Source: Pseudomonas flexibilis (lineage in GTDB: Bacteria; Pseudomonadota; Gammaproteobacteria; Pseudomonadales; Pseudomonadaceae). From it: a DNA stretch of 64,000 nucleotides. Shown here in pieces: positions 1-64,000 of the stretch. Location: assembly GCF_000802425.1 (NCBI RefSeq), contig NZ_JRUD01000002.1, positions 62,001-126,000 of the forward strand. Direction: 5' to 3'. The notes below the pieces were generated by a model. That model was given only the letters and a program-made list of their open reading frames with translations, was not told where the DNA came from and did not search any database. Each line of letters begins with the position of its first letter. The first letter of the stretch is position 1. Both the position numbers and the translations under genes were made by a program.

Positions 1-2380
1 TGGCGGACACGGTGCTGCCCGGCTGCAGCGCCGGCGCCGGCAGGCTGACCGCGCTGATCGCCGCCAGCGCCTCGATGCTGCCCAGTTGCGCCTGCTCCAG
101 GGCCTGGGCTTGCTGGAAGCTGATGGGGTGGAAGCGCAGCCGGTCGCCGGGCTTGACCTGGCCCACCTTCCACAGCTCGGCCTTGGCGATGGTCACCGGG
201 CAGACGAAACCGCCGAGGCTCGGGCCGTCCTTGGTGAGGATCACCGGGAAGTCGCCGGTGAAGTTGATCGAGCCGATGGCGTATTCGCAGTCGTGTACGT
301 TGGACGGGTGCAGGCCGGCCTCGCCGCCGTCGGCGCGGGTCCAGCTCGGCTTTGGCCCGGACAGGCGCACGCCAAGGCGGTTGGAGTTGTAGTGCACTTC
401 CCATTCGGCGGCGAAGAACTCCTCGATGGCCTCGGGAGTAAAGAAGTCCGGCGCGCCATGCGGGCCGTAGAGCACGCCGATGTCCCAGGTGCTGCCGTAG
501 CTGGGGATCAGGCTGGCATGCGCGGCCTGCGGCGGCGCCACCGGGGCTGGCGTGGTGCAGGCTGGTAACGCCGGTTGGGAAATAGCCAGCATGTCGGCCG
601 GGCGCAGGGTACGGCCGGCGTGGCCGCCGAACTGGCCGAGGGCAAAGGTGGAGCGGCTGCCCAGGTACAGGGGCACGTCCAGGCCGTTGCGCACCGCCAG
701 GTAGGTGCGGCAGCCGCTGGCGGCGCGACCCAGCTTCAGCACCTGGCCGGCGCGCACCGGCAGCGGTTCCCAGTAGGCCACCGGCTCACCGTCCAGGATG
801 GCCGGGCAGTCGGCGCCGGTCAGGGCGATCGTCGCGTCGCAGTGGAATTTCAGGGTCGGGCCCTGCAGGGTGAACTCCAGGCCGGCGGCGCTGGCGTGGT
901 TGCCGACGATGCGGTTGGCCAGGCGGAAGGCATAGTCGTCCATCGGTCCGGACGGCGGCACGCCTATGTCCCAGTAGCCGAGGCGGCCAGGGAAATCCTG
1001 CACGCTGGAGTAAGTGCCCGGTTCCAGCACTTCGATGACGCTGGCGGTGTATTGGAAGCTGTCCAGCAGGCGGGTCCAGACCCGGCCCTCGGCGAAGCGC
1101 TCGTCGGCCACCACCTGGCGCAGGTAGTCCAGGTTGCTGGCGATGCCGTGCAGGCGGGTCTCGGCCAGGGCGGCCCCCAGCTTCTGCAGTGCTTCCTCGC
1201 GGCTGGTGCCGTGCACGATCAGCTTGGCGATCATCGGGTCGTAGAAGGCCGACACCTCGCTGCCGGTGCTGACCCAGCCATCCACTCGCACGCCTGCCGG
1301 AAAGTGCACATCGGTGAGCGCGCCCGGGCTGGGCTGGAAATTCTTCAGCGGGTCTTCGGCATACAGGCGCACCTCCATGGCCGCGCCCCGCGGAGCCTGG
1401 CCCAGCGCGTCCCAGTCCAGCGCGTCGCCGGCGGCCACGCGCAGCATGCATTCGATCAGGTCCAGGCCGGTGACCCTCTCGGTGACCGGGTGCTCCACCT
1501 GCAGGCGGGTGTTCACCTCCAGGAAATAGACGTCGTCGCGGGCGGCGTCGTAGATGAACTCCACGGTGCCGGCGCTGCGGTAGTTCACCGAGCTACCCAG
1601 TTGCACCGCGGCGGCATGCAGGCGTTCGCGGGTGGCCTGCGGCAGATTCGGCGCCGGGGTTTCCTCCACCACCTTCTGGTTGCGGCGCTGCAGGGAGCAG
1701 TCGCGCTCGCCGAGGGCGACCACGCGGCCCAGGCCGTCGCCGAAAATCTGCACCTCCACATGGCGCGCCTGATCGACGAAGCGCTCGAGGAACACACCCG
1801 CGTCGCTGAAGAACTGCTCGCCCATGCGTTTGACGCTTTCATAGGCGCTGGCCAGCGCCTCGGCATCGGCGCAGCGGGTCAGGCCGATACCGCCCCCTCC
1901 GGCGGTGGTCTTTAGCATCACCGGATAGCCGATCCGCTCGGCGGCGGCCAGGGCGTCTTCCAGGCTGCTCAGCAGACCGGTGCCCGGCGCCATCGGCACC
2001 CCGGCCTCGGCGGCCAGTTCGCGGGCGCGGTGCTTGAGGCCGAATTCCCGGATCTGCGCGGGCGTTGGGCCGACGAAGGCGATGCCGGCGGCCGAGCAGG
2101 CCTCGGCGAAGTCGGCGCTTTCCGAGAGGAAGCCGTAGCCGGGGTAGATGGCCTGGGCGCCGGTCTCGGCGGCCGCGGCGAGGATCTTGTCGACGCGCAG
2201 GTAGCTGTCGGCCGGCTTGTCGCCACCCAGGGCGATGGCCAGGTCGGCATCCCGCACGTGCTGGGCGTTGCGGTCGGCGTCGGAGTACACCGCCACGCTC
2301 TTCACGCCCAGGCGCTTGAGGGTGCGGATGGCGCGGACGGCGATCTCGCCACGATTGGCGATGAGGACGGTATCAAACAT
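1..2380 (-). CDS. uca: Urea carboxylase, N-terminal two thirds (3' end beyond window)
   Basis: Biotin-dependent ATP:urea carboxylase; it makes allophanate, which the neighbouring hydrolase then breaks down. About 793 codons are visible without a stop, out of roughly 1200 usual for the family. Residues 1-445 form a biotin carboxylase module: an N-terminal ANRGEIA motif, the PGYGFLSE motif, the glycine-rich GGGGIGL ATP-grasp loop near residue 160, and the MEVRLYAED motif. From about residue 450 (PGTYSSVQDFPGR) the KipA-like (AHS2) carboxyltransferase domain begins. The KipI-like and biotinyl domains lie outside the window. The ATG at 2380 has a good GGAGG site six bases upstream. The N-terminal half resembles AccC (14961-16313), but the KipA domain excludes acetyl-CoA or pyruvate carboxylase. 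Confidence 0.95.
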   Translation of the reverse strand, partial: MFDTVLIANRGEIAVRAIRTLKRLGVKSVAVYSDADRNAQHVRDADLAIALGGDKPADSYLRVDKILAAAAETGAQAIYPGYGFLSESADFAEACSAAGIAFVGPTPAQIREFGLKHRARELAAEAGVPMAPGTGLLSSLEDALAAAERIGYPVMLKTTAGGGGIGLTRCADAEALASAYESVKRMGEQFFSDAGVFLERFVDQARHVEVQIFGDGLGRVVALGERDCSLQRRNQKVVEETPAPNLPQATRERLHAAAVQLGSSVNYRSAGTVEFIYDAARDDVYFLEVNTRLQVEHPVTERVTGLDLIECMLRVAAGDALDWDALGQAPRGAAMEVRLYAEDPLKNFQPSPGALTDVHFPAGVRVDGWVSTGSEVSAFYDPMIAKLIVHGTSREEALQKLGAALAETRLHGIASNLDYLRQVVADERFAEGRVWTRLLDSFQYTASVIEVLEPGTYSSVQDFPGRLGYWDIGVPPSGPMDDYAFRLANRIVGNHASAAGLEFTLQGPTLKFHCDATIALTGADCPAILDGEPVAYWEPLPVRAGQVLKLGRAASGCRTYLAVRNGLDVPLYLGSRSTFALGQFGGHAGRTLRPADMLAISQPALPACTTPAPVAPPQAAHASLIPSYGSTWDIGVLYGPHGAPDFFTPEAIEEFFAAEWEVHYNSNRLGVRLSGPKPSWTRADGGEAGLHPSNVHDCEYAIGSINFTGDFPVILTKDGPSLGGFVCPVTIAKAELWKVGQVKPGDRLRFHPISFQQAQALEQAQLGSIEALAAISAVSLPAPALQPGSTVSA

Positions 2381-2498
2381 GGGTGGCCTCCGTGGCGAGA
2401 TCGCCGTGGTGGGCTACGCCCACCCGGCACTTTGACTTCGTCGCTGCGCCGCTTCGCGGATGGTCACCACGGTTGGTGATGAGGACGGTCTGAAACAT
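2373..2498 (-). CDS. Leader ORF of 41 codons starting with a copy of the uca N-terminus
   Basis: A short ORF fills the gap between allophanate hydrolase and urea carboxylase. It has an AAGGAG ribosome site at 2505-2510, seven bases before its ATG. Its first 12 codons (MFQTVLITNRGD) are a diverged copy of the first codons of uca ([12 protein letters not shown]). After that it reads into unrelated sequence with a GTGGGC/GCCCAC palindrome, and its TGA lies inside the third codon of uca. This arrangement would allow translational coupling atzF-leader-uca. It may equally be the relic of a 5' duplication with no function. No known family is recognised. Confidence 0.4.
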   Translation of the reverse strand: MFQTVLITNRGDHPRSGAATKSKCRVGVAHHGDLATEATHV

Positions 2499-2514
2499 GG
2501 CGCTCTCCTTGGCC

Positions 2515-4338
2515 TCAGGCCTTCACGGGGATGGCGTTCTGGGCGGCGATGAAGGCGCGCCAGCCGCCGAAGGGGGTGATGTCGCGGGCGCCTTGCAGGG
2601 CGTAGGGCTCGCAGATAAAGCCCTTCACCCAGCGGCCGTCGGCCAACTGCACGTTGCCGATGCCCAGCGGCGGCGGGATCTCCGCGACGAACTCGCCGAA
2701 GCGCGCCTGCGGCACGTCCCACAGCTCGACGATGATCGGTGCGCCTTCGGCCATGCGCGCCAGGCCAGGCTTGGGCGGCACGGTGCCGGGCAGGGCATAC
2801 AGGCGGTAGTGCGGGGCCGTGGTGGTCTGCTCGACGCGCACCGCGTCGCGGGTGGTGAGCTGGAAATTCAACGGCATACCGGTCAGGTGGGCGCCGACCA
2901 CCGCCACGCGCACACTGCCGGGTGCCTGGGGCAGTGGCGCAAGCTCCGGTAGCGGCCGCCCGGTGGCGCCGAGCGGTAGGGCCAGCGCCTGCTGCCAGCG
3001 CTGGCCGAGCGCGGCCAGGGCCTGGTCGCGCCAGGCGGGGGCGATGAAGGTGATGCCGGCCGGCAGACCGTCGGCGCGGAAACCGGCCGGCACGGCCAGG
3101 GCGCAGAGGTCGGCCAGGTTGGTGAAGTTGGTGTAGGTGCCGAACTGGCTGTTGAACAGCACCGGCTCCTGCTCCATTTCGGCCAGGGTGCGGATCGTCG
3201 GCGAGGTCGGCACCACCAGCGCGTCGAAGGGCGCCAGGGCCTCGTGGATGCAGCGGGCCAGCTCGGCGCGCAGGTATTCGGCGCCGTAGGCATCGCAGGC
3301 GCTGTACGGGTGGCCCTTGTCGACGATGCCACGCACCACCGGGTGGATGTGCTCCGCTGCGACGCCGGCCAGAGCCACGGTGCGCTCGGCCACCCAAGGG
3401 CCGTAGTAGAGCTGTTCGGCCAGGGTCTGGAACGGGCTGAAGTCGATCGGCGTCAGCTCGGCGCCCTGGGCTTTTAGCTGCTCCAGTGCTTGCAGGTAGA
3501 CCGTCTGGTTCTGGGTATCGCCGTAGAACTCCGGGTCGGCCGGGTAGGCCAGCTTCGCAGCGACCGGCACGCCGACCTTGGCGCTGCAAGGGTTGCTGCG
3601 GCTGAAGGCATCGCTCGGGTCGTAGCCGCCGGCCAGATTGGCCACCGCCAGGGCGTCGTTCACCGTCAGGGCGAACGCCGAGATGCAGTCCAGCGTGCGG
3701 CAGGCTGGCACCAGGCCGGTGGTCGATAGCCAGCCCTTGGTGGGCTTGAGACCGACGATGTTGTTGAAGCCGGCCGGTACGCGACCGGAGCCGGCGGTAT
3801 CGGTGCCCAGGGCGAAGGGCACCAGGCCGCGCGCCACCACGCTGGCCGAGCCGGAGCTGGAGCCGCCGCTGACATAGTCCGGGTTGAAGCTGTTGGGCAC
3901 CGCGCCGTAGGGCGAGCGGGTGCCGACCAGGCCGGTGGCGAACTGGTCCAGGTTGGTCTTGCCGATCAGGATGGCGCCGGCGGCGCGCAGGCGAGCGACC
4001 ACGTGGGCGTCGTCGCTGGCCCGGTAGGCGAAGGCAGGGCAGGCGGCGGTGGTGGGCCAGCCGGCGGCGTCGATATTGTCCTTGATGGCGAAGGGCACGC
4101 CGAACAGCGGCAGGGCCTCCCGCTGGCCGCCGGCGGCGTCGAGCAGGCGGTCGAGTGCGCCGAGCTGTTCATCCAGCTGGCTGCGGCTGGCCAGGGTGAT
4201 CCAGGCCGGATCGTCCGGGTTCAACTGATCGAGCAGGGCGTGGATCAGTTCGGCGGGGCTTATCCGGTTGCGGTAGGCCGCTTGCCAGTCGGCAAGGGTA
4301 AAGCCGAGGGGGGCGTTGGGCATGCTCTGAGGTTCCAT
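2515..4338 (-). CDS. atzF: Allophanate hydrolase
   Basis: Hydrolyses allophanate to ammonia and CO2, the second step of ATP-dependent urea breakdown; cytoplasmic. The 607 residues match the family length. The amidase-signature domain carries the Ser-cisSer-Lys triad: Lys86 (in IKDN), Ser161 within GGSSSGSA, and Ser184 in TAGSGRVPA (numbered from 4338). From about residue 480 comes the C-terminal domain of bacterial allophanate hydrolases, including GIGNVQLADG and FGGWRAF. It lies 16 bp upstream of the leader ORF and 134 bp upstream of uca, so the genes are probably co-transcribed. A second ATG at 4323 (MPNAPLG) is an equally possible start, since neither has a strong ribosome site. Confidence 0.95.
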   Translation of the reverse strand: MEPQSMPNAPLGFTLADWQAAYRNRISPAELIHALLDQLNPDDPAWITLASRSQLDEQLGALDRLLDAAGGQREALPLFGVPFAIKDNIDAAGWPTTAACPAFAYRASDDAHVVARLRAAGAILIGKTNLDQFATGLVGTRSPYGAVPNSFNPDYVSGGSSSGSASVVARGLVPFALGTDTAGSGRVPAGFNNIVGLKPTKGWLSTTGLVPACRTLDCISAFALTVNDALAVANLAGGYDPSDAFSRSNPCSAKVGVPVAAKLAYPADPEFYGDTQNQTVYLQALEQLKAQGAELTPIDFSPFQTLAEQLYYGPWVAERTVALAGVAAEHIHPVVRGIVDKGHPYSACDAYGAEYLRAELARCIHEALAPFDALVVPTSPTIRTLAEMEQEPVLFNSQFGTYTNFTNLADLCALAVPAGFRADGLPAGITFIAPAWRDQALAALGQRWQQALALPLGATGRPLPELAPLPQAPGSVRVAVVGAHLTGMPLNFQLTTRDAVRVEQTTTAPHYRLYALPGTVPPKPGLARMAEGAPIIVELWDVPQARFGEFVAEIPPPLGIGNVQLADGRWVKGFICEPYALQGARDITPFGGWRAFIAAQNAIPVKA

Positions 4339-4496
4339 CTTGTATCCAAGCGATGGAACGGACAGAGCAAGGGTGGTGCCAGGTTCGGAAAGGCCTGGAT
4401 TTTCAGGGCGTTACGCTCATATTCGGTGGCATTTCGCGCGCGATGCGCGGCGCCGACGCACCGGGGCGGGGCATGGGTGCGTGGTCGTGGTGCGAA

Positions 4497-4583
4497 CGCA
4501 GGCGGTCGGTGCCGTTCCGGCCGCCGCTGCGGATGCACCGAGGCCGCGAGCAGTGGCCAACGCCTGGCGTTGCCCCCCTACGG
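4497..4583. repeat. Palindromic GTAGGG-type repeat, copy 1
   Basis: About 87 bp that align over their whole length with the reverse complement of 56606-56695. Shared blocks include GGCGGTCGG, CCGGCCGCC, GATGCAC, CAGTGGCCAACGC, GCGTTGCCC and the CCCTACGG end. The last bases overlap the 3' end of the marC-family gene: the terminal GTAGGG of the element provides that gene's TAG stop. It has no coding content. Confidence 0.7.
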
Positions 4584-5174
4584 AATCAGGTAGCCCTGGA
4601 TGCCGGTGAAGATGATCTGCGCGGCCAGCGCACAGACGAACAGGCCCATCAGCCGGCTGACGATCTGCAGGCCCTGCTCGCCGAGCAGTTTTTCGAACTG
4701 GTTGGACAGGTAGAGCACCGTGCCGACGGTCAGTGCGGCCAGACCCAGCGCAGCGATGGTCACCAGCTTCTGGTCCCACTGGGTATCGGCCACGCCCATC
4801 ACCAGCAGGGCGCCGATGGTGCCGGGGCCGACGGTCAGCGGGATGGTCAGCGGCACGATGGTCACGTCCTGGTGGACGTTGTCGCTCTGCGCCACCGCCT
4901 TGCCCTGGGCCATGCCCAGCGCGGAGATGAACAGCACGCTGCCGGCGCCGATGCGGAAGGCGTCGATGGTGATGCCGAACAGGTCGAAGATGTAGCGACC
5001 GAACAGGTAGAGCAGCAGGCTGGCGATCAGCACGCCGGTGGCCACGCGCCAGGCCAGGTGCTTGCGTTCGCGCGGCGCATAGCCGCGGGTCATGCTGATG
5101 AAGCAGGAGAGCACGAAGAAGGGACTGTAAAGCACCAGCATCCGCAGATAGATACTGAACAGCTCGGCGATCAT
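4578..5174 (-). CDS. MarC-family (UPF0056) integral membrane protein
   Basis: The protein has 198 residues and six predicted membrane segments in the pattern of the MarC/YhgN family. Typical features are the N-terminal region with PFF, a central [12 protein letters not shown] block near residue 135, and hydrophobic segments spread over the full length. MarC was once linked to antibiotic resistance, but the family has no agreed function; transport is inferred only from topology. It sits between retS and the urea genes on the same strand, 97 bp after retS. Its TAG stop falls in a repeat element (4497-4583), so the original C-terminus may have been slightly altered. The length is close to that of family members, so the protein is probably intact. 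Confidence 0.9.
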
Positions 5175-5270
5175 GGCGGGGGTGTCTCGGAAAACGGTGG
5201 GTTGAGCGGCGCGATTCTAGCCGAGCCGTCCGTTAAAAGCGCTGGTTGCGTGACCCGTCAGTCCGACCGG

Positions 5271-8021
5271 CTATCCGCTCAGCGCATGGCGGTGCAGGTC
5301 GCGCTCCAGCACCCAGTGATTGAGCAGCTCGCGCAGCTGCGAAAGCTCCACCGGCTTGGCGATGTGCCCGTCCATGCCGCACAGGCGCGCACGGTCCTTG
5401 TGCTCGCCGAGGATGTGCGCAGTCAGTGCCACCACCGGGGTGCGCGGGCGCTGTTCGCGGGCTTCCCATTCGCGCAGCTCGCGGGTGGCGGTGAAACCGT
5501 CCATGACGGGCATCTCGCAGTCCATCAGCACCAGGTCGTAGTGCTGCTCGCGCAGCGCCGCCAGGGCCTCCTCGCCGTTGCTGACGGTATCCGGCTCCAG
5601 GTTGAGCTTGCGCAGCATGCCGCGGATCACCTTGGTGGAGATGCTGTTGTCCTCGGCCACCAGGACGCGGAAATCGCTGGGCAGAGGGGGCAGTTCGGCC
5701 GGCATGGAAGGGCTGGCCGGCTGTTGCGGGCTGCGGCCCAGCTCTTCGGCCAGGGTGGCCTTGAGGGTATAGCCGGCCACCGGCTTGGCGAGGATGCGGC
5801 GAATGCCGGCGTTGCGGGCGATCACCTTGCTCGGTGCGCTGTTCACGCCGGTCAGCATGATCAGCAGGATGTCGCGGTTGAGGTGTGGGTCTTCCTTGAT
5901 CCGCGCGGCCAGTTGCAGGCCGCTCATGCCGGGCATGTCATGGTCGAGCAGCACCAGATCGAAATCGTTCTGCAGGTGCGCGCGGGTGCGCAGCATGGCC
6001 AGCGCCTCGCGACCGGAGGCCACCGCCACGGCCTGCATGCCCCAGGCGGCGCACTGCTGGACCAGCACCTTGCGGCAGATTTCGTTGTCGTCGACGATCA
6101 GCACCCGCGCGTCGTGCAGCGGCTCGTCCAGATCGCCCGGCGCCTGGCGCAGCTGCGCGGCATCCAGGGGCAGGCTCAGCGACAGGGTGTTGCCGCGCAG
6201 TTCGCCGGCCTGCACGCCGAACTCGCCCTCCATCAGCAGGGTCAGCTGGCGGGCGATGATCAGACCCAGGCGCCCACCATTGCGACTGGCAGAGAGCAGG
6301 TCGGGACTGTGCAGCGCCGCATTCAGCAGCGCCTGGCGTTCGCTCTCCGGCAGTGGCGCACCGCTGTCCTGCACGGTAATACGCAGCTGTTCGCCGTCGA
6401 GGGCGGCGGCCAGCAGGATCTCGCCGTCCTGGGTCTGGCGGAAAGCGTTGTCCAGCAGGCTGACCAGCACCTGGCGCAGGCGGGTCGGGTCGCCGGCGAT
6501 CACCCGAGGCAACTGCGGCTGCACGAAACCGATCAGCTCGATCTTCTGCTGCTCGGCCCGCGCGCGGAACATGCCCAGGCAATCCTCGATCAGCGCGCCG
6601 AGATCGAAGGCCACGTCATCCAGCTCGATCTGTCCGGATTCCAGCCGGGAGATGTCGAGAATCTCGTTGATCAGAATGAGCAGTTCGTTGCCTGCACCAT
6701 GGATGGTCTGCACGTAGTCGCGCTGCTTGCTGGACAGCTGGGTGCCGAGCAGCAGTTCGCTCATGCCCAGCACGCCGTTCATCGGCGTGCGGATTTCATG
6801 GCTGATCTTGGCCAGGAAGTCGGCCTTGGTGCGCAGTTCGGCGCGGTTCACCGCGTCGTCGGTGCGCGCCTGGGCTCGCTGCATGGCGTCCCGGTGCTGG
6901 CGCTGGCGCAGGGCCAGGCACAGCAGCACACCGGCCATGCCCAAGGCGACGTAGATGCTGGCGACCAGCGCGACGTGAGGCAGTTGTGCCAGGCCGAGCA
7001 TCACAGGCATGACCAGCAGGATGGTGAAGAACTGCAGCAGCATGGCCAGACCGACCTGGCCCACAGCCACCTGGCCGGAGCGGTAGCGGCGCCCTGCCAG
7101 GTAGCCCACGACGGCGGGGACGGTCAGCAGCGCCAGATACATCAGCGGACTGAACCAGTGCGCCAGCGGCGGATAGACCAGCAACAGGAAGGGCAGCGCC
7201 GTCAGCCACAGGGTGGCGCGCTGCAGGAGGCGCTCCAGCACAGAGGGCGACGAGAAGAAGTCGCGGGCGAACAGCTGCAGACCGAGCAGGCCCAGCAGGG
7301 CGAACAGATCGCCGATCAGGGTTTGCGGCACCCCGAGACGCCTGGAGAACTCCATGAGCAGGCCAAGATGCGCCATGGCGCAGATCAGCAGTGAGGCGTG
7401 CAGGGCTGCCAGCCAGACAAAGCCCAGGCTGCGCGTGATGCCAGCGTAGATCAGGCAATAGACCAGCAGGGCGAAGAGTGCCCCGATCAGCGCGCCGTTC
7501 AGGTAGCTCGGCTGGCCGTGGCTGATCAGCGCTTGCTCATCCAGCACCTGCATCCAGCCACGCAACGCGTGGTAGCTGCCCAGGCGCAGGTACACCTCGC
7601 GCGCCTGGCCATCGTAGGGCAGGCGCGCGAAATAGGCCTGCCCCGCGCGAATGACCTCCGCCTGCTGCGGATGGCGTTCCCCGGAGGTGAAATGGGTGAT
7701 CGGCTCGCCGCGCTCGAACAGGAAGTAGTCAATCTCCTGCGCCTTGGGGGCGAGCAGCCACAGCCAGCGCGGGGCATCGAGTGGCGGCAGGCTGACGTGC
7801 AGCCAGAGCGCACCGGGCGACGGGGGGCGGGAGAAGCTGGCAGAGGCCAGGGGCCGGAAGGGCGCTTCGCGCACGTCATCAAGGGCCAGTCGGCCGCTGG
7901 TGTCGTCGAACAGACTCCAGCGCAGCGCAGGCTCGGCGTGCGCTGCGGCCAGGGTGGCCGTGGCCAGGAGGCTGAGCAACAGCGCCATGAGTACTGCAAT
8001 CACTCTCCTTGACTGCTGCAC
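5271..8021 (-). CDS. retS: RetS-type hybrid sensor histidine kinase
   Basis: Inner-membrane hybrid kinase that in P. aeruginosa blocks GacS and so sets the choice between acute (type III secretion) and chronic (biofilm, type VI secretion) behaviour through RsmY/RsmZ. Order: signal peptide; periplasmic 7TMR-DISM extracellular domain (about 30-170); seven membrane segments (about 180-370); HisKA with KISHEIRTPMNG (His408); HATPase with NAF and DSGAP motifs; receiver 1 (Asp693 in LLDHDMPG); receiver 2 (Asp834 in LMDCEMPVMDG). The identification rests on this architecture plus the purH-purD-retS order. I prefer the GTG at 8021 because it gives an arginine-rich start to the signal peptide and lies about 30 bases after a clear promoter; the ATG at 7988 is the alternative. 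About 916 residues. Confidence 0.93.
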   Translation of the reverse strand: MQQSRRVIAVLMALLLSLLATATLAAAHAEPALRWSLFDDTSGRLALDDVREAPFRPLASASFSRPPSPGALWLHVSLPPLDAPRWLWLLAPKAQEIDYFLFERGEPITHFTSGERHPQQAEVIRAGQAYFARLPYDGQAREVYLRLGSYHALRGWMQVLDEQALISHGQPSYLNGALIGALFALLVYCLIYAGITRSLGFVWLAALHASLLICAMAHLGLLMEFSRRLGVPQTLIGDLFALLGLLGLQLFARDFFSSPSVLERLLQRATLWLTALPFLLLVYPPLAHWFSPLMYLALLTVPAVVGYLAGRRYRSGQVAVGQVGLAMLLQFFTILLVMPVMLGLAQLPHVALVASIYVALGMAGVLLCLALRQRQHRDAMQRAQARTDDAVNRAELRTKADFLAKISHEIRTPMNGVLGMSELLLGTQLSSKQRDYVQTIHGAGNELLILINEILDISRLESGQIELDDVAFDLGALIEDCLGMFRARAEQQKIELIGFVQPQLPRVIAGDPTRLRQVLVSLLDNAFRQTQDGEILLAAALDGEQLRITVQDSGAPLPESERQALLNAALHSPDLLSASRNGGRLGLIIARQLTLLMEGEFGVQAGELRGNTLSLSLPLDAAQLRQAPGDLDEPLHDARVLIVDDNEICRKVLVQQCAAWGMQAVAVASGREALAMLRTRAHLQNDFDLVLLDHDMPGMSGLQLAARIKEDPHLNRDILLIMLTGVNSAPSKVIARNAGIRRILAKPVAGYTLKATLAEELGRSPQQPASPSMPAELPPLPSDFRVLVAEDNSISTKVIRGMLRKLNLEPDTVSNGEEALAALREQHYDLVLMDCEMPVMDGFTATRELREWEAREQRPRTPVVALTAHILGEHKDRARLCGMDGHIAKPVELSQLRELLNHWVLERDLHRHALSG

Positions 8022-8057
8022 GACAACTCTCGTCTCGATCCGTGAAAAAAGTGGTCG

Positions 8058-8085
8058 ATTATAGACATCGATCCACAGGGTTAAA
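8058..8085 (-). promoter_or_regulatory. Sigma-70 promoter of retS
   Basis: On the minus strand a TTTAAC -35 box (8080-8085) is followed after 16 bases by a perfect TATAAT -10 box (8058-8063). Transcription would start near 8051, about 30 bases before the preferred GTG start. The -35 box begins two bases beyond the terminator of purD, so retS appears to be insulated from the purine operon. Confidence 0.75.
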
Positions 8086-8086
8086 C

Positions 8087-8116
8087 AAAAAAGACGGATA
8101 AAAATCCGTCTTTTTC
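8087..8116 (-). terminator. Rho-independent terminator after purD
   Basis: A 12-bp stem (AAAAAGACGGAT paired with ATCCGTCTTTTT) with a short A/T loop and a run of six T on the minus strand. It lies 25 bp downstream of the purD stop. The mirrored A/T tracts mean it could also act on the plus strand, but no plus-strand gene ends here. Confidence 0.85.
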
Positions 8117-8140
8117 GGGCAGCTGTGCAGGAGTTTCCGA

Positions 8141-9430
8141 TTAACGGTTCTGCTCGCGGGCAATGGCGCGATAGCCAATGTCCTTGCGATAGAACATGCC
8201 GTTCCAGCGGATCTTCTCTGCCAGGCGGTAGGCCTGCTGCTGGGCGTCGGATACCGTGCGGCCGATGGCGGTGGCACACAGCACGCGGCCACCGGCGGTG
8301 ACCACCTGGCCCTGGGCATTCAGCGCGGTGCCGGCATGGAACACCTTGCCGTCCAGTTGCGCGGCGTCGGCCAGGCCTTCGATCACGTCACCCTTGGCGT
8401 AGTCGCCCGGGTAGCCGCCGGCGGCCAGCACCACGCCCACGGTGGGACGCGGGTCCCAGGTGGCTTCGACCTTGTTCAGCGCCTTGGCCAGCGCGGCCTC
8501 GACCAGCAGCACCAGCGAGGATTCCAGTCGGCACATGATCGGCTGGGTTTCCGGGTCGCCAAAGCGGCAGTTGAACTCGATGACCTTGGGGGCGCCGCTC
8601 TGGTCGATCATCAGGCCGGCGTACAGGAAGCCGGTGTAGACGTTGCCTTCACTGGCCATGCCGCGCACGGTCGGGTAGATGATCTCGTCCATCACGCGCT
8701 GGTGCACGGCGTCGGTGACTACCGGCGCGGGGGAATAAGCGCCCATGCCGCCGGTGTTCGGACCGGTGTCGCCGTCGCCGACGCGCTTGTGGTCCTGGCT
8801 GGTGGCCATGGGCAGCACATTTTCGCCGTCGACCATGACGATGAAGCTGGCTTCCTCGCCGTCGAGGAATTCCTCGATGACCACGCGCGAACCGGCGTCA
8901 CCGAAGGCGTTGCCGGAGAGCATGTCGCGCACGGCGGCTTCGGCTTCTTCGAGGGTCATGGCGACGATCACGCCCTTGCCGGCGGCCAGGCCGTCGGCCT
9001 TGATGACGATCGGCGCGCCCTTTTCACGCAGGTAGGCCAGTGCCGGTTCCACTTCGGTGAAGTTCTGGTAGTCGGCGGTGGGAATCTTGTGGCGGGCCAG
9101 GAAGTCCTTGGTGAACGCTTTGGAGCCTTCCAGCTGCGCGGCGGCGGCGGTCGGGCCGAAGATGTCCAGGCCGCGCGAGCGGAACAGGTCGACCACGCCC
9201 TTCACCAGCGGCGCTTCCGGGCCGACGATGGTCAGCTGCACGTTCTTCGCGGCGAAGTCGGCCAGCGCCTCGATGTTCAGCACGTCGATGGCGACGTTCT
9301 CGCACTTGGCTTCGGTGGCGGTGCCGGCGTTGCCGGGGGCGACGAAGACCTTCGCGACGCGCGAATCCTGCGCGACCTTCCAGGCCAGCGCGTGCTCGCG
9401 ACCGCCGCTGCCGATGATCAGTACGTTCAT
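8141..9430 (-). CDS. purD: Phosphoribosylamine-glycine ligase (GAR synthetase)
   Basis: Joins 5-phosphoribosylamine and glycine with ATP to give GAR, the second step of purine synthesis. The 429 residues are the usual length. The N-terminal domain has [13 protein letters not shown] at residues 6-18 and the [10 protein letters not shown] motif; the ATP-grasp core has [12 protein letters not shown] near residue 142 and the metal-site region FNCRFGDPE near 285. It lies downstream of purH on the same strand with a 118-bp gap that holds a repeat, and is followed by its own terminator. Confidence 0.97.
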
Positions 9431-9469
9431 TTCTCTCTCCCAATGGGGGCGGGCCTGCGGCCCGCTCGG

Positions 9470-9541
9470 TGGATAAACAAAGCGTTATCCACCCTACGAT
9501 GTCTGGCGTTCCGTGTAGGGTGGATGGCCGAAGCCATCCAC
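9470..9541. repeat. Palindromic repeat with CCACCCTAC/GTAGGGTGG arms
   Basis: The purH-purD gap contains two facing arms, TTATCCACCCTACG and CGTGTAGGGTGGAT, followed by a second small palindrome (TGGATGGC facing GCCATCCA). The outer sequence resembles the ends of the elements at 4497-4583 and 56606-56695, but the centre differs, so it is a distinct subtype. Transcripts crossing from purH to purD would carry this hairpin. Confidence 0.6.
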
Positions 9542-9548
9542 CAGCGGA

Positions 9549-11156
9549 TCAATGGCGGAAGTGGCGCATGCCCGTGAACACCATCGCGATGCCGGCCTCA
9601 TTGGCCGCATCGATCACTTCCTGGTCGCGCATCGAGCCACCCGGCTGGATCACGGCGGTGATGCCGGCCTTGGCGGCGTTGTCGATGCCGTCGCGGAACG
9701 GGAAGAACGCGTCGGAGGCCATGACGGCGCCCTGCACCTGCAGACCGGCATGCTCAGCCTTGATGGCGGCGATGCGTGCGGAGTTGACGCGGCTCATCTG
9801 GCCGGCGCCGACGCCGACGGTCTGGCGGTTCTTCGCGTAGACGATGGCGTTGGACTTGACGAACTTGGCCACCTTCCAGGCGAACACCAGGTCGTGGATT
9901 TCCTGCTCGCTCGGCGCGCGCTGGGTCACCACCTTCAGGTCATCGGCGGTGATCATGCCGATGTCGCGGCTCTGCACCAGCAGACCACCGTTGACGCGCT
10001 TGAAGTCCCAGCCGGCGGCGCGTTCGGCCGGCCATTCGCCGCATTCCAGCAGGCGCACGTTGGCCTTGGCGGCCACCACGGCGCGGGCTTCGGCGGAGAC
10101 CTTCGGGGCGATGATCACTTCGACGAACTGGCGCTCGACGATGGCCTTGGCGGTTTCGCCGTCCAGCTCGCGGTTGAAGGCGATGATGCCGCCGAAGGCG
10201 GATTCGCTGTCGGTGGCATAGGCCAGGTCATAGGCCTTGCGGATGCCGCCTTCGTTTTCCGGCACCACGGCCACGCCGCACGGGTTGGCATGCTTGACGA
10301 TCACGCAGGCCGGCTTGACGAAGCTCTTCACGCATTCCAGCGCAGCGTCGGTGTCGGCCACGTTGTTGTAGGACAGCTCCTTGCCCTGCAGCTGCACGGC
10401 GGTGGCCACGCTGGCCTCGCCCTTCTGCGGCTCGACGTAGAAGGCGGCGATCTGGTGCGGGTTCTCGCCGTAGCGCATTTCCTGCGCCTTGATGAACTGG
10501 CTGTTGAAGGTGCGCGGGAACTGGCCACGGCCTTCGGTGGACAGGGTTTCGGCGGCCTGGTCGATGGTGCCCAGGTAGTTGGCGATCATGCCGTCGTAGG
10601 CGGCGGTGTGCTCGAAGGCCTTGAGGGCCAGGTCGAAACGCTGGGCGTAGGTCAGGCCGCCGGCCTTCAGGGATTCGACGATCCCTGCGTAGTCGCCGGC
10701 GTTGACCACGATGGCGACGTCCTTGTGGTTCTTCGCCGCGCTGCGGACCATGGTCGGGCCGCCGATGTCGATGTTCTCGATGGCATCCGGCAGGGTGCAG
10801 CCCGGCTTGGCCACGGTGGCCGCGAACGGGTAGAGGTTGACCGCCACCAGGTCGATCGGGGCGATGCCGTGTTCGGCCATGACTGCGCCATCCAGGTCAC
10901 GGCGACCGAGGATGCCACCGTGGATCTTCGGGTGCAGGGTCTTCACCCGGCCATCCATCATTTCCGGGAAGCCGGTGTAGTCGGCGACTTCCACGGCATT
11001 GACGCCGTTGTCCTTGAGCAGCTTGTAGGTGCCGCCGGTGGAGAGGATCTCCACGCCGAGCGCGGCGAGCTCACGGGCGAAGTCGACGATGCCGGTCTTG
11101 TCGGAAACGCTGATCAGGGCGCGGCGGACGGGGAGGCGGGTGGTCTGGTGAGTCAT
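9549..11156 (-). CDS. purH: Bifunctional AICAR formyltransferase / IMP cyclohydrolase
   Basis: Carries out the last two steps of IMP synthesis. The 535 residues are the normal length. Residues 1-150 form the MGS-like cyclohydrolase domain ([10 protein letters not shown] at the start, [14 protein letters not shown]). Residues 200-535 form the formyltransferase domain with RYGENPHQ and the catalytic KHANPCG motif. The ATG at 11156 (MTHQTT) is chosen; a TTG six codons upstream is less likely. It starts 44 bp after fis, on the same strand, and probably shares the dusB-fis transcript. Confidence 0.97.
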
Positions 11157-11200
11157 TGGAAAGCCATCATGCAATTGAAAGGGGGAGAACTCGGTCAGGC

Positions 11201-11512
11201 TCAGAGCAGGTCGTACTGCTTGAGCTTCTTGCGCAGGGTGCCGCGATTGAGGCCCAGCAGCTCGGAAGCCTTGGTCTGGTTGCCCTTCACGTAATTCATC
11301 ACGGTTTCCAGCAGGGGTGCTTCGACTTCGGCCAGCACCATGTTGTACACGTCCGTGGCAGGAGCGCCTTCCAGATGGGCGAAATAGTTGCGCAGCGCCT
11401 GTTCCACGCTGCCACGCAGGGTCTGCTGGCCGGGCGCGTTCAGGTGCTGTTTCAGATTGGCTTGCTCACTCACGGGGGTTGTTCCAGTTTCAAATGTCTC
11501 GGTCATGGTCAT
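11201..11512 (-). CDS. fis: DNA-binding protein Fis
   Basis: Small nucleoid protein that bends DNA and tunes rRNA, virulence and recombination genes. 103 residues, close to the 98-107 of other gammaproteobacteria. The C-terminal helix-turn-helix is clear ([16 protein letters not shown] near residues 80-96), preceded by the dimer helix region ([12 protein letters not shown]). Its ATGA start overlaps the stop of dusB by four bases, the classical dusB-fis arrangement, so its level should follow the dusB promoter and translational coupling. Confidence 0.97.
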
Positions 11513-12504
11513 GCGGCCACCTCTTCCTCTGCATTCCGCGCGGCGAAGAATTCACGAACATCGGCGCACTGCGCGTGCGTGCTGTCCAGACGATTGAATT
11601 GGGCGCGGAACTCCCTGGCGCCCGGCAGCGTTGCCAGATACCAGCCGACATGCTTGCGGGCGATGCGAACGCCCATCTCGTCGCCGTAAAAGGCGTGCAG
11701 TGCCGACAGATGATCCAGCAGTATTCGTTCCACTTCTTGCAGCCCCGGCTCGGGCAGGCGTTCCCCGGTTTCCAGGAAATGGTTGATCTCCCGGAAGATC
11801 CACGGGCGCCCCTGCGCCGCGCGGCCGATCAGCAGTGCGTCGGCGCCGGTGTGCGCCAGCACCTGGCGGGCCTTTTCCGGTGAGGTGATGTCGCCGTTGG
11901 CGAACACCGGCATGGAAACGGCCTGCTTGATGGTGGCGATGGTGTCGTACTCCGCTTCCCCGGTGTACAGGTCGGCCCGTGTGCGGCCATGCACGGCGAG
12001 CGCGGCAATGCCTTCCTGTTCGGCAATCCGTGCCACGGTCAGCCCGTTCTTGTTATCGCGGTCCCAGCCGGTGCGGATCTTCAGCGTGACGGGCACATCC
12101 ACTGCGCCCACCACGGCCGAAAGGATTTCCGCGACCAGCTTTTCGTCCTTCATGAGCGCCGAACCGGCCGCCTTGTTGCAGACTTTCTTGGCGGGGCAGC
12201 CCATGTTGATGTCGATGATCTGCGCGCCCAGCTCCACGTTGGCGCGCGCTGCCTCGGCGAGCATCTGCGGATCGCCGCCGGCGATCTGCACCGAACGCGG
12301 TTCCGGGTCGTCGGCGTGCAGCATGCGCAGGCGCGACTTGCGGCTGTGCCACAGGCGCACGTCGCTGGTGAGCATTTCCGACACCACGAGCCCGGCGCCG
12401 AGCCGCCGGCAAAGCTGGCGGAACGGCCTGTCCGTCACGCCCGCCATGGGCGCGAGGATCAGTCGATTGGGCAATTCGTAGGGGCCGATACGTACCGCTG
12501 ACAT
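11509..12504 (-). CDS. dusB: tRNA-dihydrouridine synthase B
   Basis: FMN- and NADPH-dependent enzyme that reduces uridine in the D-loop of tRNA. 331 residues from the ATG at 12504 ([11 protein letters not shown]); a longer reading to 12555 lacks the family start. Visible motifs are APMAGVTD near residue 20, [12 protein letters not shown] near 96 with the catalytic cysteine, RTGWD, and the FMN phosphate site FANGDI. It is the first gene of a probable dusB-fis-purH-purD transcript. Assigned to DusB rather than DusA/C by the fis linkage. Confidence 0.96.
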
Positions 12505-12567
12505 AGGACTTCCCTGCTCTGGGGCCTGCTGGCTCAGGTCGATCGGAGGCTGCAAAAAAGGGTGGGC

Positions 12568-12596
12568 ATGATACCCGCTCTCCGGGCCCGGTTAAA
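12568..12596 (-). promoter_or_regulatory. Sigma-70 promoter for dusB-fis
   Basis: On the minus strand TTTAAC (12591-12596) and TATCAT (12568-12573) are spaced by exactly 17 bases, about 64 bases upstream of the dusB ATG. The stretch after the -10 is GC-rich near the start point, as in many growth-rate-controlled promoters, but that control is inference. Confidence 0.65.
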
Positions 12597-12698
12597 GTTG
12601 GTTTTGAACAAATTCTGAACAGCCGGAGCGTTATCGCCGTGTGGAATCAGCTAACCGACCAGGCGTGGTTCACCCCGATCCGGTCCGGGCGATCCCGG

Positions 12699-13895
12699 CT
12701 ATTCAGGAGAGTGGAAGGCGAGGCTGTAGTTCACCGCCTTGCTGCCCGGATCGAGAATTTCCAGGGAGATGTGGATGGGCGTCTGCGAGGGCATGTCCTG
12801 TTGCCCGGCCAGTTCGCCGCTCAGGTATTCGCTGGGCTTGAAGCGGCGGCTGGCGATCGGCTGCCCGCCGATATCGGCGAAGCGCAGTTCCAGCAGCGGG
12901 AAGGGCTGGGCGAAGCTGGCGCGGTTGTAGAGGATGGCGTCCACCACCAGCGCGCCCCGGTAGGACGGATGGCTGCGCACCACCAGATTGCTGCTGCGGA
13001 TCTGCTCGATGTCGACCCGTGACGGCAGGCTGCAGCCGAGGGTCGGGCAGAGCCGTTCGAACCAGGGGCGGTACTGGTCCTGGCGGGCCAGGTCCTGGAA
13101 ATTGTGGTGGACGTACTGGGCGGCCAGCGCCAGGAGCGCGAGCAGAATCAGGAACGCCCAGAGCAGCCAGCGTCCCCAGGGCTTCTTCGGCTTCTGCCAT
13201 TCCAGCTGCAGAGGCGCCTCGGCCAGCTCATGAAGGGCAACCCCGGGGGCTTCATCCCTGCCGTCGTCGACCCGCAGCGATTCAGCGGGAGCTGCCGGCA
13301 GCGGCTTGTCAGCCTTCGGCCGGGCCGGGCCGAGCGCTTCAGGCTGCGGCTCGCGCGTGTTGTCGCGTTCGGCGCTGAGTGCCTCGTCGCGCAGCAATGC
13401 CTCGGCCCAGGCCTCATCGTCCGCTTCGGGCTTGGTGGCGGGGCCGAGCAGGCGCTCGGCGGTGCCGGGCGCGCCCTTGAGGGTCTTGAACTGCGCGGAC
13501 AGCTGTTCTTCCTGGTCCAGGCGCTCCAGTTCCTGGTCCAGGTCCAGGTCGCCCAGATCCAGGTCGTCATGGATGCGCAGGTCGTCATCGCGCAGCGTCG
13601 GTCGGGGTTTGTCCGCTGGCGGGGACTTCGCGGCTTCGGGCTTGGCGGGCGGGACCACCGCAGCCGCGGGGGGCGGCGGCGAAGCCGGCTTGGCGACCGC
13701 CGGCGCGGGCGTCCCGGATGGCTTGCTGGCGGCGGGCGGCGCGTTGCGGGCGGCCTCGGCAATCTGCCGCGCAGCATTGAACACGTGCAGGCAGGCGCCA
13801 CAACGCACGGCGCCCTGGGCTGCGCCGAGCTGGGCGCGGCTGACCCGGAAGCGGGTGCGACAGTTGGGGCACTGGGCGACGTAGTTCTCTGACAT
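12699..13895 (-). CDS. Zinc-ribbon membrane protein with DUF3426 domain
   Basis: 398 residues. Residues 9-35 form a MJ0042-type zinc ribbon (CPNC...CGAC, cysteines 9, 12, 32, 35). Then follows a long linker rich in Pro, Ala and acidic residues (about 45-230), one membrane segment (about 243-262), and a C-terminal DUF3426 domain (about 275-398) with LELRFADIGGQPIASRRF. The topology is probably zinc ribbon inside and DUF3426 in the periplasm. No biochemical role is known to me. It lies between prmA and dusB on the same strand, as I recall from P. aeruginosa, where it is also uncharacterised. The ATG at 13895 begins with MSENYVAQCPNC. Confidence 0.88.
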   Translation of the reverse strand: MSENYVAQCPNCRTRFRVSRAQLGAAQGAVRCGACLHVFNAARQIAEAARNAPPAASKPSGTPAPAVAKPASPPPPAAAVVPPAKPEAAKSPPADKPRPTLRDDDLRIHDDLDLGDLDLDQELERLDQEEQLSAQFKTLKGAPGTAERLLGPATKPEADDEAWAEALLRDEALSAERDNTREPQPEALGPARPKADKPLPAAPAESLRVDDGRDEAPGVALHELAEAPLQLEWQKPKKPWGRWLLWAFLILLALLALAAQYVHHNFQDLARQDQYRPWFERLCPTLGCSLPSRVDIEQIRSSNLVVRSHPSYRGALVVDAILYNRASFAQPFPLLELRFADIGGQPIASRRFKPSEYLSGELAGQQDMPSQTPIHISLEILDPGSKAVNYSLAFHSPE

Positions 13896-13960
13896 TGCGC
13901 GTATCCGCGGGGAGTCGGGCGATGGCCTTACAGGCCGATTAGTCTAACGCAACCCCGTGC

Positions 13961-14839
13961 TCAGCGGCGTACCCCGCTGATGCGCACCCAGCCGTCCTGC
14001 TCGGCGGTGGGGTCGAGTTCGAAGGCCTCGGCGTAAGCCGCGCGCACCTCGTCAGCCTGCTCGGCCAGGATGCCGGACAGCGCCAGGCGGCCGCCGTGCT
14101 TCACTCGCGCGGTGATCTGCGGGGCGAGCTGCACCAGCGGGCCGGCGAGAATGTTGGCGACCACCACGTCGGCCTGCCCGTCCGGCAGATCCTGCGGCAG
14201 ATAGAGCGGGAAGCGCGCCGGGTCGATGCCGTTGCGGCTGGCGTTGTCGCGGGAGGCTTCCAGGGCTTGCGGGTCGATGTCGGTGCCCACCGCCCGTTCG
14301 GCGCCCAGCAACAGGGCGGCGATGGCCAGGATGCCGGAGCCGCAGCCGAAGTCCAGCACGCTGCACCCTTCGAGCGCCTGGCCGTCCAGCCATTGCAGGC
14401 ACAGTGCGGTGGTCGGGTGGGTGCCGGTGCCGAATGCCAGGCCCGGATCGAGCAGCAGGTTGACGGCGTCCGGCTCGGGGGCGGCGTGCCAGCTCGGCAC
14501 GATCCACAGGCGGCGGCCGAAGCGCATGGGCTGGAAGTTGTCCATCCAGCTGCGCTCCCAGTCCTGGTCCTCGATGCGCTCGACCTGGTGCTCGGGCAGC
14601 GGATCGCCGGTCAGCAGGCGCAGGTGCGCGAGTACCTGCTCGCCATCGGCATCGCCTTCGAACAGCGCCAGCAGGTGGGTGTGGCTCCACAGCGGCGTGG
14701 TGCCCAGGTCCGGCTCGAAGATCGGCTGGTCTTCGGCGTCCATGAAGGTGACCGACACGGCACCGACGTCCAGCAGGGCATCCTCATAGAAAGAGGCCTG
14801 GTCAGGGGTGATGGCGAGGCGGACTTGTAACCAGGGCAT
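13961..14839 (-). CDS. prmA: Ribosomal protein L11 methyltransferase
   Basis: SAM-dependent enzyme that trimethylates ribosomal protein L11. 292 residues from the ATG at 14839 ([11 protein letters not shown]), the family start; a longer frame to 14917 is not conserved-looking. It has the N-terminal substrate-recognition domain, the [13 protein letters not shown] block near residue 140, the SAM motif VLDFGCGSG near 165, and the NILAGPL active-site motif near 230. It ends 65 bp before the zinc-ribbon gene. Confidence 0.96.
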
Positions 14840-14915
14840 GGGCGTACCTGCGGGCGAGTGGGGTGGCATGGGGCGCGCATGATAGCGCGTCGGCGGGGCC
14901 AGGCCCAGAAACGCC

Positions 14916-14939
14916 AAGGGCCGCCCGCAGGCAGCCCTT
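14916..14939 (-). terminator. Probable terminator after accC
   Basis: A ten-base-pair stem (AAGGGC.GCC paired with GGC.GCCCTT, one wobble) with a four-base loop, about 20 bp after the accC stop. The T-tract that follows on the minus strand is weak (GCGTTTCT), so it may need Rho or only stabilise the 3' end. Confidence 0.5.
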
Positions 14940-14960
14940 GGTGTACACGTCAGCCGAGGC

Positions 14961-16313
14961 TCAGTGCTTGTCCATACCCAGTTTCTTTTCCAGGTAGTGG
15001 ATGTTCACGCCACCCTGGCAGAAGCCCGGGTCACGGGTCAGGTCGCGGTGCAGCGGGACGTTGGTCTTGATGCCGTCGACCACGATCTCGTCCAGGGCGT
15101 TGCGCATGCGCGCCATGGCTTCGTCGCGGCTGTTGCCGTAGGCAATGACCTTGCCGATCAGCGAGTCGTAGTTCGGCGGAACCGCGTAACCGCTGTACAG
15201 GTGCGAGTCGACACGGATGCCGTTGCCACCCGGGGCGTGGTAGTGCTTGACCTTGCCGGGGCTGGGCATGAAGGTCGCCGGGTCTTCGGCGTTGATCCGG
15301 CACTCCAGCGCGTGGCCACGGACCACCACGTCTTCCTGCTTGATCGACAGCTTGTTGCCGGCGGCGATGCTGAGCATCTCCTTGACGATGTCCACGCCGG
15401 TGATCATTTCGGTCACCGGGTGTTCGACCTGCACGCGGGTGTTCATCTCGATGAAGTAGAAGCGACCGTCTTCATAGAGGAACTCGAAGGTGCCCGCGCC
15501 GCGGTAGCCGATCTCGATGCAGGCGTCGACGCAGCGCTTGAGCACTTCGGCGCGGGCCTTCTCGTCGATCAGCGGGGCGGGGGCTTCTTCCAGCACCTTC
15601 TGGTGGCGGCGCTGCAGCGAGCAGTCGCGGTCGTAGAGGTGGATGGCGTTGCCCTGGCCGTCGGCCAGCACCTGGACTTCCACGTGACGCGGGTTGCCGA
15701 GGAACTTCTCCAGGTAGACCATCGAGTTGCCGAAGGCGGCGCCGGCTTCGGTGCGGGTCAGCTTGGCCGACTTGATCAGGTCTTCTTCCTTGTGCACCAC
15801 GCGCATGCCGCGACCACCGCCGCCGCCGGCGGCCTTGATGATCACCGGATAACCCACTTCGCGGGCGATGCGCAGGGCTTCCTGCTCGTCTTCCGGCAGC
15901 GGGCCGTCGGAGCCCGGAACGGTCGGCACACCGGCCTTCTTCATGGCGTCCTTGGCAGACACCTTGTCGCCCATCAGGCGAATCACGTCGGCGGTCGGGC
16001 CGACGAAGGCGAAGCCGGAGCGCTCGACCTGCTCGGCGAAATCAGCGTTCTCGGCCAGGAAGCCGTAGCCCGGGTGGATCGCGGTGGCGCCGGTGACTTC
16101 GGCGGCGGCGATGATCGCCGGGATGGACAGGTAGGACTGCGCGGCGTTGGCCGGGCCGATGCAAACCGACTCGTCGGCCAGCGACAGGTGCATCAGCTCG
16201 CGGTCCGCGGTGGAATGAACCGCGACGGTCTTGATGCCCAGTTCCTTGCAGGCGCGCAGGACGCGCAGGGCAATCTCGCCGCGGTTGGCAATAAGGACTT
16301 TTTCCAGCTGCAT
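14961..16313 (-). CDS. accC: Acetyl-CoA carboxylase, biotin carboxylase subunit
   Basis: Carboxylates the biotin on AccB with ATP and bicarbonate, the first half of malonyl-CoA synthesis. About 450 residues from the ATG at 16313 ([15 protein letters not shown]). The ATP-grasp loop GGGGRGM is near residue 163, the catalytic [14 protein letters not shown] near 288, and the MRNALDEI region near 405. It starts 17 bp after accB, so translation is probably coordinated with it, and ends before a hairpin. Confidence 0.98.
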
Positions 16314-16330
16314 CGCAGGTTCCCCGCGCA

Positions 16331-16792
16331 TCAGACGATGGTGAACAGCGGCTGGTCGAACTCTACCGGCTGACCGTTTTCCACCAGGATGGATTCGATG
16401 ACGCCACTGGCTTCGGCCTCGATGTGGTTCATCATCTTCATCGCTTCAACGATGCACAGGATGTCGCCCTTCTTCACGGTCTGGCCGACTTCGGCGAACG
16501 CCGCGGAGGTCGGGGAGGCGGCGCGGTAGAAGGTGCCGACCATCGGCGAGCGGACCACGTGGCCGTTCAGCTTGGGTGCGGCCGGAGCGGCGTCGGCGGC
16601 GGCCGGAGCGGCAGCCGGGGCAGCGGCGACAGGAGCAGCCATCGGGGCCGGAGCGGCGTAGACGTGCTGGGCAGCGCCCTTGCCGGTGTTACGGCTGATG
16701 CGCACGGACTCTTCGCCTTCGCGAATCTCTAGTTCGTCGATACCGGACTCTTCCAGCAGCTCGATCAGTTTCTTGACTTTACGGATATCCAT
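16331..16792 (-). CDS. accB: Biotin carboxyl carrier protein of acetyl-CoA carboxylase
   Basis: 153 residues. An N-terminal dimerisation helix ([16 protein letters not shown]) is followed by an Ala/Pro linker at about 45-75, then the biotinyl domain with the modified lysine in [11 protein letters not shown] near residue 119 and the thumb region [15 protein letters not shown]. It lies between aroQ (24 bp upstream) and accC (17 bp downstream), the standard aroQ-accB-accC order of Pseudomonas. Confidence 0.98.
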
Positions 16793-16815
16793 TAAGCAAT
16801 CACTCCCAAGTAGGG

Positions 16816-17259
16816 TCAGGGGCGTTCAAGGTGTTCTAGTGCCGCCTCCAGGGCCAGGCGGTAGCCGCTGGCGCCGAGACCGCAGATCACTCCCACCGCC
16901 ACGTCGGAAAAGTAGGAGTGATGCCGGAAAGGTTCACGTTTATGCACGTTGGACAGGTGAACTTCGATGAATGGGATGCTCACTCCCAGCAGCGCGTCAC
17001 GTATCGCAACGCTGGTATGTGTAAAAGCCGCCGGATTGATGAGGATGAAGTCCACGCCCTCGCCACGCGCGGCGTGAATCCGCTCGATGAGCACGTGCTC
17101 GGCGTTGCTCTGCAGCCAGTGCAGTTCATGACCGGCGGCGCGGGCGCGCTGTTGCAGATCGGCATTGATCTGTTCGAGCGTGATCGCGCCGTAGATACCG
17201 GGCTCGCGAGTGCCCAGCAGGTTGAGATTGGGACCGTGCAGCACCAGCAGCGTGGCCAT
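16816..17259 (-). CDS. aroQ: 3-dehydroquinate dehydratase, type II
   Basis: Removes water from 3-dehydroquinate in the shikimate pathway. 147 residues, the usual size of the dodecameric type II enzyme. Signature [16 protein letters not shown] at residues 9-24 includes the catalytic tyrosine; [16 protein letters not shown] near 77 holds the substrate-binding and histidine residues; [15 protein letters not shown] near 103 is the second conserved block. It leads the aroQ-accB-accC operon. Confidence 0.97.
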
Positions 17260-17459
17260 GGGGGAACCTTGTGCGGGGATGGAAGTCGGCGACTATGCCG
17301 GGAACCGGGGGCGGCTGTCCATAAGCCAACAGTAGACGGCCGATTGCCGGGTAATGGCCGACGTTGGCCGAAAGATGCCTGGGTTTCGGAATGCTGGGGC
17401 GGAAGCCGACCGCCTGGTCGGAACCGCTGCCGCCAGCCTTGCGCGGGCGGCTGCTGGCT

Positions 17460-19205
17460 TCAGAGGCGCGTGCTCGCTTCGCGCAGGCGCTCGCCGAACA
17501 GCGCGGCGGTGGTTTCGCCGACCACGCGCAGGTCCTGCCACTCTTCGCCGCTGGGCGCGAACAATTGCAGGGCTGGCGGGCCGAACAGCTGGTAGCGATC
17601 GAGCAGGGTGCGCTGGGCGGCGTCGCTGCGCGTGATGTCGAAGCGCAGCAACCGGTAGCCGGCCAGCTGTTCACGGATCTGGGGTGCCTCGAGCACCTCG
17701 CGTTCGATGACCTTGCAGCTCACGCACCAGTCGGCATACCAGTCGAGCAGCACCGGCTGGCCGGCGGCGCGCGCGTCGGCCAGGGCGGCATCCAGGGCGG
17801 CGGGCTCATCGAGGGTCAGCCAGGCGCCACTCTGCACGCGGGTCGCCGGCGCGGCGCTGCCGGCCTCCAGGCGACCCAGCGGACGCAGCGGATCCGATTC
17901 GCCCTGCAGCGCGCCGACCCAGGCGCTCAGGCCGTAGACCAGCAGGGCCAGGCCGGCCAGCTGGCTGAGCTTCTGGCGTCCCGGCTTGGGAATGAATTCC
18001 AGGGCGCCGAGCCACAGTGCGGTACCAACCGCCAGCAGGCCCCACAGCGCCAGGGACAGCGAGCCGGGCAGCACACGCTCCAGCAGCCAGATCGAGACCG
18101 CCAGCAGCATCACGCCGAAGGCGTTGCGTACGCCCACCATCCAGGGGCCGGACTTGGGCAGCAGCGTGCCACCGCCGACCCCGAACAGCACCAGCGGCGT
18201 GCCCATGCCCAGGCCCAGCGCCAGCAGCTTCAGGCCGCCACCCAGCGCGTCGCCGCTGCTGCTGATGTACAGCAGGGCGGCGGCCAGCGGTGCGGACACG
18301 CAGGGGGACACCAGCAGGCTGGACAGCACCCCGAGGACCGCTGCGCCGAGCAGCGAGCCACCGCGCGCCTGGCCGGCTAGGCGGTCCAGCGGTGTGCGCA
18401 GCACGGCAGGCAGGCGCAGCTCGAAGGTGCCGAACATGGCCAGCGCGAACAGCGCGAAGAAGGCGGCGAACGGCACCAGCACCCAGGGGGACTGCAGGCG
18501 CGCCTGCAGGTTGAGGCCGGCGCCGAACAGGCCCATCAGGGCGCCGAGCAGGGCAAAGCAGATCGCCATCGGCAGCACGTAGGCCAGCGACAGGCTCAGG
18601 CCGCGCAGGCCGCCCACCTGGCCGCGCAGCACCACGCCGGAGAGGATCGGCAGCATCGGCAGCACGCAGGGAGTGAAGGTCAGCCCCAGGCCGGCCAGGA
18701 AGAACAACGCCAGGCTGCGCCAGTCCAGGGATGCGCCGCCGGGCCCGTCGATCTCCAGCTCGCGGCTCTCCGGCGGATAGCACAGGCCCAGGTCGGCGCA
18801 ACCCTGATAGCCGACCCGCAGCGTGAAGCCGCGGCCCTGCGGGTTGTCCACGGCCAGGCTGATCTCGGTGATGCCGTAGTGGGCCTCGATCTCGCCGAAG
18901 TACTCGTCGACTTTCTTTACGCCGGGGGGGATCTGCGGCTCGCCCAGCGTCACGCCGGGCGTGTCGGTGGCAAAGCTGAACTGATGGCGGTACAGGTAAT
19001 AGCCGTCGGCGTTGCTGAAGCGCAGGCGCACCTGCTGCGGGGTGGACTCCAGCAGCTCCAGGCGGAAGGCCTTGTCCACCGGCAGGAAGTCGCTGCTGTT
19101 GTTCAGGGCGCCGCCGAGCAGGGACTGGGCGCGCGGCGCCTCGGGCAGGGCGGCCAGCGAGGGCAGGCTGAACAGCAGGAGAAGGATAAGCAGCAGGCGG
19201 CGCAT
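17460..19205 (-). CDS. dsbD: Thiol:disulfide interchange protein DsbD (DipZ)
   Basis: Moves electrons from cytoplasmic thioredoxin to the periplasm to reduce DsbC-type isomerases and cytochrome c partners. 581 residues from the ATG at 19205. Order: signal peptide (1-18), periplasmic alpha domain with Cys136 and Cys142, eight-helix membrane domain (about 165-450) with paired Cys180 (FTPCVLP) and Cys302 (VSPCVSAP), and C-terminal thioredoxin-like gamma domain with CVSC (494-497). All three cysteine pairs are present, so the relay is complete. A 200-bp gap separates it from aroQ; the 170 bp upstream face proA on the other strand. Confidence 0.97.
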   Translation of the reverse strand: MRRLLLILLLLFSLPSLAALPEAPRAQSLLGGALNNSSDFLPVDKAFRLELLESTPQQVRLRFSNADGYYLYRHQFSFATDTPGVTLGEPQIPPGVKKVDEYFGEIEAHYGITEISLAVDNPQGRGFTLRVGYQGCADLGLCYPPESRELEIDGPGGASLDWRSLALFFLAGLGLTFTPCVLPMLPILSGVVLRGQVGGLRGLSLSLAYVLPMAICFALLGALMGLFGAGLNLQARLQSPWVLVPFAAFFALFALAMFGTFELRLPAVLRTPLDRLAGQARGGSLLGAAVLGVLSSLLVSPCVSAPLAAALLYISSSGDALGGGLKLLALGLGMGTPLVLFGVGGGTLLPKSGPWMVGVRNAFGVMLLAVSIWLLERVLPGSLSLALWGLLAVGTALWLGALEFIPKPGRQKLSQLAGLALLVYGLSAWVGALQGESDPLRPLGRLEAGSAAPATRVQSGAWLTLDEPAALDAALADARAAGQPVLLDWYADWCVSCKVIEREVLEAPQIREQLAGYRLLRFDITRSDAAQRTLLDRYQLFGPPALQLFAPSGEEWQDLRVVGETTAALFGERLREASTRL

Positions 19206-19337
19206 GGGCGTCTCGTCACAACGCAAGGAGCCGGCATGATACCCGACTCGCTCGCGAGGGGGCGCGACGTGGCGTCGCAAGAGATTACCGGACGGCGGCG
19301 ACCCGCGCCGTGCTGGGCTTTGCCCGGGCGCCCCGGC

Positions 19338-19343
19338 TATAAT
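19338..19343 (+). promoter_or_regulatory. -10 box upstream of proA
   Basis: A perfect TATAAT, 33 bp before the proA ATG. The matching -35 region is poor (best candidate GGGCTT at 19315-19320, 17-bp spacing). It is the only good promoter candidate in front of the proA-to-rlpA gene run. Confidence 0.55.
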
Positions 19344-19375
19344 CGCGGCCTTTTCCCGACTTGCAGACCCGAATC

Positions 19376-20641
19376 ATGACCGAGTCCGTGCTCGATTACA
19401 TGAACCGCCTGGGCCGCGCCGCGCGCGAGGCCTCGCGAATCACCGCGCGCGCCACCACCGCGCAGAAGAACAACGCCCTGCTGGCGGCCGCCCGCGCCCT
19501 GGACGCGGCGCGCGAGGCGCTGCTGGTCGCCAACGCCAAGGACCTGGCCGCCGGCCGGGAGAACGGCCTGGATGACGCCATGCTCGATCGCCTGGCGCTG
19601 ACCCCGGCGCGCATCGACGAGATGATCGAAGGTCTGCGCCAGGTGGCGACCCTGCCGGATCCGATCGGCACGATCCGCGACATGCGCTATCTGCCCTCGG
19701 GCATCCAGGTCGGCAAGATGCGCGTGCCGCTCGGCGTGATCGGCATCATCTACGAGTCGCGGCCCAACGTGACCATCGACGCCGCGAGCCTGTGCCTCAA
19801 GTCCGGCAACGCCACCATCCTGCGCGGCGGTTCGGAAGCCATTCACTCCAACCAGGCGATCGCCGCCTGCATCCAGCAGGGCCTGGCCGAAGCCGGCCTG
19901 CCGCCGGCCTGTGTGCAGGTGGTGGAAACCACCGACCGCGCCGCCGTGGGTGCCCTGATTACCATGCCCGAATACGTGGACGTGATCGTCCCGCGAGGCG
20001 GCAAGGGGCTGATCGAACGCATCAGTCGCGACGCCCGGGTGCCGGTGATCAAGCATCTGGACGGCGTCTGCCACGTCTACATCGACGTCGCCGCCGACCT
20101 GGACAAGGCCATTCGCGTGGCCGACAACGCCAAGACCCAGCGCTATGCGCCGTGCAACGCCATGGAAACCCTGCTGGTGCATGCCGGAATCGCCGAGCGC
20201 GTGCTGCCGCCGCTGGCCGCCATCTACCGCGCCAAGGGCGTGGAACTGCGCGGCTGTCCGGCGACCCGCGCGCTGCTCGGCGCCGACGTGCGCGAAGCCA
20301 GCGAGGACGACTGGTTCGCCGAGTACAACGCGCCGATCCTGGCGATCCGCGTGGTCGATTCGCTGGATGCCGCCATCTCGCACATCAACCACTACGGCTC
20401 GCACCACACCGACGCGATCATCACGGAGAACTTCAGCGATGCGCGGCGCTTCCTCGCCGAGGTCGACTCCAGCTCGGTGATGGTCAATGCCTCCACGCGC
20501 TTCGCCGACGGCTTCGAATACGGGCTGGGTGCCGAGATCGGCATCTCCACCGACAAGCTGCACGCCCGCGGCCCGGTAGGCCTGGAAGGCCTGACCAGCG
20601 AGAAGTACGTGGTGTACGGCGACGGGCACGTGCGCGGCTGA
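19376..20641 (+). CDS. proA: Gamma-glutamyl phosphate reductase
   Basis: NADPH-dependent reduction of gamma-glutamyl phosphate to the semialdehyde, second step of proline synthesis. 421 residues from the ATG at 19376 (MTESVLDY). Motifs: [17 protein letters not shown] near residue 118, [14 protein letters not shown] near 142, and the catalytic cysteine in [12 protein letters not shown] near 258. Its TGA overlaps the next ATG (TGATG), so nadD is translationally coupled to it. Confidence 0.97.
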
Positions 20642-21285
20642 TGGTACGGCGCGTCGGCATTCTGGGCGGCACCTTCGATCCGGTGCACATCGGCCATCTG
20701 CGCGGGGCGCTGGAGGTGGCGGAGCTGTTCGCCCTTGACGAAGTGCGGCTGGTACCCAGCGCCCGGCCGCCGCATCGCGAGCGACCGCAGGTGTCCGCCG
20801 ATGATCGCCTGGCCATGGTGCGCTGCGCGGTCGAAGGCGTACCGCCGCTGACTGTCGACGACCGCGAGCTGCACCGCGAACGTCCCTCCTATACCATCGA
20901 CACCCTGGAATCGCTGCGCAGCGAGCTGGCCGCCGATGACCAGCTGTTCCTGGTGCTGGGCTGGGATGCCTTCTGCGGCCTGCCCAGCTGGCACCGCTGG
21001 GAAGAACTGCTGCTGCATTGCCACCTGCTGGTGCTGCAGCGACCGGACGCTGACGTGGAGGCGCCGGATGCACTGCGCAACCTGCTGGCCGCGCGCAGTG
21101 TGAGCGATCCGCAGGCCTTGTGCGGGCCGGGCGGGCAGATTGCCTTCGTCTGGCAGACGCCGCTGGAAATCTCCGCGACTCAACTGCGCGAACGGCTGGC
21201 GCAGGGTCGCTCGATCCGCTTTCTGGTGCCGGACGCGGTGCTGGCCTACATCCAGGCGCACGGGCTGTACCCGGCGTCCCCGTGA
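20641..21285 (+). CDS. nadD: Nicotinate-nucleotide adenylyltransferase
   Basis: Makes nicotinate adenine dinucleotide from NaMN and ATP in NAD synthesis. 214 residues. The N-terminal [12 protein letters not shown] carries the HxGH nucleotidyltransferase motif, and ISATQLR near residue 180 is the second ATP-binding motif (family: ISSTxIR). The start overlaps the proA stop; rsfS follows after 24 bp. Confidence 0.97.
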
Positions 21286-21309
21286 ACCCCTTTCCATACG
21301 AGTATTGAT

Positions 21310-21675
21310 ATGCAGAACGAACAACTGGTCCAGGTCGCGGTCGACGCGCTGGAAGACATGAAGGCCCAGAACATCACCGTCATCGATGTGCGCGGCAAGA
21401 CCAGCGTCACCGATTTCATGGTGATTGCCAGCGGGACCTCCAACCGCCAGGTCAAGTCGATGGCCGACAACGTCATCGAGAAGGTCAAGGAACACGGCAA
21501 GCGTCCGCTGGGTTGCGAGGGCATGGAAGGCGGCGAGTGGGTGCTGATCGACCTGGGCGACGTGGTGGTGCACGCCATGCAGACCGCCACCCGCGAGTTC
21601 TATGACCTGGAGCGCCTGTGGCGCGGCGCCGAGCAGAGCCGCGCCAGCCACGGTGGCGAGCAGGAACACGAGTAA
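21310..21675 (+). CDS. rsfS: Ribosomal silencing factor RsfS
   Basis: Binds ribosomal protein L14 and blocks subunit joining when nutrients are short. 121 residues with the DUF143 fold: [23 protein letters not shown] near 26-48 and the [16 protein letters not shown] block near 75. The C-terminal tail is Glu/His-rich and not conserved. Member of the nadD-rsfS-rlmH set common in gammaproteobacteria. Confidence 0.96.
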
Positions 21676-21678
21676 GCC

Positions 21679-22146
21679 GTGAAGCTGCGGCTGATTGCCG
21701 TCGGCTCGCGCATGCCGCGCTGGGTCGAGGAGGGCTGGCAGGAGTATGTAAAGCGCCTGCCCACCGAGCTGAGCCTGGAGCTGGTGGAGATTCCGCTGCA
21801 CACACGCGGCAAGAACGCCGACGTGGCGCGGCTGATCCGCCAGGAGGGCGAGGCCATGCTGGCCAAGGTGCAGCCTGGCGAGCGCATCGTCACCCTGGAG
21901 GTGCAGGGCAAGGCCTGGAGCACGGAACAGCTGGCCAGTGAACTGGATCGCTGGCGTCTGGATGCGCGGACTGTCAATCTGATGGTCGGCGGTCCGGAGG
22001 GGCTGGCGCCCGAGGTCTGCGCGCGCAGCGAGCAGCGCTGGTCGCTGTCGCCGCTGACCCTGCCGCACCCGCTGGTGCGCATCCTGGTCGGCGAACAGAT
22101 CTACCGTGCCTGGACCCTGCTCAGCGGCCATCCCTATCACAAGTAG
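21679..22146 (+). CDS. rlmH: 23S rRNA (pseudouridine1915-N3)-methyltransferase
   Basis: SPOUT methyltransferase acting on 70S ribosomes at helix 69. 155 residues, the standard length, with MVGGPEGL near residue 103 and the C-terminal knot region [16 protein letters not shown] with the final HPYHK. The start is GTG, three bases after the rsfS stop, which suggests reinitiation or coupling. It precedes the elongasome genes. Confidence 0.97.
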
Positions 22147-22158
22147 CGTGTAGTACCG

Positions 22159-24057
22159 ATGCCGGATTCGCTCTACCTGCAGGATCATCAACGCGACGCG
22201 CGCCTCGTGCGTCGGCGCATGCTTGCGGGCGCGGTGGCGATCGGGCTCCTCACGCTGATGCTGATCGGGCGTATGTACTACCTGCAGGTGATCCAGTACG
22301 AACACCACTCCACGCTGTCGGAAAGCAACCGGGTCCATGTCCAGCCGATCCCGCCCAACCGCGGGCTGATCTACGATCGCAATGGGGTAATCCTGGCGGA
22401 GAACCGCCCGAGCTTCAGCCTGACCGTGACCCGCGAGCGGGCCAAGGACTGGCAGGCGGAGCTGGATCGGGTGGTGGAGATTCTCGGTCTTGGCGATAGC
22501 GAGCGAGCGCTGTTCGAAAAGCGCGTGCGCCAGGGGCGGCGGCCGTTCGAGCCGGTGCCCATCATGTTCGAGCTGTCCGAGGAACAGATTGCCCGCATCG
22601 CGGTGAACCAGTTCCAGCTGCCGGGTGTGGAAGTGACCGCGCAACTGGTGCGCCACTACCCGCAGCAGGAGCATTTCGCCCATTCGGTGGGCTATGTCGG
22701 GCGCATCAACGAGCAGGAGCTAAAGCGCCTCGATCCGATCAACTACAGCGGTACCCACCACGTGGGCAAGACCGGCCTGGAGCGCTTCTACGAGGACGAC
22801 CTGCACGGCACGGTCGGCTACGAGGAAGTCGAGACCAACGCCCGGGGCCGGGTGTTGCGGGTGCTCAAGCGCACGCCACCGGTGCCTGGCAAGGATCTGG
22901 TGCTGACCCTCGACAGCCGTCTGCAGGCCGCCGCCGAGGCCGCCCTCGGCGGTCGGCGCGGTGCGGTGGTGGCCATCGAGCCGACCACCGGCGAGATTCT
23001 CGCCGTGGTCAGCCAGCCCAGCTTCGATCCCAACCTGTTCGTCACCGGCATCAGCTTTCGCAAGTACGCCGAGCTCAGCGAGTCCATCGACCGGCCGCTG
23101 TACAACCGGGTAATGCGCGGACTGTACCCGCCGGGCTCGACCATCAAGCCGATGGTGGTCGTGGCCGGTCTGGACGCCAAGGCCATCACCCCGCAGACCA
23201 AGGTGTTCGACCCCGGCTACTACCAGCTGCCCAATGTGTCGCACAAGTACCGCAACTGGAACCGCTACGGTGACGGCTGGGTGGACCTGGACCTGGCCAT
23301 TGCCCGCTCCAACGATACCTACTTCTACGATCTGGCCCACAAGCTGGGCATCGACCAGTTGCACGACTACATGACCCGCTTCGGTTTTGGTACCCGGGTC
23401 GCCCTGGATGTTTTCGAGGAAACCGCCGGCCTGATGCCGTCGCGGGAATGGAAGCAGCGCCGTTACCGACAAGTTTGGTACCCGGGCGAAACGCTCATCC
23501 TCGGCATCGGTCAGGGCTACATGCAGGCCACGCCGCTGCAGTTGGCCCAGGCCACCGCGCTGATGGCCACGCGCGGCAAGTGGATTCGGCCCCACCTGGC
23601 GAAAAGCGTGGGCGGTGTGCCGCCGGTGGACACCAATCCGGTTCCCGACATCGAGCTGCGTGATCCGCGTTTCTGGGACCACGCTCGCGAGGGCATGGAG
23701 TCGGTGGTGCATGGCCCGCGCGGCACGGCGCGGCGCATCGGGCTGGATTCTCCGTACCGTATTGCCGGCAAGAGCGGTACCGCCCAGGTGGTGGCCATCA
23801 AGCAGGGCGAGAAGTACGACAGCGAGAAGCTGGAGGAGCGACATCGCGACCACGCGCTGTTCGTGGCCTACGCGCCGGCGGATGATCCCCGGATCGCCGT
23901 GGCGGTGATGGTCGAAAACGGCGAGTCGGGCAGTGGCGTGGCCGGGCCGGTGGCCCGCCAGGTCATGGATGCCTGGCTGCTCGATGAGCAGGGCCAGCTC
24001 AAGCCCAAGTTCGCTCCGCCACAAGCCCCGAAGGTGGTGAACAACCGTGGCAACTGA
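22159..24057 (+). CDS. mrdA: Penicillin-binding protein 2 (elongasome transpeptidase)
   Basis: Class B PBP that cross-links peptidoglycan during cell elongation. 632 residues. A cytoplasmic N-terminus with several arginines precedes one membrane anchor (about 21-42). The dimerisation/pedestal domain covers about 55-230. The transpeptidase has Ser327 in GSTIKP (SxxK), the SND motif at 384-386 (the SxD form found in PBP2), and KSGT from Lys538. It overlaps rodA by 11 bp. The partner is RodA; cephalosporin and mecillinam binding is expected from the family. Confidence 0.97.
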   Translation: MPDSLYLQDHQRDARLVRRRMLAGAVAIGLLTLMLIGRMYYLQVIQYEHHSTLSESNRVHVQPIPPNRGLIYDRNGVILAENRPSFSLTVTRERAKDWQAELDRVVEILGLGDSERALFEKRVRQGRRPFEPVPIMFELSEEQIARIAVNQFQLPGVEVTAQLVRHYPQQEHFAHSVGYVGRINEQELKRLDPINYSGTHHVGKTGLERFYEDDLHGTVGYEEVETNARGRVLRVLKRTPPVPGKDLVLTLDSRLQAAAEAALGGRRGAVVAIEPTTGEILAVVSQPSFDPNLFVTGISFRKYAELSESIDRPLYNRVMRGLYPPGSTIKPMVVVAGLDAKAITPQTKVFDPGYYQLPNVSHKYRNWNRYGDGWVDLDLAIARSNDTYFYDLAHKLGIDQLHDYMTRFGFGTRVALDVFEETAGLMPSREWKQRRYRQVWYPGETLILGIGQGYMQATPLQLAQATALMATRGKWIRPHLAKSVGGVPPVDTNPVPDIELRDPRFWDHAREGMESVVHGPRGTARRIGLDSPYRIAGKSGTAQVVAIKQGEKYDSEKLEERHRDHALFVAYAPADDPRIAVAVMVENGESGSGVAGPVARQVMDAWLLDEQGQLKPKFAPPQAPKVVNNRGN

Positions 24058-25186
24058 ATTCAACCGTTCCCTGTCCGATCATGATCCGCTGAGCCGTCGG
24101 GCCAGCCTGCTGCAGCGTCTGCACATCGACGGTGTGCTGTTGCTGTTGCTGCTGACCCTGGCCGCTGCGAGCCTGTTCATCCTGTATTCGGCCAGCGGCA
24201 AGAATGTCGAGCTGCTGATCAAGCAGGCCACCTCGTTCGGGATCGGCCTGCTGGCCATGCTGCTGATTGCGCAGCTCGATCCACGCTTCATGGCCCGCTG
24301 GATACCCTTCGGCTACGCGTTTGGCCTGGTGCTGCTGGTGTGGGTGGAGCTGTTCGGCTACACCGCGATGGGCGCCACTCGCTGGATCAACATTCCGGGG
24401 GTGATCCGTTTCCAGCCGGCCGAGCTGATGAAGATCCTCATGCCGGCAACCATCGCCTGGTACCTGGCTCGCCACAACCTGCCGCCGAATCTGAAACACA
24501 CCGCCTGGGCACTGGTGCTGATCGGCATGCCGTTCGTGCTGATTCTCAAACAGCCGGACCTGGGCACCTCGCTGCTGATCCTCGCCTCCGGCGCCTTCGT
24601 GCTGTTCGTCGCCGGCCTGCGCTGGCGCTGGGTGATCGGCGCCGCCGCCGCCGCGATACCGGTGGCGGTGTTCATGTGGCTGTTCGTGATGCACCAGTAC
24701 CAGAAGCAGCGGGTGCTGACCTTCCTCGACCCGGAAAGCGATCCGCTGGGAACGGGCTGGAACATCATCCAGTCCAAGGCGGCGATCGGTTCGGGGGGGG
24801 TGTTTGGCAAGGGCTGGTTGCAGGGGACGCAGTCGCACCTGGATTTTTTGCCGGAAAGCCACACCGACTTTATCATTGCCGTGCTTGGTGAAGAGTTCGG
24901 CCTGGTCGGCATCTGCCTGCTCCTGCTGCTCTATCTGTTGCTGCTGGCGCGTGGCATGGTCATCACCGTGCAGGCGCAGAGCCTGTTCGGCAAGTTGTGG
25001 GCCGGCGGCCTGACGCTGACCTTCTTCGTCTATGTGTTCGTCAACATCGGCATGGTGAGCGGTCTGCTGCCGGTGGTGGGGGTTCCGCTTCCTTTCATCA
25101 GCTACGGCGGTACGTCGCTGGTTACGCTGTTGTCCGGATTCGGCGTTTTGATGGCGATCCACACCCATCGCAAGTGGATCACCTAA
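24047..25186 (+). CDS. rodA: Rod-shape glycosyltransferase RodA
   Basis: SEDS-family peptidoglycan polymerase that works with PBP2 in the elongasome. 379 residues with about ten membrane segments. Conserved blocks: GATRWINIPG near residue 106, FQPAELMKI near 120, PESHTDFIIAVLGEEFGL near 270, and the C-terminal signature LPVVGVPLPFISYGGTS near 343. The start is GTG at 24047 inside the end of mrdA, so translation is coupled. Its TAA overlaps an ATG (TAATG) four codons before the preferred mltB start. Confidence 0.96.
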   Translation: MATEFNRSLSDHDPLSRRASLLQRLHIDGVLLLLLLTLAAASLFILYSASGKNVELLIKQATSFGIGLLAMLLIAQLDPRFMARWIPFGYAFGLVLLVWVELFGYTAMGATRWINIPGVIRFQPAELMKILMPATIAWYLARHNLPPNLKHTAWALVLIGMPFVLILKQPDLGTSLLILASGAFVLFVAGLRWRWVIGAAAAAIPVAVFMWLFVMHQYQKQRVLTFLDPESDPLGTGWNIIQSKAAIGSGGVFGKGWLQGTQSHLDFLPESHTDFIIAVLGEEFGLVGICLLLLLYLLLLARGMVITVQAQSLFGKLWAGGLTLTFFVYVFVNIGMVSGLLPVVGVPLPFISYGGTSLVTLLSGFGVLMAIHTHRKWIT

Positions 25187-25197
25187 TGAGGACCGCT

Positions 25198-26205
25198 ATG
25201 CGCAAGAGTGCCCAACGACTGATTCATGCCCTGCTGGGCTTGTGCGCAGCGGGCTGCGTGCCCGTCAGCGGCGCGTCCAGCGGTGATTACCAGGGCTCGG
25301 CGCAGGTGCGCGAGCTGATCGAGGAAATGACCCTATCCCATGGCTTCGCCGCCGAGCAGCTCGAAGCGCTGTTTGCCGAGGCGGAGCGCAAGCAGGTCAT
25401 TCTCGAGGCCATTTCCCGACCCGCCGAGCGGGTCAAGCCGTGGAGCGAGTACCGGCCGATCTTCCTCACCGATGCCCGCATTGCCCGCGGCGTGGATTTC
25501 TGGCGCGAGCACGAGGCGGCGCTGAGTCGCGCCGAACGCGAATATGGCGTGCCGGCCGAGGTGATCGTCGCCATCATCGGCGTGGAAACCTTCTACGGGC
25601 GCAACACCGGCAGCTACCGTGTGCTGGATGCACTGTCCACGCTGTGCTTCGACTACCCGCCGCGTGCGCCGTTCTTCTGTCAGCAGCTGCGCGAGTTCCT
25701 GTTGCTGGCGCGGGAGGAACAGGTCGACCCGCTGCGCCTGAAGGGCTCCTACGCCGGGGCGATGGGCTTGCCGCAGTTCATGCCCGGCAGCTTCCGCGCC
25801 TATGCAGTCGACTTCGACGGTGATGGCCGCATCGATATCTGGAACAACCCGGTGGATGCCATCGGCAGTGTGGCCAGCTATTTCAAGCGTCATGGCTGGG
25901 TCACCGGCGCCAGCGTGGTCAGCCGGGTGCAGGCCGATGGCGAGCGGGTCGAGGAGGGCATCAGCCCCGGTCTGGAGCCGACCCTGAGCGTGGCAGAGCT
26001 GCGCGAGTTGGGCTGGCGTTCGGAGCTGCCGCTCGATGACGGTCTGTCGGTCACGGCCATCCGCTTCGACGGTGAGGCCGGCGAGGAATACTGGCTCGGA
26101 CTGTCCAATTTCTACGTCATCACCCGCTACAACCGCAGCGCCATGTACGCGATGGCCGTCCATCAGCTGGGCGAGGCGCTGGTGCAGGCCAGGGGGAATC
26201 GTTGA
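25198..26205 (+). CDS. mltB: Membrane-bound lytic transglycosylase B
   Basis: Lipoprotein that cleaves glycan strands to 1,6-anhydro-muropeptides. 335 residues. Signal peptide with a lipobox-like CAAGC and Cys20; catalytic Glu130 in GVETFYGRN; LKGSYAGAMGLPQFMPGSF near residue 180; the FDGDGRIDIWNNPVDAIGS block near 205. Two ATGs compete: 25186, which overlaps the rodA stop, and 25198, which has AGGA at a good distance; I prefer the second. Its stop overlaps the rlpA ATG. A second family member lies at 30581-31846. Confidence 0.95.
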   Translation: MRKSAQRLIHALLGLCAAGCVPVSGASSGDYQGSAQVRELIEEMTLSHGFAAEQLEALFAEAERKQVILEAISRPAERVKPWSEYRPIFLTDARIARGVDFWREHEAALSRAEREYGVPAEVIVAIIGVETFYGRNTGSYRVLDALSTLCFDYPPRAPFFCQQLREFLLLAREEQVDPLRLKGSYAGAMGLPQFMPGSFRAYAVDFDGDGRIDIWNNPVDAIGSVASYFKRHGWVTGASVVSRVQADGERVEEGISPGLEPTLSVAELRELGWRSELPLDDGLSVTAIRFDGEAGEEYWLGLSNFYVITRYNRSAMYAMAVHQLGEALVQARGNR

Positions 26206-27164
26206 TGCGTGTTCTGCTTCCGACGCTGCTGGCCGCGCTGCTGCTGGCCGGTTGTTCGAGCCCGCCGAGCGGCACCCCGTCCACGTCGTCCGCCGGCACG
26301 TCGAGTTATGCGCGACCTCACAAGGACGGCGCGCCCTGGTGGGACGTGGACGTCTCGAAGATTCCGGACGCCGTGCCCATGCCGCATTACGGACGGGTCA
26401 AGGCCAACCCCTACACGGTACTGGGCAAGAGCTACTACCCGATCAATGATGCGCGGACCTACCGGGAAACCGGCACCGCGTCCTGGTATGGCACCAAGTT
26501 CCACGATCAGCTCACCGCCAATGGCGAGCGCTACGACCTGTACGGGATGACCGCTGCCCATAAGACCCTGCCGCTGCCCAGCTACGTGCGGGTCACCAAC
26601 CTGGACAACGGACGCAAGGTGGTGCTGCGCGTCAACGACCGTGGCCCCTTCTATTCCGACCGCATCATCGACCTGTCCTTCGCGGCGGCGAAGAAGCTCG
26701 GTTTCGCCGAGAGCGGCACGGCGCGGGTGCATGTCGAAGGCATCGACCCCTACCAGTGGTGGGCCGAACGCGGGAAGCCGGTCCCCAGCGTACTGGCGCA
26801 GCCGGCGACGGGGTCGTTCGCGTCGAGTGCGCCGGGACAGGTCGAGCAGTACGTTCCGCCGCCTACCCAGCATGCCGCGGCGGTCTTGCCGGTTCAGGTG
26901 TCCACCCCCTCGACGGCCATTCCGGACAAGGGCTTCTACCTGCAAGTCGGGGCGTTCGCCAACCCGGATGCCGCCGAACTGCTGCGTGCCCAGCTGAGCG
27001 AAACGGTCTCCGTACCGGTGTTCATCAGCTCGGTGGTGCATAATCGCCAGGTGCTGCACCGTGTCCGGCTGGGGCCGATCGGCACTTCCGACGAGGCGCA
27101 GCGTCTGCAGCAAAGCGTGCGCCTGGCCAACCTGGGTGCGCCACAATTGGTGCGTCCCGACTGA
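26205..27164 (+). CDS. rlpA: Septal-ring lytic transglycosylase RlpA (SPOR lipoprotein)
   Basis: Outer-membrane lipoprotein that cuts denuded glycan strands, needed for daughter-cell separation in P. aeruginosa. 319 residues. Lipobox LLLAGC with Cys17; double-psi beta-barrel at about 88-180 with the catalytic pair His119 and Asp145 (NDRGPF); a Ser/Pro linker; C-terminal SPOR domain (about 245-319, starting GFYLQVGAF) that binds denuded septal peptidoglycan. Its ATG overlaps the mltB stop by one base (TGATG). Confidence 0.96.
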   Translation: MRVLLPTLLAALLLAGCSSPPSGTPSTSSAGTSSYARPHKDGAPWWDVDVSKIPDAVPMPHYGRVKANPYTVLGKSYYPINDARTYRETGTASWYGTKFHDQLTANGERYDLYGMTAAHKTLPLPSYVRVTNLDNGRKVVLRVNDRGPFYSDRIIDLSFAAAKKLGFAESGTARVHVEGIDPYQWWAERGKPVPSVLAQPATGSFASSAPGQVEQYVPPPTQHAAAVLPVQVSTPSTAIPDKGFYLQVGAFANPDAAELLRAQLSETVSVPVFISSVVHNRQVLHRVRLGPIGTSDEAQRLQQSVRLANLGAPQLVRPD

Positions 27165-27293
27165 GCGGGTCGTTGCCGGTTCTGTGACAACGCGCGTGGC
27201 TCGTTCCGCGTTGTGAACTAATGTTCTTTTCACTTGTCAGATGGGGCTTTGGCCTCACGGCTTCGTTTTGATTCGATTTTTGTAGGGAGAAGG

Positions 27294-28454
27294 ATGAACA
27301 TCTTCAGTTTTGCCCCCCGTGTATTGGCGTCCTTCCTGGCGTTTGGCGTTTCGGTGAGCTGGGCCGCCGAGCCGATCATTCCGGCCGCGCCGCAACTGGC
27401 GGCCAAGTCCTATGTGCTGATGGACGCCGCCAGCGGCCAGGTACTGGTGGAGCATAACGGCGACGAGCGCCTGCCTCCGGCCAGCCTCACCAAGCTGATG
27501 ACCGCCTACCTGGCCACCCTGGAGATCAACCGCGGGCAGATCCGTGAAGAGGACAAGGTGCATGTCAGTGAAAAGGCCTGGCGCACCGGCGGTTCGCGCA
27601 TGTTCATCCAGGTTGGCAGCCAGGTCTCGGTAAGCGATCTGCTGCATGGGGTCATCATCCAGTCGGGCAACGACGCCAGTGTGGCGCTGGCCGAGCACAT
27701 TGCCGGCAGCGAAGACGCCTTCGCCGACCTCATGAACCAGCAGGCCCAGCGCCTGGGGCTGACCAACACCCAATTCCGCAACGCCACCGGTCTGCCGCAC
27801 CCGGAGCACTATTCCTCGGCGCACGACATGGCCAAACTGGCGCGCGCGATCATCTACGACGACCCGCAGCACTACGCCATCTACAAGCAGAAGGAATTCT
27901 TCTGGAACAACATCCGCCAGCCCAACCGCAACCTTTTGCTGTGGCGTGATCCGACGGTGGACGGACTGAAGACCGGCCACACCGACGAAGCCGGTTATTG
28001 CCTGGTGGCCTCCGCCGAACGGGATGGCCAGCGACTGATCACCGCGGTATTCGGCACGAGCGGCGAAGAGGCGCGCTCGGCTGAAACGCAGAAGCTGCTC
28101 ACCTACGGCTTCCGCTTCTTCGAAACCCGTACCTTCTACGAGAAAGGCCAGGCCCTCACCCGTGCCCGGGTCTGGAAGGGCGCCGAGAACGAGATCGAGG
28201 CCGGCCTGCGGGAAAACCTGACACTCACGGTGCCGCGCGGGCGCAGCCAGCAGCTGCAGGCCACACTGCAGCTGGATCGTCAGTTGATGGCGCCGATCGA
28301 GCAGGGCGCCGTGATCGGCAAGGTGGAAGTCCGCGACGGCGACAAGGTGATCCACACGGCCGACCTGATCGCCCTGGAAGGGGTGGAGCAGGGTGGCTTT
28401 TTTGCCCGTCTCTGGGATAGTATCCGACTGTTTTTCTACGGCTTGTTCAACTGA
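27294..28454 (+). CDS. dacC: D-alanyl-D-alanine carboxypeptidase (PBP5/6 family)
   Basis: Trims the terminal D-Ala of peptidoglycan stem peptides in the periplasm. 386 residues. Signal peptide to about residue 25; SLTK from Ser64; SGN at 124-126; KTG at 226-228; then a beta-rich PBP5 C-terminal domain and a terminal amphipathic helix (GFFARLWDSIRLFFYGLFN) that anchors it to the membrane. The ATG at 27294 has AGGGAGAAGG just upstream. The 129-bp gap after rlpA and the terminator at 28473 suggest a unit of its own. Confidence 0.96.
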   Translation: MNIFSFAPRVLASFLAFGVSVSWAAEPIIPAAPQLAAKSYVLMDAASGQVLVEHNGDERLPPASLTKLMTAYLATLEINRGQIREEDKVHVSEKAWRTGGSRMFIQVGSQVSVSDLLHGVIIQSGNDASVALAEHIAGSEDAFADLMNQQAQRLGLTNTQFRNATGLPHPEHYSSAHDMAKLARAIIYDDPQHYAIYKQKEFFWNNIRQPNRNLLLWRDPTVDGLKTGHTDEAGYCLVASAERDGQRLITAVFGTSGEEARSAETQKLLTYGFRFFETRTFYEKGQALTRARVWKGAENEIEAGLRENLTLTVPRGRSQQLQATLQLDRQLMAPIEQGAVIGKVEVRDGDKVIHTADLIALEGVEQGGFFARLWDSIRLFFYGLFN

Positions 28455-28472
28455 CAGCCCGTGTTGAACGTC

Positions 28473-28496
28473 AGCCCGCCCACCGGCGGGCTTTCG
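28473..28496 (+). terminator. Rho-independent terminator after dacC
   Basis: Eight-base-pair GC stem (AGCCCGCC and GGCGGGCT) with a four-base loop, followed by TTCGTGCTTGT. It lies 18 bp after the dacC stop and 40 bp before the ybeD start; the U-tract is imperfect. Confidence 0.7.
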
Positions 28497-28535
28497 TGCT
28501 TGTGGATCACGAGTCCATCTACAGAAGTTGTGGTT

Positions 28536-28808
28536 ATGAACGACGTACAAGCTCCAAAAATCGAGTTTCCCTGCGAGCGCTACCCCATCAAGGTGATCGG
28601 CGACGCCGGCGAAGGCTTCGCCGCGCTGGTCATCGAGATCATGCGCCGGCATGTGGCCGATTTTGACGAAAACACCCTGGTCATGCGGGACAGCAGCAAG
28701 GGTCGCTTCATGTCCGTGCAGGTGCTGATCACCGCCTCCGGTCCTGACCAGTTGCAGGCCATCCATATGGATCTTCGCGCCACCGGGCGCGTGCACATGG
28801 TGCTCTGA
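28536..28808 (+). CDS. ybeD: DUF493 protein YbeD
   Basis: 90 residues from the ATG at 28536. ACT-like small fold typical of the YbeD family: [18 protein letters not shown] at the start and a conserved SSKGRFMSV block near residue 55. It is found next to lipB across gammaproteobacteria, but its role is not established; regulation of lipoate synthesis is only guilt by association. Its TGA overlaps the lipB ATG. Confidence 0.92.
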
Positions 28809-29467
28809 TGGCGGCCGGGCTGCTGGGGGTGCGTGAGCTCGGCCTGGTGGAATACCTGCCGACCTGGCAGGCCATGCAGCGCTTCACCCAGGAGCGCGAT
28901 GAACAGACCGGCGACGAGATCTGGCTTTTGCAGCATCCGCCAGTCTTCACCCAGGGCCAGGCCGGCAAGGCCGAACATGTGCTGTTTCCCGGTGACATCC
29001 CCGTGGTGCAGGTGGACCGTGGCGGCCAGGTGACCTACCACGGCCCCGGCCAGCTGGTGGTCTATCTGCTGATCGATGTGCGCCGACACAACCTGGGCGT
29101 GCGCGATCTGGTCAGCCGCATCGAGCAGAGTCTGGTGGATCTGCTGGCGGGCTACGGTGTTTCGGCGGCGGCGCGCCCCGATGCCCCGGGCGTCTATGTC
29201 GACGGTGCCAAGATCGCCTCGCTGGGCCTGCGCATCCGCCGCGGCTGCTCCTTCCATGGCCTGGCGCTCAATCTGGACATGGACATGCAGCCGTTCCGGC
29301 GCATCAATCCCTGTGGCTATGCCGGACTGGCCATGACCCAGCTGCGTGACCTGCTGGGTCGGCCTATCGATTTTTCCGAGGTGAGTGCCCGCTTGCGCGA
29401 TCAGCTCGTCACACACCTCGACTATGCAGGTTTCAAGGCCCTCGAGGGCGGGATCGAATCGCTATGA
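28808..29467 (+). CDS. lipB: Octanoyl-[ACP]:protein N-octanoyltransferase
   Basis: Transfers octanoyl from ACP to lipoyl domains of E2 and GcvH proteins. 219 residues. [15 protein letters not shown] near residue 72 is the binding loop; Lys135 (DGAKIASLG) and Cys169 (NPCGYAGL) form the catalytic dyad. It overlaps ybeD at the start and lipA at the end (ATGA), so all three genes are coupled. Confidence 0.97.
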
Positions 29468-30438
29468 GCAGTCAGGAAAACGCCGGCAAGCCGGCCAAGC
29501 TGGAAACGGGTACCAAGCTGCGTGGCGCCGAGAAGGTGGCGCGCATTCCGGTCAAGGTCATCCCCACCGAGGAATTGCCCAAGAAGCCGGACTGGATCCG
29601 CGTGCGAGTGCCGGTGTCGCCCGAGGTGGACCGCATCAAGCAACTGTTGCGCAAGCACCGCCTGCACAGCGTCTGTGAAGAAGCCTCCTGCCCGAACCTG
29701 GGCGAGTGCTTCTCTGGCGGTACCGCCACCTTCATGATCATGGGCGACATCTGCACCCGTCGCTGTCCGTTCTGCGACGTGGGCCACGGCCGACCCAAGC
29801 CGCTGGATGCCGACGAACCGCTGAACCTGGCCCAGGCGATTGCCGACCTGCGCCTGCGCTATGTGGTGATTACCTCGGTAGACCGCGACGACCTGCGCGA
29901 CGGCGGCGCCCAGCACTTCGCCGATTGCCTGCGCGAGATCCGCAAGCTGTCGCCGAACGTGCAGCTGGAAACCCTGGTGCCGGACTACCGCGGCCGCATG
30001 GACATCGCGCTGGACATCACCGCCACCGAGCCGCCGGATGTGTTCAACCACAACCTGGAAACCGTGCCGCGCCTGTACAAGTCGTCGCGCCCCGGTTCGG
30101 ATTTCGAGTGGTCGCTGGACCTGCTGGAGAACTTCAAGAAGCGCGTCCCGGGCGTCCCCACCAAGTCCGGCCTGATGCTCGGCCTGGGCGAGACCGATGA
30201 TGAAGTGATCGAAGTGATGCACCGCCTGCGCGAGCATGACGTCGACATGCTGACCCTGGGCCAGTACCTGCAGCCCTCGCGCAATCACCTGGCCGTCCAG
30301 CGCTTCGTGCACCCGGACACCTTCGCCTGGTTCGCCGAGGAAGGCGAGAAGATGGGCTTCAAGAACGTGGCGTCCGGCCCGCTGGTGCGTTCCTCGTACC
30401 ATGCCGATCAGCAGGCTCACGGCGAGAAGATCAGCTGA
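29464..30438 (+). CDS. lipA: Lipoyl synthase
   Basis: Radical-SAM enzyme that inserts two sulfurs into protein-bound octanoate. 324 residues. Auxiliary iron-sulfur cluster cysteines 71, 76, 82 ([12 protein letters not shown]) and the radical-SAM cluster cysteines 97, 101, 104 (CTRRCPFC) are all present, and the C-terminal VRSSYHAD supplies the conserved serine ligand. It is the last gene of ybeD-lipB-lipA, followed by a strong terminator. Confidence 0.98.
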
Positions 30439-30453
30439 TCCGGTGCGGAAACG

Positions 30454-30483
30454 AAAAGGCGATCCTCGGATCGCCTTTTTTCG
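30454..30483 (+). terminator. Rho-independent terminator after lipA
   Basis: Stem AAAAGGCGATCC with GGATCGCCTTTT around a short loop, ending in a run of six T. It starts 15 bp after the lipA stop and is a textbook intrinsic terminator. The REP doublet begins ten bases later. Confidence 0.9.
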
Positions 30484-30493
30484 TTCTGCGGGG

Positions 30494-30570
30494 CTGTGGG
30501 AGCGGACTTGTCCGCGAGCTCTTGGTGCAGGCCGCCCCCCCCAGGCTCGCGAATGAATTCGCTCCCACAG
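30494..30570 (+). repeat. REP doublet (REPIN), copy A
   Basis: Two facing REP halves. The left reads CTGTGGGAGCGGACTTGTCC, then GCGAGCT; the right reads GGCTCGCG, GAATGAATTC, GCTCCCACAG. The spacer contains a run of C. Such elements are moved by REP-associated tyrosine transposases elsewhere in the genome. It sits between the ends of two convergent genes, lipA and the transglycosylase. Confidence 0.85.
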
Positions 30571-30580
30571 TCCTGGCCGG

Positions 30581-31846
30581 CTATCGCCTGCCGGTCTCCC
30601 GACGCAGTCGCTTGAGCAGCGAGGAGCTGGCAAAACCGTCGGCGGCCAGGCCGTGGTCCACCTGGAAGGCGCGGATCGCCTGGCGACTGTTGGCGCCGAT
30701 GATGCCGTCAGGCTCTCCGAGGTCGTAGCCCAGCCGGTTCAGGCGCTCCTGCAATTCGATGCGCTCGGCCCGCGACAGCGGCCGCTCGTGATAGGGCCAG
30801 CGGGCGGAGATCTCGCCATTGCCGCTCAGCCGCTCGGCGAACAGGCCGATCGCCATGCCGTAGGCGCTGGAGTTGTTGTACTTGAGGATGGCGCGGAAGT
30901 TCGCCAGGGTCAGGAAGGCGGGTCCCAGATGCCCGGCCGGCAGCAGCAGGCTGGCTTCCTGGTCGCCGTATTGGGGCGGCAGGTTGGGGATGTTGATGCC
31001 CAGCTGCTGCCACTCCTGCAGTGTCTTGCGCGCCTGGGGGTCGGCCAGCCGGTAGTCGAAGTCCACCGGCAGCCCGACCTCGAAGCCCCAGGGTTGGCCC
31101 AGCCGCCAGCCGGAGCGTTGCAGGTAGTGGGCGGTGGACGCCAGGGCGTCGGCAGTGGAGTTCCAGATATCGCGCCGCCCATCGCCGTCGAAATCGACCG
31201 CGTAGCGCTGATAAGTGGTGGGGATGAACTGGGTCTGGCCCATGGCACCGGCCCAGGAGCCCAGCATGCGGCGGGGCGAGATGTCGCCCTGCTGCAGAAT
31301 CTGCAGAGCGGCGATCAGCTGCTGGTGGGCGAACTCCGGGCGGCGACCCTCATGGGCCAGGGTCGCCAGCGAGCGGATCACCGACTTGCTGCCCTGGGTC
31401 TGCCCGAAGTTGCTCTCCAGGCCCCAGATGGCCACCAGCGCCTGGCGGTCCACGCCATAGTGCTGTTCGATGCGGTGTAGCAGGGCGGCATGCTCTTCCA
31501 GCAGCTGCTCGGCGCGCGTCAGGCGGCGTAGCGACAGGGCGCCGTCCAGGTATTCCCAGATCGGTCGGGTGAACTCCGGCTGGCTGCGGTCGGCCGCGAT
31601 CACCTGGGGATCGGGGCGCAGGCCGCGCAGCGCGGCATCGAGGATATCCGGGGCTATGCCTGCACGCAGTGCCTCGCGGCGAAACTCGGTGAGCCAGCTG
31701 GCAAAGCTGATCTGTTCCTCGCGCATCTCGGCCGGGCTCTGGCGCACTTCGGCGCTGGAGGGAAGCGGCAGGCTGGCGGCGATGAGCAGGAAAGCGGTGG
31801 AAGCGATCAACAGAGGAGGCCGAAGGGCGGCCGGAAAGAACGGCAT
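30581..31846 (-). CDS. MltB-family lytic transglycosylase with peptidoglycan-binding domain
   Basis: Periplasmic murein transglycosylase. 421 residues from the ATG at 31846 (MPFFPAAL). Signal peptide to about residue 32 with no lipobox, so probably soluble. The MltB-type catalytic domain has Glu144 in WGLESNFGQTQG, GSWAGAMGQTQFIPTTY near 205, and DFDGDGRRDIWNS near 230. A C-terminal PG_binding_1 domain (about 355-415; LNRLGYDLGEPDGIIG) follows, which the lipoprotein MltB at 25198-26205 lacks. As I recall, the same position near lipA is held by SltB3 in P. aeruginosa; the exact paralog name is left open. Confidence 0.93.
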   Translation of the reverse strand: MPFFPAALRPPLLIASTAFLLIAASLPLPSSAEVRQSPAEMREEQISFASWLTEFRREALRAGIAPDILDAALRGLRPDPQVIAADRSQPEFTRPIWEYLDGALSLRRLTRAEQLLEEHAALLHRIEQHYGVDRQALVAIWGLESNFGQTQGSKSVIRSLATLAHEGRRPEFAHQQLIAALQILQQGDISPRRMLGSWAGAMGQTQFIPTTYQRYAVDFDGDGRRDIWNSTADALASTAHYLQRSGWRLGQPWGFEVGLPVDFDYRLADPQARKTLQEWQQLGINIPNLPPQYGDQEASLLLPAGHLGPAFLTLANFRAILKYNNSSAYGMAIGLFAERLSGNGEISARWPYHERPLSRAERIELQERLNRLGYDLGEPDGIIGANSRQAIRAFQVDHGLAADGFASSSLLKRLRRETGRR

Positions 31847-31902
31847 GCGAAGCGGTCTCGAAATCGACTTACGGTACAAGACCTTATCACGGCTGAAAAA
31901 AT

Positions 31903-32058
31903 TCAGGCGGCCAGAACGACGGAAGCCTCCCAGTTGCGCTGGGAGGCTTCGCGGCGGTAGCTGCCCTTGCCCTTCTTGGGCTGTTCCTGGCGGCTGCGGA
32001 ACAGGGGCTGGGCGATGAGCGATCTGGCCTTGTTCGGCCGCTTGGGTTGTTTGGCCAT
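31903..32058 (-). CDS. arfA: Alternative ribosome-rescue factor A
   Basis: 51-residue factor that frees ribosomes stalled on nonstop mRNA by recruiting RF2, a backup for tmRNA. The protein carries the ArfA signature: PLFRSRQEQPKKGKGSYRR and the later NWEAS, matching E. coli ArfA in order and spacing. The ATG at 32058 begins MAKQPKRPNKAR, with AGGAGA-like sequence nearby (GGAGAACCTGC). A strong hairpin within the last 20 codons (31922-31950) is the known self-control device of arfA. It lies between holA and the transglycosylase on the same strand. Confidence 0.93.
   Translation of the reverse strand: MAKQPKRPNKARSLIAQPLFRSRQEQPKKGKGSYRREASQRNWEASVVLAA
31922..31950 (-). promoter_or_regulatory. 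Hairpin inside the arfA coding end
   Basis: A 12-13-bp perfect stem (GAAGCCTCCCAG with CTGGGAGGCTTC) and a short loop lie inside the reading frame, before the stop codon. In E. coli the equivalent hairpin is cut by RNase III or ends transcription, so arfA mRNA lacks a stop and its product is destroyed unless tmRNA is overloaded. The same logic is inferred here. No T-run follows directly, so cleavage is more likely than termination. Confidence 0.85.
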
Positions 32059-32174
32059 GCAGGTTCTCCGGACGGTCGGTTGACTGGCGCGCATCATAGG
32101 GGTTGTGCAGAAATTGTCCAGCCTGATCTGGCCTTGGTCGTAGGGCGGGTCGGCGCTTTTCCGGCCGCCGCCTG

Positions 32175-33212
32175 TTACTGGCTCGGCAGCGGCAGACGCA
32201 GCCCGGCGATGTGCAGCGTCAGACTGGCAAGGCCCGCCCAGGGATCGCCGGCGGCCTGGCCCTTGATCTGTGCATCGATCTGCTGGGCGTCGCGCAGCAA
32301 CTGGCCCCAGCGACGGGCGCTGTGGCGTTGCAGCGCGCGTGATAGCAGCGGGCGGCGCTTGTCCCATACCGGCGGTTTGCACTGTGCGAAGGCCCGCTCC
32401 AGCGGCAGGCCCTGTTCATGCTGGAACGCCAGGTTGGCCAGCTGGCGCACCTCGCGAGCCAACGCCCACAGAATCACCGGCGCTTCCAGGCCTTCACCCC
32501 GCAGCCCTTCCAGCATGCGCAGCGCGTGCGGCGCCTGTCCGGCCAGGGCGGCGTCGATCAGGCCGAAGACATCGAAGCGGGCGCTGTCGGCCACGGCGGC
32601 CTGCACGGTGGCTGCATCGACCTTCTGGCCATCAGCCAGCAGCTTGAGTTTCTCGATCTCCTGCACGGCGGCCAGCAGATTGCCTTCCACCCGGGCGGCG
32701 ATAAGTTCCACGGCTTCCGGGGTGGCAGCCAGGCCGGCCTGGCCCAGGCGCTGGTTGATCCATTGCGGCAACTGCTGGGCGTCCACCGGCCAGATCTGGA
32801 TGAACTGGCTGGCCTGGCCCTCGATCAGTGCCTTGGCCCACTTGGTCTTCTGGCCGCTGCCGTCCAGCTTGGGCAGTTGCAGCAGCAGCACGGAGTCTTC
32901 GGCCGGGCGCGCCAGATAGTCGAGCAGCGCGGCGGCGCCCTTGTCGCCGGGCTTGCCGGACGGCAGGCGCAGTTCAATCAGGCGTTTCTCGGCAAACAGC
33001 GACAGGCTGGCGCCCGCCTCGTAGAGCTGGCCCCAGTCGAAGTTGGCTTCCACATGGAACACCTGGCGTTCGCCGAAGCCCTGGCTGCGGGCGGCGGACC
33101 GGATGGCGTCGCAGGCTTCCTGGCAGAGCAGCGGCTCATCGCCGCTTACGGCGTACACCGGGGCCAGCGGTCCTTGCAAGTGCTTGCCCAGCTGGGCGGG
33201 GGACAGCTTCAT
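32175..33212 (-). CDS. holA: DNA polymerase III delta subunit
   Basis: Clamp-loader subunit that opens the beta clamp. 345 residues from the ATG at 33212 (MKLSPAQLGKHLQG), which overlaps the lptE stop as ATGA. An N-terminal AAA+-like domain with SGDEPLLCQEA near residue 23 lacks a Walker A motif, as expected of delta; the lid and collar domains follow (RFDVFGLIDAALAG, ILWALAREVRQL). The reading frame is open upstream through lptE in another frame, but that extension is a shadow. Confidence 0.95.
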   Translation of the reverse strand: MKLSPAQLGKHLQGPLAPVYAVSGDEPLLCQEACDAIRSAARSQGFGERQVFHVEANFDWGQLYEAGASLSLFAEKRLIELRLPSGKPGDKGAAALLDYLARPAEDSVLLLQLPKLDGSGQKTKWAKALIEGQASQFIQIWPVDAQQLPQWINQRLGQAGLAATPEAVELIAARVEGNLLAAVQEIEKLKLLADGQKVDAATVQAAVADSARFDVFGLIDAALAGQAPHALRMLEGLRGEGLEAPVILWALAREVRQLANLAFQHEQGLPLERAFAQCKPPVWDKRRPLLSRALQRHSARRWGQLLRDAQQIDAQIKGQAAGDPWAGLASLTLHIAGLRLPLPSQ

Positions 33213-33769
33213 GGGTTGGCGGATTCGGACGCGGCGCGCTGTTCGGCTTGCGCCTTGGCCGTGGCCTGGGCGTCGAGGCGTTCGAGCTCTGCGGGGGAGA
33301 GCACCTGCAGGCGGCGCACCAGTTGCTGCAGCAGATCGCGGCGCATTTCCTCCAGCTGCTGCTGGCGCTCCTGTTCCGAGCCGATCAGGTTGTTCTGGTC
33401 GTGGGCCACCACCTTCTGGGTTTCCAGGCGGTTTTCCAGCAGCGGATGCTGGCGGCTGCGGATCTGGTAGTCCAGGGCGGCGGTGAGTTCGTATTCGGCG
33501 CTGCGCGCCCCGCTGGTGAAGCTGGCGGTGCGCTGGTCGACCCTCTCTTCCAGCAGCACCAGTTGATAGGGTGCTCCGGGATGCACGCGCACGCCACGGT
33601 TTTCCAGCAGCGTACGCAGCTGCCGGGAGGCATCGCCGTAGCGGTCTTCGGCGCGCAGGTCCAGCTCGCGCAGGGCGAACGCCTCCCCGTCCCCGGTGCC
33701 GCGCAGTTGGAAACCGCAGGCGCCAAGCAGCAGCGCGGTGGCGACAATCAACAGGAAGCGATGCGGCAT
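33209..33769 (-). CDS. lptE: LPS-assembly lipoprotein LptE
   Basis: Outer-membrane lipoprotein that plugs the LptD barrel and helps place LPS on the cell surface. 186 residues; signal peptide with lipobox LLLGAC (Cys18) followed directly by GFQLRG, the hallmark start of LptE. The C-terminus is a Gln/Glu/Ala-rich helix (about 130-186). Order leuS-lptE-holA on one strand is the usual one; 51 bp separate it from leuS. Confidence 0.95.
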   Translation of the reverse strand: MPHRFLLIVATALLLGACGFQLRGTGDGEAFALRELDLRAEDRYGDASRQLRTLLENRGVRVHPGAPYQLVLLEERVDQRTASFTSGARSAEYELTAALDYQIRSRQHPLLENRLETQKVVAHDQNNLIGSEQERQQQLEEMRRDLLQQLVRRLQVLSPAELERLDAQATAKAQAEQRAASESANP

Positions 33770-33820
33770 CGGTGGACCTCCATGGGGCTCGCCCCGGTAC
33801 TTCCGGGGCGATGGGCACGG

Positions 33821-36475
<2,655 letters not shown>

Positions 36476-36661
36476 CTAGCATACATGACCCCTGTCCGAC
36501 TAGGGAAACCCGGTGTACCGGCGGGCGCCGTTGGTCGCGGGGGGATTGTCCGTCAGGGGGCGGCGCTAAGCTTCGACTCAGGAGCTGCAGCCATGTGGGG
36601 GACAGGGCGGCGCAGTGGTTTCCACATCGGTGCGACCCTTGCCGGGGACGGAGCTACGGCC

Positions 36662-37081
36662 ATGTCACGAATGATCGAACAGCGCAGCCTGCCGCGTACG
36701 GAAGGCCTTTACGGGCGACTGCTCCAGCGCATGGAACTGGCCCTCGACAGGGCCGAGCGCCTGCCGCGCAGACGCCTGTCCGCGGCGGGCGAACTGGAGG
36801 TGACGGGGCTCAGTCCCGCCGAGGTCTCCCTGGTGCGCGCCTACCTGAGCCACGACGTGCAATGGCTGCGGGGCTGGCATGCCGCCGCGGAGGAGCTGGA
36901 ACTGCTTCAGCGTCCTCCACGTGCCGAGGCGCTGGCGGAACGCCAGGGTGAGCGGCCGAGCCGGTCGCGCCTGGGGCGGACATCGCTGCGTTGTGCGCTG
37001 TGTGGCGCGCCGCACCCGGGAACAGGGGCGGGGGCCTGCCCGGGTTGCGGTTCGCGGCTGTTCAGGGCCGCGGAGGCGTGA
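36662..37081 (+). CDS. Zinc-ribbon protein of the DUF1451 (YbeL) family
   Basis: 139 residues from the ATG at 36662 (MSRMIEQRSL), with GGAG eight bases upstream. The N-terminal part is helical and Arg/Glu-rich (LYGRLLQRMELALDRAE); the C-terminal part holds two CxxC pairs (CALCG and CPGCG) that would bind zinc. YbeL also sits near leuS in E. coli, which supports the family call; its role is unknown. The gene converges with lnt and overlaps its 3' end by 20 bp. An in-frame reading to 36383 exists but looks non-coding. Confidence 0.78.
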   Translation: MSRMIEQRSLPRTEGLYGRLLQRMELALDRAERLPRRRLSAAGELEVTGLSPAEVSLVRAYLSHDVQWLRGWHAAAEELELLQRPPRAEALAERQGERPSRSRLGRTSLRCALCGAPHPGTGAGACPGCGSRLFRAAEA

Positions 37082-38597
37082 GGCTGGAGCGCAGCCGCTG
37101 GCGGCGGTACAGCGCCCAGCCCAGCAGCCCCGTCACCAGCAGTGCCATCGGCCAGCCGCGCCAGCGCAGGTAGGGCGTCAGGCCCTGCATCGGCACCACG
37201 TCGCCCTGCAGGGTGGCCTGTTGGAACTGCGGGAGCTGTTTGCTGATGCGGCCGAAGGGGTCGATCAGCGCGGTGACGCCGTTGTTGGTAGCGCGGATCA
37301 TCCAGCGCCCGGCTTCCAGGGCGCGCATCTGCGCCATCTGCAGGTGCTGCAGCGGGCCGATGGAGGAGCCGAACCAGGTATCGTTGCTGACCGTGAGCAG
37401 GATGTCGCTCTGCGCCGCCAGGCCGGCGGCAAACTCCGGGTAAACCACTTCGTAGCAGATGAACGGCGCCAACTGGTAACCGCGCGCCTGCAGCAGCGGT
37501 TGGTCGGCGTCGCCGCGGGCGAAGTCGGACATCGGCAGGTCGAAGAACTCGATCAGCCCGCGCAGCACATCCTGCAGCGGTACGTACTCGCCGAACGGCA
37601 CCAGCTTCTGCTTCAGATACGTGCCGGAACCTTCGCCCAGGCTGGTCAGCCCGTTGTAGTAGCGCAGCTCGCCCTCGGCGTTTGGTTGGCGAACGGGCAG
37701 GCCGGTGATCAGCGCGGCGCCGCGCTCGCGGGCATGCGCGCCCATGGCCGCCAGATAAGACTCCACATGATGGCGTAGTACCGGCACTGCGGTTTCCGGC
37801 CAGACGATCAAGTCCGCGCGGGGCGCGTTCAGGGTCATGTCCCGGTACAGCGCCAGTTGGGCATTGAGCTGTTGCGGTTCCCACTTGAGCAGCTGCGGCA
37901 CATTGCCCTGCAGGGCGACGACGCTGAGCGGCTCGCCCTTGGGCGTGGTCCAGCTGTAGCCGCCGAGCAGCAGGCCGACCAGCCAGGGGGTGAACAACAA
38001 CAGCCGCGCGGTGCCCAGCAGGAGCTTGCTGTCGCGTACGCGCGCCAGCTCGACGATCAGCGTGGCGGACAGCGCCAGCAGGAACGACAGCAGCCACACG
38101 CCGCCCAGCGGTGCCAGGCTGCCCAGCGGGCCGTACAGCTGGCTGTAGCCGGCGAACAGCCACGGGAAGCCTGTCAGAAACCAGCCCCGGAAGGCTTCCA
38201 GCGCCACCCAGAGCGCGGCGAAAGCCACTGCATCGACCAGCGGCGTGCCGCTGCGCAGCCAGCGCGCCCACAGCCAGGCCAGCAATGCGAACAGCAGGCC
38301 AAGGCCGGCCACGAAGGCCACGGTGAGCAGCAACGCCAGCGGCACCGAGGCGGCGCCGTAGTCATGGATGCTGACGTAGACCCAACTGGTGCCCGCCGCA
38401 AACACCCCGAAGCCGTAGAACCAGCCGCGCGCCACGGCAGCGCGACCGCTGACGGTGCGCAGGCCCAGGTAGAACAGGGCGATGGACAGCAGCAGCAGGG
38501 GCCACAGATCGAAGGGTGAGAAAGCCAGCGGCGTCAGGCCGCCGGCGGCCAGGGCGATGACATGGCCGATCCAGCCGGGCTGGGTGATCCAGCGCAT
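37062..38597 (-). CDS. lnt: Apolipoprotein N-acyltransferase
   Basis: Inner-membrane enzyme that adds the third acyl chain to lipoproteins. 511 residues. About six N-terminal membrane segments to residue 200, a periplasmic nitrilase domain (about 220-470), and a final membrane segment. The Glu-Lys-Cys triad is visible: Glu in WPETAVP, Lys in KLVPFGEY and Cys in PFICYEVVYPE. The ATG at 38597 is preferred over a TTG two codons earlier. It precedes corC's downstream region; the tail overlaps the DUF1451 gene on the other strand. Confidence 0.96.
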   Translation of the reverse strand: MRWITQPGWIGHVIALAAGGLTPLAFSPFDLWPLLLLSIALFYLGLRTVSGRAAVARGWFYGFGVFAAGTSWVYVSIHDYGAASVPLALLLTVAFVAGLGLLFALLAWLWARWLRSGTPLVDAVAFAALWVALEAFRGWFLTGFPWLFAGYSQLYGPLGSLAPLGGVWLLSFLLALSATLIVELARVRDSKLLLGTARLLLFTPWLVGLLLGGYSWTTPKGEPLSVVALQGNVPQLLKWEPQQLNAQLALYRDMTLNAPRADLIVWPETAVPVLRHHVESYLAAMGAHARERGAALITGLPVRQPNAEGELRYYNGLTSLGEGSGTYLKQKLVPFGEYVPLQDVLRGLIEFFDLPMSDFARGDADQPLLQARGYQLAPFICYEVVYPEFAAGLAAQSDILLTVSNDTWFGSSIGPLQHLQMAQMRALEAGRWMIRATNNGVTALIDPFGRISKQLPQFQQATLQGDVVPMQGLTPYLRWRGWPMALLVTGLLGWALYRRQRLRSSLTPPRP

Positions 38598-38681
38598 GGG
38601 CAATCCTTGTGCGAATACGGAGGAGCCGGGAGGCTAGCGGCAATGCGCCGTGCTCGGCAAGGTGGAAGGTTGTTGCACTTT

Positions 38682-38722
38682 CTGTGGGAGCGGAGCTCGC
38701 GGACAAGTCCGCTCCCACACAG
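38682..38722 (-). repeat. Single REP element
   Basis: An 11-bp perfect stem (GTGGGAGCGGA with TCCGCTCCCAC). The inner part reads as the reverse complement of the left half of the REP doublets, so this is one REP in the opposite orientation to the five doublets in the window. It lies nine bases after the corC stop, between corC and lnt. Confidence 0.8.
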
Positions 38723-38730
38723 CCGTGCTG

Positions 38731-39567
38731 CTAAGACTCCATCGGCGTCAGGCGCAGCAGATGGATGTTCTGGCTATCGGCGGTGAGGATGCGGAAGCGG
38801 TAGCCGCCGATCTCGGTTACTTCGTTGCGCTTGGGCAGGTGGCCGAAGGCATCGACAACCAGTGCGCCAACGTTATCGAAGGTGTTCTCGGGGAATTCGC
38901 TCTCGAAGAACTCGTTGAAGCTGTCCAGCGGGGTCTGCGCCTTGACGATGAAGTCGCCGCTGGGCAGAGGCTTGATGTAGCTGTCTTCCTCGACGTCGTG
39001 CTCGTCCTCGATGTCGCCGACGATCTGCTCCAGCACGTCCTCGATGGTGACCAGGCCGGCCACGCCGCCGTATTCGTCGATCACCAGGGCCATGTGGTTG
39101 CGGGTGCTGCGGAATTCCTTGAGCAGCACGTTGAGGCGCTTGGACTCCGGCACGAAGGTGACCGGGCGCAGGATCGAGCGCAGATCGAACGGCTGGTCGG
39201 GATGCTGCAGCATCATCGGCACCAGGTCCTTGGCCAGCAGGATGCCAAGCACGTCGTCGGGGCCCTCGCCGATGACCGGGTACCGGGAGTGCGCGGCCTC
39301 GATGATCATCGGCAGGAACTCGCGAGGTGTCTGGTCGGCGCGGATGGTGACCATCTGCGAGCGCGGCACCATGATGTCGCGGGCCTGCAAATCGGCGACC
39401 TGGATGGCGCCCTCGACGATGGAAAGGGCCTGCCGGTCGAGCAGGTGGTTCTCGTGGGCATCCTGGAGGACCTCCAGGAGTTCCTCGCGGTTGCGAGGCT
39501 CATGGACAAAGGCCTGGGTGATCCGTTCCAGCCAGGACCTGTGTTCACTAGATCGATCTACGCTCAT
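38731..39567 (-). CDS. corC: CorC/HlyC-type CBS-domain protein
   Basis: 278 residues with no membrane segment: two CBS domains (about 65-185; MVPRSQMVTI, HMALVIDEYGGVAGLVTIEDVLEQIVGDIEDE) and a C-terminal transporter-associated CorC_HlyC domain (about 195-278). The DUF21 membrane domain is missing, as in E. coli CorC (YbeX). The family is linked to magnesium and cobalt efflux, perhaps as a regulatory partner. Order ybeZ-ybeY-corC-lnt is the conserved one. Confidence 0.94.
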   Translation of the reverse strand: MSVDRSSEHRSWLERITQAFVHEPRNREELLEVLQDAHENHLLDRQALSIVEGAIQVADLQARDIMVPRSQMVTIRADQTPREFLPMIIEAAHSRYPVIGEGPDDVLGILLAKDLVPMMLQHPDQPFDLRSILRPVTFVPESKRLNVLLKEFRSTRNHMALVIDEYGGVAGLVTIEDVLEQIVGDIEDEHDVEEDSYIKPLPSGDFIVKAQTPLDSFNEFFESEFPENTFDNVGALVVDAFGHLPKRNEVTEIGGYRFRILTADSQNIHLLRLTPMES

Positions 39568-39578
39568 GGTTCCTTTGC

Positions 39579-40037
39579 TCAGTAGTCATCGCCGGCGTAG
39601 GGGTCGGGATACCCCAGTTCGGCCAGCAGATCGCGTTCCAGGCTTTCCATTTCCTCGGCTTCGGCATCCTCGATGTGGTCGTAGCCAAGCAGATGGAGGC
39701 AGCCATGGATGACCAGGTGGGCCCAGTGGGCCTCCGGGGTCTTGCCCTGTTCCGCCGCTTCGCGCTCGACCACTGGCACACAGATCACCAAGTCGCCGAG
39801 CAGCGGGATATCCAGGAATTCGTCGGGTACGTCCGCCGGGAACGACAGCACGTTGGTGGCGTAGTCCTTGTGCCGCCAGGTGCGGTTCAGCTCGCGGCCC
39901 TCGTCTTCATCGACCAGGCGGATGGTCAGCTCCGAATCGCCACTGCGCTGGCGCAGGGCCAGTTCGCACCAGCGACGGAAATCGGCCTCGGCCGGGTGCT
40001 GGCCGTTACTGGCCAGCTGCAGATCCAGCTCAAGCAT
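39579..40037 (-). CDS. ybeY: Endoribonuclease YbeY
   Basis: Single-strand RNase with a role in 16S rRNA 3' maturation and 70S quality control. 152 residues. The zinc site [11 protein letters not shown] near residues 116-126 is complete, and NVLSFPAD near 62 is the second conserved block. Its ATG overlaps the end of ybeZ by eight bases, so the two are translationally coupled; corC begins 12 bp after the stop. Confidence 0.97.
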
Positions 40038-41064
40038 GGTCGTCGGTCCGCGCGCCCGGGTCGTTGTCGGCGGGGACGTGGCGGTTCGAGCGGCTGGTGG
40101 CCTGCTCGTCCTCGAAGCGCTCGTAGGCCTCGACGATGCGCTGCACCAGCGGGTGGCGCACCACGTCCTTGGGCTGGAAGTGGGTGAAGCTGATGCCCGG
40201 CACGTCCTTGAGGACCTTGATCACGTGGGCCAGGCCGCTCTTGGTGCCACGCGGCAGGTCGACCTGGGTGATGTCGCCGGTGATCACCGCCGTGGAGCCG
40301 AAGCCGATGCGGGTCAGGAACATCTTCATCTGTTCCAGCGTGGTGTTCTGGCTCTCGTCGAGGATGATGAAGCTGTTGTTCAGCGTGCGGCCGCGCATGT
40401 AGGCAAGCGGCGCGATCTCGATTACCTGCTTCTCGATCAGGCGCGCCACGTGCTCGAAGCCGAGCATTTCGTACAGCGCGTCGTAGAGCGGTCGCAGGTA
40501 GGGGTCGATCTTCTGGGCCAGGTCGCCAGGCAGGAAGCCGAGCTTCTCGCCGGCTTCCACCGCCGGACGCACCAGCAGGATGCGTCGCACCTGTTCGCGC
40601 TCCAGCGCGTCCACGGCAGCCGCAACGGCCAGGTAGGTCTTGCCGGTGCCGGCCGGGCCGATGCCGAAGTTGATATCGTTGTCGAGGATCGCCTTGACGT
40701 AGCGCTGCTGGTTGGCGCCGCGCGGGCGGATCATGCCCTTCTTGGTGCGCAGCGCGACCCCGGCGTCGGCCTTGCCGGCTTCCAGCTCGACCATGGCCGA
40801 CTCCTGCAGGAACAGGTGGACCAGCTCGGGCGAGAGTTCGACGCTCTTGGTTTCGCGGTAGAGGCGGCGCAGGAGGTTCTCGACGTTCTGCGTGTGGCGT
40901 TTGTCGCCGACCAGCTCGAACTGGTTGCCCCGGTTGCGGATTTCCACCGCCAGGCGCTGTTCGATCAGGCGCAGGTGTTCGTCGAATTGTCCGCAGAGAT
41001 TGGCGAAGCGACGGGCTTCGAAGGGTTCGAGGGTGAAATGGTGGTGCTCGGTGGATGTGTTCAA
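40030..41064 (-). CDS. ybeZ: PhoH-like ATPase YbeZ
   Basis: Cytoplasmic P-loop protein of the PhoH family that partners YbeY in RNA processing. 344 residues. Walker [12 protein letters not shown] near residue 136, Walker B IILDESQN near 235, and a conserved [19 protein letters not shown] near 300. The start must be TTG at 41064 (reads [20 protein letters not shown]), because the conserved N-terminus contains no ATG. Acidic and charged C-terminal tail. First gene of ybeZ-ybeY-corC-lnt. Confidence 0.95.
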
Positions 41065-41189
41065 GGGGCTAATAGGTGCCTTGGGCAGATAACGATGGCG
41101 GCAAGAATAGCGCCGGGGAGGTCGGGCGGGAAGCTGGGGCGCGTCAGCGGGCGGTTATTCGTCGTGTCGGCGAGCAGCCGGAGCGGCGC

Positions 41190-41263
41190 CTGTGGGAGCG
41201 GACTTGTCCGCGAGCTTCGCGGCTGGGCTGCAAAAAAGCTCGCGAATGAATTCGCTCCCACAG
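41190..41263 (+). repeat. REP doublet (REPIN), copy B
   Basis: The same two facing halves as copy A, with CTGTGGGAGCGGACTTGTCC on the left and GAATGAATTCGCTCCCACAG on the right. It begins 12 bp beyond the miaB stop, in the 210-bp gap between miaB and ybeZ, where it could form a 3' stabilising hairpin on miaB mRNA. Confidence 0.88.
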
Positions 41264-41274
41264 GTTGTCCGAAT

Positions 41275-42603
41275 TCAATCCAGCAGTGTGCCGCGCAGCG
41301 AGTGGGGCAGTGCGTCGTCGATGTGCACCGTGGCGAACTGGCCGATCAGCAGCGGGTTGTCGCAGCGGAAGTTGACGATGCGGTTGTTCTCGGTACGGCC
41401 CTGCAGCATGCCCGGGTCCTTCTTCGAGTAGTCGGTCACCAGGATGCGCTGGGTGCTGCCCACCATGCGCCGGCTGATCTCGAAGCCCTGCTGGTTGATG
41501 CGCTGCTGCAGGATCTGCAGGCGCTGCTTCTTCACCTCCTCCGGGGTCTCGTCGGCCAGGTCGGCGGCCGGCGTGCCGGGGCGGGCGCTGTAGACAAAGG
41601 AGAAGGAGAAGTCGAAACCGACATCCTCGATCAGCTTCATGGTCTGCTCGAAATCCTTGTCGGTCTCCCCGGGGAAGCCGACGATGAAGTCCGAGCTGAT
41701 GCACATCTCCGGTACCGCCGCCTTGAGCTTGCGGATGCGTGACTTGTACTCCAGCGCGGTGTGGTTGCGCTTCATGGCTGCCAGCACGCGGTCGGAGCCG
41801 GACTGCACCGGCAGGTGCACGAACTTCACCAGCTCCGGAATCTCGGCGTGGGCCTGGATTAGCGCGTCGGAGAACTCCAGCGGGTGGCTGGTGGTGTAGC
41901 GGATGCGCTCGATGCCGTCGACGGCGGCCACCAGATACAGCAGCTCGGCGAAGTCGGTGATGCCGCCGTCGCGGTTCTCGCCCCGGTAGCCGTTGACGTT
42001 CTGGCCCAGCAGGGTGACTTCCTTCACGCCGTTCTCGGCCAGGTGGATGATTTCGGTCAGCACATCATCCAGCGGGCGGCTGACTTCCTCGCCGCGGGTA
42101 TAGGGCACCACGCAGAAGGTGCAGTACTTGCTGCAACCTTCCATGATCGACACGTAGGCGCTGGGGCCGTCCACGCGGGGCTCGGGCAGGCGGTCGAACT
42201 TCTCGATTTCCGGGAAGGAGATATCGACCTGCGGCGTCTGGGTGGTGCGCGCGGCGTCGATCATCTCCGGCAGGCGATGCAGGGTCTGCGGACCGAACAC
42301 CACGTCCACATAGGGCGCGCGGTCGCGGATCGCCGCGCCTTCCTGGCTGGCCACGCAGCCGCCGACGCCGATCACCAGTTGCGGATTGTCCTGCTTCAGC
42401 TCGCGCCAGCGGCCGAGTTGCGAAAACACCTTTTCCTGGGCCTTCTCGCGGATCGAGCAGGTGTTGAGCAGGATCACGTCGGCCTCTTCGGCCTTGTCGG
42501 TGAGTTCCAGGGCCTGGTGTTCGCCCAGCAGGTCGGCCATGCGCGAGCTGTCGTACTCGTTCATCTGGCAGCCGTGGGTTTCGATGTAGAGCTTCTTGGC
42601 CAT
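41275..42603 (-). CDS. miaB: tRNA-2-methylthio-N6-dimethylallyladenosine synthase
   Basis: Radical-SAM methylthiotransferase acting on A37 of tRNA. 442 residues. The N-terminal UPF0004 domain holds the auxiliary cluster cysteines (GCQMN, NTCSIRE, GGCVASQ); the radical-SAM triad is in [17 protein letters not shown] near residue 157; a C-terminal TRAM domain (about 375-440) follows. It stands alone between ybeZ and the divergent DUF1820 gene. The standard neighbour ybeZ starts 210 bp downstream. Confidence 0.97.
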
Positions 42604-42699
42604 GAGCGTGCGGGGATCGGCAGGAAAGGAAGGGGCGGATTATAGGGGGGTGGGCGGCGAGGGACCATAGGCGCCGGGCGGGCGGAAGCGGTGCTGTGG

Positions 42700-42705
42700 T
42701 ATGCT
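42700..42705 (+). promoter_or_regulatory. Candidate -10 box for the DUF1820 gene
   Basis: TATGCT preceded by GG, about 35 bp before the ATG at 42741, in the 137-bp divergent gap with miaB. No convincing -35 box. Confidence 0.35.
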
Positions 42706-42740
42706 CCGCGCCCCTCGTCGCTGTCCTGACCGTCACCACC

Positions 42741-43067
42741 ATGAGCAAACGCGAAGCCCCCATCTTCAAGGTCATCTTCCTCAACCAGGGCCAGGTGTAC
42801 GAGATGTACGCCAAGCAGATCTTCCAGAGCGATTTGTGGGGCTTTCTGGAAATCGAGGAATTCGTGTTCGGCGAGCGCACGCAGGTGGTGGTCGACCCCA
42901 GTGAGGAGAAGCTCAAGGCCCAGTTCGAGGGCGTCCTGCGCAGCTTTGTGCCGATGCACGCCATCATCCGCATTGATGAGGTCGAGCGCCTGGGGACGCC
43001 TAAAATCAGCGAGGCCAAGAGCGGCAGCAACATCATGCCGTTTCCGATGCCAATGCCCGAGAAGTAG
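42741..43067 (+). CDS. DUF1820 family protein
   Basis: 108 residues from the ATG at 42741 (MSKREAPIFKVIF). Conserved family pattern: FLNQGQVYEMYAKQIFQSDLWGFLEIEEFVFG, then VDPSEEKLKAQF and a C-terminal IDEVERLG...MPFPMP tail. Soluble and mixed alpha/beta by composition. The family is widespread in gammaproteobacteria and has no known function. It lies 42 bp upstream of galE on the same strand, which need not imply a functional link. Confidence 0.88.
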   Translation: MSKREAPIFKVIFLNQGQVYEMYAKQIFQSDLWGFLEIEEFVFGERTQVVVDPSEEKLKAQFEGVLRSFVPMHAIIRIDEVERLGTPKISEAKSGSNIMPFPMPMPEK

Positions 43068-43109
43068 GTCGGCATCCCCCAGGACACAGGTTCACTCAGG
43101 AGCGACAGT

Positions 43110-44141
43110 GTGAAATCCACCATCCTCGTTACCGGCGGCGCCGGCTACATCGGCTCCCACGTGGTGCTGGCCCTGCTGGAGGCCGGCCAGGACGTGCTGG
43201 TGCTGGACAACCTCAGCAACAGCTCGCTCGAATCCCTGGCGCGCGTCGAACGCCTGTGCGGCCGCGCGCCCCGCTTCGTCGAGGGCGACATCCGCGACCG
43301 CGCGCTGCTGGACCGGCTGTTCGCCGAACAGCGCATCGGTGCCGTGATGCACTTCGCCGGTCTCAAGGCGGTCGGCGAGAGCGTGCAGCAGCCGCTGCGC
43401 TACTACGAGAACAACGTTGCCGGCAGCGTCACCCTGTGCCAGGCGATGGCCGCCGCCGGGGTGTTCCGGCTGGTGTTCAGCTCGTCGGCCACCGTATACG
43501 GCGAACCGCCGCAGATGCCGATCCGCGAGGATTTTCCCACCGGCACACCGACCAACCCCTACGGCCGTTCCAAGTTGATGGTCGAGGAGATCCTGCGCGA
43601 CCTGTCGCTGTCCGAGCCGCGCTGGAACATTGCCTTGCTGCGCTACTTCAATCCGGTCGGCGCCCATCCCAGCGGGCTGATCGGCGAGGACCCGCAGGGC
43701 ATACCCAACAACCTGCTGCCCTATATCAGCCAGGTGGCGGTCGGCAAGCTCAAGGAGCTGGCGGTGTTCGGCGACGATTATCCGACCGTCGACGGTACCG
43801 GCGTGCGCGACTACATCCACGTCATGGACCTGGCCGACGGCCATCTCAAGGCGCTTGCCGCCCTGGCCGAACGCAACGGGGTGAATGTCTGGAACCTCGG
43901 CACCGGCACGGGCTACAGCGTGCTGCAGATGATCCACGCCTTCGAGCAGGCCAGCGGGCGCAGTGTCCCCTACCGCATCGCCCCGCGGCGGGCTGGCGAT
44001 ATCGCCGAATGCTGGGCCGATCCGGCACTTGCCGAGCAGGAGCTGGGCTGGAAGGCCCGTCGGGGACTGGCCGAGATGATGGCGGATACCTGGCGCTGGC
44101 AGTCGAACAATCCGGACGGCTATCGCCCCGCGTCCGCTTAA
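43110..44141 (+). CDS. galE: UDP-glucose 4-epimerase
   Basis: NAD-dependent conversion of UDP-glucose and UDP-galactose, feeding surface polysaccharides. 343 residues; GTG start with AGGAGCGACA upstream. The Rossmann motif GGAGYIGSH is at residues 9-17, SSSATVYGEP starts near 124, and the catalytic pair is Tyr151-Lys155 (YGRSK). YFNPVGAHPSG near 190 and the family tail are present. Its TAA stop shares a TTAA palindrome with the stop of the Sel1 gene on the opposite strand. Confidence 0.95.
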   Translation: MKSTILVTGGAGYIGSHVVLALLEAGQDVLVLDNLSNSSLESLARVERLCGRAPRFVEGDIRDRALLDRLFAEQRIGAVMHFAGLKAVGESVQQPLRYYENNVAGSVTLCQAMAAAGVFRLVFSSSATVYGEPPQMPIREDFPTGTPTNPYGRSKLMVEEILRDLSLSEPRWNIALLRYFNPVGAHPSGLIGEDPQGIPNNLLPYISQVAVGKLKELAVFGDDYPTVDGTGVRDYIHVMDLADGHLKALAALAERNGVNVWNLGTGTGYSVLQMIHAFEQASGRSVPYRIAPRRAGDIAECWADPALAEQELGWKARRGLAEMMADTWRWQSNNPDGYRPASA

Positions 44142-44680
44142 GGAAGCGGCGCCAGCGGCGAGCTGGCGTCGATGGTCTGCAGTTCCTGCAGGTAGCTGCG
44201 GAAGATGTGGCCGAGGATCCGGGTGGCGACCGCCAGCTCTTCCTGGGACATCTGCTCGGCGACCAGGTCGGCGGCATCCAGGGCTTCTTCCGAGCCGTTC
44301 ACGGCGGACATTTTCAGCACGATGAAGGCCTGGATGTTGCTGGCCGGCACGCCTTCGCCCTTGAAGAACATGGTGCCGAGGCGGCGCTGGGCTTCGGCGT
44401 GTCCCTGCAGCGACGCCATCTCGTACCAGCGCAACGCCTGTTGCAGATCCTGCTGGGTGTGGCGGCCGGTGTAGAAGAACTCGCCCAGCTCGAATTGCGC
44501 CTGGGTGTCGCCTTCCAGGGCGATGGCCTGGCAGCTGTTGAGTGCCTCGCTCAGCAGCTCGGGTGCCAGGTCGAGCGAGCAACGTCCGGTGGCGGGCACC
44601 AGCAGGTCGTTGTCACTGGCCAGCGACACGGGAACAAACAGCAGACAGCACAGGCTCAGAATGTGGCTGGTGCGAATCAT
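44138..44680 (-). CDS. Secreted Sel1/TPR-repeat protein
   Basis: 180 residues. A signal peptide (about 1-21, ending VSLASD) is followed by two Sel1-like repeats (TQAQFELGEFFYTGRHTQQD and AEAQRRLGTMFFKGEGVPAS regions, about 58-120), then a helical C-terminus. Probably periplasmic. Sel1 proteins act as binding scaffolds, but no partner is suggested by the surroundings. It converges on galE and shares its stop-codon palindrome. Confidence 0.8.
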   Translation of the reverse strand: MIRTSHILSLCCLLFVPVSLASDNDLLVPATGRCSLDLAPELLSEALNSCQAIALEGDTQAQFELGEFFYTGRHTQQDLQQALRWYEMASLQGHAEAQRRLGTMFFKGEGVPASNIQAFIVLKMSAVNGSEEALDAADLVAEQMSQEELAVATRILGHIFRSYLQELQTIDASSPLAPLP

Positions 44681-44815
44681 GGGAATCCAGGGCGCCTATG
44701 CAGGCAGGCGGGTTCAGGCGACCGGCACATTATGGGATAACCCGTGCGCGGGTTACAAAGCCTTTCGGCCCGGAGGGGTTTGCCATTCTGCTGCGACGGT
44801 GGCGGGGGTGCCGTC

Positions 44816-44890
44816 TTGGGGGAGCGGACTCGTCCGCGAAGGCTTTGGTGCGGGTATGCCCAAAAGCTCGCGAACAGGTTCGCTCCCACC
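44816..44890 (+). repeat. REP doublet (REPIN), copy C
   Basis: A diverged doublet. The left half reads GGGAGCGGACTCGTCCGCGA; the right half reads AGCTCGCGAACAGGTTCGCTCCCACC. The base changes in the stems are partly compensated (GGACTCGTCC, GAACAGGTTC still pair). It lies ten bases beyond the hemL stop. Confidence 0.82.
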
Positions 44891-44900
44891 GTCCGTGGTC

Positions 44901-46184
44901 TTACTTCAGCTGCGCGAAGGCACGCTCGGCGGCGTCCAGGGTGATCTTCAGCTCGGTCTCGCCATGGGCGATGGAGGTGAAGCCGGCTTCATATGCGCTG
45001 GGAGCCAGGTAGACACCGCCGTCCAGCATCAGGTGGAAGAAGCGGTTGAAGCGCTGCGCGTCGCTGGCCATCACGTCGGCGAAAGTCTGGATGCTGTCTG
45101 CGCCGCTGAAGTACAGGCCGAACATGGCGCCCACCTGGGTGGTCACGAACGGGATGCCGGCGGCATCGGCGCGGTCCTGCAGGCCCTGCAGCATGCGGCT
45201 GGTGTAGTCGGCCAGCTCGGTGTGGAAGCCCGGGCGGCTGATCAGCTTCAGGGTGATCAGGCCGGCGGCCATGGCCAGCGGGTTGCCGGACAGGGTGCCG
45301 GCCTGGTAGACCGGGCCGAGCGGGGAGACGCAGGACATGATCTCGCGCTTGCCACCGAAGGCGCCCACCGGCATGCCGCCGCCAACGATCTTGCCGAAGG
45401 TGGACAGGTCCGGCGTCACGCCGAAATGCGCCTGGGCGCCGCCGAGGGCGACGCGGAAGCCGGTCATCACCTCGTCGAAGATCAGCACCACGCCGTGCTC
45501 GTCGCACAGCGCGCGCAGGCCTTCCAGGAAGCCCGGCACCGGAGGCACGCAGTTCATGTTGCCGGCCACCGGCTCGACGATGATGCAGGCGATCTCCTGG
45601 CCGCGCTGCTTCAGGGTGTCGCGCACGGTGTCCAGGTCGTTGTAGGGCAGGGTCAGGGTGTGCTGGGCGAAGGCCGCCGGCACGCCCGGCGAGCTGGGCA
45701 CGCCGAAGGTCAGGGCGCCGGAGCCGGCCTTGACCAGCAGGCTGTCGGAGTGACCGTGATAGCAGCCCTCGAACTTGATGATGGTGTCGCGGCCGGTGTA
45801 GCCACGGGCCAGGCGGATGGCGCTCATGGTCGCCTCGGTGCCGGAGCTGACCATGCGCACCATTTCCATCGACGGCACCAGCGAGCAGACCAGTTCGGCC
45901 ATCTCGGTCTCCAGCGCGGTCGGTGCGCCGTAGGACAGGCCGTGCTCCAGCTGGCGGCGCACGGCGTCGAGCACGTCCGGATGGCCGTGGCCGAGGATCA
46001 TCGGGCCCCAGGAACCTACGTAGTCCACATAGCGCTTGTCGTCCTCGTCGACGATGTAGGCGCCCGACGCGTGCTTGATGAACAGCGGCGTGCCGCCAAC
46101 GCCCTTGAAGGCGCGCACCGGCGAGTTCACGCCGCCGGGGATGTGCTGTTGGGCCTGGTTGAAGAGGATTTCGGAACGGGACAT
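44901..46184 (-). CDS. hemL: Glutamate-1-semialdehyde 2,1-aminomutase
   Basis: PLP enzyme that makes 5-aminolevulinate for haem. 427 residues, usual length. The N-terminal [20 protein letters not shown]-type and [17 protein letters not shown] motifs (about 120) are present; FDEVMTGFR near 245 and the PLP lysine in [17 protein letters not shown] near 266 are intact. It ends close to a REP doublet and starts 44 bp downstream of thiE. Confidence 0.97.
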
Positions 46185-46228
46185 GAAGGGCCTCGCGAAT
46201 CAAAGCGGGCGTCGCCCGCGGTGCGTAG

Positions 46229-46858
46229 TCAGGAAGAAGGAAACAGCGAAACGAAGGCGCGGGCGCGGCGCTCGACCTCGGCGGCCGAATCCGCGGCAAA
46301 AAGGGCATTGATCACGGCCAGCCAGTCGGCGCCGTGCTCCACCAGCGGCCGGGCGTTGTCCAGCGTGATGCCGCCGATCACCACCAGCGGCGCATCGAAG
46401 CGTGCGCGCGCCTCGCTCAGCAGCTCTGGCGTGGCCTTGGCTTCGCCGGGCTTGGTCAGCGACGGATAGAAACGCCCGAAGGCCGGATGGCTGGCGCCGG
46501 CCGCCAGCGCGGCTTCGGCAAACGCCAGGCTGGCATAGCAGCTGGCGCCCAGGTGCACGCCCGCGCCAAGGCGCGCACGGGCCTCGCTCAGCGAGCCGTC
46601 CTCCTGGCCCAGATGCAGGCCGACGCCCAGTTGCACGGCCAGCTCCAGGTCGTCGTTGATGACCAGCTCGGCATCGTAGCGTTGGCACAGCTCGCGCAGG
46701 GCGCTGGCTTCATCGAAGCGGCGCGCCTGGTCGCGGGATTTCTCGCGGTACTGCAGCAGGCGCGCGCCGCCCTCCAGCGCGGCTTCCACGTAGGGCAGCA
46801 GGCGTCCCTCGGCGAGCAGGGCACTGTCGGTGATGGCGTACAGGCCGCGACTATTCAT
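46229..46858 (-). CDS. thiE: Thiamine-phosphate synthase
   Basis: Couples HMP-PP and thiazole phosphate to thiamine phosphate. 209 residues from the ATG at 46858 ([11 protein letters not shown]). Key blocks: LQYREKS near residue 35, NDDLELA near 66, GVHLGQED near 77 and [10 protein letters not shown] near 165. The start overlaps the stop of thiD (ATGA), so the kinase and synthase of the same pathway are coupled. Confidence 0.96.
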
Positions 46859-47652
46859 CACGAAGCGTCCAGCGGCAGGCGGCGCGGGATGTACTGGCCG
46901 TGGCCCGGCGCCTCGGCGTCGCGCAGGCAGCGCCAGGTGTAATCCAGCGCCGACTGCACCGCGCTCGGCAGCGCTTCGCCCAGCGCCAGGCGCCCGGCCA
47001 GGGCGCTGGCCAGGGTGCAACCGGAGCCGTGGTAGCTGCCGGGCAGGCGCTGGCAGCTGGAGGTCCAGGTCTGGCCGTCGCGGCTGTACAGGCGGTTGAC
47101 CACCTCGGCCTCGTCGCCGTGGCCGCCGGTGATCAGCAGATGGCGAATGTATGGCAGCAGTTTTTCCGCGCACTCGTCCGGCGTGCCGTTGGGCAGCTCG
47201 GCGAGGATGCGCGCTTCAGGCAGGTTCGGCGTGGCGATGGCGGCCACCGGGAACAAGCGTTCGCGGATGGCGTAACCGACATCGTCCGGGCCCAGCGAGC
47301 CGCCGCCGCCGGCGCGCAGCACCGGATCGCAGACCAGCGGCACGCCGGGCAGCTGCCGCATCAGCTCCAGCACGGTGTCGACCATCTCCACCGAGCCGAG
47401 CATGCCGAGCTTGACGGCGGCGATGGGCAGGTCGGCGATCACCGCGCGGGCCTGGGCCAGCACCCATTCGCGGTCGAGCACGCGGAAGTCGGCAACGTCG
47501 ACGGTATCCTGCACGGTCAGCGCGGTGACGGTCGGTGCAGCGTGGCAACCCTGGGCAAGCAGGGCTTCGATGTCCGCCTGCAGGCCGGCACCACCACTCG
47601 GATCGTGGCCGGATAAGCAGAGGACAACGGGACGGGAAGTGTGTCTGTTCAT
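46858..47652 (-). CDS. thiD: Hydroxymethylpyrimidine (phosphate) kinase
   Basis: Phosphorylates HMP and HMP-P to supply ThiE. 264 residues from the ATG at 47652 ([23 protein letters not shown]). Ribokinase-like fold with the [16 protein letters not shown]-terminal signature, [11 protein letters not shown] near residue 120, and the catalytic [12 protein letters not shown] near 217. Divergent from the acyl-CoA dehydrogenase gene over 155 bp. No TPP riboswitch pattern was recognised upstream. Confidence 0.95.
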
Positions 47653-47807
47653 GGCGCGCGAGCTTAGCACTTTCCAACCGCCTATGGCCCGCCCTCGGAT
47701 GCGCTCCGGCGGGCCTATCTGCCCTCGCGTTTGTCCAGTTTCCCACTCCCGATGCGGCAAGGGGCCATGCTTCACTCTGTCGCATCTGCCAGTCACCGGA
47801 GCCCGCG

Positions 47808-49457
47808 ATGAACCTGCACCAGTTCGCCGAAACCCACGAGGTGTTCAACCAGGTGCCGCCGCTGGATGGCGCCAACCTCTATCGCCTGGACCTGCCGCTG
47901 CAGGAATGGGTGCACCGTTTCCAGGGCGGTTGGGGCGATGCGCGGCTGGATGCCTACGGCGCGCTGGCCGGCGGGCCGCTGATGGCCGCCGGTTTCCTCG
48001 CCAACGAGCACAAGCCGGAGCTGCGCACCCACGACCGCTACGGCCACCGCATCGACCAGGTCGACTTCCATCCCGCCTACCACGCGCTGATGCGCACGGC
48101 CATCGAACACGGCCTGCCGTCGCTGCCCTGGGTGAACCCGCAGGCCGGCGCCCACGTGGTGCGCGCCGGCCTCACCTACCTGCACAGCCAGGCCGAGGCC
48201 GCCAGCGGCTGCCCGCTGACCATGACCTTCGCCGCCGTGCCGGCGCTCAAGCTGCAGCCGGACATCGCCGACGCCTGGCTGCCGAAGATCCTCGCCACCG
48301 AGTACGACCCGCGCAACGTGCCCATGGAACAGAAGGACGGGGTGACCATCGGCATGGCGATGACCGAGAAGCAGGGCGGCACCGATGTACGCGCCAACAC
48401 CACCCGCGCCTTCCCGGTCGGCGCCGGCGGTCCCGGCCAGCCTTACGAACTGGTCGGCCACAAGTGGTTCTGCTCGGCGCCCATGTGCGACGCCTTCCTG
48501 ACCCTGGCGCAGACCGACAAGGGCCTGACCTGCTTCCTGCTGCCGCGCCACCGTCCGGACGGCACGCGCAATCAGTTCTACATCCAGCGCCTGAAGAACA
48601 AGCTGGGCAACTGGGCCAACGCCTCCAGCGAGATCGAATACCGCGGCGCGCTGGCCTGGATGATCGGCGAGGAAGGGCGCGGCGTGCCGACCATCATCGA
48701 GATGGTCGCCATGACCCGCTTCGACTGCATGGTCGGCTCCAGCGCGCTGATGCGCCAGGCGCTGACCCAGGCGCTGCACCACTGCGCGCATCGCCAGGTG
48801 GGCGGCAAGCGGCTGATTGAGCAGCCGCTGATGCAGAACGTGCTGGCCGACCTGGCCCTGGAAAGCGAGGCCGCGCTGGCGCTGACCATGCGCATGGGCC
48901 GCGCGCTGGATAACCCGGACGATCCGCAGGAAGCGCGCTTCGCCCGCCTGGTCACCGCCATCGGCAAGTACTGGATCTGCAAGCGCGCCCCGGAAATGAT
49001 CGCCGAGGCCAGCGAATGCCTGGGCGGCGCCGGCTACGTCGAGGAAACCATCCTGCCGCGCCTGTACCGCGAGGCGCCGGTCAACTCCATCTGGGAAGGC
49101 TCCGGCAACGTGCAGTGCCTGGACGTGCTGCGCGCGCTGTCCAAGGAGCCCGGCGTGCTGGACGCGCTGTTCAGCGAGCTGGGCGACGGCCACGGCGATG
49201 CCCGCCTGGCGGCGCATATCCAGCGCCTGAAGGACGCTTTCGCCGACACCAGCGACATCCATTACCGCGCCCGCCAGCTCACCGAGGACGTGGCTGTGGC
49301 CCTGCAGGCCAAGCTGCTGCTGGAGGCCGGCAACGCGGCGGTGTCCGACGCCTTCCTCGCCAGCCGTCTGGAAGGGCGCGGGCGCGTGTACGGCACCCTG
49401 CCGCGCGGACTGGAGATCGAAGCGCTGCTGGCGCGCAGCGCGCCGCATCTGGCGTAG
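47808..49457 (+). CDS. AidB-type acyl-CoA dehydrogenase
   Basis: 549 residues, the long AidB form rather than the usual 380-residue acyl-CoA dehydrogenase. The N-terminal domain starts MNLHQFAETHEVFNQVPPL, a typical AidB start. FAD-binding block AMTEKQGGTDVRANTT near residue 185, LGGAGYVEET near 405 and SIWEGSGNVQCLDVLRAL near 428 are present. E. coli AidB is induced by alkylating agents and binds DNA, but its true substrate is unknown. Here the gene is alone, so a function in fatty-acid or branched-chain metabolism cannot be excluded. The ATG at 47808 is preferred over longer readings. Confidence 0.9.
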   Translation: MNLHQFAETHEVFNQVPPLDGANLYRLDLPLQEWVHRFQGGWGDARLDAYGALAGGPLMAAGFLANEHKPELRTHDRYGHRIDQVDFHPAYHALMRTAIEHGLPSLPWVNPQAGAHVVRAGLTYLHSQAEAASGCPLTMTFAAVPALKLQPDIADAWLPKILATEYDPRNVPMEQKDGVTIGMAMTEKQGGTDVRANTTRAFPVGAGGPGQPYELVGHKWFCSAPMCDAFLTLAQTDKGLTCFLLPRHRPDGTRNQFYIQRLKNKLGNWANASSEIEYRGALAWMIGEEGRGVPTIIEMVAMTRFDCMVGSSALMRQALTQALHHCAHRQVGGKRLIEQPLMQNVLADLALESEAALALTMRMGRALDNPDDPQEARFARLVTAIGKYWICKRAPEMIAEASECLGGAGYVEETILPRLYREAPVNSIWEGSGNVQCLDVLRALSKEPGVLDALFSELGDGHGDARLAAHIQRLKDAFADTSDIHYRARQLTEDVAVALQAKLLLEAGNAAVSDAFLASRLEGRGRVYGTLPRGLEIEALLARSAPHLA

Positions 49458-49543
49458 CGCATCGGGCGGGCCTGTCCGGGTCCGCCCGTCAACTTCACCA
49501 CCGCTCGGCCGATAAACGGTTGGACACCGCAAGGAGTGCAACC

Positions 49544-50410
49544 ATGGCCATCCGTTTCGACTTCCCTTCCTCTGTATCAAAGCTACCCACCGTGCGTCGC
49601 AGCGACGAGACCGCTTCGCGGAGTACTCAGCCAGCCGCTGTGGATGCCGACCCGAAAACCGCCGCGCAGCTGACGCTCGGCGCAGCCTTGAAAAGGGCCA
49701 GCGAGACGGCCCGCGCCTTCGGTGATTCGCTCACCACGCGCTTCGACGAGGCGCGCAAGAGCAGCGCCCGCGAGCAGGTCGCGCAGATCCGCGAACGCAT
49801 CCAGATGCTCAAGCGCTTGATCCTGCTGTTCGGCGGCTCCAAGGCGCTGCTGCGCGAGCTCAAGCAACTGGCCGGCGCTCTGGCCTCGGCGAGCGAGGTG
49901 CTCAAGGACAGTGGCAGCGGTGGCTCGGCCTCGGCCGGACTGGCGCAGGGCGCGCTCTACACCGAAGCCGGCGTACCCGCTTCGGGTGCGCCGCCTGCCG
50001 CTCCGGCCGGCGACCACGCTCAGGCCAGCGAAACGGCCGAGTCGTCGGACGAGCAGCGCGAGGCCGAAGCACAGGTAGCCCAGGCCGAACGCGAACTCGC
50101 CGCCCTGGACGCCAAGGCCGACCCGCAGGACCCGCCTGCCACCGACGACGCTCCGACCCTGGCTCCCGCCTCGGCCGACAGCCAGCAGGCCCAGCGCCGC
50201 GCCGACGCCGACCTGCTGGAAAAGGCCCTGCGCGAACTCAAGGCCTTGCTCGCACTGGCCAAGGCCGCACAACGCAAGGCCGACCGCGACGACCAGAAGC
50301 GCATCAAGGACATCGAGGAGCAGCTGGAGCAGGTCGAGCAGGCGGTGGGGGAGCTGAACGCGCCCGCGTCGCTTTCAGCGGGGTTCGCTGGAATTTCCGT
50401 GCGGGCATGA
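49544..50410 (+). CDS. Uncharacterised Ala/Glu-rich coiled-coil protein
   Basis: 288 residues with AAGGAG seven bases before the ATG at 49544. I recognise no family. An N-terminal segment (MAIRFDFPSS) is followed by a helix-rich block (about 40-125; EQVAQIRERIQMLKRLI), a low-complexity Ala/Gly/Pro/Ser stretch (about 126-165), and a long charged region (about 170-280; LEKALRELKALLALAK, IKDIEEQLEQVEQAV) likely to form coiled coils. No signal peptide or membrane segment. It follows the AidB-type gene by 86 bp. Coding is supported by the ribosome site and by GC-rich third positions. Confidence 0.7.
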   Translation: MAIRFDFPSSVSKLPTVRRSDETASRSTQPAAVDADPKTAAQLTLGAALKRASETARAFGDSLTTRFDEARKSSAREQVAQIRERIQMLKRLILLFGGSKALLRELKQLAGALASASEVLKDSGSGGSASAGLAQGALYTEAGVPASGAPPAAPAGDHAQASETAESSDEQREAEAQVAQAERELAALDAKADPQDPPATDDAPTLAPASADSQQAQRRADADLLEKALRELKALLALAKAAQRKADRDDQKRIKDIEEQLEQVEQAVGELNAPASLSAGFAGISVRA

Positions 50411-50545
50411 GGGATGGTTTTTATCTGCTTTGTATTTTAAATTCACGGTTTTAATCGATTTCGCAGATATGGAATAACGATATAACCCGTTTTTATTAGT
50501 CGCTCGAACGCCTTACCGTGCGCTCCGTGTTCTACGGAGGTAACG
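50411..50545. other. AT-rich intergenic patch before the YeiH gene
   Basis: The first 100 bp (50411-50510) are much richer in A/T than anything nearby, with TTTTTATC, TATTTTAAATTC and ATAACGATATAACC stretches. It should hold the promoter of the downstream transporter gene and could be a target of MvaT/H-NS-like silencers. No clear -35/-10 pair stands out. The last part has ACGGAGG as the ribosome site of the YeiH gene. Confidence 0.5.
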
Positions 50546-51592
50546 ATGGCTCTCCTTATGTATAAGGCGCGCGGCCTGGCTGGTGCGCTGGGTGTGGTTC
50601 CGGGGTTGGTGCTGAGCGGGGCGGTGGCGGCGGTGGCGCTGTGGGCGGCCGAGGGGCCGCTGAAGAGCTGGGGGCTGGGCGCGCTGACCCTGGCGATCCT
50701 GCTCGGCATGCTGCTTGGCAACAGCCTGTATCCGGCATTGCGCGGGCTGTGCGATTCGGGGGTGGCGCTGGCCAGGCAGCGGCTGCTGCGGCTCGGCATC
50801 GTTCTCTATGGCTTTCGGCTCGGCCTGGAGCAACTGGCCGCGGTGGGCATGGCGGCGGTGCTCATTGATGTGCTGATGCTCACCTCGACCTTCCTGCTGG
50901 CCTGCTGGCTGGGGCGCCGGGTGTTCGGGCTGGATCGCCACACCACGGTGCTGATCGGCGCCGGCAGCAGCATCTGCGGTGCCGCCGCGGTGGCCGCCAC
51001 CGAACCCTTGCTCAGGGCCGAAGCCGGCAAGGTGGCGGTGGCCATTTCCACCGTGGTGCTGTTCGGCACCCTGGGCATGTTCCTTTATCCCTGGCTGTTC
51101 CATCTGCTTGCCGACACGCTGCGGCTCGACGCCCATGCCTACGGCATCTACATCGGCTCCACCCTGCACGAGGTGGCCCAGGTGGTCGCCGCGGGCAGTG
51201 CGGTGAGTGCCGAGACCGGCGAGGCGGCGGTGATCGCCAAGATGATCCGGGTGATGCTGCTGGCGCCGTTCCTGCTGTTGCTGGCCCAGTATCTGGGACG
51301 TCGCGAGGCGCATGACGAGGCGGGCGCGGCGCACCGGCACTTCCCCTGGTTCGCGCTCGGCTTCGTCGCGGTGGTCGGCTTCAATTCGCTGCATCTGTTG
51401 CCCGCCGGCGTGGTGCAGGCGCTGGTGCGGCTCGACGACTGGCTGCTGGCCATGGCGATGGCCGCCCTCGGCCTGGGCACGGTGCTGGGTGCCATCCGCC
51501 AGGCCGGGCTGCGGCCGATGCTGCTGGCCGGCGGCCTGGCGCTCTGGCTGGTGCTCGGTGGGGCGCTGGTGAACCTGGCGTTCGCGCTTTGA
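50546..51592 (+). CDS. YeiH-family putative sulfate exporter
   Basis: 348 residues with about ten membrane segments. Family pattern UPF0324: LAILLGMLLGN near residue 52, GIVLYGFRLGL near 87, the central signature IGAGSSICGAAAVAA near 135, and GSTLHEVAQVVAAG near 205. YeiH was named from association with CysB/YeiE-type regulators; the substrate is not proven. No LysR gene sits beside it here. GGAGG precedes the ATG at 50546. Confidence 0.9.
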   Translation: MALLMYKARGLAGALGVVPGLVLSGAVAAVALWAAEGPLKSWGLGALTLAILLGMLLGNSLYPALRGLCDSGVALARQRLLRLGIVLYGFRLGLEQLAAVGMAAVLIDVLMLTSTFLLACWLGRRVFGLDRHTTVLIGAGSSICGAAAVAATEPLLRAEAGKVAVAISTVVLFGTLGMFLYPWLFHLLADTLRLDAHAYGIYIGSTLHEVAQVVAAGSAVSAETGEAAVIAKMIRVMLLAPFLLLLAQYLGRREAHDEAGAAHRHFPWFALGFVAVVGFNSLHLLPAGVVQALVRLDDWLLAMAMAALGLGTVLGAIRQAGLRPMLLAGGLALWLVLGGALVNLAFAL

Positions 51593-51654
51593 GTGCCGCA
51601 CTGTCATCGCCTCGACGTAAACTTGCCGCATGATCGTGCCCACCGGTAATCAGG

Positions 51655-53133
51655 ATGCCCGCCGTGACCCTTTCCGACACCTTCACCCTCGTCACCACCC
51701 CCGAACAGGCCGTGGACCGTCTGGCCGAGCTCTACCAGCAGGCCGCCTCGGCGCTCAGCCAGGCGCTCAAGCGCTACCTCAAGGAGCGTGTGGTGCCGGA
51801 CGAGGCGCAGCGCGCGCTGTTCCGCTACCCCGAGCTGCGCATCACCTACCTGAAGAGCGGCGAGACCTCGTCCAGTACCCGGGCCTACGCCAAGGTGCAG
51901 GTGCCGGGGGTGTACAGCGTCACCATCACCCAGCCCCAGGCGTTTCGCGGCTATCTGCTTGACCAGTTGCGGCCGCTGATGAGCGATTTCACCCTGCAGG
52001 TGGAAGTGGGGATCAGCGACCGCAGCATTCCCTATCCCTACGTGGTGGCGCAGGGCGACGAGCTGGCCGGCAGCGGGGTGACGGCGGCGGAGCTGGCGCG
52101 GGTGTTCCCCAGCACCGACCTGTCGGCGGCCAGCGACGAGGTGGCCGACGGCCTGTATGACTGGCAGCACGCCGAGCAGATGCCGCTGGCGCTGTTCGAC
52201 GCGGCGCGGGTGGATTTCTCCCTCAAGCGCCTGCAGCACTACACCGGCAGCGGCTGGCAGCACGTGCAGCCGTGGATCCTGCTCACCAACTACCACCGCT
52301 ACGTGGACCAGTTCATCCGCTACGGCCTCGATCAGCTGCGCGACAACCCGCGCTACGTGCGCATGGTGCTGCCCGGCAACGTGGTGATCGCCAAGGGCAT
52401 GGAAGAAGGCGAGATGCAGGCGATGATCGACAGCGTGCTCTGGCACCGCTACCAGATGCCGGCCTACCACCTGGTGGCCGACGACGGCCACGGTGTGACG
52501 CTGGTGAACATCGGCGTCGGCCCGTCCAACGCCAAGAACATCACCGACCACCTGGCCGTGCTGCGTCCGCACTGCTGGCTGATGATCGGCCACTGCGGCG
52601 GGCTGCGGCAGTCGCAGACCATCGGCGACTACGTGCTGGCCCACGCCTACATGCGCCGCGACGGCATCCTCGACCGCGTGCTGCCGCCGAACATCCCGCT
52701 GCCGGCGCTGGCCGAGGTGCAGCAGGCGCTGCAGGAGGCCGCCGCCACCGTCACCGGCGAGCAGGGCGAGGCGCTGAAGAAGCGCCTGCGCACCGGCACC
52801 GTGCTGACCTACGACGACCGCAACTGGGAATTGCGCTGGGCCCAGGAGCGCCCGCTGATCAACCTGGCGCGCGCTGTTGCGGTGGACATGGAAAGCGGCA
52901 CCATCGCCGCCCAGGGTTATCGCTTGCGCGTGCCCTACGGCACGCTGCTGTGCGTCTCCGACAAGCCGCTGCACAGCGAGATCAAGCTGCCCGGTGCCGC
53001 CAACGCCTTCTACGAGCGCGCGGTGAACCAGCACCTGCGCATCGGCATCGCCGCGCTGGACTTGCTGCGCGGTCAGCTCGATTCGCTGCATTCGCGCAAG
53101 TTGCGCAGTTTCGACGAGCCGCCGTTCCGTTAG
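51655..53133 (+). CDS. amn: AMP nucleosidase
   Basis: Splits AMP into adenine and ribose 5-phosphate, controlling adenylate pools. 492 residues, the usual length. N-terminal AMP-nucleosidase domain (about 15-180; YPELRITYLKSG), then a nucleoside-phosphorylase-like catalytic domain (about 270-470) with VGPSNAKNITDH, MIGHCGGLR and AVDMESGTIAAQGYR, which contains the nucleoside-binding Glu. The ATG at 51655 has CAGG nearby. A single-gene unit as far as visible. Confidence 0.96.
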   Translation: MPAVTLSDTFTLVTTPEQAVDRLAELYQQAASALSQALKRYLKERVVPDEAQRALFRYPELRITYLKSGETSSSTRAYAKVQVPGVYSVTITQPQAFRGYLLDQLRPLMSDFTLQVEVGISDRSIPYPYVVAQGDELAGSGVTAAELARVFPSTDLSAASDEVADGLYDWQHAEQMPLALFDAARVDFSLKRLQHYTGSGWQHVQPWILLTNYHRYVDQFIRYGLDQLRDNPRYVRMVLPGNVVIAKGMEEGEMQAMIDSVLWHRYQMPAYHLVADDGHGVTLVNIGVGPSNAKNITDHLAVLRPHCWLMIGHCGGLRQSQTIGDYVLAHAYMRRDGILDRVLPPNIPLPALAEVQQALQEAAATVTGEQGEALKKRLRTGTVLTYDDRNWELRWAQERPLINLARAVAVDMESGTIAAQGYRLRVPYGTLLCVSDKPLHSEIKLPGAANAFYERAVNQHLRIGIAALDLLRGQLDSLHSRKLRSFDEPPFR

Positions 53134-53272
53134 TGGTCGCCCTCTGTACAAGGGCGAGCCGAGCGCCCACCATGGCGCTCAAGGAGCTTCAACTCTTTGT
53201 TTGCAAAGACTTTCTCAGGGATGAGTCGTGCCACGCGCAGCCGTGCTGCGCCATTGCCTGTGAAGGATGATC

Positions 53273-54133
53273 ATGCAACGCGTTTCTCCCCATAGCCTGC
53301 GCGAGGCATTTCGCGCACTCCTGGCCTCCGATGCCTGCTACCACTGCGCCTCGGTGTTCGACCCGATGTCCGCCCGCATGGCCGGCGACCTCGGTTTCGA
53401 GGTCGGCATCCTCGGCGGTTCGGTGGCCTCGCTGGAAGTGCTGGCCGCGCCGGACATCGCGCTGATCACCCTCAGCGAGTTCGTCGAGCAGGCGGCGCGC
53501 ATCGGCCGCGTCGCCACCCTGCCGGTACTGGCCGACGCCGACCACGGCTACGGCAACGCTCTCAACGTGATGCGCACCGTCACCGAGCTGGAACGCAACG
53601 GCATCGCCGCGCTGACCATCGAGGACACCGTGCTGCCGGCGCGTTTCGGCGGAAAGGCGGTGGACCTGATCGGCATCGACGAGGCGGTCGGCAAGCTCAA
53701 GGCGGCGCTGGAGGCGCGCATCGACCCGGCGCTGAGCATCCTGGCGCGCACCAACGCCGGCAGCGGCCTGGAGGAAACCATCACCCGCGCCCGCGCCTAC
53801 CAGGCGGCCGGCGTCGACGGCATCTGCCTGGTCGGCATCGAGGATTTCGAGCACCTGGAGCAGATCGTGCCGCACATCGACATCCCCAAGATGCTGATCA
53901 CCTACGGCAACCCCAAGCTGCGCGACCAGGCCCGCCTGGCCCGCCTCGGCGTGCGCATCGTGGTCAGCGGGCACGCAGCCTACTACGCCGCGCTGAAGGC
54001 CACTTACGACTGCCTGCGCGAGCAGCGCCGCATCGACACCGGCGTGCTGGAAACCAAGGAACTGGTCGCACGCTACTCGGAGGCCGAGCAGTATGCGGCC
54101 TGGGCCGAGAACTACCTGAAGGTGAGGTCATAG
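53273..54133 (+). CDS. Oxaloacetate decarboxylase of the ICL/PEP mutase superfamily
   Basis: 286 residues. As I remember it, closely similar throughout to PA4872 of P. aeruginosa, which was shown to decarboxylate oxaloacetate. Blocks: [12 protein letters not shown] near residue 26, [14 protein letters not shown] near 48, metal-site [16 protein letters not shown] near 85, LTIEDTVLP near 112, and LARTNAGS near 156. The second ATG (53273) has GAAGG at eight bases and gives the family-like start [13 protein letters not shown]; the ATG at 53267 is the alternative. A 139-bp gap separates it from amn. Confidence 0.9.
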
Positions 54134-54265
54134 CGTAGGGATGGGGGGAGAAGGGCGCGTATCGCGGCACGATGCGATGTAATTTTATTGGCGTCAAAAC
54201 TCCCGTTGTCTCTGTGGTGTTATTGGGACATCATGCCGCGGTCAAATGCCCAAATGGAGTTGGCC

Positions 54266-55804
54266 ATGGCGCGCACTGCGCTTACCACGGACCGCGAACG
54301 CCTCTTCCCCGCCGAACAGCGCTTGATCTCGGCCACCGATCCCCGTGGCGTCATCACCTACTGCAACGATGAATTTGCGGCTGTCAGTGGCTACTCCCGC
54401 GAGGAGCTGCTGGGCAGCCACCATAATCTGGTGCGCCACCCGGACATGCCCAAGGCAGTCTTCGGCCACATGTGGCGGCACCTCAAGGACGGTCGGCCCT
54501 GGATGGGCATCGTCAAGAATCGCTGCAAGAACGGCGATTTCTATTGGGTCTGCGCCTATGTGACGCCGATCCACCAGGAGGGTGTGCTGGTCGGCTACGA
54601 GTCGGTGCGTATCCGCCCGGAGCCCGATCAGGTGCGCCGCGCCAGTGCCCTGTACGCAGAAGTGACCGAGCAGGGTTTCAAGCGCCGTTCCCAGGGGTTG
54701 GCAGCGCAGTGGGCGACGCCGTTCCTGGCCGGCGTGCCCGCGCTGCTGGCGGCGCTCTGGTCGCCGACGTTCGGCCTCGGGCTGGCGCTGGTCACCCTGC
54801 CCATTCTGTATTTCGCGCAGCAACGGCTGCTGGATCGGTTGCAACGCAACATGCAGGGCGCCTTCGACAGCGAGCTGGTGGCGCGCAGCTTCAGTGACCT
54901 GCGCGGCCGGCCGGCACGCATGCACATGGCGCTGATCAGCGAGCAGGCGCGCCTGCGCACCTTGCTCAGCCGTCTGGATGACTACGCCGACCAGGCCGCC
55001 GCGCTGGCCACACGCAGTGGTCTGCTGACCCGGGATACCGAAGCGTCGCTGCAGGGCCAGCGGCATGAGGCGCACCAGGCGGCGGTCGCCATGCAGCAGA
55101 TGGCCGCTTCGATCGGCGAGGTGTCGGGCATGGTGCAGCGCTCTGCCGACGAGGCCTGCCGGGTCGACAGTCTGGCCGGGCAGGGTGCCGGCGAGGCGGA
55201 GAAGGCACGGGCGCAGATCGATGGACTGGCCCGCCGTGTCGCGGCCATCAGCGACACGGTGGAGGGGCTGGCGCGGGAAACCCGCAGCATCGACCAGGCC
55301 GCCGGCATGATCCGGGCGATCTCCGAGCAGACCAACCTGCTGGCGCTCAACGCCGCCATCGAAGCGGCGCGGGCCGGCGAGCAGGGGCGAGGCTTCGCTG
55401 TGGTCGCGGGTGAGGTGCGCGAGCTGTCGCAGCGCACCCGTGAGGCGACCGAGGCGATCCAAGCCGTCCTGCAGACGCTGCACGAGGGCAGTGACGGCGC
55501 TGTGCGCATTGCCCGCGTTGGCCGCGAGGAGGCCACCGCCGGTCTGGCCCAGGTGATTGCCAGCCAGCAGGCGCTGCTGGGCATCCGTCAGGCCGTGGGC
55601 GAGATCCGCGACATGGGGCTGCAGATGGCCGCCGCCACCGAGCAGCAGGCCCAGGTGGCCGACGAGGTGGCCCGGCAGATTACCGCCATCGCCCAGGTCG
55701 CCGAGCACAACGCCGGGCTGGCCGAACAATCGGCCGAGGTTGGCCGCGAGCTCAGCGAAACCTCAAGCGCCATGCACGCCCTGGTGGAGCGCTTCCAGCG
55801 CTGA
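54266..55804 (+). CDS. Aer-like PAS-domain chemoreceptor
   Basis: 512 residues from the ATG at 54266 (GGAG upstream). Order: PAS domain (about 10-120; [48 protein letters not shown]) of the FAD-binding Aer type; two close hydrophobic segments (about 150-190) forming a membrane hairpin; no periplasmic domain; HAMP-like linker; methyl-accepting signalling domain with the conserved tip [19 protein letters not shown] near residue 355. The likely role is energy or oxygen taxis through CheA/CheW. The upstream 130 bp contain no obvious sigma-28 promoter. Confidence 0.92.
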
Positions 55805-55822
55805 GTGGCGCTATCCGAGCTT

Positions 55823-55914
55823 TCTGTGGTGCGGACTTGTCCGCGAGCTCTTTGGTCGGCCCGGCCAGGTTGCAGGCCGACGCCGGAAGCTCGCGAACAC
55901 GTTCGCTCGAACAG
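55823..55914 (+). repeat. REP doublet (REPIN), copy D
   Basis: A longer, more diverged copy of about 92 bp. Left TGCGGACTTGTCCGCGAGCT, right AAGCTCGCGAACACGTTCGC. The outer GTGGGAG arms are changed (GTGGTGC left, TCGAACAG right), so this is probably an old copy. It separates the chemoreceptor gene from rluE. Confidence 0.75.
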
Positions 55915-55960
55915 ACTCGGGTTACACTGCGCGCCCCGTTGTGCTCGCAGGTTTCCCGGC

Positions 55961-56578
55961 ATGTCGCGTCCCCGTCCTCCCGTTTCCCGCCGTCCCACGC
56001 CGCGCCGGGTGGCCAAGACGCCGCCGGCCGAGCCGCGACTGATCCTGCTCAACAAGCCCTTCGACGTGCTCACCCAGTTCAACGACGATCAGGGCCGTGC
56101 CACCTTGAAGGACTTCGTGCCGGTGCCGGGCGTCTACCCGGCCGGGCGGCTGGATCGTGACAGCGAGGGACTGCTGCTGCTGACCAACGACGGTCGCCTG
56201 CAGGCGCGCATCGCCGACCCGAAGCACAAGCTGGCCAAGACTTACTGGGTTCAGGTGGAAGGCGAACCGAGCGAGGAGCAGTTGCAGCGGCTGCGCGAAG
56301 GCGTGGCGCTGAACGATGGGCCGACCCTGCCGGCCGAGGCGCGCCTGCTCGCTGAGCCAACGCTCTGGGAGCGCCATCCGCCGGTGCGTTTTCGCAAGAG
56401 CGTGCCGACCGCCTGGCTGGAGCTGGTGATTCGCGAGGGTCGCAACCGCCAGGTGCGGCGCATGACCGCCGCCGTGGGCCTGCCGACCCTGCGCCTGGTG
56501 CGGGTGCGCATCGGCCCCTGGAGCCTGGACGGCCTGCAACCCGGCGAATGGCGTGAATTGCCGGCGCGGCTGGATTGA
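55961..56578 (+). CDS. rluE: 23S rRNA pseudouridine2457 synthase
   Basis: 205 residues from the ATG at 55961 ([11 protein letters not shown]). The basic N-terminal tail has no S4 domain, as in RluE and unlike RluB/RluF. Catalytic Asp65 is in [41 protein letters not shown] near residue 150 is the RsuA/RluB/E/F-family signature. Assigned to RluE by size and domain content. Confidence 0.92.
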
Positions 56579-56605
56579 GCGCTTCGGCGCTTGCGCTGAT
56601 CCGCA

Positions 56606-56695
56606 CCGTAGGGTGGGCAACGCACAGCGTTGGCCACTGGACACGGCATCGGTGTGCATCGCGGTGGCGGCCGGAAAAACGCCGACCGCCCTACG
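56606..56695. repeat. Palindromic GTAGGG-type repeat, copy 2
   Basis: Ninety bases beginning CCGTAGGGTGGGCAACGC and ending GCCGACCGCCCTACG. It aligns end to end with 4497-4583 in reverse orientation. The imperfect terminal inversion (GTAGGG...CCCTAC) and short size resemble a non-autonomous mobile element or a REP-like family. It lies between rluE and the DUF2788 gene. Confidence 0.7.
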
Positions 56696-56742
56696 ATGGC
56701 GTCAGTTGCGATCGAAACGTGTCTGACAATGGCGCGAGTGCC

Positions 56743-56955
56743 TCAGGACTCCAGAAACAGCTCCAGCACGTAGGTGATCAGCGGCTTGGCCAGGAAGGCC
56801 ACCAGGCACAGGCCCAGGCCGAGAAACAGGATGGCGGTGCCCAGGCGGCCGGCCTTCGACTTCTTGGCCAGGTCCCAGATGATGAAGAACATGAACAGGA
56901 TCAGTCCGCCTACAAGCACATACATCATCAGGGCTTCGAACTGTTCGGTTTCCAT
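56743..56955 (-). CDS. Small DUF2788 membrane protein
   Basis: 70 residues from the ATG at 56955 (METEQFEAL), with GAGG upstream. Two membrane segments (about 10-30 and 42-65) flank a basic loop (KKSKAGR). DUF2788 proteins are common in Pseudomonas and have no known role. The Glu-rich N-terminus probably faces the periplasm by the positive-inside rule. It is followed by a repeat element at 56606-56695. Confidence 0.82.
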   Translation of the reverse strand: METEQFEALMMYVLVGGLILFMFFIIWDLAKKSKAGRLGTAILFLGLGLCLVAFLAKPLITYVLELFLES

Positions 56956-57037
56956 GGCGACCTCGTGACGGGGCAAAGCGCGGGAGTATACGCCCGTGCT
57001 GCGTGGTGGGCAGCTGCGGTTGCCCCGTCGGTGCCGC

Positions 57038-57430
57038 TCAGTAGTGCGACTGGATCACCGCGATGCCCTTGCCCAGCGCCTCGCGCCAGGTCTGCAGGGT
57101 CTGCGCGGTGCACTCGCGGTCATGCTCGCGGATGGTCTGCAGCAGCGCCGTCAGCCACAGCTCGTAAAGTTCGGGACGGATATCCAGGCCGCTGCGCGCA
57201 TGCGAGGCGCCGAGGGCGCGCAGCTTGGTATCCGGCAGCCCGCGGCTGTACATCACCAGATTGAGGATGCCCTGGCGCAGCAGCTGCTTCTGGCCAGTCA
57301 TGTCGGTGTTGACGAACTTGGCGCGCACTTCGGCGGAGCTGGCCAGGAAGCTGCGGTAGAAATCATCGAAAAAGGTGGGGCTGGCACAGCAGCGGCCATA
57401 GCTGTGCATCAGGCTGTCGGCGGGACTCAT
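57038..57430 (-). CDS. Single-domain globin
   Basis: 130 residues from the ATG at 57430 (MSPADSLMHSYGRC). Globin fold signs: FFDDFYRSFLASSAEVRAKF (helices A-B with a family-typical phenylalanine), then QLLRQGILNLVMYSRG, and the proximal haem histidine His77 in LGASHARSG. The tail LYELWLTALLQTIREHD matches helix G/H. No sensor output domain is attached, and the length is too short for flavohaemoglobin. The role (oxygen, nitric oxide or redox sensing) cannot be told from sequence. Confidence 0.82.
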   Translation of the reverse strand: MSPADSLMHSYGRCCASPTFFDDFYRSFLASSAEVRAKFVNTDMTGQKQLLRQGILNLVMYSRGLPDTKLRALGASHARSGLDIRPELYELWLTALLQTIREHDRECTAQTLQTWREALGKGIAVIQSHY

Positions 57431-57730
57431 CGATCTGTCCTTGTTCCATGCGGGTAGGAGGCAGCCGCGCCGACGCGCGAACGACGCAGCCTGCCCGCAG
57501 CGCGGGGGCATTCATCGGACGCGATCGGAGTCGCAGGCTTCGGTGCCTGAATTCCTGTGGCACACCACGGAAGGATCGATGGGCGTTTGGGGATCCGGTC
57601 TGGGCCGGACTTGCCGCGCGCGGCCACGCAAGGCGGATATCAAGCGGGCGAGATTATACGCAGGCGCCCCCTTGGCAGCCTGGCGAGGAGCACGCGGCGG
57701 CGTGCGCCGCGTCACGTTTGCCGGTTCGAC
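57431..57730 (-). promoter_or_regulatory. Long leader and promoter region of the globin gene
   Basis: A 300-bp stretch without a convincing gene. On the minus strand a perfect TATAAT lies at 57653-57658, which would give the globin mRNA a leader of about 215 bases; the -35 is weak. Within the leader are GC-rich palindromes (GCCGCGCGCGGC; CCGG...CCGG). A TTGATATCC half-site resembling an ANR/FNR half-box lies just after the -10. Short ORFs here look like chance. Confidence 0.45.
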
Positions 57731-58210
57731 TCAGCCGCGCAGATGGTTGAGCGGCAGCTCGGTGCTGGCGATCACCTGGTTGAGCACGAAGCTCGAGCGC
57801 ACGCTGCTGACCCCCTCGATGCGCGTCAGGTTGCCGAGCAGGAAGGCCTGGTAGTGGTCCATGTCCTCGACTACCACCTTGAGCAGGATGTCCGCCTCCA
57901 TGCCGGTGATCACGCAGCATTCCACCACTTCCGGGTGCTGGCGGATCTTTTCCTGGAAATGCTCGAAGCGCTCCGGGGTGTGGCGGTCCATGCCGATCAG
58001 CACGTAGGCGGTCAGCGTCAGGCCGAGCTTCTTGCGATCCAGCAGCGCCACCTGGCGCACGATGTAGCCCTCGTCCTCCAGTTGCTTGACCCGCCGCGAG
58101 CAGGGCGAAGGCGACAGGCCGATGCGCTCGGCCAGCTCCTGGTTGGAGATGCGCGCGTTGCGCTGCAGTTCGGCGAGGATGTTCAGGTCGTAACGGTCCA
58201 GCGTGCTCAT
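57731..58210 (-). CDS. Lrp/AsnC-family transcriptional regulator
   Basis: 159 residues from the ATG at 58210 (MSTLDRYDLNILAELQRNAR). N-terminal winged helix-turn-helix with ELAERIGLSPSPCSRRVKQLEDEGYI (about 24-50), then the RAM ligand-binding domain (VVECCVITGMEADILLKVVVEDMDHYQAFL, about 88-118). Members sense amino acids or related effectors. The expected divergent target is missing: no protein gene faces it on the plus strand, only sites and a terminator (58264-58522). Confidence 0.95.
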   Translation of the reverse strand: MSTLDRYDLNILAELQRNARISNQELAERIGLSPSPCSRRVKQLEDEGYIVRQVALLDRKKLGLTLTAYVLIGMDRHTPERFEHFQEKIRQHPEVVECCVITGMEADILLKVVVEDMDHYQAFLLGNLTRIEGVSSVRSSFVLNQVIASTELPLNHLRG

Positions 58211-58263
58211 CGCGGCGCTCTCTTTGTGGAAAGATTGCCGAGAATAGTGCTCCTGCGTTCTTT

Positions 58264-58303
58264 GATTGCGCAAGCGGCGGCTTGTCGCGCAATCTTCGCA
58301 ATC
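58264..58303. promoter_or_regulatory. Cluster of GCGCAATC-type sites, likely Lrp-type operator
   Basis: Three related sites, GATTGCGCAA (58264-58273), GCGCAATC (58287-58294) and CGCAATC (58297-58303), lie 54-93 bp upstream of the regulator gene. The first two face each other. Such spaced inverted sites fit Lrp-type octamer binding and autoregulation; the assignment is inference. Confidence 0.5.
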
Positions 58304-58319
58304 TCTGATCGCGCCTGCT

Positions 58320-58522
58320 GGCGTACACTGGCTCCAACTTCGAAGGCCCGGAACCTCCAGCGGTCGCCTCCAACCAGGGGCACCGTCGCCGGCGACTCAC
58401 CACGTCGCACGGCACCCGGGTCCGCCCGCCCAACCAGGCTGGCGACAGGCAACGGCGATACCCTCGCCGGGAGCGGAGCGATGAAGAATTGACTGGGGAA
58501 GCCGACCGGCTTCCCCTTTTTT
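58320..58522 (+). ncRNA. Candidate small RNA divergent from the Lrp-type gene
   Basis: The plus strand between the operator cluster and 58522 ends in a strong intrinsic terminator although no protein gene precedes it. A possible -10 (TACACT, 58323-58328) follows the sites, so the transcript would be about 190 bases, GC-rich and well structured (TCGCCGGCGA; GCGATACCCTCGCC). Just before the terminator a three-codon ORF (ATG AAG AAT TGA, 58481-58492) has GGGAG seven bases upstream. It could be a small RNA or an attenuated leader that lost its gene. I cannot match it to a known RNA family. Confidence 0.4.
58495..58522 (+). terminator. Orphan Rho-independent terminator
   Basis: Nine-base-pair stem GGGGAAGCC / GGCTTCCCC with a GACC loop and six T. 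On the minus strand there is no U-tract after the hairpin, so it does not serve the cation-transporter gene that ends at 58552. Confidence 0.88.
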
Positions 58523-58551
58523 ATGTCCCGAAAAAATTGGCGGGGACGCTT

Positions 58552-59445
58552 CTACAGGGCGATGCCTTCCGGGGTGTGGCACGGATCGGCATGCACCAGC
58601 ACATCGCTCTGCGGAAACTCGGCGCGAATAGCCGCGCTCACCGCCTCGCAGCGCGCATGGGCCTCTTCCAGCGTCAGCTCGGCGGGCAGCTCCACGTGCA
58701 TCTGCACGAACCACAGGGTGCCGGAGCGGCGGGTGCGCAGGTCGTGGGCGCCCAGCACATCCGGCACCCCGCAGGCCAGCGCATGCATGCGCTCGGTGTG
58801 CTGCGGCGCCAGTTCCTCGTCCATCAGCACAGCGGCGGCCTCGCGCACGATGCCCAGCGCGCTCCACAGGATGATGCCGGCAATGCCGATGCCGAAGGCC
58901 GCGTCCAGCCAGAGCAGGCCGGCACCGGCCAGCAACAGCGCGACCAGGATGCTGGCGTTGAGCAGCAGGTCGGAGCGGTAGTGCAGGGAGTCGGCATGGA
59001 TCGCCGTGGAGCCGGTGGTGCGCACCACATGGCGCTGGAACAGCAGCAGCACGGCGGTGAGCACGATCGACAAGACCATCACCGCGATACCGGCATCGGT
59101 GTCGCCCAGCGGTTGCGGGTCGAGCAGGCGTTGCACGCCATGGATCGCCACCAGGACTGCGCTGACGCCGATGAACAGCGCCTGGCCGAGTCCGGCCAGG
59201 GCCTCCGCCTTGCCATGGCCGTAGCGGTGGTCGTCGTCGGCCGGGCGCAGCGAGTAATGCACGGCAATCAGGTTGAGCAGCGAGGCGGCGCCGTCCAGCA
59301 GGGAATCGGTGAGCCCCGCCAGCAGGCTCACCGAACCGCTCAGCCACCAGGCCACCGCCTTGACCAGGGCCAGGGTGAGGGCCGTGGCCAGTGCGGCGCC
59401 GGTGGCCAGGCGCAGCAGACGGGCGTGCTGTTCGGGGACCTTCAT
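58552..59445 (-). CDS. Cation diffusion facilitator (FieF/YiiP type)
   Basis: Proton-coupled efflux of divalent metals (Zn, Fe, Cd, Mn class) at the inner membrane. 297 residues with six membrane segments to about residue 205 and a cytoplasmic metal-binding domain after that. The transport site is complete: Asp47 and Asp51 (TDSLLD) with His155 and Asp159 (HYRSD), the pattern of E. coli FieF. DDDHRYGHGKAEALAG near 71 is the family loop. 24 bp separate it from the lipoprotein gene upstream. Confidence 0.94.
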   Translation of the reverse strand: MKVPEQHARLLRLATGAALATALTLALVKAVAWWLSGSVSLLAGLTDSLLDGAASLLNLIAVHYSLRPADDDHRYGHGKAEALAGLGQALFIGVSAVLVAIHGVQRLLDPQPLGDTDAGIAVMVLSIVLTAVLLLFQRHVVRTTGSTAIHADSLHYRSDLLLNASILVALLLAGAGLLWLDAAFGIGIAGIILWSALGIVREAAAVLMDEELAPQHTERMHALACGVPDVLGAHDLRTRRSGTLWFVQMHVELPAELTLEEAHARCEAVSAAIRAEFPQSDVLVHADPCHTPEGIAL

Positions 59446-59469
59446 ATTGCGCGGGGCTCCTTCGGGATA

Positions 59470-59889
59470 TCAGGCGGACGGCCGCAGGCCGTAGGCGGCC
59501 AGCTGCTCCACACTGCCGTGGTGCTCGATCACACCGGGGTGGTCGAGGGGCAGGTCGCGGCCGCTGGCCTCGCGGATAATGGCACGAAGCCGCTGACGGT
59601 TCACCTGCCCCTGGTTGTCCACCGCGTCGCGCAACGCTTCCGGCGCCACCGAGTATTTCTCGCCGCCGGGCAGGTAGATGGCCCCGGTGGCGAAGTCGAT
59701 GCCCAGGGCGATCAGTCCGGGAACGATGTACAGCAGCAGGCCGACGGCATCCAGAGCGAACACCACCGGGTCGAGCTTGCCGTCGATCTGGCCGCGCCGT
59801 TCCGGGTAGAACAGCGTGCCGCAGGCGGACAATTGAGTGAGCAGCGCGCCACCGAGGGCGACGCAGAGCAGGCGGGGCGGGGTGCGCAT
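59470..59889 (-). CDS. Small lipoprotein, possibly YceK/YidQ-like
   Basis: 139 residues from the ATG at 59889. Signal peptide with lipobox LSAC and Cys about residue 20, followed directly by GTLFYPERRGQ. One hydrophobic pair (VVFALDAVGLLLYIVPGLIALGIDF, about 38-62), then TGAIYLPGG and a charged C-terminal domain. This pattern resembles the YceK/YidQ lipoproteins, but I am not certain. It heads a two-gene unit with the cation transporter. The longer in-frame reading to 60087 runs through a REP doublet and is rejected. Confidence 0.75.
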   Translation of the reverse strand: MRTPPRLLCVALGGALLTQLSACGTLFYPERRGQIDGKLDPVVFALDAVGLLLYIVPGLIALGIDFATGAIYLPGGEKYSVAPEALRDAVDNQGQVNRQRLRAIIREASGRDLPLDHPGVIEHHGSVEQLAAYGLRPSA

Positions 59890-59993
59890 GATGGTTCTCC
59901 TTGCGGGTGGGTATGCGGCAGTAGACCGCGAAGACCCGCTCAGGGTTGTGACAGGATGCCGAAGACCGCCGGGGTGCATGGCGGCCTCTCTCA

Positions 59994-60067
59994 TTGTGGG
60001 AGCGGACTTGTCCGCGAGCTTTTCGGCGGCCGAAACCAGACGCTCGGGAATGAATTCGCTCCCACAG
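59994..60067 (+). repeat. REP doublet (REPIN), copy E
   Basis: Left half TGTGGGAGCGGACTTGTCCG, right half GAATGAATTCGCTCCCACAG, with a GGCGGCCG spacer. It lies in the divergent gap between the lipoprotein gene and hrpB, which is unusual, because most copies here lie after gene ends. The hrpB -10 box begins 34 bp further on. Confidence 0.87.
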
Positions 60068-60100
60068 TCCGGGCGCTGCGCCGTCACCGATAACCCCCCT

Positions 60101-60106
60101 TATACT
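60101..60106 (+). promoter_or_regulatory. -10 box of hrpB
   Basis: TATACT, 33 bp before the hrpB ATG. No good -35 box; GTCACC at 60082 is the nearest weak match. Confidence 0.45.
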
Positions 60107-60138
60107 GGCGCTCCTTCGCGTTGCCCTGGAAAACACCC

Positions 60139-62649
60139 ATGCAGTCCCTGCCCATCGACGCCGTATTGCCCGCGCTGCGCGCCGCATTGTCCAGCCGCGA
60201 CGAGGCGGTGCTGGAAGCGCCGCCCGGCGCCGGCAAGACCACCCGCGTGCCGCTGGCGCTGCTCGACGAACCCTGGCTGGCCGGGCAGAGCATCCTCATG
60301 CTGGAACCGCGCCGACTGGCCGCGCGTGCCGCCGCCGAGCGGCTGGCCAGCGAGCTCGGCGAGGCGGTCGGCGACACCGTCGGCTACCGCATCCGCCTGG
60401 ACAGCAAGGTCGGCCCGAACACGCGCATCGAGGTGGTCACCGAGGGCATCCTCACCCGGCGCCTGCAGGCCGACCCGGCGCTGGAGGGCGTCGGCCTGGT
60501 GATCTTCGACGAATTCCACGAGCGCAGCCTGGACGCCGACCTGGCCCTGGCGCTGTGCCTGAACGGCCGCGCGCTGCTGCGCGACACGCCGCTCAAGCTG
60601 CTGGTGATGTCCGCAACCCTGGAAGGCGAGCGTCTGAGCGCGCTGCTCGATGACGCCCCGGTGGTGCGCAGCGAAGGACGCATGTTCCCGGTGGACGTGC
60701 GCTGGGGCCGGCCGAGCCAGCCCGGCGAGTTCATCGAGCCGCGCGTGGTTAACACGGTCTTGCAGGCCCTCGATGAGGAGCCGGGCAGCCTGCTGTTGTT
60801 TCTGCCCGGCCAGGCGGAGATCCGCCGCGTGCACGAGCAGTTGGCCGAACAGCTGGGTCGACGCGACGACATCCTGCTCTGCCCGCTGCACGGCGAGCTG
60901 GAGCTGAACGCCCAGCGCGCGGCCATCGAGCCAGCGCCGGCCGGCACGCGCAAGGTGGTGCTGGCCACCAACATCGCCGAGACCAGCCTGACCATCGACG
61001 GCGTGCGCGTGGTGATCGATGCCGGCCTGGCGCGGGTGCCGCGCTTCGACCCCGGCAGCGGCATGACCCGTCTGGCCACCCAGCGCATCTCCCGGGCCAG
61101 CGCCACCCAGCGCGCCGGCCGCGCCGGGCGCCTGGAGCCGGGCGTGTGCTACCGGCTGTGGAGCGAGACCCAGCACGACCAGCTCAACGCCTACCACAGC
61201 GCGGAGATCGTCCAGGCCGACCTGTCCGGCCTGGCCCTGCAACTGGCCCGTTGGGGCGTGACGCCGGACGAGCTGAGCTGGCTGGATGCGCCGCCGCCCG
61301 CCGCCTACGCCCAGGCCGGCGAGCTGCTGCGCCGCCTCGGCGCGCTGGATACGCGCGGTGTGCTGACCGCTCATGGCCAGGCGATGGCCGAATTGCCGGC
61401 GCATCCGCGCATCGCCCACCTGCTGCTCAAGGGGCAGGCGCTGGGGCTGACCGCGCTGGCCTGCGAGCTGGCGGCATTGTTGGGTGAGCGCGACATCCTG
61501 CGCGGCGCCGGCGCCGACCTGCACAGTCGGCTGGCGCTGCTCTCCGGCGAGGCGCGCGGCGGCGGTCGCGGCGCGCTGCAGCGCATCCGCCAGCTGGCGC
61601 GGCAGTACCGCCAGCAGCTGATCGGATCGGCCAGCGCGGCGGTGAGCGATCCCGAACATCCGCGCTGGCTCGGCGCGCTGCTGGCCTTCGCCTACCCGGA
61701 CCGCGTCGCCCGCCAGCGCCGCGCCGAAGGCGGCGACTACCGGCTGGCCAACGGCCGCGCCGCGCAGTTCGGCGAGCCGGACGCGCTGATGAAGCACGAG
61801 TGGCTGGTGATCGCCGACCTGGGCAGTCGCCAGGGACAGCGCGAGGAACGCACCTACCTGGCCGCCGATCTCGATCCGGCGCTGTTCGACTCGGTGCTGG
61901 CCGAGCAGGTCAGCGTCCAGGAGGTGCTGGACTGGGACGAGCGCGAAGGCGTGCTGCGCGCCGAACGCCAGCGCCGGGTCGGCGAGCTGGTGCTTAGTCG
62001 CGAGCCGCTGGCGGCGCTGGACGAGGCTGCGCGCACCCGCGCGCTGGTCGAGCTGGTACGCCGCAAGGGCCTGGAGCTGCTGCCCTGGACCCCGGAGCTG
62101 CGCCAGTGGCAGGCGCGCGTGTTGCTGCTGCGCGGGCTGGACCTGGAACAGGGCAAGGCCGGCGACTGGCCGGACGTATCCGACGCGGCGCTGCTGGCCA
62201 GCCTGGAGGCGTGGCTCGGGCCTTACCTGGGCAAGGTCAGCCGCCTCAGTCATTTCGCCAACCTGGACCTGTCGTCGATCCTCCACAACCGGCTGCCCTG
62301 GCCGCTGCCGCAGCGCCTCGACGAGCTGGCGCCGAAGAGCCTGACGGTGCCGTCCGGCTCGCAGATCCGCATCGACTACAGCGAGTCGCCACCGGTGCTG
62401 GCGGTGCGCCTTCAGGAACTGTTCGGCCTGGCCGCAACGCCGCGTATCGCCGGTGGCCGGCTGGGCCTCAAGCTGCACCTGCTGTCGCCGGCACACCGTC
62501 CAGTACAGGTGACCCAGGACCTGGCCAGCTTCTGGGCCAACACCTACGCCGAGGTGAAGAAGGACCTCAAGGGCCGCTATCCCAAGCACTACTGGCCGGA
62601 CGACCCGCTGGTCGCCGAGCCCACCGCCCGGGCCAAGCCGCGGCGCTAG
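60139..62649 (+). CDS. hrpB: ATP-dependent RNA helicase HrpB
   Basis: DEAH-box helicase of the HrpB family; substrate RNA unknown. 836 residues. Walker A GAGKTT at about 30-36, motif II DEFHERS near 130, motif III SATLEG near 164, motif V ATNIAETSLTIDGV near 283, motif VI QRAGRAGR near 335. Helicase-associated HA2 domain (about 395-480) and the C-terminal HrpB_C domain (about 690-836; HYWPDDPLVAEPTARAKPR) follow. The ATG at 60139 gives MQSLPIDAVLPALR, the family start. Confidence 0.96.
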   Translation: MQSLPIDAVLPALRAALSSRDEAVLEAPPGAGKTTRVPLALLDEPWLAGQSILMLEPRRLAARAAAERLASELGEAVGDTVGYRIRLDSKVGPNTRIEVVTEGILTRRLQADPALEGVGLVIFDEFHERSLDADLALALCLNGRALLRDTPLKLLVMSATLEGERLSALLDDAPVVRSEGRMFPVDVRWGRPSQPGEFIEPRVVNTVLQALDEEPGSLLLFLPGQAEIRRVHEQLAEQLGRRDDILLCPLHGELELNAQRAAIEPAPAGTRKVVLATNIAETSLTIDGVRVVIDAGLARVPRFDPGSGMTRLATQRISRASATQRAGRAGRLEPGVCYRLWSETQHDQLNAYHSAEIVQADLSGLALQLARWGVTPDELSWLDAPPPAAYAQAGELLRRLGALDTRGVLTAHGQAMAELPAHPRIAHLLLKGQALGLTALACELAALLGERDILRGAGADLHSRLALLSGEARGGGRGALQRIRQLARQYRQQLIGSASAAVSDPEHPRWLGALLAFAYPDRVARQRRAEGGDYRLANGRAAQFGEPDALMKHEWLVIADLGSRQGQREERTYLAADLDPALFDSVLAEQVSVQEVLDWDEREGVLRAERQRRVGELVLSREPLAALDEAARTRALVELVRRKGLELLPWTPELRQWQARVLLLRGLDLEQGKAGDWPDVSDAALLASLEAWLGPYLGKVSRLSHFANLDLSSILHNRLPWPLPQRLDELAPKSLTVPSGSQIRIDYSESPPVLAVRLQELFGLAATPRIAGGRLGLKLHLLSPAHRPVQVTQDLASFWANTYAEVKKDLKGRYPKHYWPDDPLVAEPTARAKPRR

Positions 62650-62953
62650 AACCGACACGGACATCGGGTGGTCCTTGGCCACCACCGCGCGGGACACCGT
62701 GCGCCTGCGGCGCGCACGGTGGCTCGGTGAAGCGTGAGCCACCCTACGTTCACGGCACCCCGCGTTGGGGCCGGTCGACGTAGGGTGGTCAACGTTGGTC
62801 CTTGGCCACCATCGCGCCGGAACGGCGCGCCTGCGGCGTGCACGAAGCGTGAGCCTGGTTCACGCCAGCAAAACCGTGCGGCGGGCCCGCAGGACCGGCT
62901 TGTTGCCTCCCTTGTCTATGCTGCTGGCAAGCCAACAGCAGAGGTGGCGTGCC
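62650..62953. repeat. Diverged tandem repeat in a 304-bp non-coding gap
   Basis: No gene is seen here. Two related units, 62668-62753 and 62796-62863, share GGTCCTTGGCCACCA, GCGCCTGCGGCG, GTGCAC-like and GAAGCGTGAGCC blocks. Between them are CCACCCTACG (62739-62748) and GTAGGGTGG (62780-62788), the same ends as the palindromic family elsewhere. The stretch probably is a composite of such elements. The last 80 bp carry the short-chain dehydrogenase promoter, for which no clear boxes stand out. Confidence 0.6.
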
Positions 62954-63775
62954 ATGTATCGCAAGGTCTTCGCCAGCAAGGTGTTCGAGCGCAAGGTGGT
63001 GCTGGTCACCGGCGGCTGTTCGGGTATCGGCCGCGCGCTGGTGCTGCGTTTTGCCCAGGCCGGGGCGCGGCCGGTGATTCTCGATCTGCACCGCGAGGAG
63101 CTGGACAGCCTGGTGCTGCACCTGCGCGAGCACCTGAACAGCGATGCGATGGGGCTGGTCTGCGACGTGTCGGACCCGCAGGCGGTGGAGCGGATCATGA
63201 CGCTGGTGACCGAGCGCTGTGGCGGCATCGACCTGCTGGTCAACAACGCGGGCATCACCCACCGCAGTCGCTTCGCCGACACGCCGCGCGCGGTGTTCGA
63301 GCGCATCATGGCGGTCAATTACTTTGGGGCGCTGTACTGCACCCAGGCGGCGCTGCCCAGCCTGCTGGAGCGCCGGGGACAGATCATCGTGCTCAGCTCG
63401 CTGTCCGGCTTCGTGCCGCTGCACCTGCGCTGCGCCTACAACGCCAGCAAGCATGCGCTGCACGGGCTGTTCGACACCCTGCGCCAGGAGGTGCGCGAGG
63501 CGGGCGTCAATGTGCTGCTGGTGTGCCCCGGCTTCACCGCCACCGACATGCACCGCAACGCACTGGTAGGCGACGGATCGGTGAACGCGCCGGCGCCGCT
63601 GGCGGTGGGGCGGGTGGCCTCGGCGCAGGATGTGGCCGAAGCGATCTTCCAGGGCGCGTTACGCCGGCGCACGCAGCTGGTGTTGTCCAACGTCGGCTGG
63701 CGCGGCCAGCTGCTGTCGCGCTGCTTTCCGCGGCTGTTCCAGCGTCTGGTGCTGTCGCGCACGGCGCGCGGCTGA
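62954..63775 (+). CDS. Short-chain dehydrogenase/reductase
   Basis: 273 residues from the ATG at 62954 (MYRKVFASKVFERKVVLVTGG). NAD(P)-binding GGCSGIGRAL (20-29), NNAG at 97-100, catalytic Ser about 149-151 (LSSLSG), Tyr162 and Lys166 (YNASK). The C-terminal extension with QLVLSNVGWRGQLLSRCFPRLFQ is hydrophobic and may contact the membrane, as in some classical SDRs acting on lipids. The substrate is unknown; neighbours give no hint. Confidence 0.9.
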   Translation: MYRKVFASKVFERKVVLVTGGCSGIGRALVLRFAQAGARPVILDLHREELDSLVLHLREHLNSDAMGLVCDVSDPQAVERIMTLVTERCGGIDLLVNNAGITHRSRFADTPRAVFERIMAVNYFGALYCTQAALPSLLERRGQIIVLSSLSGFVPLHLRCAYNASKHALHGLFDTLRQEVREAGVNVLLVCPGFTATDMHRNALVGDGSVNAPAPLAVGRVASAQDVAEAIFQGALRRRTQLVLSNVGWRGQLLSRCFPRLFQRLVLSRTARG

Positions 63776-63781
63776 AACGCT

Positions 63782-64000
63782 TCAGGGCGTGTCGGTTATC
63801 GGCCCGCTGACAGTGAGCATGAAGCAGCGGTAGAGCGCCACGCCAACGAACAACTGGGCGAAGCCGATCAGGCTTTCCAGCAGCACGCGCGGCGCCAGGT
63901 CTTCGGACAGCAGGCTGGACAAAAAGGCCTCCAGCCCCCACAGCGGCAGCATGACCGCCATCATCACCGTGAAGATGCGCCAGAACTGGCCCCGGGTCAG
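63782..64000 (-). CDS. Membrane protein, C-terminal 72 residues only
   Basis: The frame stays open to the right edge, so only the end is visible: GQFWRIFTVMMAVMLPLWGLE, then two hydrophobic segments ending FVGVALYRCFMLTV and a short polar tail. It looks like the last membrane helices of an integral protein. The family cannot be named from this piece. It converges on the short-chain dehydrogenase, six bp apart. Confidence 0.6.
   Translation of the reverse strand: MTRGQFWRIFTVMMAVMLPLWGLEAFLSSLLSEDLAPRVLLESLIGFAQLFVGVALYRCFMLTVSGPITDTP

Follow-up and report, generated by a model that had tools for sequence, protein, structure and literature searches.

The question raised by this locus is what is transcribed from the gap beside its Lrp-type regulator gene, which the preliminary description read either as half of a regulator-small RNA pair or as a leader that has lost its gene. 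The gap lies in a 64 kb stretch of Pseudomonas flexibilis DNA, which was analysed as a whole and is called the window below. It carries a divergent copy of P24, a small RNA that is already known as an Rfam entry (Rfam ID RF00629). What is new is that the promoter geometry and the hairpin loops of P24 match those found before leuA in other families, which suggests that the small RNA came from the leader of a leucine gene. The explanation that we favour, with moderate confidence, is that P24 is an Lrp-controlled, trans-acting small RNA, related to the leuA leader and probably descended from it, whose loops may bind a factor. The features of the locus are listed in Table 1.

Table 1. Features of the P24 locus, in window positions
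Feature	Position	Strand	Basis or detail
lrp gene, Lrp/AsnC-type regulator	57731..58210	-	Pfam HTH_24 and AsnC_trans_reg
Lrp-type sites	58232..58303	.	Invariant columns in ten genomes and in a 41-genome alignment
P24 promoter (GCAATC site, 20 nt, -10 TACACT)	58298..58329	+	GCAATC-N20-TAnnnT geometry
P24 small RNA (RF00629), predicted, about 187 nt	58336..58522	+	Rfam, model R1, covariation
Closing stem P1 of the multibranch domain	58345..58422	+	58345-58349 pairs with 58418-58422
Hairpin H1, loop CAACCA	58360..58386	+	Covarying helix
Hairpin H2	58388..58413	+	Covarying helices
Hairpin H3, loop CAACCA	58423..58444	+	Covarying helix
Hairpin H4, loop UACCC	58454..58468	+	Covarying helix
Three-codon ORF ATG AAG AAT TGA	58481..58492	+	Non-conserved, probably chance
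Intrinsic terminator of P24	58495..58522	+	GGGGAAGCCGACCGGCTTCCCC-TTTTTT

The regulator and its neighbourhood

The gene to the left of the gap encodes the Lrp-type regulator that had been described there, with a helix-turn-helix and an AsnC_trans_reg domain; the NCBIfam Lrp match of its product lies under that model's cut-off. Amino acids are the typical effectors of the Lrp/AsnC family. Orthologues with 70-86% identity are found in 38 Pseudomonadaceae genomes. The window gene is likely the counterpart of PA3965, since P24 has been placed at PA3964-PA3965 in P. aeruginosa (PMC6954232); PA3965 is one of the nine Lrp/AsnC regulators of strain PAO1 (PMC8707732). Downstream of lrp, at 57038-57511 (-), lies a gene for a globin-like protein, which stays near lrp in some relatives.

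The gene to the right encodes a FieF-like cation efflux pump and converges with the P24 transcript, the two meeting at 58495-58552. A DNA search of relatives shows that this right-hand neighbour varies while the lrp side is kept. A readthrough variant, PA3963a, is listed for P. aeruginosa as extending into PA3964 (PMC12802237), which together with the convergent arrangement makes antisense transcription against P24 possible.

The predicted transcript is a divergent P24

The region 58266-58516 matches RF00629 with 50.3 bits (E value of 1.5e-12 for the 451 bases searched and of 2.9e-12 genome-wide), half of the gathering cut-off of 100 bits. The window copy is classed as a P24 orthologue below that cut-off, at which a search of the whole window with Rfam gives no match. 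The alignment spans model positions 1-255, being full-length and including the helices, and Rfam searches by E value identified P24 in all ten loci tested. The custom model R1, whose training set includes the window, matches 58336-58487 with 86.8 bits. Profile and synteny together place the window copy in the P24 family. A second RF00629 match in the genome (28.4 bits) was not recovered by R1 and is attributed to chance.

The first 70 or so positions of the Rfam model cover the Lrp-type sites and the promoter, and we therefore predict the 5' end, from the -10, near 58336 and not at 58266. RF00629 seemingly takes in about 70 nt of promoter DNA (window 58266-58335), with a first helix that is the DNA palindrome TTGCGCAA, and its seed may need re-cutting. 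At the 3' end, the terminator works on the plus strand alone, in line with the preliminary description.

In P. aeruginosa, P24 is upregulated in biofilm (log2FC of 3.6; 77 clinical isolates) (PMC6954232), and a 202-nt small RNA from the same gap changes in level with shear (PMC4981712). Our literature search returned expression tables alone for P24, with no functional study and no paper on its regulator or origin.

Open reading frames do exist in the gap, which might code for a small protein or a leader peptide, either as the 72-residue plus-strand frame at 58266-58484 or as the tripeptide MKN. The first has no Pfam match, in agreement with the earlier view that the gap holds no convincing gene, and relatives differ by one- or two-base gaps. 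The mini-ORF ATGAAGAATTGA is present as described, but it occurs in just 1 of 41 homologous transcripts, that of the window genome, and the idea of a peptide is not supported. As the substitutions also fit RNA pairing, we regard a coding origin as very improbable.

Fold and covariation

In an alignment of 25 transcripts, P24 folds into a closing stem enclosing one small and two large hairpins, followed on the 3' side by two further hairpins and the terminator. Across the 40 pairs of this alignment, compensatory change is seen in 71 cells, compared with 24 in shuffled and 15-20 in slid controls. Among 48 distinct sequences the count is 233 against 63, in an alignment that was made to the model and leans towards it. 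In the closing stem (helix 1), 91.7% of the cells are paired and two pairs have changed on both sides. The search for covariation in relatives, which had been proposed for this locus, thus strongly supports the fold.

Distribution and linkage to lrp

P24 is present in 352 of 398 Pseudomonadaceae genomes and is absent from all 14 control genomes. The region 58264-58477 is kept beside the lrp orthologue in several genera, as seen in the DNA search of relatives. With permissive filters, P24 was found in 33 of 39 chosen genomes, and all 33 matches adjoin the best lrp match, are divergent from it and lie about 50-70 bp from its start. Among the six genomes left without a match, G005, G021, and G018 do carry P24 there, divergent from lrp; R1 recovered all three, and Rfam recovered G005 as well. 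Other genes abut lrp in G003 and G013; two genomes of the family keep lrp without P24. R1 has no match in G007 (locus L107) or at loci L111 and L113. The reading as a regulator-small RNA pair is supported by these results, the RNA being a known family with strong covariation that sits beside the same lrp orthologue.

At one locus (L009), the divergent P24 is adjoined by matches to the TwoAYGGAY family at 1965-2029 (-) and 2363-2429 (+) of that locus, one scoring just over the gathering score and one under it.

A promoter with Lrp-type sites

The three sites and the possible -10 of the preliminary description are present. Within the conserved block, ATTGC is kept near the lrp side, TTGCGCAA lies at 58266-58273, and CGCAATC starts at 58288 and 58297 (+). 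With a further copy at 58264 (-), three CGCAATC fall inside 40 bp; the whole window has 6 copies, 3 of them in this cluster, against 13.7 expected by chance. The arrangement GCAATC-N20-TACACT is the sole such match in the window, where 0.11 would be expected. A search for the double CACAAGGC motif elsewhere in 293 genomes yielded no second regulon, most matches belonging to one recurrent, coding-looking sequence.

This promoter, with its -10 located 20 nt past a GCAATC Lrp-type site, would drive P24 divergently from lrp, and the Lrp/AsnC protein encoded next to it most likely controls both genes.

leuA faces lrp in other families

Outside the Pseudomonadaceae, the lrp orthologue is divergent from leuA in 82 of 93 sampled genomes of the order, at a distance of 134-555 bp. 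Named examples are Marinobacter, Alcanivorax, and Marinobacterium litorale, together with beta-proteobacterial genomes. In the Pseudomonadaceae, leuA is located away from lrp, and in the window genome it lies on another contig.

The geometry GCAATC-N20-TAnnnT is found at 35 of 42 P24 loci and 45 of 58 leuA loci, and again in the named genomes. Other spacings between the two elements occur 0-3 times in the P24 set and 0-10 times in the leuA set. The exception is a spacing of 29 at the P24 loci, which reflects the preceding direct repeat. The identical 20-nt spacing before P24 and leuA points to one ancestral promoter with exchanged cargo; in most of the order's other families, as in the named beta- and gammaproteobacteria, this promoter drives leuA. 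The suggestion of a leader that has lost its gene also finds support, in that other families have this promoter and these hairpin loops before leuA. Terminator-like structures are found at 39 of 41 P24 loci versus 2 of 52 leuA leaders.

In family f2, a free-standing RNA with a terminator at its end occupies this place, which has no leuA; the comparison with P24 covered part of that RNA. At three f2 loci (L113, L133, and L134, in genomes G036, G442, and G477) it faces lrp, its closing stem resembles CCUGUGAC/GUCACAGG, and it has a hairpin of the CUUCACAAGAG type. At four further loci (L135-L138), lrp is not flanked by leuA, and no P24-like RNA is evident. In Aeromonas (L249, L257, L260, and L261), no leuA faces lrp within the flank examined, and the gap contains hairpins such as GGGT(CAAGA)GCCC.

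Before the leuA of the Pseudomonadaceae, a conserved candidate leader peptide rich in leucine, with the sequence MKTAHTLILLRQHACLRLVSPRLRG or one close to it, can be read by eye in three of five genomes (L194, L196, and L197), and none is evident in the window genome (L193) or in G016 (L195).

The departure of leuA from the locus would also suit a relic, in which P24 is the decaying transcript of a leuA leader without function. Two genomes of the family have dropped P24, and those of families f30 and f11, judged by eye, lack both leuA and any evident hairpin RNA here. Decay is hard to reconcile with family-wide compensatory changes, with the terminators kept at nearly all P24 loci, with the presence of P24 in most of the family and with its regulated expression in P. 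aeruginosa (PMC6954232), and we consider a relic improbable.

Common hairpin loops in P24 and leuA leaders

The 51 long leuA leaders contain 55 hairpins with CANNA or UANNC pentaloops, versus 2.3 expected from dinucleotide shuffles (maximum of 7 in 200 shuffles). They occur in 36 of the 51 leaders and in 18 of 23 families, a per-family count that partly corrects for relatedness, which the shuffles ignore. Four control loop patterns reach 1-6 hairpins, near background. In the seven short leaders, with a combined length of just 337 nt, no such hairpins are found. The P24 transcripts contain 41 YANNM pentaloops against 2.2 expected; the window copy has the UACCC loop of H4, which is also present in leuA leaders, along with two CAACCA hexaloops. 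Since the motif was defined after the sequences had been seen, the named leuA set, which overlaps the first in part, is the fairer test, and here too the hairpins are present in most long leaders and absent from most short ones.

Profile searches do not connect the two groups. An Rfam scan of 19 leuA leaders and one f2 locus matched no family, and R1 has no match in 186 genomes outside the Pseudomonadaceae, nor in leuA leaders or loci L113, L115, and L118, for which the distance may be too great. The relation between P24 and the leuA leader therefore depends on where the two lie, on the spacing within the promoter, and on the loop motif; their loops may have converged on a shared binder.

P24 might instead be an ordinary base-pairing small RNA acting in trans, Hfq-dependent or not, behind an ancient Lrp-controlled promoter, with loops that are convergent or serve general stability. 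A stand-alone, terminator-ended, structured transcript and the lack of a profile-level match to leuA leaders agree with this. Against it, CANNA/UANNC loops are strongly over-represented in both sets and similar control classes are not, and in leuA leaders the opening letter of the loop is tied to the closing one, C to A and U to C (Fisher p of 4e-8, ignoring relatedness). We rate this alternative as unlikely, though clearly ahead of a relic or a coding gene. Pairing of P24 with the leuA mRNA of its own genome is no better than with shuffled sequences in five genomes.

Returning to the favoured origin from a leader, the likeliest history is that the leuA leader module was kept as a free-standing RNA once leuA had moved away, and its likeliest action in trans would be that the hairpin-loop array binds or titrates a putative loop-reading factor. 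In its fullest form, which we put forward tentatively and at somewhat less than even chances, many gammaproteobacterial leuA transcripts would start with a CANNA/UANNC hairpin leader that is read by this factor; the Pseudomonadaceae would have lost leuA from the locus and turned the leader into P24, under the same Lrp promoter and acting in trans on the factor. We know of no protein that reads loops of this type.

Meaning and comparison with known systems

For P24, these results supply a likely regulator, correct the 5' end, back the fold with covariation, and offer a plausible source in evolution. The leuA leader element with its repeated loop motif looks undescribed and could serve to fish for the loop-reading factor. 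If the proposed descent is true, a small RNA born from a metabolic leader by gene loss gives a regulatory RNA a traceable origin.

The window copy shares with RF00629 the place beside the same lrp gene, the fold, the terminator, and the strand, and differs in its divergence (50.3 bits against the cut-off of 100) and in a shortened first hairpin. The leuA leader has in common with P24 the divergent lrp promoter, the identical spacing, and hairpins with CACAA, CACGA, and UACCC loops, whereas it runs on into leuA, mostly without a terminator, and gives no significant covariance-model match.

The protein-titrating small RNAs of the RsmY/RsmZ-CsrB type carry the same loop motif, ANGGA, on several hairpins, and RsmA/CsrA reads this motif. 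P24 likewise repeats one loop motif over several hairpins, but an RsmA/CsrA-binding RNA was rejected, its loops being CANNA/UANNC, with GGA mostly missing from those listed. ANTAR targets, which are hexaloops with A1 and G4, were also rejected, as the P24 loops do not fit. EutX and Rli55 are small RNAs with riboswitch or ANTAR leader elements, and what they have in common with P24 is a leader-type element that serves as a free RNA.
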